DNA of 33,948 nucleotides, taken from the NCBI GenBank assembly GCA_029934065.1, contig JAOZMX010000012.1, positions 1 through 33,948 on the forward strand. Reading direction: 5' to 3'. Below are positions 1 to 33,948 of this stretch, piece after piece. Position 1 is the first letter of the stretch; every line of letters begins with the position of its first letter. Under the pieces are notes generated by a model. That model saw only the letters and a program-made list of their open reading frames with translations, made no database searches and was not told the origin of the DNA. Origin of the DNA: Bacteroidales bacterium (GTDB taxonomy: Bacteria > Bacteroidota > Bacteroidia > Bacteroidales > 4484-276). The position numbers and the translations under genes are program-made.

Positions 1-3
1 AGA

Positions 4-32
4 TTGCTTCGCCCGGCAAACCGGGCTCGCAA
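4..32. repeat. GC-rich hairpin (palindromic repeat)
   Basis: GCCCGG at 11-16 and CCGGGC at 21-26 are perfect complements around a CAAA loop. TTGC at 4-7 pairs with GCAA at 29-32 across a short internal loop. No long T-run follows within the window, so a terminator is not certain. It may belong to a gene left of the window or to a dispersed palindromic repeat. Confidence 0.5.
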
Positions 33-64
33 AGTCCGTTTTTCAATTTGGCTTTCCTCAATTC

Positions 65-134
65 AAGGTGCAGCGCACCGAAATCTCTATAGCAAAGATA
101 TACCAACAAAAACATAAGGTGCGTAGCACCGAAA
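65..134. repeat. Two copies of a GGTGC-NNN-GCACC hairpin motif
   Basis: The stretch AAGGTGCAGCGCACCGAAA at 65-83 recurs as AAGGTGCGTAGCACCGAAA at 116-134, exactly 51 bases apart. Only the three loop bases differ. Each copy folds into a 5-bp stem with a 3-base loop. Duplication of both hairpin and flanks suggests a repeat family, not coincidence. Whether it is dispersed in the genome cannot be judged from this window. Confidence 0.55.
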
Positions 135-199
135 CCGCTAGGATATCAGATTGAAATAATATTAAAACGTAATCTCACGGTAAGTTGCAGCAATAATAT

Positions 200-207
200 T
201 AACTTTG
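200..207 (+). promoter_or_regulatory. Bacteroidota-type -7 box
   Basis: TAACTTTG matches the TAnnTTTG -7 consensus of the Bacteroidota primary sigma factor. It lies about 90 bases upstream of the GMC oxidoreductase start. No convincing -33 TTTG sits 19-20 bases upstream, so this is tentative. Confidence 0.35.
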
Positions 208-296
208 TTGGGTCATCGTTGAATTGACGGGACTGTAAAATTCGGAATGAATTATTTTATTCGATGATTAAATAGAGAGATCATAAAGACTGACAC

Positions 297-1907
297 GTGA
301 AATACGATTACGATTACATTATTGTGGGAAGCGGCTTCGGAGGTTCGGTAAGCGCATTGCGGCTTTCGCAAAAGGGATACCGGGTTTTGGTAGTGGAAAA
401 GGGAAAATGGTACGGGCAAAATGACTTTCCGAAAACCAACTGGAACATTAAAAGGTGGTTATGGATGCCGGCTTTAGGATTCTACGGGATCATGAAAATC
501 ACCATTTTCCGGCACATGGCCATTCTCTCGGGAACGGGTGTTGGAGGTGGTTCGTTGGTATATGCCAACACATTGCCGGTGCCCAAATCGAAATTTTTTA
601 CTTCGGGTAGCTGGAGCGGGCTTGCCGATTGGGAGCAGGAGTTGAAACCATTTTACGAAAAAGCGCTCAGGATGCTGGGCGCCTCAAAAAATCCGAAACT
701 TTTCGACGGAGATATTGCCCTGAAAAATCTTGCGGAACAAATGAACCTGCAGGACGGTTTTGAAAAAACCGATGTGGCCGTCTTTTTCGGAACACCTGAC
801 GAGACGGTTGAAGACCCGTATTTCGGAGGCGACGGGCCGGAGAGAACGGGATGTAATTTCTGCGGTGCCTGCATGACGGGCTGCCGCTACAATGCCAAAA
901 ATACGCTGGATAAAAACTACCTTTACCTGGCACAAAGAGAGGGCGCCCGGATATTGGCGGAAAATGAGGTGGTGGATGTGCGCCCGATTGACAACCGGAA
1001 AGGTGCTGACGGTTACAAAGTGACGGTAAGGGCAAAAACGGCATTGGGCAAAAGAAAGAAGACATTTACTGCCAAAGGCGTGGTTTTTTCAGGTGGTGTT
1101 TTGGGAACCGTGAGATTGCTGCTCAAGCTGAAAACGAAATCATTGCCCAACCTTTCAGGGATGCTCGGGCGGGACATCAGAAGCAACAACGAAACCCTTG
1201 TGAGTGTTGCCACACTGGACAAAAACAAGGATGTGTCACAGGGAGTGGCCATCGGCAGCATCTTGCATACCGACGAGAACAGCCACCTCGAAATCGTAAG
1301 ATACGGCAAAGGTTCGGGATTTTGGAAAACATTACACCTTCCTTACACCACGGGCCGGTACATCATCACCCGGTTTTTGAAAGTGCTGCTTCGTCTGGTT
1401 TTATCGCCGGTGAGTTATTTCAGGATTTATTTTTTGAACAACTGGGCTCAAAGTACGGCGGTGCTGCTGTTTATGCAAACGGTTGATTCAAAGTTAAGGT
1501 TCAGGATCAACGGCTTTGGCCGGATGACCTCTGCTGTTACACAGGGCAAAAAGCCAACCCCCGACATTCCCGAATCACGGGAGCTGACCGGAAAGTACGG
1601 TGAGATCATCCACGGAAAGCCGATGTCTTTTGTGTTGGAGTCCATTGCCGGAATCCCTTCCACGGCACATATCCTCGGTGGTGCCGTAATGGGTGCCGAC
1701 AGATCAAAAGGTGTGACGGACAAATACAACAAAGTGTTCGGCTACGACAACATGTACGTGGTTGACGGCTCCGTGATCTCGGCAAATCCCGGTGTGAATC
1801 CGGCACTTTCCATTACCGCCATCGCCGAAAGGGCCATGCATCATATTCCTCCAAAGAATGAAAATGACGGCTTGCCGCAAAACAACCGTGCCACACAAAA
1901 CGATTGA
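297..1907 (+). CDS. GMC-family FAD-dependent oxidoreductase (cholesterol oxidase-like)
   Basis: This 536-residue flavoprotein is expected to oxidise an alcohol or sterol-like hydroxyl group using FAD. The N-terminal Rossmann motif GSGFGGS is at residues 11-17, with an acidic residue (E34) ending the second strand. The GTGVGGGS segment at 80-86 and the C-terminal DGSVISANPGVNPALS stretch near 490-505 are typical FAD contacts of the GMC superfamily. H458 in STAHILGG is a candidate active-site residue. Four cysteines at 186, 189, 192 and 196 have ferredoxin-like CxxCxxCxxxC spacing. The GTG start is the first in frame and places the dinucleotide motif at the usual distance. The following aldehyde dehydrogenase starts four bases after the stop, so an alcohol-to-acid pair is likely. 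The substrate is unknown. Confidence 0.85.
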   Translation: MKYDYDYIIVGSGFGGSVSALRLSQKGYRVLVVEKGKWYGQNDFPKTNWNIKRWLWMPALGFYGIMKITIFRHMAILSGTGVGGGSLVYANTLPVPKSKFFTSGSWSGLADWEQELKPFYEKALRMLGASKNPKLFDGDIALKNLAEQMNLQDGFEKTDVAVFFGTPDETVEDPYFGGDGPERTGCNFCGACMTGCRYNAKNTLDKNYLYLAQREGARILAENEVVDVRPIDNRKGADGYKVTVRAKTALGKRKKTFTAKGVVFSGGVLGTVRLLLKLKTKSLPNLSGMLGRDIRSNNETLVSVATLDKNKDVSQGVAIGSILHTDENSHLEIVRYGKGSGFWKTLHLPYTTGRYIITRFLKVLLRLVLSPVSYFRIYFLNNWAQSTAVLLFMQTVDSKLRFRINGFGRMTSAVTQGKKPTPDIPESRELTGKYGEIIHGKPMSFVLESIAGIPSTAHILGGAVMGADRSKGVTDKYNKVFGYDNMYVVDGSVISANPGVNPALSITAIAERAMHHIPPKNENDGLPQNNRATQND

Positions 1908-1911
1908 GACA

Positions 1912-3282
1912 ATGAAGATAAATGAGATCATAGCGGAACAACAAAAATATTTCAGTTCCAACGCCACCAAAGATGTAAGTTTCAGAATAAAACAGTTAAA
2001 AAAACTGAAACAATTGCTCAAGGAAAATGAAGGGCTGCTTTACAAGGCAATTTATCAGGATTTTGCCAAGTCGGAATTTGAAACGTATGTGTCGGAATTA
2101 TCATTGCTCTATGGCGAGATCAATACTTTTTTGAAGCACATCAAAAAATGGAGCAAACGGAAAAGAGTACCGACGGGGCTGGTAAATTTTCCGGCCAAAA
2201 GTTATATCATCCCCGAGCCGTTGGGAATGACCCTCATCATCGGAGCATGGAATTATCCTTATCAGCTTTCATTGCTTCCCGCCGTCACATCGCTTGCCGC
2301 CGGAAATACGGTGATACTGAAACCGAGCGAGCTTTCGGCGGAAACCTCCCGGGTTATGGCAGAGATCATCAACAACAACTTCCCGGCAGGATATTTCCAT
2401 GTGGTGGAAGGTGATGCCGCAGTAACGACGGAGCTTCTGGGTTACCGTTTCGACAAAATATTTTTCACTGGCAGCATCCCCACGGGAAAGATCATTTACA
2501 GCGCCGCAGCAAAACATCTTACGCCCGTTACGCTGGAACTGGGTGGCAAAAGCCCTGCTTTTGTCCTGCCGGGGTGTGATATGAAAACCACGGCAAAGCG
2601 GATTGTGTGGGCCAAATTCTTAAATGCCGGACAAACATGCATCGCACCCGATTACATTCTTGTGGAACGGTCGCTTGAACCGTCGCTGCTGGAGGCACTC
2701 GCCGGCGAAACGGAGAAACATTACAATTTTGAAAACGGCCTTCCGGACAACTACACAAAGATCATCAATGCCAAAAGGTTCGATCGTTTGATGGAGTTGA
2801 TTGACAAAGAAAAAATTTATTACGGGGGGCAGACCGGTAAAGCCGACAGATTTATCGGGCCCACCATCCTGAAAGATGTTTCTTTTGACGACGAAGTGAT
2901 GAAGGAAGAGATCTTCGGCCCGATACTTCCGGTACTTGCATTTGACGACCTTGACATGGCGGTACGGCAGGTTAAATCAATGCCGAAACCGCTGGCCTGT
3001 TATGTTTATTCAGGGAATAGAAAAACGATCGGCAAAATATTGCAAGCGCTTTCTTTTGGCGGGGGTGCCGTTAACGACAGCGTCATGCATTTTTCAAACC
3101 CCAGGCTTCCGTTCGGGGGTGTGGGGCACAGCGGTATAGGTGCTTACCATGGGAAGACGGGGTTCGATACGTTTTCGCATTATAAAAGCATCCTGGACAA
3201 GCCTTTCTGGTTTGAGCCGAATTTGAAATATGCACCCTATACCCCGCAAAAACTGCGGTTGATCAAATGGCTGATGGAATGA
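1912..3282 (+). CDS. Aldehyde dehydrogenase (class 3-like, fatty aldehyde type)
   Basis: It oxidises an aldehyde to a carboxylate with NAD(P)+. The frame is open from an ATG at 1858 inside the preceding gene, but the ATG at 1912 lies just past that gene's stop and gives a 456-residue protein, the usual length of class 3 enzymes. Visible landmarks are GAWNYP with N114, LKPSE with K137, FTGS at 186-189, the general base E209 in LELGGKSP and the nucleophile C243 in NAGQTCIAPDY, a signature of class 3 and fatty aldehyde dehydrogenases. Tight linkage to the GMC oxidoreductase suggests it handles that enzyme's aldehyde product. The specific substrate cannot be read from sequence. Confidence 0.93.
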   Translation: MKINEIIAEQQKYFSSNATKDVSFRIKQLKKLKQLLKENEGLLYKAIYQDFAKSEFETYVSELSLLYGEINTFLKHIKKWSKRKRVPTGLVNFPAKSYIIPEPLGMTLIIGAWNYPYQLSLLPAVTSLAAGNTVILKPSELSAETSRVMAEIINNNFPAGYFHVVEGDAAVTTELLGYRFDKIFFTGSIPTGKIIYSAAAKHLTPVTLELGGKSPAFVLPGCDMKTTAKRIVWAKFLNAGQTCIAPDYILVERSLEPSLLEALAGETEKHYNFENGLPDNYTKIINAKRFDRLMELIDKEKIYYGGQTGKADRFIGPTILKDVSFDDEVMKEEIFGPILPVLAFDDLDMAVRQVKSMPKPLACYVYSGNRKTIGKILQALSFGGGAVNDSVMHFSNPRLPFGGVGHSGIGAYHGKTGFDTFSHYKSILDKPFWFEPNLKYAPYTPQKLRLIKWLME

Positions 3283-3299
3283 TGATTTTTCGGTAATGG

Positions 3300-3335
3300 C
3301 CGGTGCAGGGCAATAATGCCGGATGGCCGGTTTTT
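3300..3335 (+). terminator. Possible terminator after the aldehyde dehydrogenase
   Basis: An outer CCGG/CCGG stem (3300-3303 with 3327-3330) encloses an internal loop and an inner GGCA-ATAA-TGCC hairpin, and five T residues follow. The imperfect stem makes this tentative. If real, it separates the first two genes from the downstream pair. Confidence 0.35.
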
Positions 3336-3454
3336 GAAAAGAGGGATCAAACACTTTATTACAAAATGTTTTTTCGGGTGTTGTTTTTTGAAATCTCCTG
3401 GAAAATTGTCGTTATTTTGCCGCTGCAATAACCATTAAAATTTGGGATCAAACA

Positions 3455-4426
3455 ATGACAAAGGTAACACTGGAACGATTCGGACTCAACAAAAAGATGC
3501 AGTCAAAGGGCATGCTGCAAAAAGCAGGCCTGATAGGTTGCGGTACCATTGGCCGGGAGATCGCTCTGCTGGCAAGTAAAAAAGGTATCGAAGTGGTGTT
3601 TCTTGACCTGACCGAGGAACTGGTCGCAAGTATCATGGAGAAACTCGGACAGGCGCTTGACGAGCTGATCGACAAATGGGGAATGACCCCCGGAGAGAAG
3701 AAACTTGTCCTTTCTCGCATCAGCGGTACCACACATTATTCCGACCTTCGCGACTGCGACATTATCATCGAAACCATCAATTCGAAAAAACCGGGTACCA
3801 GCCTTAACGAACGACGGGAGGTTTTCAAAAAAGTTGAGAAAGTGATCGGCCCGAAAACGGTGATCACCTCCAACACAGCTACCCTTCCCATCTCCGAGCT
3901 GGCCCTTGTGTTGGAACATCCCGAAAGAGCTTTGGGGATGCATTTTGTGAGCCCCATCTCCAAAGTTAATATCGTGGAAGTGGTCCGGCATTTTCATACA
4001 AGCGACGAAGCCTATGGAACGGTAAAGAAATTTGCCGGAATGATCGGTAAAAAGGTGATTGACGTAAGCGAATCACCCGGAAATATCAGTACGCGGATGA
4101 TCGTATCCTCGATAAACGAAGCCTGCCGGCTTTTGATGGAAGGCGTTGCCACGGTGAGCAGCATTGACGAAGTGATCATGGAGGCCACCGGAAACAGTTT
4201 CGGGCCTTTCGAAATGGCCGATCGCTACGGACTGGACAAAATCATGAAATGGATGGAAAACCTGTTTGCCGAGTTCGGTGAGCTCAAGTATAAACCTTCA
4301 CCCATCATCAAACGAATGGTACGTGCCGGAATGGTCGGCATCAGAACCGGGGAAGGGTTTTATATATGGGACGGCAGTCGTAAAAAAATTAAAAAAGGGA
4401 CCATTGATAATTTGGGAAGATTATAA
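3455..4426 (+). CDS. 3-hydroxyacyl-CoA dehydrogenase family protein (divergent 3-hydroxybutyryl-CoA dehydrogenase-like)
   Basis: Family members interconvert 3-hydroxyacyl-CoA and 3-oxoacyl-CoA with NAD(H) in beta-oxidation or butyrate metabolism. The 323-residue protein has the NAD-binding GLIGCGTIGREIA motif (25-37), the catalytic His-Glu pair as H163 in GMHFVSP and E175 in NIVEVV, and the C-terminal AGMVGIRTGEGFYIWD segment. Two normally conserved asparagines are changed. The usual HFFNP reads HFVSP, and the usual PGFxxNR at the start of the C-terminal domain reads PGNISTR, so the catalytic-site Asn position is T213. It starts 172 bases after the aldehyde dehydrogenase and is followed 24 bases later by acetate kinase. 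It may act on an unusual substrate or have weak classical activity. Confidence 0.8.
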   Translation: MTKVTLERFGLNKKMQSKGMLQKAGLIGCGTIGREIALLASKKGIEVVFLDLTEELVASIMEKLGQALDELIDKWGMTPGEKKLVLSRISGTTHYSDLRDCDIIIETINSKKPGTSLNERREVFKKVEKVIGPKTVITSNTATLPISELALVLEHPERALGMHFVSPISKVNIVEVVRHFHTSDEAYGTVKKFAGMIGKKVIDVSESPGNISTRMIVSSINEACRLLMEGVATVSSIDEVIMEATGNSFGPFEMADRYGLDKIMKWMENLFAEFGELKYKPSPIIKRMVRAGMVGIRTGEGFYIWDGSRKKIKKGTIDNLGRL

Positions 4427-4450
4427 CAGAAAAATCTTTAGAACGAAAAT

Positions 4451-5653
4451 ATGAAAATCATTGTTTTAAATTGCGGAAGCTCATCCATCAAATACCAGCT
4501 GTTTGAAATGCCCGGCAATGAAGTGCTGGCCAAAGGACTGGTGGATAAGATCGGTTTGAAAGGCGCCGCCATCAAGCACATGCGTAACGACGGAAAAACA
4601 TTGACCGTTGAAGGAGAGATTCTCGATCATCAGTCCGGTATCGAATATCTGCTTGGAGTATTAACCGACAAAGAGTACGGAAGTCTCGGCAGTTTGAACG
4701 AGATTGACGCCGTGGGACATCGGGTGGTGCATGGTGCGGAAGCCTTCAGCGGATCGGTAAAGATCACACCGGAAGTGATTGCCGCACTGGAAGAATCTTC
4801 CGATCTGGCGCCGTTGCACAATCCGCCGAATCTGAAAGGTATTTATGCCATGCAGGAACTGCTTCCCGATGTTCCGCAGGCAGGTGTTTTCGATACGGCT
4901 TTTCACCAGACGATGCCGGAGTATTCCTACCTTTATGCGCTTCCTTATTCGCTTTACGAAAAACACAAAATCCGCCGGTACGGTTTTCACGGCACAAGCC
5001 ATAAATACGTTTCGAACCGGGCGTGCGAAATATTGAACGAAGACATCAGCAAGCAAAAGATCATCACTTGCCATTTGGGCAACGGGGCTTCCATTGCCGC
5101 CATCAGGCACGGCAAGTCGATGGACACTTCGATGGGGATGACGCCATTGGAGGGGTTGATGATGGGAACACGCTGCGGCGACCTGGATGTGGGGGCGCTG
5201 TTGCACATTATGGACAAGGAGAAGATGAACAGCCGGACGGCCAATACTTTGGTGAATAAATTCAGCGGTGTGCTGGGTATTTCAGGGGTTTCGCCCGACA
5301 TGCGCGACGTGGAATCGGCTGCTGCCCAAGGGAACAAAAGAGCCGGCGTGGCATTGAAGATGTATGCCTATCGCATTAAAAAATACATCGGTGCTTATGC
5401 TGCCGCAATGGGCGGGGTGGATACGATTGTCTTTACGGGCGGTATCGGCGAAAACGATGCCAATACCCGTGCCGGTGTGATGGAAGGCCTTGAGTTTCTC
5501 GGTATTGATTTCGACTTCGATAAAAACAAAAGCCTGCGCGGCAAAGAAGAATTGCTTTCAACCCCTCAATCAAGGGTTAAGGTCATCGTGGTTCCCACCA
5601 ACGAAGAGCTGATGATCGCCAAAGATACTTTTGAGATCGTGGGCGGGAATTAA
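4451..5653 (+). CDS. ackA: Acetate kinase
   Basis: It catalyses acetyl phosphate + ADP to acetate + ATP, the substrate-level phosphorylation step of fermentative acetate formation, and works in reverse during acetate uptake. The 400-residue length is typical. Recognisable are NCGSSSIKY with N7, HRVVHG with R91, FDTAFHQ with D148, RYGFHGTSHKYVS with H180, HLGNGASIAA, GTRCGDLD with R241, and FTGGIGEN near the C-terminus, which covers the usual ASKHA catalytic set. The usual partner phosphotransacetylase is not adjacent and must be elsewhere if present. The gene may be cotranscribed with the upstream dehydrogenase. Its 3' end overlaps by four bases the stop of a small gene on the other strand. 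Confidence 0.97.
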   Translation: MKIIVLNCGSSSIKYQLFEMPGNEVLAKGLVDKIGLKGAAIKHMRNDGKTLTVEGEILDHQSGIEYLLGVLTDKEYGSLGSLNEIDAVGHRVVHGAEAFSGSVKITPEVIAALEESSDLAPLHNPPNLKGIYAMQELLPDVPQAGVFDTAFHQTMPEYSYLYALPYSLYEKHKIRRYGFHGTSHKYVSNRACEILNEDISKQKIITCHLGNGASIAAIRHGKSMDTSMGMTPLEGLMMGTRCGDLDVGALLHIMDKEKMNSRTANTLVNKFSGVLGISGVSPDMRDVESAAAQGNKRAGVALKMYAYRIKKYIGAYAAAMGGVDTIVFTGGIGENDANTRAGVMEGLEFLGIDFDFDKNKSLRGKEELLSTPQSRVKVIVVPTNEELMIAKDTFEIVGGN

Positions 5654-5811
5654 TTGTGACCACCAACCACAATGCGCATGATCTTCAGGTTCAGAACAAA
5701 AAACCTGATGATCTGAAACAACCAGCATTTTCTTAAAAACTTTCTGGTACGTGTGGGTATCGGCGGATAGTGCTCGTCTTTGTAACCTTTTGGTATGGGT
5801 TTGTTAATCAT
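5650..5811 (-). CDS. Small conserved-looking protein (53 aa) downstream of the SQR-like gene
   Basis: I do not recognise a named family. The frame runs from ATG at 5811 to TAA at 5650-5652 and encodes 53 residues. The N-terminal half is polar and proline-rich, including KGYKDEHYPP and PTRTRKF. The C-terminal half, residues 30-48, is hydrophobic with interspersed basic residues (WLFQIIRFFVLNLK), like an amphipathic or membrane-surface helix. It lies 55 bases downstream of the SQR-like gene on the same strand and probably shares its transcript. Balanced composition, lack of low complexity and the fit between two annotated stops argue for a real gene. I infer a role as a membrane-associated accessory of the flavoprotein. 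It converges with and overlaps the end of ackA by four bases. Confidence 0.6.
   Translation of the reverse strand: MINKPIPKGYKDEHYPPIPTRTRKFLRKCWLFQIIRFFVLNLKIMRIVVGGHN
5680..5713. other. Inverted repeat inside the small gene
   Basis: GATCTTCAGGTT at 5680-5691 pairs with AACCTGATGATC at 5702-5713 with one mismatch and a 10-base loop. No T-run follows on either strand, so a simple intrinsic terminator is not supported. It lies in the convergent space between ackA and the SQR-like unit and may stabilise 3' ends. Confidence 0.4.
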
Positions 5812-5866
5812 CGTATTATTTTTTTCTTAATTATCGTATCTTTAAACATCCGTATTCTTGTTCCTG

Positions 5867-7324
5867 CTATTCCGGTATGAAAGACCATCCCGGTCTTGCT
5901 TTGGCTTTATATAAAAACATGTAGTGCATAAAAAGTTTCATCCAGTGTCCTGCCAGGCCGGGTTCGCCTACCGTGTAGCCGATGTCGCGTCCCCACTCGG
6001 GATACTTTTCGTAATCGGGCACCACGGGATAAACGGTCAGTGTAGCCGCCATTCCGTTCCGGATGCCGTATCCCGACGAAACGATGCAGGCAGCGCCCAT
6101 GCGGGCCATCGAAGCGGTATGTTTCAACACCACTTTGCCCTGTTTGACCGATTCGGCAACATTCAGTGCAACCACTTTGCCCATTACACCAGACGGCATT
6201 CCCGTACGCGGCGGCGTCGGGAAGATGGGTGTCCCGTTTTTGCTTTTGAAAGGCTTTGAAATGGAGTGAGGCGGAGCAAAAGCAATGCCGGGAGCAAAGA
6301 TATTTTCGTACGTCGGATTTTGATAGGTTGACGGCCAGTCGTTTGCGCTCCACTCGTTGAAATCTTTCGGCGTGTAGTCGGCATCAACTTTCATCAGTCC
6401 GTTGGGTGCAAACAGCTTATCGGTGATGTCCTTCCCGGATTTGTCGGCGGCTTTCAAACCCACTCCGGCGAAGGGAGGGATCAGCATCGCAAAATCGAAA
6501 TCAATGGTTTTTTCTTCGCCGGCAAGGTTTTCATAATGAATAACCCCTTTTTCCACTTTCTTAACGCCGGCACGTTTGATCCAGTTGATGCCGTATTCGG
6601 CCAGGATGGATTCGGTGAATATCTTCGTGGAGGTAACGTATCCGCCTTTTTTGATGAAAGCACCGCCCATTCCGAAATCGCCCACCTCGTATTCATTGGT
6701 CAGCCATGTTATCTCGGCCATATCCATCAGTTTGCGCTTGTTGATTTCGAAAGCCACATTGAGAATATACTCAAACGCCGCTCCCTGGCATGTGGCCATG
6801 GGATGTCCCGTTCCGATGACAAAACGCTGTTTTTCGCCTTTGGCCATTTTGTCCAGCGCCTTCTGAAGATTTTCCCACGCCTTTTCGGCATGACCGTATG
6901 TGCAGATGGAATTGGTGAATTTATCGGGGCCCAGCCCTTCGGTACCGGCAAAGTTCAGCTTCGGCCCGGTCGCATTGATCAGGTAATCGTAGGTTACCTT
7001 TTCGGTTTGTCCTTTTTTGGATTCATCAACATATTCAATCTCCACAAAAGGTTTATCCGTCGTGCCGTCACCCTCGGGAAATATCGTTTTGGCCAGTGCC
7101 TGCTTATAGTTTACACCTTTACGCTTGTAAACCGGTGCCAAAGCAAATTTTACCTGATCAGGCTTCATCTGTCCGATGCCAACCCAGATATTGGACGGCA
7201 CCCATTGATAATTGCTGTTGGGGCTTACCATGATCACTTCGTGTTTCTTCGAAAGTTTTTTACGAAGTACCATTACGGCGGTATGACCGGAAATCCCGGC
7301 ACCGAGAACTACTACTTTTGCCAT
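5867..7324 (-). CDS. NAD(P)/FAD-dependent oxidoreductase, sulfide:quinone oxidoreductase-like
   Basis: SQR-type enzymes oxidise sulfide to sulfane sulfur or polysulfide and pass electrons through FAD to quinone at the membrane. The 485-residue protein opens with VVVLGAGISGHTA (4-16), the FAD-binding Rossmann motif, and has NATGPKLNF at 117-125, typical of the disulfide-oxidoreductase fold. Three cysteines at 141, 179 (ATCQGAAFEY) and 413 (GAACIVSSG) fit the three catalytic cysteines of many SQRs. The C-terminal GHWMKLFMHYMFLYK stretch (459-473) looks like a membrane-contacting amphipathic region. A small membrane-type protein follows on the same strand. A flavocytochrome c or other sulfide/persulfide dehydrogenase role is the main alternative. 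Confidence 0.82.
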   Translation of the reverse strand: MAKVVVLGAGISGHTAVMVLRKKLSKKHEVIMVSPNSNYQWVPSNIWVGIGQMKPDQVKFALAPVYKRKGVNYKQALAKTIFPEGDGTTDKPFVEIEYVDESKKGQTEKVTYDYLINATGPKLNFAGTEGLGPDKFTNSICTYGHAEKAWENLQKALDKMAKGEKQRFVIGTGHPMATCQGAAFEYILNVAFEINKRKLMDMAEITWLTNEYEVGDFGMGGAFIKKGGYVTSTKIFTESILAEYGINWIKRAGVKKVEKGVIHYENLAGEEKTIDFDFAMLIPPFAGVGLKAADKSGKDITDKLFAPNGLMKVDADYTPKDFNEWSANDWPSTYQNPTYENIFAPGIAFAPPHSISKPFKSKNGTPIFPTPPRTGMPSGVMGKVVALNVAESVKQGKVVLKHTASMARMGAACIVSSGYGIRNGMAATLTVYPVVPDYEKYPEWGRDIGYTVGEPGLAGHWMKLFMHYMFLYKAKARPGWSFIPE

Positions 7325-7517
7325 TTTATTTTGATTTTAATATTGCAAATATTTACATAAACAAATATCTTAATGTGAAAAACAATTTCCGGCGGGAACT
7401 GTTCATTTTTACAATTAAAATTTATCGTTCGCTTTTTGTATCAACCAATTATACCGGCAAATATACATTAAAAATTATTTAATAATAATGCGAAAATCAA
7501 GAGACCGGTATTTTTGT

Positions 7518-7525
7518 TAAATTTG
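7518..7525 (+). promoter_or_regulatory. Bacteroidota-type -7 box
   Basis: TAAATTTG matches TAnnTTTG and lies 18 bases before the start of the AAA-ATPase-like gene, implying a very short 5' untranslated region. No clear -33 element is seen. Confidence 0.4.
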
Positions 7526-7543
7526 TAACCAAATCGAAAATCC

Positions 7544-9220
7544 ATGAAACGTCAATTTAACATAGGTCAAAGTGATTTTAAGAATTATATCGAAAGGAAT
7601 GCTTATTACATTGACAAAACGCATTTTATTAAAGAGATCATTGAAGATAACAGCGAGGTGCTGTTGCTTCCGCGTCCCCGGCGGTTCGGCAAAACTCTGA
7701 ACCTTTCGATGTTGCGGTATTTTTTCGAGAAATCCGGGGAAGACCGGGCGGGATTGTTTGACGGGCTAGCCATCCGAAACGAAAAAGAACTTTTTGAAAA
7801 ACATCAGGGACAATACCCTGTGATCTATCTGACTTTTAAAGATGTTGTTTTTAACAGTTTTGAAAATGCCGCAAGTGAAATCATTGACATTATTGTTTCG
7901 GAATTTTCTAAATACACATTTTTAGCCGAATCCATCCGGGATGAAAATGACAGGAAATATTTTAAGGAGGTATTGACGGCAGACAATCCGGTTCGCTTTT
8001 ACAGCAAATCGCTCAAGGTGCTGTCAAACATTCTTGAACAGTATTACCGTCAAAAAGTCGTCATTCTGATTGATGAATATGACACACCTATTCATGCTGC
8101 TTACAATTATGGCTTTTATGAGGAGATGGTCATTTTTATGCGCAATTTGATGTCGGGAGCGTTCAAGGACAATCCCGCTCTGTTCAAGGGAGTCATCACG
8201 GGCATTTTGCGTGTTTCGAAAGAGAGTATCTTTTCGGGATTGAACAATCTTGGGGTTTACACGGTACTCAACCGGCGCTTTTCGGATAAATTCGGCATTA
8301 CCGAAACCGAACTGGAAAAGGTATGTGATGATTTCGATTGCAGGGAGGCGCTGGAAGGGATCAGAAACTGGTACAACGGCTATCGCTTTGGCGACACGAT
8401 CATTTACAATCCATGGTCCATCACTTTATATATCTCTAACCGCGAAGACGGTTTCAGGCCCTATTGGGTCAACACTTCATCTAACGAAATCCTCTACGAA
8501 CTCATCAGCACCTCGCCAATGTCGGTGAAAAACGATTTCGAAAAATTGCTTAAAAACGAAACCGTCAAAAAACCACTGAACGAGGAAGTGGTGTTGAGGG
8601 ATGTGAAAAATGATTTTGAAAATACTTTCAGCTTTTTGTTTTTCAGCGGATACCTCACATGGTCGGATGTGGAACGTGTCGGGAGAAAAGATTTTTATTA
8701 TCTGAAGATACCCAACGAAGAGGTGCATTTTATTTTTGAAACCGTCATTCAAAAATGGTTCAAGTCAGCTATGGACGATCACGATCTGCAGATCATGCTG
8801 GAAGCATTAACAAAGGGTAAAATAGATGTTTTTGAAAGAATATTCGGCACTTTTGTCATGGAGACGTTATCCTATTTCGATGTTAACAAGAAAAACGAAG
8901 AAGCCGTATATCAGGCGTTTATTCTCGGCTTGTTGACCAATCTTTCAGCTACACATGAAATTTATTCCAACAGGGAATCGGGCTTCGGAAGGTATGATAT
9001 TTCCATTATTCCCAGGGATACTACAAAACCGGGAATCATCATGGAGCTGAAAACAATTGATTCTTTTGAAAACGAGACAAAAGATACAGCGCTTGACAAA
9101 GCCGTCAGTCAGATTGTCAAACGCAAATACAAAAGCGAGCTGGAAAAACGCGGCATCAAGAAAATTATTCAAATGGGTGTCGTATTTGACGGAAAACGGG
9201 TTTGGATAAAAACCATCTGA
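7544..9220 (+). CDS. AAA-ATPase-like protein with PD-(D/E)XK nuclease domain (PF09820/PF08011 type)
   Basis: The 558-residue protein matches an architecture abundant in Bacteroidota: an N-terminal AAA-ATPase-like domain and a C-terminal PD-(D/E)XK nuclease-like domain. The nucleotide-binding loop is the family variant PRPRRFGKTLNLSML near residue 45. VVILIDEYDTPIHAAYNYG near 170-188 is the Walker B region with the characteristic DEYD. Near the C-terminus GRYDISIIP followed by GIIMELKTID gives the D...ExK active-site pattern. Family function is unproven, with mobile-element or defence-related roles suggested. It is monocistronic, with divergent and convergent neighbours, and looks intact. Confidence 0.85.
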   Translation: MKRQFNIGQSDFKNYIERNAYYIDKTHFIKEIIEDNSEVLLLPRPRRFGKTLNLSMLRYFFEKSGEDRAGLFDGLAIRNEKELFEKHQGQYPVIYLTFKDVVFNSFENAASEIIDIIVSEFSKYTFLAESIRDENDRKYFKEVLTADNPVRFYSKSLKVLSNILEQYYRQKVVILIDEYDTPIHAAYNYGFYEEMVIFMRNLMSGAFKDNPALFKGVITGILRVSKESIFSGLNNLGVYTVLNRRFSDKFGITETELEKVCDDFDCREALEGIRNWYNGYRFGDTIIYNPWSITLYISNREDGFRPYWVNTSSNEILYELISTSPMSVKNDFEKLLKNETVKKPLNEEVVLRDVKNDFENTFSFLFFSGYLTWSDVERVGRKDFYYLKIPNEEVHFIFETVIQKWFKSAMDDHDLQIMLEALTKGKIDVFERIFGTFVMETLSYFDVNKKNEEAVYQAFILGLLTNLSATHEIYSNRESGFGRYDISIIPRDTTKPGIIMELKTIDSFENETKDTALDKAVSQIVKRKYKSELEKRGIKKIIQMGVVFDGKRVWIKTI

Positions 9221-9294
9221 CTCACCTTTGGTAATAACAGCATGATGCGCCGGTCATTGCATCAAAGATAGTCTTTCAACCCGGTAAAAATCCT

Positions 9295-11352
9295 TTATTT
9301 TTCGATTCTGATCCTTGCATCCACAGCAACAACTTGATCGGCAGTGCCCAATAAGGGATTCAGGTCCATTTCCATAATTTCGGGAGCTGTCGTAACCAGT
9401 GCCGAGAGACGAACGATGATTTCGGCAAACTGTTTTTCGTTGACGCCTTTTTGTCCGCGGACACCCTGAATGATCTTGTAGCTTTTCAGCCTTTTTATCA
9501 TGGCGGATGTTTCCTCAAGAGTCAGTGGAGCCAGGCCTGTTTGCACATCTTTGAGCACTTCGATGAAGATACCACCCAGTCCGCACAAAACCATATGTCC
9601 GAAGCCGTGTTCAAACTTGGCTCCGGCAAAGAGTTCAATGCCCGAAAGCATCGGCTGGATCAAAACAGCGGTTGTGTCCTTTATTTTCATCATCCTCTCA
9701 AACTCTTTGCTCACCGCATCGCCGTCTTTAACATTCAGCACTACTCCGCCGACGTCCGATTTGTGTACCGGGCCTACCACTTTCATTACTACCGGGAATC
9801 CCAGCAGTGCGGCAGCTTCAACGGCATCTTCGGCAGTGGTGACCACTTTTTCGCCGGCCCGTACAATTCCGGCTGCATCAAGTAGTTGCTGTACCGCATC
9901 CGGCGGTAAGTATCCGTTGTGGTGTTTCCGAATGATCTCCCTGATCGAATCCGTATCCATCGGTGGCAGTTCTGTATCGGCTGCTGCCGGTGGCGCCGTA
10001 TGAAAAACCCTGCACAAGGCATTGCCCAGAACAGCTTCGTCGGGGAAGTTTACCCTGCCGCGTGCAAGAAATTCTTCCACCTCGGCTTTTGCCGTCACCA
10101 CCGACGGAAGTACCGGGAAAATGGGCTTCCGGGCAGTTTTCATCTTTTCATCCAGTACCCGGTAAGCGTCAAATACCTTGGTCAGTCCCGGTGTTCCGAA
10201 AATAACCACCATCCCGTCTATTTCGTCAAATTCTTTATCAACATAATCGATGATAATACCAAGTTGTTCCGCCGTGCCCGTGGCGAGGAAATCAATGGGA
10301 TTGGCTACCGACGAACCGGGGAAGAGTTGCTCCGCCAGTTTTTTTGTTTTAGGATTTTTGATCTGCGGGACTTTAAGCCCCCCATGGGAAAGGGCATCGG
10401 TGAGCATCACGGCGGGGCCGCCGGCATGGGTAATGATGGCAATGTTTTCGCCCTTCAGCGGCGGATGCATAAATACCGACGCCACCGAAATGAGGTCTTC
10501 GCGGCCATGGCAACGGACGATGCCGGCCTTGCGGAAAAGGGCGTCCACGGCAACGTCGGGACTGGCAAGTGCTCCCGTGTGTGATGAGGCGGCACGGCTG
10601 CCTGCTTCCGATGAGCCTGCTTTCACGGCGGCTATCCTGCACCCTTTTCTGATGAGCGATGCCGCATGCAGCAATAATTTCTGGGGTTTGTCAATATTTT
10701 CGATGTACAACAATTTCACCCGTGAACTGGTTTCGGGGTCAAATGTTTCGTCCATATATTCAAGGATCTCTTCCACACCCATTTGTGCGCTGTTTCCCAC
10801 CGAAAACACACTGTTAAAAGTCAATCCTTTGGGAATGGCTGCTTCCATGATAAAGCAGGCCGTGGCTCCCGAACCCGAAATAAAATCAATTCCTTTGGGA
10901 TCGAGTTTCGGAATGGGCTCGGTAAAAACGCTTGCATGGTCGGGAGTAAGTACCCCGATGCAGTTGGGCCCGATCAATGAGCCTTTCACCGAATTAACCA
11001 CTTCAACGATCTTCTGTTCCAGCTCCTTACCGGCTTCATTCTCTTCGCCGAAGCCCGCAGAGATGATGATGAAAGCACGGGTGCCCTTGGTGTGAGCCAA
11101 TTCTTTAACCGTTTGCAGCGAATATTTGGCCGCTATGGCTAAAATGGCCAGATCAACCTCGGGCAAATCAGCCAGTTTTTGATACGACTTGATGCCCTGG
11201 ACTTCCGTTTCCTTCGGATTGGAAACATAGAGCTTGCCTTTGTATTGTGTATCGATCAGGTTTTTCAATACTTTTCCGCCGGGTTTGGTGATGTCGTTGG
11301 AACCACCGACCACAACAATGCTTTCAGGATGAATCAATGCTTTGGTAACCAT
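9295..11352 (-). CDS. Acetate--CoA ligase (ADP-forming), fused alpha-beta subunits
   Basis: It converts an acyl-CoA such as acetyl-CoA, with ADP and phosphate, to the free acid, CoA and ATP in one step, an energy-conserving reaction of many anaerobes. The frame opens at a codon at 11436, but MVTKALIHPESIVVVGG from ATG 11352 is the natural start and gives 685 residues. The N-terminal CoA-binding domain contains VVVGGSNDITKPGGKVL. Next come succinyl-CoA-ligase-like domains with the phosphohistidine candidate H258 in SSHTGALASPD. The last roughly 220 residues form an ATP-grasp domain with GFPVVMKVVGPVHKSDVGG and MEMDLNPLL. Fusion of alpha and beta in one chain is a common arrangement. The preferred acyl-CoA is not determinable. 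Confidence 0.93.
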   Translation of the reverse strand: MVTKALIHPESIVVVGGSNDITKPGGKVLKNLIDTQYKGKLYVSNPKETEVQGIKSYQKLADLPEVDLAILAIAAKYSLQTVKELAHTKGTRAFIIISAGFGEENEAGKELEQKIVEVVNSVKGSLIGPNCIGVLTPDHASVFTEPIPKLDPKGIDFISGSGATACFIMEAAIPKGLTFNSVFSVGNSAQMGVEEILEYMDETFDPETSSRVKLLYIENIDKPQKLLLHAASLIRKGCRIAAVKAGSSEAGSRAASSHTGALASPDVAVDALFRKAGIVRCHGREDLISVASVFMHPPLKGENIAIITHAGGPAVMLTDALSHGGLKVPQIKNPKTKKLAEQLFPGSSVANPIDFLATGTAEQLGIIIDYVDKEFDEIDGMVVIFGTPGLTKVFDAYRVLDEKMKTARKPIFPVLPSVVTAKAEVEEFLARGRVNFPDEAVLGNALCRVFHTAPPAAADTELPPMDTDSIREIIRKHHNGYLPPDAVQQLLDAAGIVRAGEKVVTTAEDAVEAAALLGFPVVMKVVGPVHKSDVGGVVLNVKDGDAVSKEFERMMKIKDTTAVLIQPMLSGIELFAGAKFEHGFGHMVLCGLGGIFIEVLKDVQTGLAPLTLEETSAMIKRLKSYKIIQGVRGQKGVNEKQFAEIIVRLSALVTTAPEIMEMDLNPLLGTADQVVAVDARIRIEK

Positions 11353-11455
11353 CTGTTGTTTTTGTTTTAATTTGCGGCGAAAATACAATTTTTCATCTCT
11401 CCGGCATCGAAAAAATGTACCGGCACGGACAATCATCTCAAAACATTTAAAATCA

Positions 11456-12649
11456 TTATGCCAAATTTTTTTTCATCGTTTTTGCTTCCGGTTTTGCCGG
11501 GGAGAGTGCCGTTGCCCGTTGTACGGCCTTGCTGCCGTAGTGCCGGCGGATACGGTCGAGTGTCTGGTAAAGATTCACCATTTCGGGAGTGTCGTCAAAC
11601 AGGTCGAGTTGCTGTGTGCCATTCACAAGATGGCTGAGGCGGACGCCGATAAGCCGGATGAGCATACGGCGCCGGTAAAGCCGGTCGAACAGTTCAAGTG
11701 CCGTTTTTCGCAGCAGATGGTCAAACGAAGTATAGGGAATGGTGCGCTGCAATGTGTGGGTGTCGAAATCGGAATAACGGATTTTTACCGTTACACAACC
11801 GGCAAGCTTTCCCTGTTTCCGGATCCTGAAAGCGATTTTATCCGTCATTATTCCGATGAGTTCGCGCATGCGCACCACGTCGATACTGTCCCGTTCGAAA
11901 GTGTGCTCGGTGCTGACGGATTTTTGTTCGGTGTAAGGTTTTACGGGGGTAAAGTCGATGCCGTTGGCTTTCCGCCAGATGTCGATACCGTTTTTTCCAA
12001 GCAACCTCTCCATCATTTCTGGTGGGATGCCGCTTAATGTGCGGATATTTACCACTCCCATGGAGCGCAACAATTTGTAGGTTTTAAGTCCGAGCATGGG
12101 TATTTTGCGGATGGACAAAGGCCCGAGAAACTGCATGATCTGCGGATGTTCCACCTGGAGTTCGCCATTGGGTTTGGCTTCGCCGGTAGCGATCTTCGAC
12201 ACGGTTTTGTTCACCGAAAGCCCCAGCGAAACCGGCAGTCCCGTTTCTTTTGTGATCCGTTGCCGCAACTCGTGTGCCCATTTCATCGAACCGAAAAAAC
12301 GATCCATCCCGGTAATGTCGATGTAGTGCTCATCAATGGAGGTCTTTTCGTAAACGGGAGCCGCTTCGGAAATGATCTCGGTGACCATCCGCGAAAATTT
12401 GCTGTATTGTTCCATGTCTCCGCGTATGACGACGGCATCGCTGCAAAGATTGAGTGCCATTTTCATGGGCATGGCCGAACTTACGCCGAATTGCCGGGCT
12501 TCGTAGCTGCATCCGGCCACCACACCACGATCGGACGTCCCTCCGACAATTACGGGCTTCCCCTCCAGTTTGCTGTTCAGCAACCGCTCCACCGACACAA
12601 AAAATGTGTCCATGTCCATGTGAACGATTGTACGGTCTTTTGTCTCCAT
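11456..12649 (-). CDS. dinB: DNA polymerase IV (Y-family translesion polymerase)
   Basis: It is an error-prone polymerase that copies past DNA lesions. The ATG at 12649 gives METKDRTIVHMDMDTFF and 397 residues; a further upstream TTG adds eight residues without homology value. The metal-binding acidic residues are D12 in HMDMDTFF and D106-E107 in TSIDEHYID. The palm motif GCSYEARQFGVSSAMP and helix-hairpin-helix region IRKIPMLGLKTYKLL are clear. C-terminal little-finger sequence is present and the protein is full length. It could be transcribed with the ADP-forming ligase downstream (gap about 100 bases), although the functions are unrelated. Confidence 0.94.
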   Translation of the reverse strand: METKDRTIVHMDMDTFFVSVERLLNSKLEGKPVIVGGTSDRGVVAGCSYEARQFGVSSAMPMKMALNLCSDAVVIRGDMEQYSKFSRMVTEIISEAAPVYEKTSIDEHYIDITGMDRFFGSMKWAHELRQRITKETGLPVSLGLSVNKTVSKIATGEAKPNGELQVEHPQIMQFLGPLSIRKIPMLGLKTYKLLRSMGVVNIRTLSGIPPEMMERLLGKNGIDIWRKANGIDFTPVKPYTEQKSVSTEHTFERDSIDVVRMRELIGIMTDKIAFRIRKQGKLAGCVTVKIRYSDFDTHTLQRTIPYTSFDHLLRKTALELFDRLYRRRMLIRLIGVRLSHLVNGTQQLDLFDDTPEMVNLYQTLDRIRRHYGSKAVQRATALSPAKPEAKTMKKNLA

Positions 12650-12704
12650 GTTCGCTTCGTTTGCTCTCCTCAATATTGATTAATATATAATCATAAATGA
12701 GTTT

Positions 12705-12735
12705 ACAATATAGTTATTCGATTATTGTAACCAAA
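12705..12735 (-). promoter_or_regulatory. Possible promoter of dinB
   Basis: On the minus strand a TTTG (12735-12732) is followed after 19 bases by TATATTGT (12712-12705), which fits TAnnTTTG imperfectly. The spacing fits the Bacteroidota -33/-7 architecture. No LexA-like operator was recognised. Confidence 0.35.
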
Positions 12736-13040
12736 AGATCGTGAATAAATTTTTTAATGAAAATGCTCCTTTAAAAACGAATGATGAATACAAAGCTCCA
12801 TTCTCTTTTCCGTCTGTTTCAAAGGCTATTTATAATAAGAATAAGTATAAATTTTACCCTTTCGGGAAATCACAAAACATAAATTTTATCAGCTTATGGT
12901 GAATGTAAAGTGCTAATACTTAAAATTATAAATCATTTGTGTGCAATTTCATGTAGAGAATAATTTTCTTAAAAAACCCTTCGATTGCCAAACTTCTGAA
13001 ATTTAGACTGATTCAATTTTTAATAATGAAATGAATGTTA

Positions 13041-13048
13041 TAATTTTG
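13041..13048 (+). promoter_or_regulatory. -7 box of the porin-acs-satP unit
   Basis: TAATTTTG is an exact TAnnTTTG match 51 bases before the porin start codon. A -33 TTTG is not evident, so the unit may depend on an activator or another sigma factor. Confidence 0.4.
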
Positions 13049-13099
13049 GCGCACTTTAATATTGTTAATTAATTAACAAGCAATTTAAACCGGTCAACT

Positions 13100-14344
13100 A
13101 TGAAAAAAATTGTTTTGTCCCTGGCGCTTTGCATAGGTTTTGTTCTTGCATCGAATGCCCAGGAAAAAAAGCCGAAGTTTGGGATCAAATTCACGGGTTA
13201 CGTTAAAACGGACATCTATTTCGATTCGCGACAGACGGTATCGATCAGGGATGGTCAGTTTTTGCTTTATCCCAAAAATGAACTGCCGGACATGAACGAT
13301 GAGGATATCAATGCCAAGTCGAGTTTCAACATGTTGAGCATCCAAAGCCGGATCAGGTTGAACATCACCGGGCCCGACGCTTTCGGGGCCAAGACCTCCG
13401 GAGCCATCGAAGGGGAGTTTTTCGGTCATGCCGCAGGGCAGATCAACGAGTTCAGGCTTCGTCACGCTTTTGTGAAACTGGATTGGACCAACACCCAGCT
13501 TCTTGTCGGGCAATACTGGCATCCGCTGTTTGTAACAGGATGCTATCCGGGAACGGTCTCCTTTAACACAGGAGCGCCATTCACTCCGTTTACACGCAAT
13601 CCTCAAATCAGGCTGACGCAAAAATTCAATGATCTGAAGGTGATGTTCTCGGTGATCACACAGCGTGATTTTGTAAGTAACGGACCATTAGGCCCCGGAA
13701 CGAGATACCTCCGCAACTCGGTTTTGCCGGCATTAAACCTGCGGCTGGAGTACGGTGTGAGTAATCAAGAGAAAGGTACACAGTTTCTCGCCGGTATCAG
13801 CGGTAACTACAAAATGCTGACACCACGTATCGTTACGCCGGAAGATTATAAAACAAATAATACCGTGAGCAGTTTTGCAGCGATCGGATACATTAAATAT
13901 GTCTTTAAGCCGGTTACTGTTAAACTTTTTGGGACATACGCCGGAGATACCTATAACCTGACCATGATCGGCGGTTACGCCGTTGAGAACATCGCCGACA
14001 CCGTTACCGGATTCGAAGATTACACTCCGATAAAGACCTTTGCGATTTGGGCTGAAATTCATACCAACAAGAAAAAATATCAGATTGGTCTTTTTGCAGG
14101 GTACTCAAAAAACCTCGGTGCCGGCAAAGATGTTACCGGACCGTATTTTGCCAGAGGATCGAACATCGGATACGCTTATCGCATTTCGCCACGTTTTATT
14201 TACAATGTGGGTAAATTCCGCATTGCTCCCGAGCTGGAATACACCGTAGCAGGATACGGAACCACGCAAGCCGACGGAACGGTTACGGATATTAGTGCGG
14301 TAGGAAATTTCAGGGTACTGCTCGGAGTTTATTTCTTCTTCTGA
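13100..14344 (+). CDS. Outer-membrane beta-barrel porin-like protein
   Basis: The 414-residue protein begins with a signal peptide (MKKIVLSLALCIGFVLASNAQ), after which a mature sequence rich in alternating polar/aromatic strands starts, and it ends in GVYFFF, the terminal aromatic typical of outer-membrane barrels. Segments such as GYVKTDIYFDSRQTVSIRDG, RLRHAFVKLDW and LLVGQYWHP resemble DcaP-like or general substrate porins of Bacteroidota. I cannot name its substrate from sequence. It is directly followed (64 bases) by acetyl-CoA synthetase and then a SatP transporter, so passage of acetate or another small acid through the outer membrane is a reasonable inference. The start has a full signal peptide and no better upstream option. 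Confidence 0.75.
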   Translation: MKKIVLSLALCIGFVLASNAQEKKPKFGIKFTGYVKTDIYFDSRQTVSIRDGQFLLYPKNELPDMNDEDINAKSSFNMLSIQSRIRLNITGPDAFGAKTSGAIEGEFFGHAAGQINEFRLRHAFVKLDWTNTQLLVGQYWHPLFVTGCYPGTVSFNTGAPFTPFTRNPQIRLTQKFNDLKVMFSVITQRDFVSNGPLGPGTRYLRNSVLPALNLRLEYGVSNQEKGTQFLAGISGNYKMLTPRIVTPEDYKTNNTVSSFAAIGYIKYVFKPVTVKLFGTYAGDTYNLTMIGGYAVENIADTVTGFEDYTPIKTFAIWAEIHTNKKKYQIGLFAGYSKNLGAGKDVTGPYFARGSNIGYAYRISPRFIYNVGKFRIAPELEYTVAGYGTTQADGTVTDISAVGNFRVLLGVYFFF

Positions 14345-14408
14345 TGCACGAACAAATAATTTGAAAATATCAATAAATTAAATCATTAATCATCAAAACG
14401 AAAGCCTT

Positions 14409-16331
14409 ATGATCAATAAAATTACAAGCCTGGCCGAATATTTCGAAAAATACCAGGAAAGTGTAGCAAACCCGGAAGGTTTCTGGGGGAAAATTGCCGA
14501 AAGTCATTACTGGCAAAAGAAATGGGACAAAGTACTGGATTGGTATTTTGAAGGTAAAGATGCTCCGCATGTCAATTGGTTTGTCAACGGCAAACTGAAC
14601 ATTACGGAAAACATCTTCGAGCGGAATCTTTTTCAACGCAAAGACCAGATTGCCATTATCTGGGAGCCCAACGACCCGAAAGAAGACACTGTAACTTATA
14701 CTTATGGTGAACTTTTTGAAAAAGTCAACCAGTTTGCCAATACATTGCTAAAGCTGGGTGTAAAAAAAGGTGACCGGGTCGCCATTTATTTGCCGATGAT
14801 CCCCGAGCTGGCCATTGCCATGCTGGCCTGTGCACGTATCGGCGCCATTCATTCCATTGTCTTCGCCGGCTTTTCGGCCAATGCTTTGGCCGACAGGATC
14901 AATGACGCCACTTGCAATCTCGTCATCACCTCCGACGGAGGTTACCGCGGAACAAAGACCATTCCGCTGAAAGGTATCGTTGACGAGGCACTGGAAACTT
15001 GCCCGACGGTGAAAAACACCATTGTTTTCAAACGTACCGGTGAGAATGTGAACATGAAAGAGGGACGCGATCTCTGGTGGCATGATGTGATTGACGGTGT
15101 CAGCACCGAAAACAAAGCCGAAGTGATGGATTCGGAAGATACACTCTTCATCCTCTACACCTCCGGCTCCACCGGAAAACCCAAAGGCGTGGTTCACACC
15201 ATCGGCGGTTACATGGTTTATGCCGAATATACCTTCAAAAATGTGTTCCAATACGGTGACGGTGACATTTACTGGTGTACTGCCGACATCGGATGGGTTA
15301 CCGGACACTCTTACATTGTTTACGGGCCGCTGCTGGCAGGAGCCACATCCGTAATGTTTGAAGGGGTGCCCACATGGCCCGACGCCGGAAGATTCTGGGC
15401 CATTGTTGAAAAATACAAAGTCAATCAGTTTTATACCGCCCCGACGGCCATCCGTGCATTGATTGCCCAGGGCGATGATTTTGTCACGAAATACGACCGC
15501 AGTTCACTCAAAGTGCTCGGTACTGTTGGCGAACCCATCAATGAAGAAGCCTGGAGATGGTATCACGATGTGGTGGGCGAAGGACGTTGCCCCATCGTTG
15601 ATACCTGGTGGCAAACCGAAACCGGCGGTATCATGATCTCGCCGCTGGCAGGCATCACGCCCACCAAACCTTCGTTTGCCACATTGCCGTTGCCCGGCAT
15701 ACAGCCCATTTTGGTGGACAATGAAGGCAACGAGCTGAAAGGGAACGGAGTTCAGGGGATTCTTTGCATCAAATTCCCGTGGCCCGGCATGTTAAGGACC
15801 ACCTACGGCGATCATAAAAGATGCTATCAAACCTATTTTTCCACCTTCAAAGGGCTCTACCTGACAGGCGACGGTGCCAAGCGCGATGAAGAAGGCTTCT
15901 ACAGGATCATCGGCCGTATTGACGATGTCATCAATGTTTCGGGACACCGTATCGGAACTGCCGAAGTGGAAGATGCCATCAACCAGCATCCTAAAGTGAA
16001 TGAATCCGCTGTGGTGGGTTATCCGCACGAAATCAAGGGCTCGGGTATTTATGCCTACGTTACCTGCGAAGAACTTTCCGACCACGAAATGGAGACCATC
16101 GAAAAGGAAATCCGCGATACCGTAACCAAGATGATCGGCCCCATCGCCAAGCCGGACATCATCCAAATCGTCAGCGGACTGCCGAAAACACGTTCGGGTA
16201 AGATCATGCGCCGCATCCTTCGCAAGATCGGTGAAGGGGATGCCACCAACCTCGGCGACACTTCAACATTGCTCGATCCGGGAGTGGTTGAGGAGATCAT
16301 CCTGGGTGCCAAAGTGGAAGTTAAACGCTAA
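14409..16331 (+). CDS. acs: Acetyl-CoA synthetase (AMP-forming)
   Basis: It activates acetate with ATP and CoA to acetyl-CoA, AMP and pyrophosphate: high-affinity acetate scavenging. The 640-residue protein has the family's N-terminal extension, the P-loop YTSGSTGKPKGVVHT, the acetate pocket and adenylate motif WWQTETGGIM, and the hinge/aspartate region YLTGDGAKRDEEGFYRIIGR followed by DDVINVSGHRIG. The C-terminal PKTRSGKIMRR carries the catalytic, potentially acetylated lysine K598. It lies between the porin-like gene and the acetate transporter on one strand with short gaps, which supports a role in acetate uptake. No sirtuin or acetyltransferase regulator gene is visible nearby. Confidence 0.97.
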   Translation: MINKITSLAEYFEKYQESVANPEGFWGKIAESHYWQKKWDKVLDWYFEGKDAPHVNWFVNGKLNITENIFERNLFQRKDQIAIIWEPNDPKEDTVTYTYGELFEKVNQFANTLLKLGVKKGDRVAIYLPMIPELAIAMLACARIGAIHSIVFAGFSANALADRINDATCNLVITSDGGYRGTKTIPLKGIVDEALETCPTVKNTIVFKRTGENVNMKEGRDLWWHDVIDGVSTENKAEVMDSEDTLFILYTSGSTGKPKGVVHTIGGYMVYAEYTFKNVFQYGDGDIYWCTADIGWVTGHSYIVYGPLLAGATSVMFEGVPTWPDAGRFWAIVEKYKVNQFYTAPTAIRALIAQGDDFVTKYDRSSLKVLGTVGEPINEEAWRWYHDVVGEGRCPIVDTWWQTETGGIMISPLAGITPTKPSFATLPLPGIQPILVDNEGNELKGNGVQGILCIKFPWPGMLRTTYGDHKRCYQTYFSTFKGLYLTGDGAKRDEEGFYRIIGRIDDVINVSGHRIGTAEVEDAINQHPKVNESAVVGYPHEIKGSGIYAYVTCEELSDHEMETIEKEIRDTVTKMIGPIAKPDIIQIVSGLPKTRSGKIMRRILRKIGEGDATNLGDTSTLLDPGVVEEIILGAKVEVKR

Positions 16332-16420
16332 AAATGCCTCCAACGACAAAATGTACTTTGATAATTTCAAGGTATTTGTTGATCAAATAACTGTTTTATT
16401 AAAAATTAAAAACTAAAATT

Positions 16421-16981
16421 ATGGAAAATAAATTAGCAAACCCTGCTCCTCTCGGGCTTATGGGTTTCGGAATGACCACCGTGTTGCTGAATTTGCACAA
16501 TGCAGGCTTTTTCCCTCTCGGGTCAATGATCCTGGCGATGGGTGTTTTTTACGGCGGTGTCGCTCAGGTCATTGCCGGCATTATGGAATTCAAGAAGGGT
16601 AACACCTTCGGCACAACAGCATTCACATCTTACGGCTTGTTCTGGCTTACACTGGTTTTTCTCATCGTTTTTCCCATCCTCGGATGGCTCGAAAAACCAC
16701 CGGCCGCTTTCATGGGATGGTATCTGTTCATGTGGGGGCTTTTTACCTTCTTTATGTGGATAGGGACTTTCGGGAAAAACCGTGCCCTGCAAACCGTGTT
16801 CTTCACGTTGTGGATATTGTTTTTCCTGCTGGCGATTAAAGACTGGACAGGCTCGGCAACGGTTGGGAAAATTGCCGGTTTCGAAGGTCTGTTCTGCGGT
16901 TTGTCGGCCATTTATCTGGCCATGGCGGAGGTGATCAACGAATCACACGGCAAAACCGTACTTCCCATTGGCGAACGATAG
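16421..16981 (+). CDS. satP: SatP/GPR1-FUN34-YaaH family acetate transporter
   Basis: It is an inner-membrane channel/transporter for acetate, in some members also succinate. The 186-residue protein carries the family signature [19 protein letters not shown] starting at residue 7, and [12 protein letters not shown] after the third helix. Six hydrophobic transmembrane segments are evident. Its place directly after acs, upstream of a strong terminator, makes a dedicated acetate-uptake module likely. Substrate is inferred from family and context. Confidence 0.95.
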
Positions 16982-17005
16982 TTCATTTTCACTGCTTATC
17001 TTCAA

Positions 17006-17039
17006 AGCCTGCTGTCATGTTGACGGCGGGCTTTTTTTT
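17006..17039 (+). terminator. Intrinsic terminator of the porin-acs-satP unit
   Basis: AGCCTGCTGTCA at 17006-17017 pairs with TGACGGCGGGCT at 17021-17032 over all 12 positions (two as G-U) around a TGT loop, and the second arm runs into eight consecutive T residues. It starts 25 bases after the satP stop. Confidence 0.85.
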
Positions 17040-17122
17040 GGCAGGAAATATTTAGTTGTAAAATCCTCCGGTTTGTTTCAATGGATAACGGAATTAAAAT
17101 TTTTGTCATGATAACTATCAAT

Positions 17123-17144
17123 GCCTTCTTGAAGGCCTTTTTTT
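17123..17144 (+). terminator. Second small hairpin with T-run
   Basis: GCCTTC at 17123-17128 and GAAGGC at 17131-17136 form a short stem that must open to a tetraloop, followed by C and seven Ts. It may back up the terminator at 17006. Confidence 0.35.
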
Positions 17145-17164
17145 CATTTTCCGTTTAATTTCAA

Positions 17165-17172
17165 TACATTTG
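17165..17172 (+). promoter_or_regulatory. -7 box very close to the cupin start codon
   Basis: TACATTTG matches TAnnTTTG and ends eight bases before the ATG at 17181. If used, the transcript would be leaderless or nearly so. A -33 element is not obvious. Confidence 0.35.
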
Positions 17173-17180
17173 CGGCCGAT

Positions 17181-17672
17181 ATGCAAACGAAGGTCAAATA
17201 CATTACCGATGAATTTTTGGATGTTACATCAGCCAAAGCAAAGCAACATGAGCGCAGGAGGATGAACTACAATTTTCATCCTTCGCACGAAGATGCGCTT
17301 CACCGGTTGCTCAACGCCATGGAGCCAGGCACTTACATCCGGCCACATAAGCATCAGGATCCCGACCGGTTTGAGGTGTTTCTTGCATTGCGCGGCCGTT
17401 TTGTTGTGGTTATTTTTGACGATGAAGGTAACATCACGCACCATTTTATTCTTGATTCCCGGGAAGGAAGATACGGCGTGGAAATTCCCGAAAGGACTTA
17501 CCATACGCTGATATCACTGGAGCCGGGGTCGGTAGCCTACGAGGTGAAACAAGGACCGTATCTGCCATCGGCGGCAAAGAATTTTGCGCCTTGGGCTCCC
17601 GCCGAAGGAGATGCAAGAGCAGAGGAATACATCAATTTGTTATTGCAAAAAACAGGAGTGGTAAAACCATGA
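17181..17672 (+). CDS. WbuC-like cupin-fold metalloprotein
   Basis: This 163-residue protein matches the WbuC family of small cupins, often found with surface polysaccharide genes but biochemically undefined. The metal-site region is YIRPHKHQDPDRFEVFLAL near residues 52-70, with two histidines and a glutamate as candidate ligands. A second conserved block is GVEIPERTYHTLISLEPGS near 105-123, with a further histidine. The C-terminal AKNFAPWAPAEGD is typical. Here it stands alone between the satP terminator and hisS, with no polysaccharide genes in view. Its role cannot be assigned. Confidence 0.82.
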   Translation: MQTKVKYITDEFLDVTSAKAKQHERRRMNYNFHPSHEDALHRLLNAMEPGTYIRPHKHQDPDRFEVFLALRGRFVVVIFDDEGNITHHFILDSREGRYGVEIPERTYHTLISLEPGSVAYEVKQGPYLPSAAKNFAPWAPAEGDARAEEYINLLLQKTGVVKP

Positions 17673-17791
17673 TTCCCGGAAGATAACCGATGAACTTTAT
17701 CAATGAGAATAATTAATGTCCGATGGCGTTAATGTCTGTTATCCGTTTTGCATGAAAGGTTCAGTAAATTAACATCTGTAAAAATAAAAAT

Positions 17792-19162
17792 ATGTCAGCA
17801 CAAAAACCGACCATACCCAAGGGGACAAGGGATTTTTCACCCGAAGAGATGGTGAAGCGCAATTATATTTTTGATACGATCCGCACGGTATTTCAGCGCT
17901 TCGGATATCTTCCCGTCGAGACGCCGGCCATGGAAAACCTCTCCACGTTGCTGGGGAAATACGGAGAAGAGGGTGACAAACTTCTGTTTCGCATTTTGAA
18001 CTCTGGCGACTTTTTGTCCAAAGTCTCCGAGGCGGAGTTTGAAAAACGGGATTCGATAAGTTTTTCAACAAAAATATCCGAAAAGGGATTGCGCTACGAC
18101 CTTACCGTTCCGTTTGCGCGATACGTTGTACAGCATCGCAACGAGCTCACCTTTCCGTTCAAGCGTTATCAGATACAGCCCGTTTGGCGTGCCGACCGGC
18201 CGCAGCGGGGCCGTTACCGCGAATTTTACCAGTGTGATGTGGATGTCATCGGGAGTGATGCGTTGCTGAATGAGGTGGAACTGATACAGGTGATTGACGA
18301 TATTTTTGCAAAACTGGGCGTCGCTGTGGAGATCAGGGTCAACAACCGGAAGATCCTGGCGGGAATTGCCGAAACCATCGGCGAAGCCGGCAGAATGACG
18401 GATATCACCGTTGCCATCGACAAACTGGATAAAATCGGGATTGAAAATGTAAATCGCGAACTGGCGGCAAAGGGTGTGGCTGATCAAGCCATCGAAAAGC
18501 TGCAACCTGTTTTGCTGATGAAAGGGACACCGGACGAAAAACTTACCACGTTGAAATCCATGCTTCAGAATTCCGAAACGGGCATGAAAGGGATCGGTGA
18601 AATTGAATTCATCTTTTTACATACCGGAAACCTTGGTCTGAAATCGGGTGTTTTGCTTGACCTTACCCTGGCCCGAGGGCTCAATTACTATACCGGTGCC
18701 ATCATCGAAGTTACGGCCCGGGATGTGAAGATCGGCAGCATTTGCGGCGGCGGACGCTATGATGACCTGACCGGGATTTTCGGCTTGCCCGATGTGTCGG
18801 GCGTGGGCGTTTCGTTTGGTGCCGACCGTATCTACGATGTGATGGAAGAACTCGGTCTTTTCCCGGACAGCAACAGGGCTACGGCCAAAGTTTTCTTTGT
18901 GAACTTTGGTGAAGAAGAACAAAAATATTGCTTGCAATTGCTCGCACAGATCCGTCAAAAAGGTATTAATGCAGAACTTTATCCCGAACCCGCCAAAATG
19001 AAAAAGCAAATGAATTATGCCAACAAAAAGAATATTCCTTATGTGGTGCTGGTGGGAAAAAATGAGATGGCGAACAATGTGCTTTCGGTGAAGGATATGA
19101 AAACAGGTGAACAAAAAGCGATGCCGCTCCAGGATTTGATCGCGTTGCTCGAAAAAAACTGA
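17792..19162 (+). CDS. hisS: Histidyl-tRNA synthetase
   Basis: It charges tRNA-His with histidine. The 456-residue class II synthetase begins with [12 protein letters not shown], has motif 2 in [20 protein letters not shown], the histidine-specific [15 protein letters not shown] (HisA motif 1), and motif 3 as [27 protein letters not shown] precedes motif 3. The C-terminal anticodon-binding domain follows from about residue 365 to the end. The start ATG gives the canonical N-terminus. lipB begins seven bases after its stop, so the two are probably cotranscribed. Confidence 0.97.
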
Positions 19163-19169
19163 TCCGCCG

Positions 19170-19850
19170 ATGGAAAAAATCCGCATCATCACCGAGGACC
19201 TTGGACGTATCGAATATCGAAAGGCGTGGGAATACCAGGAAAAATTATTTGCCGCTAATCTGAAAAGCAAATCCGCCGGTAGGCCTACGGAAGATCGCCT
19301 GTTGTTTTGTGAGCATGACCATGTTTATACACTTGGCAAAAGTGGTTCGGAAAATAATTTGCTGGTCAACAACCGGCAGTTGCAAAAACTCAATGTGAGC
19401 TTTGTGAAAACAAACCGCGGCGGCGATATCACCTATCACGGCCCAGGGCAAATTGTCGGTTATCCCATTTTCGATCTGGAACACTTCGGTCTCGGCATTA
19501 AAAATTATATCGAATTGCTTGAGGAGACAATCATCAGAGTTATCGAACCATACGGCCTGAAGGGCGAACGCCTTTCCGGAGCAACGGGCGTATGGCTGGA
19601 TACGAACATTCCCGGCAAAGCTCGTAAGATTTGTGCCATCGGCGTTAAAGCCAGCCGGCATATTACCATGCATGGTTTTGCATTCAACGTCAACACCGAC
19701 CTGCATTTTTTCGATTTTATCAATCCCTGCGGTTTCACCAATAAAGGGGTCACTTCGCTTGCCAAAGAGCTGGGCGCTCCACAGGATTTCAACCGCATCC
19801 GGCGTGAGGTTGAACAAACCATGATTCGGCTTTTTACCGGAAAGCTTTAA
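19170..19850 (+). CDS. lipB: Octanoyl-[acyl-carrier-protein]:protein octanoyltransferase
   Basis: LipB moves the octanoyl group from acyl carrier protein to lipoyl domains, the first step of lipoate biosynthesis. The 226-residue protein has the signature RGGDITYHGPGQIVGYP (83-99), the catalytic lysine K153 in ARKICAIGVK and the acyl-thioester cysteine C187 in FINPCGFTNKG, with FHG-like MHGFAFNV between them. It follows hisS at seven bases. lipA is not in the window. All key residues are present. Confidence 0.96.
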   Translation: MEKIRIITEDLGRIEYRKAWEYQEKLFAANLKSKSAGRPTEDRLLFCEHDHVYTLGKSGSENNLLVNNRQLQKLNVSFVKTNRGGDITYHGPGQIVGYPIFDLEHFGLGIKNYIELLEETIIRVIEPYGLKGERLSGATGVWLDTNIPGKARKICAIGVKASRHITMHGFAFNVNTDLHFFDFINPCGFTNKGVTSLAKELGAPQDFNRIRREVEQTMIRLFTGKL

Positions 19851-19894
19851 GCACGGGTTTTCTTTCACGCAAAATAAAAAAATGCCCGTGTCTG

Positions 19895-19926
19895 TTTGTC
19901 CAGCTTGCAAACTCTTTATACTTTAG
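19895..19926 (+). promoter_or_regulatory. Promoter of the mlaE-mlaF-cvpA-like unit
   Basis: A -33 TTTG (19895-19898) is followed after 20 bases by TACTTTAG (19919-19926), which differs from TAnnTTTG at one position. Predicted transcription starts a few bases before the ATG at 19941. A CACGGG...CCCGTG inverted repeat at 19852-19890 lies just upstream, after lipB, without a T-run. Confidence 0.5.
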
Positions 19927-19940
19927 CAAAAAAATAAATT

Positions 19941-20684
19941 ATGATGAGACTGATATCCGATCTGGGGAAATACCTGCTTTTGATGAAAGAAGTATTCGTC
20001 AGGCCCGACAGAATGCGGTATTTTTTTCGTCAGGTACTTGTTGAGTTTCAGAGTCTCGGCATCGATTCTCTGGGCATTGTCATCATCATTTCGATGTTCA
20101 TGGGAGCCGTTGTTGCCATCCAAACTGCCTACAACATCGACAATCCGCTTATCCCGCTGACAATGGTAGGTTTCACGGTCAGGCAGTCCATCATTCTGGA
20201 GTTTTCACCGACAATGATAAGTCTGGTACTTGCCGGCAAGGTAGGCTCGCGTGTAGCTTCCGAGATAGGTACCATGCGGGTAACGGAGCAGATCGACGCA
20301 CTGGAGATCATGGGCGTCAATCCGGCCAATTTCCTGATACAACCCAAAGTGTTTGCTGCCGTCATCATCTTTCCGGCTATTATTATTTTCAGCATGGGTT
20401 TTGCGCTTTTCGGCGGATGGTTGGCATGTGTTGTTACAAATATCGTTACTTCCAACGATTACATCACCGGCCTGCGCAGTTGGTTCGACCCCTACACGAT
20501 CACTTATGCATTGATAAAAACCGCCGTTTTTGCGTTTATCATCACTTCCGTGGCAGGATTTCAGGGGTACGAAACCAAAGGCGGAGCGCTGGAGGTGGGT
20601 ACAGCCAGCACCAAAGCCGTTGTTTACAGCAGCATTCTCATCATCGTTTCCAACTTAATCCTTACACAATTGTTACTGGCATGA
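19941..20684 (+). CDS. MlaE-type ABC transporter permease
   Basis: MlaE-family permeases form the inner-membrane part of phospholipid transport systems that maintain outer-membrane lipid asymmetry. The 247-residue protein has the family pattern: an amphipathic N-terminus, several transmembrane helices, and conserved EFSPTMISLVLAGKVGSRVA plus EIGTMRVTEQIDALEIMGV (cytoplasmic coupling region). GFQGYETKGGALEVGTASTKA near the C-terminus is also typical. The next gene, the ATPase, overlaps its stop by ATGA. No MCE/MlaD substrate-binding protein is adjacent, so it must be encoded elsewhere. The second in-frame Met (residue 2) is an equally possible start. Confidence 0.92.
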   Translation: MMRLISDLGKYLLLMKEVFVRPDRMRYFFRQVLVEFQSLGIDSLGIVIIISMFMGAVVAIQTAYNIDNPLIPLTMVGFTVRQSIILEFSPTMISLVLAGKVGSRVASEIGTMRVTEQIDALEIMGVNPANFLIQPKVFAAVIIFPAIIIFSMGFALFGGWLACVVTNIVTSNDYITGLRSWFDPYTITYALIKTAVFAFIITSVAGFQGYETKGGALEVGTASTKAVVYSSILIIVSNLILTQLLLA

Positions 20685-21427
20685 TCAAAGCAATCAATAT
20701 CAATAAATCGTTTGGCGACAAGCATGTGCTGAAAAATATCACAACGGAGTTTTTGCCCGGCCAGAACAATCTGATCATTGGCCAGAGCGGCTCGGGAAAA
20801 ACCGTTTTGATGAAGTGCCTTGTCGGCCTTTTCGGGATCGACAGCGGAGAGATACTTTATGATGATCGTGTTTTTTCGAAAATGTCGTTCAAACAAAAAA
20901 AGAGCATACGCAAAGAGATCGGGATGCTTTTTCAGGGTGGCGCTTTGTTCGATTACATGACCGTTGAAGAAAACGTGATGTTCCCGCTCAATATGTTCAG
21001 CAATATGAGTTTGGACGAAAGAAAAAAACGGGTGGATTTTTGCCTTGAAAGGGTTCATCTGGAACATGCCAACAAACTGATGCCTTCGGAACTGAGCGGC
21101 GGAATGATAAAACGTGTGGCCATTGCTCGCGCCATTTCGCTCAATCCGAAATATTTGTTCTGTGATGAGCCCAATTCGGGGCTCGACCCGCAAACGGCCA
21201 ATGTGATCGACAATCTGATTGATGAGATCACCAAAGAATACAACATTACCACCATCATCAACACGCACGACATGAATTCGGTGGTGGAGATCGGCGACAA
21301 AGTGGCTTTCATTTACAAAGGTGAGCTTTGGTGGGAGGGGGGCAAAGAGGATATTTTGAACACGGACAATAAAGAGATCAACGAGTTTGTTTTCGCTTCG
21401 GAATTAACACGTAAACTCAAACAATAG
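20681..21427 (+). CDS. MlaF-type ABC transporter ATP-binding protein
   Basis: It is the ATPase partner of the preceding MlaE-like permease. The frame is open far upstream, but ATG 20681 overlaps the permease stop in an ATGA junction and starts with MIKAININKSFG, a natural ABC N-terminus, giving 248 residues. Visible are Walker A GQSGSGKTVLMKCL, a Q-loop LFQGGALFDYMTV, the signature LSGGMIKRVAIARA, Walker B YLFCDEPNSGLDP and the H-loop NTHDMNS. GLDPQTANVIDNLI is close to MlaF proteins. Translational coupling implies equal subunit production. Confidence 0.94.
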   Translation: MIKAININKSFGDKHVLKNITTEFLPGQNNLIIGQSGSGKTVLMKCLVGLFGIDSGEILYDDRVFSKMSFKQKKSIRKEIGMLFQGGALFDYMTVEENVMFPLNMFSNMSLDERKKRVDFCLERVHLEHANKLMPSELSGGMIKRVAIARAISLNPKYLFCDEPNSGLDPQTANVIDNLIDEITKEYNITTIINTHDMNSVVEIGDKVAFIYKGELWWEGGKEDILNTDNKEINEFVFASELTRKLKQ

Positions 21428-21433
21428 CATCTT

Positions 21434-21988
21434 ATGAATTTTTTGGATATCATTCTTGCCATTCCCATCGCATTGCTTGCATTCTCAGGCTATCGAAAGG
21501 GGCTTATCAAGGAACTGGCCTCACTGGTGGCACTGATCCTTGGTATTTATTTCGCCGTCTATTTTTCGGATTGGACAGCCGGTTTATTACTCGAACATTT
21601 CGATATTAATGAACGGTACCTTTTCATCATTGCCTTCATTCTCACTTTCATCGGTGTGGTGCTTCTGGTAACCCTGCTCGGAAAGTTGCTTGATAAAATC
21701 GCCTCGTTTGCTGCTCTGGGAGTGATCAATAAACTTTTCGGCCTTGTTTTCGGAGTGTTAAAAGGAGCGATCCTGATGAGTGTGATGATCCTTCTTTTTA
21801 ATATGATCGACAGCAAATCGAAAATACTGAAGGAAGAGACACAAAAAGCCTCACTGTTGTACGAGCCTCTGTCGAAAGTTGCACCGTTGATCTTGTCCAA
21901 CATCAATAACATTGATTTCGACGATCCGTCATGGAGCAATTTCAAAGATAAAATGAAGAATATGGATCTGAATGAATTATTTGATTGA
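21434..21988 (+). CDS. CvpA family membrane protein
   Basis: The 184-residue protein opens with MNFLDIILAIPIALLAFSGY followed by RKGLIKELASLVALILG, the D...G..KG.I.E pattern of CvpA/colicin V production proteins. Four hydrophobic helices are visible within the first 130 residues, then a charged C-terminal tail. CvpA homologues are inner-membrane proteins with envelope-related phenotypes and no defined biochemical role. It starts six bases after the MlaF-like gene, suggesting cotranscription in an envelope-maintenance unit. Confidence 0.82.
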   Translation: MNFLDIILAIPIALLAFSGYRKGLIKELASLVALILGIYFAVYFSDWTAGLLLEHFDINERYLFIIAFILTFIGVVLLVTLLGKLLDKIASFAALGVINKLFGLVFGVLKGAILMSVMILLFNMIDSKSKILKEETQKASLLYEPLSKVAPLILSNINNIDFDDPSWSNFKDKMKNMDLNELFD

Positions 21989-22003
21989 TAGACTTTTTTT
22001 GCA

Positions 22004-22831
22004 ATGCAGGAAATTTATCAAACGGGTAACAACGACGACAGGGTCATTTCGATGAAAATGTTGCGCTTTGATATGGAGATACTGGATGAAGCGGAAGGGT
22101 ATTTCCGGCATCGCATAATGCATGAGGGGAAACGGACGGAGATACTTTACAATCCGGCAAATCATGATCTTGTTTTCCTGAAGGATGACCCGGTTGCTCA
22201 AAAGCTTAAAATGAACATCGGGCAAATTCAAAAAATCTTCCACACCAAACGTACCGACACTTTTTATCCGGGATTCAGGCTGAAGTTTATCCTGATGGAC
22301 AGGAAGAAGGTATCGCTTTTCAACGACATGTCGAAGGTTATTGTGCTCGACCGCAGGATGGGAAGGGAACAAATCAGTATTTTGAACGAAGGAATAGACG
22401 GTATTCACGAAATCTATACCGACGCCAGTTTTCTGGAATCGAAGAACAAAAGCGGCATGGCCGTCATCGTAAAATACCCCGACGGAAAATATTTGCTGGA
22501 CCAAATTGCCGGTGTTGCCGACAACAACTGCCTGGCCGAGCTGGAAGCCGTTGTGAAAGGGCTGGAAATGATCGGCAGGACTGAGATGATCAGGCTGATC
22601 ACCGACAGCCGCTACGTGCGGAAAGGATTGACAGAATGGATGTTTTACTGGCGGCTCAACAACTGGTTGACGGCCAATGCCGAACCGGCCAAAAACATTG
22701 AACAGTGGAAGGCTGTTGACCGGCTTACCGCCGGAAAATATATCGAAGTGGCGTGGATCAAAGGACATTCGGGAAATTTCGAAAATACCATGTGCGACCT
22801 CTATGCCCGTGATGCGGCAGAGCAGGCCTGA
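22004..22831 (+). CDS. RNase H-family protein with unrecognised N-terminal domain
   Basis: Residues about 135-272 form an RNase HI-like domain that would cleave RNA in RNA-DNA hybrids. The catalytic set is complete: D140 in EIYTDASF, E179 in CLAELEAVVKGLE, D201 in LITDSRYVRKGL, H255 in WIKGHSGNFEN and D265 in MCDLYARDAA. The first 130 residues match neither the caulimovirus-type nor hybrid-binding domain that I know and contain several charged beta-like segments such as RHRIMHEGKRTEILYN. The gene starts 15 bases after the CvpA-like stop, so it may belong to that transcript. The total of 275 residues exceeds a plain RNase HI (about 150). Confidence 0.8.
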   Translation: MQEIYQTGNNDDRVISMKMLRFDMEILDEAEGYFRHRIMHEGKRTEILYNPANHDLVFLKDDPVAQKLKMNIGQIQKIFHTKRTDTFYPGFRLKFILMDRKKVSLFNDMSKVIVLDRRMGREQISILNEGIDGIHEIYTDASFLESKNKSGMAVIVKYPDGKYLLDQIAGVADNNCLAELEAVVKGLEMIGRTEMIRLITDSRYVRKGLTEWMFYWRLNNWLTANAEPAKNIEQWKAVDRLTAGKYIEVAWIKGHSGNFENTMCDLYARDAAEQA

Positions 22832-22887
22832 AACGCATCCGTTTCAACACCTGCTTCGTTTTTAGTAATCAAATTTCGTTTGTGTCC

Positions 22888-23652
22888 TTACGGTTTCAAC
22901 AAAATCATTTTTTTCGTCCACTGTGTGTTGCCAATATTGATTTTGCCGAAATAAATCCCTTTTTCCGCCGGTGCGCCGTTTTGACTCACGGCATCCCATA
23001 TAACAGTGTAATTGCCGGGGGCCATTTTTCGATTTGTCAGTTGTTTTACCAAACGTCCGTTCATATCGTAAACCTCCACCTGTACATGCTCCGCTTTTTG
23101 TACTGAAAAATGGATTTCGGCGGAAGTCGTAAATGGATTGGGCGAGACGTAAACGTCGGATGTGCCGGCAGTTTGGTCATTGACGGAAGTATAAGGATTG
23201 TATCCCAAAAAGTAATTGACGATTTCGCCTACGATGTAAGGCTTTGTGTTCAGGCCGGCACCATTGGCGATGGCTCCCATCATCACCGAAGATGTGGCTA
23301 CTTTGTAATTACCGTGGTCGTACAGAAACATCCGTCCGTAGTCGTTTTCGCAGCTAAAGAGCAACTGGGCGCTTAACGAAGAGAGCCTGTCAACGCTGTA
23401 ATGGGGATCGGAGCCTCCGTTGTAATTCGCTTCCAGCCCGGAAGTGATACATTCAGGACCTCCGTAAAGATTTGCCACTTCATCATCGCCGCCATCGTTC
23501 AGATAGGTGATCCCAAGGTATTCGAAAAAACCCGAACCATTGAGGTCTTTGCCGAGGTCAACACTTTCGATGTATAAATTACCGCCGTTATCAAGAAAAG
23601 ATTTCAATTTTGTCCGGTCTGTTGCAGATACAGTACCGGGAGGAGTCAGGCC
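22888..23652 (-). CDS. 3' part of UGA-interrupted T9SS surface protein (C-terminal sorting domain)
   Basis: This frame continues directly, without shift, from the 23653-24693 segment past a single UGA at 23655-23653. It starts GLTPPGTVSATDRTKLKS; the first start-like codon is TTG at 23607, which is unlikely to be a genuine start because it lies inside a conserved-looking domain. Residues SFLDNGGNLYIES resemble a flavodoxin-like or ThuA-like fold common in secreted Bacteroidota proteins. The C-terminal roughly 85 residues are a type A T9SS sorting domain with VYVSPNPFTTSAEI, VYDMNGRLVKQL and KGIYFGKI, ending MILLKP. Without readthrough this domain would lack a signal peptide and could not be secreted. 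Confidence 0.75.
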   Translation of the reverse strand, partial: GLTPPGTVSATDRTKLKSFLDNGGNLYIESVDLGKDLNGSGFFEYLGITYLNDGGDDEVANLYGGPECITSGLEANYNGGSDPHYSVDRLSSLSAQLLFSCENDYGRMFLYDHGNYKVATSSVMMGAIANGAGLNTKPYIVGEIVNYFLGYNPYTSVNDQTAGTSDVYVSPNPFTTSAEIHFSVQKAEHVQVEVYDMNGRLVKQLTNRKMAPGNYTVIWDAVSQNGAPAEKGIYFGKINIGNTQWTKKMILLKP

Positions 23653-23655
23653 TCA
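23614..23655 (-). other. In-frame UGA followed by a strong hairpin (candidate recoding site)
   Basis: UGA is at 23655-23653. After 13 bases the RNA can form CCGGU-A-CUGU / ACAG-ACCGG (23639-23614), nine pairs with one bulged A around a seven-base loop. The loop begins 23 bases after the UGA, inside the spacing reported for bacterial SECIS elements. Against SECIS, the loop AUCUGCA lacks the usual G in its first two positions. Confidence 0.35.
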
Positions 23656-24693
23656 GCTCAGGCAATAGCAACCCATGGTACAAAAGATCATGTCGTACTG
23701 GGTTAAATTTTGCGGCAGGGAGGTCACAAAAATATAATCCAGTCCGGTGGCGTCCAATGCTCTGGTAAGGGCTGTCGAAGCCTGTATCTCATCTCCCGCT
23801 TCGGGGTCAATGATGGTTTCGATGCCGTTGTCGTCATCCCAAACCAGAATGGAGAAATCAATGTCCGGACTGACCCTCACAAAGTGAGTTGTGGAAATGT
23901 CATTTTGTTCAAACTCATCACCCTCTTTCACCACCTTGCCGTAGAGCGTTGTGTTTTGTGCCAGGTCAGGGGTCCATTCAAACTCGTAGTTTTTTTCTTC
24001 GCCGGGGGCAAGGTCATCGGTTACATTCAGCGTGCCCAGCAATTCGTTGAATTTATTGCTGAAAAGCTGAACGGTAAAATCCGTCTGGGACTGATCGCCA
24101 AGGTTCTTGACTTGTACTTCCCATTGTCCCGTTTCGGAGATGTCCAGCACGGTGGGACCACTCACTTCGAGGGCCGTCAGATCGCAGTTCAGCATTTGCG
24201 TAAAGCCTACACTGAATATATCCCACCAGTTCCAATTGTATGTCGTAGGGCCGTATGAACGGAACATGATCTGAACTTCCTGACCTGCAAATTCACTTAC
24301 ATCCAGAACCAGTTCACTTCCTGCAGGGTTACCCCAGTTACCGTTGTCGAAAGTATAGCTCCATAATACATTGTTATTGCCCGAAGCCACAAGAATGATC
24401 TCGGCAGTTTCCGGAGGATTACCTACCGAAAAGATGTCAAGGTATTGCTTTACAATGAGCTCCATTGTATTTTCGGGAAGTGTGATGGATGACGATGTTG
24501 CCGACAGATCGAAATTCGTAATGGCAGGATTCCAGTATAAACGTAATTTCCCGTTGGCAATGCTCCAGTTATCTTCCAATGTCCATCCCAGATTGCTGTT
24601 GAAATCGTCAGACCAGAAAATGGTTTGTGCTGTTGATGATGCTCCCAGTAAGAGCGGGAACATCAGCAAAAAAAAGATTTTTTTCATAATCAA
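23653..24693 (-). CDS. 5' part of UGA-interrupted T9SS surface protein (signal peptide, CARDB-like domain)
   Basis: The protein starts with a signal peptide (MKKIFFLLMFPLLLGASSTAQ from ATG 24687; another ATG lies two codons upstream). A beta-sandwich-like region follows with IFWSDDFNSNLGW and NWNWWDIFSVGFTQ. Next comes a CARDB-like domain (LTALEVSGPTVLDISETGQW, APGEEKNYEFEW) and the start of a flavodoxin-like fold (FSILVWDDDNG). It then meets UGA after FCTMGCYCLS. From ATG 24687 the UGA is codon 345 of 600. The downstream frame supplies the rest of the fold and the T9SS sorting domain, so this is one gene interrupted once. Possible explanations are selenocysteine, stop readthrough, a recent nonsense mutation or a sequence error. 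Function is unknown. Confidence 0.8.
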   Translation of the reverse strand: MIMKKIFFLLMFPLLLGASSTAQTIFWSDDFNSNLGWTLEDNWSIANGKLRLYWNPAITNFDLSATSSSITLPENTMELIVKQYLDIFSVGNPPETAEIILVASGNNNVLWSYTFDNGNWGNPAGSELVLDVSEFAGQEVQIMFRSYGPTTYNWNWWDIFSVGFTQMLNCDLTALEVSGPTVLDISETGQWEVQVKNLGDQSQTDFTVQLFSNKFNELLGTLNVTDDLAPGEEKNYEFEWTPDLAQNTTLYGKVVKEGDEFEQNDISTTHFVRVSPDIDFSILVWDDDNGIETIIDPEAGDEIQASTALTRALDATGLDYIFVTSLPQNLTQYDMIFCTMGCYCLS

Positions 24694-24744
24694 TAGTTTT
24701 ATATGAGTAAAAGAGAGTAAGTGAGTATATTTTATTCAACACCG

Positions 24745-24752
24745 CAAAGCTA
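24745..24752 (-). promoter_or_regulatory. -7 box for the T9SS surface protein gene
   Basis: On the minus strand TAGCTTTG (24752-24745) is an exact TAnnTTTG match, about 50 bases upstream of the start. No clear -33 element is present. Confidence 0.45.
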
Positions 24753-24782
24753 ATAAAATGATTTTTATTTTGAAATGAATTT

Positions 24783-24790
24783 TACCTTTG
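24783..24790 (+). promoter_or_regulatory. -7 box for the DUF438/PAS gene
   Basis: TACCTTTG is an exact TAnnTTTG match that ends 13 bases before ATG 24804, implying a very short leader. It faces away from the -7 box at 24745-24752, so the two divergent promoters lie within about 50 bases. Confidence 0.45.
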
Positions 24791-24803
24791 CTGAAAAAAA
24801 AAC

Positions 24804-26000
24804 ATGTCGGAATTTACTCAAAACAGCCAGCAGCGTGTCCAGCATCTTTTTGAGCTTTTTATCGGAATAATGCAGGGTGATAAACCTTTGGAACTGGTAC
24901 GGAAACATCAGCAACTGATTGATAACATTGTGCCTTCGGATGTGATTGATGCCGTTGACCGGCTGGTGCGGCACGGTGTGCCCATGGAAGCGTTGAAACG
25001 GGGCATCAACAAAACCCTCAACCTTTTGTATAAAACCCTCAACGGGTACCCTTACACTCCGCCGCCTAAAGGCTCTTTCCTGGATGTTCTGATCCAAAAC
25101 AACCGTGAATTGGATGTCCGGCTTCGGGCTACGCGTCCCTTGATCAAAGAACTGAACAATACACCCGGAGACGTGATGCTGCATTCACGTTTAAAAGAGA
25201 AATTGTCGGAGATCGGGAAATTCGACGCGCTGTATGTCATCAAGGAAAATGTACTTTTTCCGCTGATCGAAAAACAATGGGAGAATTTCCGCTGCGTACA
25301 GGTGATGTGGTCGTTTCAGGACGACATCCGCAAAAACATCAAAGCGGCCATAGCATTGCTGGATGAAAAAGATTTCGACCTGAAAAAATTCAACCGGCTG
25401 GCCGGAGATATTTTTTTCAATATGTACGCCATCAAATTCAGGGATGAGCGGATCTTATTTCCCCGGATGCTGGAAACCATTCCCGAAAAGGAACTGAATG
25501 ATCTGCTTGCGCAAAGCAGAGAAATGATTTTTCCGTTTGTTGAGCCACCGCAAAAAGCAGCCGAAGCAATGGAAGAGGGTTCAACCGATACGGGTGAAGT
25601 TGATCTGCACACCGGTATTTTATCGCCGGAGCAGATCCGGATGGTTTTCAATCACCTGCCGGTTGATATCACGTACGTGGACGAAAACAACAAAGTGAAA
25701 TATTTTTCCACTCCCGGCAAACGTATCTTCCCGCGTACCAAAGGCATTATCGGCAGAGATGTGAAAAACTGCCATCCGCCCGAAAGTGTACATGTGGTGG
25801 AACAGATCGTGGATGCTTTCAGGAGGGGTGAAAAAGATGAGGCTTCTTTCTGGATCAAAATGAAAGGCGAATACATCTTGATCCGCTATTTTGCAGTACG
25901 TGACGAAAGCGGAAAATTCAGGGGAACACTCGAAGTTTCACAGGAAATATCCGCCCTGCAAAAAATTACCGGCGAAAAGCGCCTGCTCGACTGGGAGTAA
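24804..26000 (+). CDS. DUF438 / hemerythrin-like / PAS domain protein
   Basis: The 398-residue protein follows the DUF438-hemerythrin-PAS architecture of putative cytoplasmic redox or gas sensors. Residues about 10-80 match DUF438 (LVRKHQQLIDNIVPSDVIDA). Residues 120-245 align with the helical hemerythrin-like domain, including IKENVLFPLIEK, QVMWSFQDDIR and KFRDERILFP. The C-terminal 275-385 is a PAS fold (HLPVDITYVDENNKVKYFS and GRDVKNCHPPESVHVVEQI). Histidines expected as di-iron ligands are largely replaced: the usual EHD appears as FQD at 171-173, and the histidine before RDERILFP is absent. Metal binding is therefore doubtful. No output domain is attached, so it probably signals through partner interactions. 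Confidence 0.85.
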   Translation: MSEFTQNSQQRVQHLFELFIGIMQGDKPLELVRKHQQLIDNIVPSDVIDAVDRLVRHGVPMEALKRGINKTLNLLYKTLNGYPYTPPPKGSFLDVLIQNNRELDVRLRATRPLIKELNNTPGDVMLHSRLKEKLSEIGKFDALYVIKENVLFPLIEKQWENFRCVQVMWSFQDDIRKNIKAAIALLDEKDFDLKKFNRLAGDIFFNMYAIKFRDERILFPRMLETIPEKELNDLLAQSREMIFPFVEPPQKAAEAMEEGSTDTGEVDLHTGILSPEQIRMVFNHLPVDITYVDENNKVKYFSTPGKRIFPRTKGIIGRDVKNCHPPESVHVVEQIVDAFRRGEKDEASFWIKMKGEYILIRYFAVRDESGKFRGTLEVSQEISALQKITGEKRLLDWE

Positions 26001-26141
26001 AAGCGCCTTTGGATAGCTTATCGATAAAAATTATTGGTTTTAATTTTTTTGGAATATATAAAGCATTTAAGGCCATTAAAAAAAATATCTTAAATGTGTT
26101 TTCGGAAGAATTTATCTTTCAGCATGCGATACCATTCATTT

Positions 26142-26237
26142 TATCACTTCTTCGTCCCCTCGTTCCATCGTTCTATCATTCCATCGTTCCATCGTTCTCT
26201 CGTCCCATCACTCTATCACTCTATCACTTCATCATCT
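26142..26237. repeat. 8-bp degenerate tandem repeat array (12 units)
   Basis: Twelve consecutive 8-base units fill 26142-26237 in perfect register, with consensus YATCRYTC on the plus strand. Examples are CATCGTTC (three times), TATCATTC, CATCACTC and TATCACTC. Most units differ at the purine/pyrimidine positions only. The array lies in the intergenic region 26001-26271 between the DUF438/PAS gene and the end of atpG, which converge on it. An ORF at 26009-26458 crossing it is an artefact of the repeats. Confidence 0.8.
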
Positions 26238-26271
26238 CTCCAGTCTCCCCCGCTCTCCGTTCCTTTAAACC

Positions 26272-27159
26272 TTACCCTTTCAATGCCTCTGCGCCGCCGA
26301 CGATTTCGAGTATTTCGTTGGTGATGGCAGCCTGGCGTGCTTTGTTGTACGAAAGCTTGAGCTCCTTGAGCAAGTCCTGTGCATTGTCTGTGGCCTTGTG
26401 CATAGCCGTCATCCGTGCGCCGTGTTCCGAAGCGGTGGAATCCAGCAGTGCTTTGTAGAACTGAATCTTCAGTGATTTGGGGATGAGCTCGGTAATGATC
26501 TCCTTCTCGGAAGGCTCGAAAATAAAGTCTATTTTCGGCCCGGAGGGTTCCTGATTTTTTTCTTCCTGCCGGATTACGGGAAGAAGCGTCTCGGTTTGCA
26601 GGATTTGTACGGCTGCGTTTTTAAACTGATTGTAAATGATTTCGATGTGGTCGAATTTTTGCGCTGCAAAATCATCCATGAATTGCCGGGCAATGGGCTG
26701 GATGGCTGCAAAAGAGAGGTTTTCGAGCAGATCGTCATATTGCTTTGCGATCTTGTAATTCCTGGCATTCAAAAAGTCGGATAATTTTTTTCCGATGGTG
26801 ATGATCTCCACATTACCCGCTTTGTATTGTGCCGGATATTTTTCGGTGATGTTTTTAACGATGGCTTTGGCCACATTGACGTTGAAGGGGCCGCAAAGCC
26901 CGCGGTTGGATGCGATGCCGATAATAAGGATGCGCTGCAGGTCGCGTTGCTGCGTAAAGGGACTTTCGGATGATTCATCCAGATTGGCACTGATATTTTG
27001 CATGATCTCGGTAAGTTTGGCAGCATAAGGGCGCATGGTGAGAATGGCGTTTTGTGCCTTCCTCAATTTGGAGGCGGCAACCATCTTCATGGCACTGGTA
27101 ATTTGCTGCGTTGACTTTACCGATTCAATCCGTATCCTTACTTCTTTTAAGCTTGGCAT
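26272..27159 (-). CDS. atpG: ATP synthase F1 subunit gamma
   Basis: Gamma is the rotor stalk that turns within the alpha3beta3 head. The 295-residue protein starts MPSLKEVRIRIESVKSTQQI and continues with SAMKMVAASKLRKAQ, the conserved N-terminal helix. GIASNRGLCGPFN near 80 is the conserved central motif, and the C-terminal helix ends with ARQAAITNEILEIVGGAEA. It is the last gene of the operon, six bases after atpA, and a short-period repeat array lies beyond it. No intrinsic terminator is recognised after it. Confidence 0.96.
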   Translation of the reverse strand: MPSLKEVRIRIESVKSTQQITSAMKMVAASKLRKAQNAILTMRPYAAKLTEIMQNISANLDESSESPFTQQRDLQRILIIGIASNRGLCGPFNVNVAKAIVKNITEKYPAQYKAGNVEIITIGKKLSDFLNARNYKIAKQYDDLLENLSFAAIQPIARQFMDDFAAQKFDHIEIIYNQFKNAAVQILQTETLLPVIRQEEKNQEPSGPKIDFIFEPSEKEIITELIPKSLKIQFYKALLDSTASEHGARMTAMHKATDNAQDLLKELKLSYNKARQAAITNEILEIVGGAEALKG

Positions 27160-27165
27160 TTCGTA

Positions 27166-28749
27166 TTATTTTTCATATTTGGCCGCAAGGTCGGCAGCGA
27201 CTTTCTCCATTGTTTTGGTATCTTCTTCGAGCAGTTTGCCGGCTTTCAGGTTTTTCAGCACGTCGGGATGATTCACTTCGAGCTGGTGGAGATACTCCAG
27301 TTCGAAATCCCTGACCCTTTCCACGGGTACTTTACGAATCAAACCTTTGGTTCCGCAATAGATGATCGCCACTTGTTTTTCGACGGTCATGGGCGAATAT
27401 TGTGCCTGTTTGAGTATTTCCACATTGCGGCGGCCTTTGTCGAGCACGGCCATGGTGGCGGCATCGAGGTCGGAGCCGAATTTGGCAAATGCTTCCAGCT
27501 CGCGGAACTGTGCCTGATCGAGTTTGAGCGTTCCGGCCACTTTTTTCATGGATTTGATCTGGGCATTACCACCTACCCTCGATACGGAAATACCCACGTT
27601 GATGGCAGGGCGTACCCCGGAATTGAACAGGTTTGTTTCGAGGAATATCTGTCCGTCGGTGATGGAAATCACGTTGGTGGGGATGTATGCCGAAACGTCG
27701 CCGGCTTGTGTTTCGATGATCGGCAATGCAGTGAGCGAACCGCCGCCTTTCACCATGGATTTGATGCTTTCGGGCAGGTCGTTCATCTGTTGGGCAATCT
27801 TGTCGGACTCAATGATCTTTGATGCCCGCTCAAGCAATCGTGAGTGAAGGTAGAACACGTCGCCGGGGTAGGCTTCACGTCCCGGAGGGCGGCGCAACAG
27901 GAGCGAAACTTCGCGGTAGGCTACGGCTTGCTTCGAAAGGTCGTCGTAGATGACCAGCGCGGCGTTGCCCGTATCCCTGAAAAATTCGCCGATGGCAGCG
28001 CCGGCAAAAGGCGAATAAAACTGCATGGCAGCCGGGTCGGAAGCCGTTGCAGAGATAATGACGGTATAGGGCAATGCTCCGTTGTCTTCCAGCGTCTTCA
28101 CAATGTTGGCTACCGTAGAACCTTTTTGTCCCGTTGCCACATAAATGCAATAAACCGGTTCACCTCTGTCGTAAAATTCCTTTTGGTTGATAATGGTGTC
28201 GATGGCGATGGCGGTTTTCCCGGTCTGGCGGTCGCCGATGATCAGCTCGCGTTGCCCGCGGCCAATGGGTATCATGGCATCAATGGCTTTGATACCGGTT
28301 TGCAACGGTTCGTTCACCGGCTGACGGAAGATTACACCCGGGGCCTTACGTTCGAGCGGCATTTCCCATGTCTCCCCCTTGATTTCTCCTTTGCCGTCGA
28401 TGGGTTGCCCCAGCGGATTGATGACCCTGCCGAGCAAGCCTTTTCCAACGTGAATGGATGCAATACGGCCGGTTCTTTTCACCGTATCACCTTCTTTAAC
28501 ATCATTAATTTCACCCAACAAAACCACACCAACGTTGTCTTGTTCAAGGTTCATCACGATGCCCATCAGGTTCCCTTTTTCAAATTCCACCAACTCACCC
28601 GATTCGGCATTGGTAAGACCGTAAATCCTTGCAATACCGTCTCCGATCTGAAGAACCGAGCCCGTTTCTTCCAGCTCAGCTGCAGTTTTGAATCCCGCCA
28701 GTTCCTGACGTAAAATTTCCGATACTTCTGCCGGTTTGATTTGTGACAT
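27166..28749 (-). CDS. atpA: ATP synthase F1 subunit alpha
   Basis: Alpha carries the non-catalytic nucleotide sites of the F1 head. The 527-residue protein has the P-loop [47 protein letters not shown] with the alpha signature, and [17 protein letters not shown], which contains the arginine finger region. N-terminal [17 protein letters not shown] is the usual delta-contact helix. Full length and clean. It sits between atpH (gap 53 bases) and atpG (6 bases). Confidence 0.98.
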
Positions 28750-28802
28750 ATCTTTTACCTTAATTTATTTTTAAACCTAAATGATTCTTTTCTCTTAAAA
28801 AA

Positions 28803-29360
28803 TTAAAAACCTTTTACATACGGATTGCGCTCAAACTCTTTTTGCAACCGGTTGATTTGCTGACGTATGCTTGCATCGTACTTTTTGTCATCCATGGTCA
28901 GCACAAAACCGCCGATGAGTTTTTTATCCGTATCTTCCAGCAATTCAACATTTTTATGGGTTGTCTCTTCAAGAATATCGAGTATCTCTTTTCTGATATG
29001 ATCGTCAACAGGTTGAGCGGTGATGAGTTTTACCGTGATGATATTCTTATATTTTTTGTACAATGAAATAAAATTGTCAGCGATATTTTTGAGAAAGACT
29101 TCCCGTTCTTTTCTGACTACCAGTTCCAAAAAACGAAAGGTCAGTTTTTCAACCTTTTTATTAAAGATCCCTCTGATGATGGCAGCTTTTTTACCCTGTG
29201 GGATGACAGGACTGGACAGTAGCCGTCTGAATTCCGGGTTCTCATCCGTAACCGACCCCACCAGCAACATGTCTTCTTTGATCTTTTCCAGTTCCTTGAA
29301 TTCGAGGGCCAGATCGAAGAGTGCCTTTGCGTACCGTTGGGAGATTATCGTAATATCCAT
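28803..29360 (-). CDS. atpH: ATP synthase F1 subunit delta
   Basis: Delta links the peripheral stalk to the top of F1. The 185-residue protein begins with ISQRYAKALFDLALE and ends with LIGGFVLTMDDKKYDASIRQ followed by QINRLQKEF, both canonical for OSCP/delta. The middle helix bundle is present. It follows atpF by 15 bases. Confidence 0.95.
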   Translation of the reverse strand: MDITIISQRYAKALFDLALEFKELEKIKEDMLLVGSVTDENPEFRRLLSSPVIPQGKKAAIIRGIFNKKVEKLTFRFLELVVRKEREVFLKNIADNFISLYKKYKNIITVKLITAQPVDDHIRKEILDILEETTHKNVELLEDTDKKLIGGFVLTMDDKKYDASIRQQINRLQKEFERNPYVKGF

Positions 29361-29375
29361 AGATCAGGCGGTTTT

Positions 29376-29870
29376 TTAATTCAGTTTGGCTTTTTTGATG
29401 AGTTGTTCAACATACTCCTTTTGCCGTTTTTTATCAGACAGCTCACGCTCAAGCAGTTTTTCGGCAATTTCGATGGAGAGGCCGGCCACTTCGTTTTTCA
29501 GTTCCGTCATGGCCGCCATTTTCTCGTTTTCGATGGCCTCTTTGGCGCTTTCCACAATACGTCCTGCTTCTTCGCTGGCTTTGATGCGGGCATCTTCGAT
29601 CAGTTTTTCTTTGATCTCCCGCGCCTGTTTCAGGATTTCATCGCGTTCTTCTTTGGCTTCTTTCAACAGTTCTTCATTACTGGCTTTCAGGTCTTCCATC
29701 TGTTTTCTTGCCAAATCTGCTTCGTGCAACGCTTTATCAATGGACTCCTCACGCTCGTGCAACGATTTCATGATGGGATTCCAGGCATATTTGCCCAGCA
29801 GCCAAATCACGATGCCGAACGAGAGGGTCATCCAAAATATCAATCCGATTCCGGGACTTACAAGTTCCAT
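29376..29870 (-). CDS. atpF: ATP synthase Fo subunit b
   Basis: Subunit b forms the peripheral stalk. The 164-residue protein has one N-terminal transmembrane helix (PGIGLIFWMTLSFGIVIWLL), then a long charged coiled coil rich in E, K and A, with the conserved KYAWNPIMKSLHEREESI at the membrane exit. Only one b-type gene is present, so a b2 homodimer is expected. A terminator-like hairpin lies just upstream, between it and atpE. Confidence 0.95.
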   Translation of the reverse strand: MELVSPGIGLIFWMTLSFGIVIWLLGKYAWNPIMKSLHEREESIDKALHEADLARKQMEDLKASNEELLKEAKEERDEILKQAREIKEKLIEDARIKASEEAGRIVESAKEAIENEKMAAMTELKNEVAGLSIEIAEKLLERELSDKKRQKEYVEQLIKKAKLN

Positions 29871-29911
29871 AATTTCTAATCAATGTTATTTTTAATCAAA
29901 ACATTTTCTTT

Positions 29912-29955
29912 AATAAAAACCCTGATTCCCAACCAACCGTCGGGAACCGGGGTTT
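29912..29955 (-). terminator. Terminator-like hairpin between atpE and atpF
   Basis: On the minus strand a 14-base arm (29955-29942, AAACCCCGGTTCCC) pairs with GGGAATCAGGGTTT (29930-29917) with one C-A mismatch and one G-U, around an 11-base loop, and the second arm runs on to five consecutive Ts. It starts nine bases after the atpE stop and precedes atpF by about 40 bases. It could be a partial terminator or an mRNA-stabilising 3' end inside the operon. Confidence 0.65.
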
Positions 29956-29963
29956 CTCATCTT

Positions 29964-30233
<270 letters not shown>

Positions 30234-30266
30234 TTATTTATAAATTAAAAAACACAAAATTTCAAC

Positions 30267-30315
30267 ATCTAAAATCTAAAATCTAACATCTGATATCTGA
30301 TATCTTAAATCTAAT
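30267..30315. repeat. 7-bp degenerate tandem repeat array (7 units)
   Basis: Seven consecutive 7-base units in strict register: ATCTAAA, ATCTAAA, ATCTAAC, ATCTGAT, ATCTGAT, ATCTTAA, ATCTAAT. ATCT is invariant and the last three bases vary. The array occupies the gap between atpB and atpE, and its last unit supplies the atpB stop codon (TAG on the minus strand). Confidence 0.8.
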
Positions 30316-31474
30316 GGCTCTCCTCCGTCGCCATACCGAAATACAGTGCCGAGAGGAGTGTAAAAACATATGCCTGAATGAAAGCCACCAACAATTCGAG
30401 GAAATCCATGAAAACCGAAAATGCCACAGAGATGACCGAAACGCCGTATCCCAGTCCGACGTTGATTTCCCCGAAAATAAAAATCAAACTGATAAAACCG
30501 AGCACAATGATATGTCCTGCCGTGATGTTGGCGAAAAGCCGGATCATCAACACAAAAGGTTTGGTAAAAATCCCTATCAGTTCAACAACAGGCATTAGCG
30601 GCACCGGAATCTTCAGCCACCACGGGACACCCGGTGTATTGACAATGTGTATCCAATAATATTTGTTGGCACTAAAAGTAGTGATGAGAAAAGTAAAAAC
30701 CGCCATCACCATCGTAACGGCAATGTTGCCCGTGACATTTGCCCCGCCCGGAAAGAACGGGATGAGGCCGAACAGGTTGTTGAAAAAGATAAAGAAGAAC
30801 AGCGTGAGCAGATAGGGCATGTAACGCATGTAACGTTTCTCGCCAATGGACGGCTTGGCAATGTCGTCGCGGATGAAAATGATCAGCGGTTCGAGCAGCG
30901 ATTGAATGCCTTTGGGGGCTTCGCCTTTTCTTTTGCGATACATCCTGGCGATATGAATAAAAAGCCAGCTCATGAAGATGAGGCTCATAAAAATCGCAAG
31001 CACCGTTTTGGTGATGGAGAAATCCAGCGGCAGAGCCTGGTTTTCGTCATGGACAATTACCTGATCGTCGAGGAATCGCTCGCGGAGTACCCTGACGATC
31101 TTACCCTTGTGTTTCCCTTCGCCGGCAATGCCAAAGCCGTTGTATTCGCTGTGACCGTGATGAAATTTGCTGGACATGAAAAAGTGCAATCCGCCGTCGT
31201 AATACAAAATTACGGGCAGGGGGATGGTGAGGTGGAAATCGCCGTAGGAGAGGATGTGCCATTCATGATTGTCCACAACGTGTTCAACGATCATTTCGCC
31301 GGCTTTAAATTCTTCCTTGACAACATCGCCTTCCCACTTATCCTGATTGCCGGCTTTTGGATGATGCTGGCCAACGCCTGTCGCCAAAACCTGCGTCAGC
31401 AATATCAGAAATATACCCATAACGAGTATCCCGTTTTTGACAATCCCTGATCTATTGAATGTTTTTTTGCTCAT
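30311..31474 (-). CDS. atpB: ATP synthase Fo subunit a, with signal-peptide-bearing N-terminal extension
   Basis: Subunit a provides the half-channels and the essential arginine beside the c-ring. At 387 residues it is much longer than the roughly 270 of E. coli. An N-terminal hydrophobic signal-like segment (GILVMGIFLILLTQVLATG) leads into about 110 extra polar residues, with a His-rich SSKFHHGHSEYNG, that would lie on the periplasmic side. The core from about residue 150 has transmembrane helices and PFVLMIRLFANITAGH with the essential arginine, and ends AYVFTLLSALYFGMATEE. Long a-subunits are usual in Bacteroidota. No atpI gene precedes it. The start 27 bases after atpC is well placed. Confidence 0.94.
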   Translation of the reverse strand: MSKKTFNRSGIVKNGILVMGIFLILLTQVLATGVGQHHPKAGNQDKWEGDVVKEEFKAGEMIVEHVVDNHEWHILSYGDFHLTIPLPVILYYDGGLHFFMSSKFHHGHSEYNGFGIAGEGKHKGKIVRVLRERFLDDQVIVHDENQALPLDFSITKTVLAIFMSLIFMSWLFIHIARMYRKRKGEAPKGIQSLLEPLIIFIRDDIAKPSIGEKRYMRYMPYLLTLFFFIFFNNLFGLIPFFPGGANVTGNIAVTMVMAVFTFLITTFSANKYYWIHIVNTPGVPWWLKIPVPLMPVVELIGIFTKPFVLMIRLFANITAGHIIVLGFISLIFIFGEINVGLGYGVSVISVAFSVFMDFLELLVAFIQAYVFTLLSALYFGMATEESH

Positions 31475-31501
31475 GCTTTTATTTCAGCTTGCTGAAGATT
31501 T

Positions 31502-31738
31502 TTATTCAGCGAGGATCAACACTTTATTTTTGATGACTTCAACCACACCGCTTTCTATCTCAAAAAATTGTTCTTTATCATTCCCGGTTTTTATTTTCAC
31601 AGAACCTTTTTTCAGTGCCGCGATGATGGGAGCATGATTTTCCAGTAATTCGAACGAGCCGTCGAGTCCCGGAAGCTGTACCAGCCGGGCTTCTCCGTCA
31701 AACAATGTCTTATCCGGTGTAATGATCTGAACTTTCAT
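31502..31738 (-). CDS. atpC: ATP synthase F1 subunit epsilon (short form)
   Basis: Epsilon couples gamma to the c-ring. This 78-residue form contains just the N-terminal beta-sandwich (MKVQIITPDKTLFDGEA, LPGLDGSFELLENHAPIIAA). The C-terminal two-helix inhibitory domain of the roughly 135-residue enterobacterial protein is missing, so epsilon-mediated inhibition of ATP hydrolysis is not expected. The stop is followed by a normal 27-base spacer to atpB, so truncation looks ancestral. Short epsilons are common in Bacteroidota. Confidence 0.93.
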   Translation of the reverse strand: MKVQIITPDKTLFDGEARLVQLPGLDGSFELLENHAPIIAALKKGSVKIKTGNDKEQFFEIESGVVEVIKNKVLILAE

Positions 31739-31762
31739 TTTGCTTATTCTTTTCCTTGCGGG

Positions 31763-33399
<1,637 letters not shown>

Positions 33400-33807
33400 T
33401 TATTCTGATTCGAGTTTTTTAATCTCGGTTTTATTCAGGCCTGTCTCCGAAGCAATATCTTCGATGGATTCGCCGTATTTCAGCATTTTTCTTGCTAATT
33501 TAAGTTTTGCTTCCAGTTCCTTCTGCAGCGCTTCTTTTTCTCTTTCCAGGGCGATTTCTTTTTCTTCTCTTTCCCGTTTTGCAAGCAATAGGGTATTTTC
33601 GGCAATGCGTTCTTTCAGTTGCAATTCTTCGAGTATCTCATCTTCTATCTCCATCGTTTCGCGTACTTTTTCATCTTGCATAGCTTTCAATAATTTTCTT
33701 ATCACCGGTTTGTATTTGTCGGGGTAATCTTTTTCGTTGATGCTGATCTCGTGTTTTTGACCCGGCTCGAAAACCGAGAGCACCTTTTCTATTTCCGTTT
33801 TGTGCAA
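33400..33807 (-). CDS. Coiled-coil protein resembling the C-terminal tail of Rpn-type nuclease/transposase proteins
   Basis: The frame reads from a TTG at 33807 for 135 residues. The body is a charged coiled coil (AKREREEKEIALEREKEALQ) ending in KMLKYGESIEDIASETG followed by LNKTEIKKLES, a helix-turn-helix-like tail I associate with Bacteroidota Rpn-family (PD-(D/E)XK transposase-like) proteins. The nuclease domain itself is missing: upstream the frame is closed by a stop near 33889. A near-perfect promoter (33805-33836) overlaps the TTG, so translation probably starts later, for example at the ATG at residue 43. It may be a decayed remnant or an independent small protein. Start uncertain. 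Confidence 0.5.
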   Translation of the reverse strand: MHKTEIEKVLSVFEPGQKHEISINEKDYPDKYKPVIRKLLKAMQDEKVRETMEIEDEILEELQLKERIAENTLLLAKREREEKEIALEREKEALQKELEAKLKLARKMLKYGESIEDIASETGLNKTEIKKLESE

Positions 33808-33836
33808 AAATACAAAATTTAAAAACTGAAACCAAA
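33805..33836 (-). promoter_or_regulatory. Bacteroidota promoter (-33 TTTG, 20-nt spacer, -7 TATTTTTG)
   Basis: On the minus strand TTTG (33836-33833), a 20-base spacer and TATTTTTG (33812-33805) match the Bacteroidota consensus at every fixed position. It is the best promoter in the window and lies at the apparent 5' end of the coiled-coil gene. Confidence 0.6.
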
Positions 33837-33935
33837 TGTGCCGGATTCGAAAATTAACATTCCTAAAATAAAGGTTATAACAACAATGCTAGCTAAAGTT
33901 AAAACAGGTCAAAAAAATAAATTGAAAAAAAATTC

Positions 33936-33943
33936 TACTTTTG
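33936..33943 (+). promoter_or_regulatory. -7 box directed out of the window
   Basis: TACTTTTG matches TAnnTTTG and would drive a gene beyond the right edge. No -33 element is seen, so support is weak. Confidence 0.25.
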
Positions 33944-33948
33944 ATCAT

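Follow-up and report, generated by a model that had tools for sequence, protein, structure and literature searches.

The FCYXU motif-type TonB-dependent receptor (NF049945) is a predicted outer-membrane selenoprotein (PMC13188914; PMC12013277). Like the protein described here, it is an envelope protein with a UGA-encoded selenocysteine (Sec) in a CxxU motif after an aromatic residue, but it is an unrelated beta-barrel, has Cys homologues, was reported from Desulfosarcina and is not a cargo of the type IX secretion system (T9SS). Two other cell-envelope selenoproteins, the Geobacter-type ExtKL multiheme cytochrome (NF040886) and the GSU2204 family MtrB/PioB-like barrel (NF041027), likewise differ from it, belonging to other families and lacking a T9SS tail (PMC13188914). 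The CTP synthase C-terminal-region-related selenoprotein (NF004836; PMC13188914) also combines a GATase1-like fold with Sec. However, its motif is GxUxG at the classical nucleophile elbow, whereas the present protein, which is predicted to be secreted, has CxxU in what appears to be the loop after the third strand, with an apparently conserved Glu at the elbow position. Bacteroidota T9SS-dependent proteins of about 1300 aa contain the same Rossmann domain (about 21-34% identity) and occur in the same order and even in the same genome; unlike the present protein, those aligned are without the SU-x-x-TPPG loop, carry neither Cys nor Sec at the site and contain no in-frame stop.

The stretch of DNA analyzed here (the window) comprises 33,948 nucleotides from a Bacteroidales bacterium (contig JAOZMX010000012.1 of assembly GCA_029934065.1). 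We are highly confident, in the absence of any protein or selenium measurement, that the product of one gene in this window, hereafter the UGA gene, belongs to a new family of selenoproteins on the cell surface, in which Sec would be inserted at codon 345 and the exported protein would perform CxxU chemistry outside the cell.

A reading frame interrupted by a single UGA

Two minus-strand frames of the window join in phase through a single TGA, and the joined frame of 599 codons contains no other stop. A sequence-only reading of the same DNA had described this arrangement, together with the residues GCYCLS preceding the UGA, and both descriptions were borne out. The likely start codon is the ATG at 24687; position 24693 marks an upstream TTG taken from a mechanical list of open reading frames. 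The features of the gene are given in Table 1.

Table 1. Features of the UGA gene in the window
Feature	Position	Strand	Basis or remark
Complete selenoprotein gene (predicted)	22888..24687	-	599 residues including Sec345; signal peptide, beta-sandwich, CARDB, GATase1-like CxxU domain, T9SS type A tail
In-frame UGA, Sec345 (inferred)	23653..23655	-	Common codon column in all homologues
CxxU motif (C-L-S-U)	23653..23664	-	Cys at -3 invariant
Putative SECIS hairpin	23614..23639	-	CCGGU-(A)-CUGU-AUCUGCA-ACAG-ACCGG, 14-39 nt after UGA
N-terminal signal-peptide-like stretch (MKKIFFLLMFPLLLGASSTAQ)	24625..24687	-	Sequence; conserved in homologues
N-terminal all-beta domain, without family match	24193..24624	-	AlphaFold2 model
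CARDB domain	23920..24183	-	PF07705, E 1.6e-8
Central GATase1-like / ThuA-like Rossmann domain, CxxU in loop after third strand (inferred)	23188..23865	-	AlphaFold2 and Foldseek against PDB
T9SS type A C-terminal sorting domain	22903..23148	-	TIGR04183, PF18962

The T9SS sorting domain that the sequence-only reading had placed downstream of the UGA scored above the curated cut-offs of both models (TIGR04183, 43.4 bits against 23; PF18962, 37.0 against 27). Of the signal peptide and two domains that it had placed upstream, the domains were recovered as the CARDB domain and, in the structural model, the all-beta domain, but the N-terminus can be called only signal-peptide-like: by inspection, without a predictor, it is basic and hydrophobic, ends in AQ and is kept in homologues. 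Outside the tail, the protein had no match in NCBIfam (June 2026), no Pfam family covered the central domain and a PDB sequence search returned no relative. A plasmid search for the gene also gave no match.

The same UGA in every homologue

A search of 98 related genomes gave 18 close matches to the central domain, the window itself among the 18 (41-59% identity, E <= 1.5e-56). Each contained exactly one in-frame TGA, and after strand correction its position was identical in all 18, within the motif MG-x-[YH]-C-L-x-U-[GS]-x-TPPG. We then scanned 84,980 species genomes with a pattern built only from the part after the UGA, so that Cys forms could also be found; this gave 29 loci, every one with TGA at this codon. 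The homologues thus total 47 loci, representing 36 distinct sequences from 31 genomes, all with TGA at the same codon, and a codon alignment of 31 genes placed it in one column. The sequence-only reading had left open whether homologues carry Cys, Trp or Sec here: none of the 47 loci had a Cys, Trp or other sense codon at the site. All named records with the gene are metagenome-assembled genomes, and the contigs include some labeled Cloacimonadota, Chlorobiota and Armatimonadota (labels as deposited, unchecked).

Neither the pattern search of 84,980 species genomes nor a scan of 395 genomes across the phylum revealed a Cys-for-Sec homologue; bacterial selenoproteins usually, but not obligatorily, have such homologues. 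The latter yielded only distant relatives without the stop. In the distant relatives aligned in the first search the loop was absent, hence neither Cys nor Sec occupies the site, and their interpretation as Cys forms was ruled out.

A frame that is open but for one UGA, itself a single base away from a Cys or Trp codon, is what a fresh nonsense mutation, a pseudogene or a sequencing error would look like, and the sequence-only reading had kept mutation or error as a fallback. Such an origin does not account for the recurrence of this UGA across 36 distinct sequences and 31 genomes, for purifying selection downstream of it (dN/dS 0.06-0.23 in four pairs) or for the lack of further decay in any complete copy. 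We therefore consider mutation, sequencing error and gene decay excluded, with practically no chance remaining. Genome-wide reassignment of UGA was rejected as well, because UGA is the ordinary stop of 9 out of 25 genes elsewhere in the window and also terminates some homologues of the UGA gene.

The gene is not always single. A second full-length paralogue lies in the window's own genome (contig C170, 2702-3373, minus strand), and two other genomes (G002 and G006) carry tandem copies (L112 and L113, respectively). Three loci on contigs labeled Cloacimonadota or Armatimonadota (L122, L123 and L124) keep the UGA in a different flanking architecture, with a choice-of-anchor D domain in L122 and the T9SS tail retained in L122 and L124; horizontal transfer or misbinning is possible for these three.

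Linkage to selC-selA-selB

The sequence-only reading had proposed searching the genome for selA, selB, selC and selD, and all four were found. The genes selA, selB and tRNA-Sec cluster on contig C18, all above curated cut-offs, and selD lies elsewhere. Both copies of the UGA gene in this genome are distant from the cluster.

The UGA gene precedes tRNA-SeC (ARAGORN, anticodon tca) on the same strand in 16 public contigs; selA comes next and, where the contig is long enough, selB. The gap between the UGA gene and the tRNA gene was -2 to 206 nt in 15 out of 16 contigs; the exception was L113 (2060 nt), where the second copy of the UGA gene intervenes. At L109, the UGA gene and the tRNA gene share two bases, at the stop codon of the former. 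In the three contigs examined for what lies beyond selB (L099, L107 and L115), genes resembling YedF/TusA and selD come next.

SelA was present in 12 out of 13 gene-bearing relatives and in 10 out of 85 others (Fisher p = 9e-9; 98 relatives), counting as present a fragment at a contig edge in G006. This test ignores relatedness, and 12 of the 13 gene-bearing relatives belong to one family; the physical linkage and the RNA-level selection described below are independent of phylogeny. Among further gene-bearing genomes, 17 out of 18 had SelA, making 29 out of 31 overall. The two without a real selA match were G010 (83% completeness) and G508 (completeness unknown), which may reflect assembly gaps. 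Ten genomes of the same order have selA and tRNA-Sec without the UGA gene.

Separately, the gene for the formate dehydrogenase alpha subunit of the genome G008 (L140; contig C18, 42997-45015) contains a single in-frame TGA and an on-model SECIS, and tRNA-Sec lies on the same contig. G008 was the only one of the 13 gene-bearing relatives with a formate dehydrogenase over the cut-off, and no SelD among the 13 contained a UGA. For these two reasons, the UGA-gene family may account for a main selenoprotein of these bacteria, with the caveat that only the formate dehydrogenase and SelD families were sampled.

The position of the gene, first in the cluster with short gaps in 15 contigs, would also suit a selenium-sensitive switch in which decoding or termination at the UGA adjusts how strongly the downstream selC-selA-selB are expressed, the full-length product being of secondary importance. 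We hold this to be unlikely: the sequence beyond the UGA is conserved at the protein level and keeps an intact T9SS tail, and the two copies away from selCAB in the window's own genome, together with the tandem copies elsewhere, are easier to reconcile with a product that the cell needs than with a leader. That the gene serves as both product and switch is not ruled out. One form of this dual role is a protein that is also a selenium gauge, binding or reducing selenium species outside the cell while Sec-gene expression follows selenium supply through the UGA at the operon's head; in some lineages, the protein would then be the main or sole reason why the Sec machinery is retained. We regard this form as speculative, with only a small chance of being correct.

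A hairpin selected as RNA

The sequence-only reading had noted a nine-pair hairpin beginning 13 nt after the UGA with a loop lacking the usual early G. We found the hairpin with its stem starting at 14 nt, nine pairs and one bulged base, a predicted free energy of -12.2 kcal/mol and a 7-nt loop, AUCUGCA, at nt 24-30. The bSECIS model allows a loop of 3-9 nt located 16-37 nt from the UGA, an upper stem of 4-16 bp and a minimum free energy of -7.5 or lower (PMC13188914), and the window hairpin lies within these limits, with a spacing of 23 nt. One out of 32 homologues, L024, was weaker than the limit (-6.4).

The early G, which the model places in the first two loop positions, was absent from AUCUGCA and from the consensus loop AAAUGCA of the Bacteroidota members, as the sequence-only reading had stated for the window. 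The hairpin is therefore an atypical, off-model SECIS. A G at these positions is usual but not obligatory, and a subset of selenoprotein genes is off-model (PMC13188914). The SECIS of E. coli fdhF is likewise a short hairpin; it begins about 11-14 nt downstream of the UGA, and a single base bulges from its 5' arm. It depends, however, on a bulged U17 and on G23/U24 of the loop (PMC8659212), whereas the UGA-gene hairpin mostly has A or U in the bulge, where one is present, and an AAAUGCA-like loop. On-model elements were found at the Cloacimonadota-labeled L122 (GGUGC-AGUUG-GCACC) and at L124 (GGUC loop); individually, these two hairpins were not more stable than shuffles. In the formate dehydrogenase gene of G008, the UGA is followed by the on-model GGUUGC-GGGACUG-GCAACC, and the same genome has the off-model hairpin.

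Synonymous codon identity peaked gene-wide at codons +7 to +13 after the UGA, reaching 0.89 against 0.47 expected from each pair's own background. This excess of 0.42 lies about 11 SD above the background (mean -0.015, SD 0.040). Codon +10 ended in A whether it encoded Ala, Glu or Val, and Gln at +13 was CAG in 32 out of 32 sequences. The core hairpin (pairs 21-33, 22-32 and 23-31) appeared in the minimum-energy fold of 28 out of 32 real sequences, versus a mean of 6.3 and a maximum of 11 in synonymous-codon shuffles, which preserve the protein and codon usage. Compensatory changes occurred: pair 21-33 went from U-A to C-G in L099 and L115, both substitutions falling at third codon positions, and pair 20-34 went from C-G to U-A, with U-G also present; three pairs never varied and are silent as evidence. 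The RNAalifold consensus was weak (-2.97 kcal/mol), because the lower stem switches between bulged (GGU-N-) and unbulged (GGG-U-) forms and coding conservation limits variation; we therefore used the synonymous-codon null instead. The hairpin is under selection as RNA.

A conserved UGA followed by G or A and then by a hairpin could also serve programmed readthrough by a near-cognate tRNA such as that for Trp, producing short and long isoforms independently of selenium, both with the signal peptide. This explanation leaves unexplained the physical linkage to selC-selA-selB and the co-occurrence with SelA, the use of UGA and never UAG or UAA as the stop, and the invariant Cys at -3 that makes the motif CxxU. 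We judge readthrough very improbable. Selenocysteine, the alternative raised by the sequence-only reading, is strongly supported, because the UGA is conserved, the Sec machinery is present, the gene is linked to selC-selA-selB and the hairpin is selected as RNA. Nor did we meet any of the results that were to count against it: a Cys or Trp codon at the site, a genome without the sel genes where no homologue has the UGA, or further decay in close relatives.

The CxxU domain

CxxU was invariant among homologues, with Cys at -3 without exception, and LxWD-x-DN, CxxU-x-x-TPPG and LYIE are among the nearly invariant positions of the domain. An AlphaFold2 model of the domain, computed with Cys replacing Sec, had a pLDDT of 90.1 and a pTM of 0.90. 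Foldseek searches against the PDB aligned it with ThuA-like proteins, the GATase domain of GMP synthetase and the N-terminus of IFT52 at TM scores of about 0.5-0.66, and in its modeled fold the domain matches the class I glutamine amidotransferase superfamily. With the full-length model, Ig-like domains dominated the matches at TM scores of about 0.2, which was uninformative. The catalytic Cys of the GxCxG elbow is absent, the corresponding strand reading LYIE[SG] in a register inferred from strand order. The placement of CxxU in the loop after strand 3 was likewise inferred from predicted secondary structure, not from coordinates.

Several large proteins per genome (mostly 900-1700 aa) share the GATase1-like domain but not the Sec loop, some of them encoded on contigs C142 and C27 of the window's own genome. 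They are the apparent parent family of the selenoprotein.

Discussion

We infer that selenocysteine would be inserted at codon 345 by SelB and Sec-tRNA(Sec), with the downstream hairpin directing them to the UGA. The finished protein would cross the inner membrane by means of its signal peptide and the outer membrane through the T9SS, after which the CxxU, now outside the cell, would take part in redox reactions or bind selenium or metals. In many selenoproteins, CxxU serves as a redox motif (PMC13188914). A redox or selenium/metal-binding role at the surface is the most likely function, an inference that we favor with some reserve. At L109, an open reading frame overlapping the 3' end of selB (8643-9431) encodes an AhpC/TSA thioredoxin-like protein (FVNCTPC) with a signal peptide and a T9SS tail; this CTPC protein is a plausible extracellular redox partner.

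Within one open-access library, we found no paper relevantly joining selenoproteins or selenocysteine with T9SS cargo. To our knowledge, no earlier selenoprotein leaves the cell by the T9SS, and the product of the UGA gene would be the first. Neither a T9SS protein nor this family appears in a 2026 table of 119 prokaryotic selenoprotein families (PMC13188914). By its authors' own account, deep-Sep may overlook selenoproteins that have no Cys homologues (PMC12013277), a limitation that applies here because none was found for this family. Lacking Cys relatives and having an off-model SECIS, the gene would be missed by both standard searches, those for Cys/UGA pairs and those with bSECIS models, and such genes are presumably recorded in databases as pseudogenes or as a pair of fragments.

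According to a 2015 survey, Bacteroidetes lack Sec decoding (PMC5322559); by contrast, a sub-group of Bacteroidota carries this selenoprotein gene, often at the head of a Sec operon. The finding suggests that other Cys-less selenoproteins are hidden in the same way, and it offers a rule for finding them: inspect the neighbors of selC-selA-selB.
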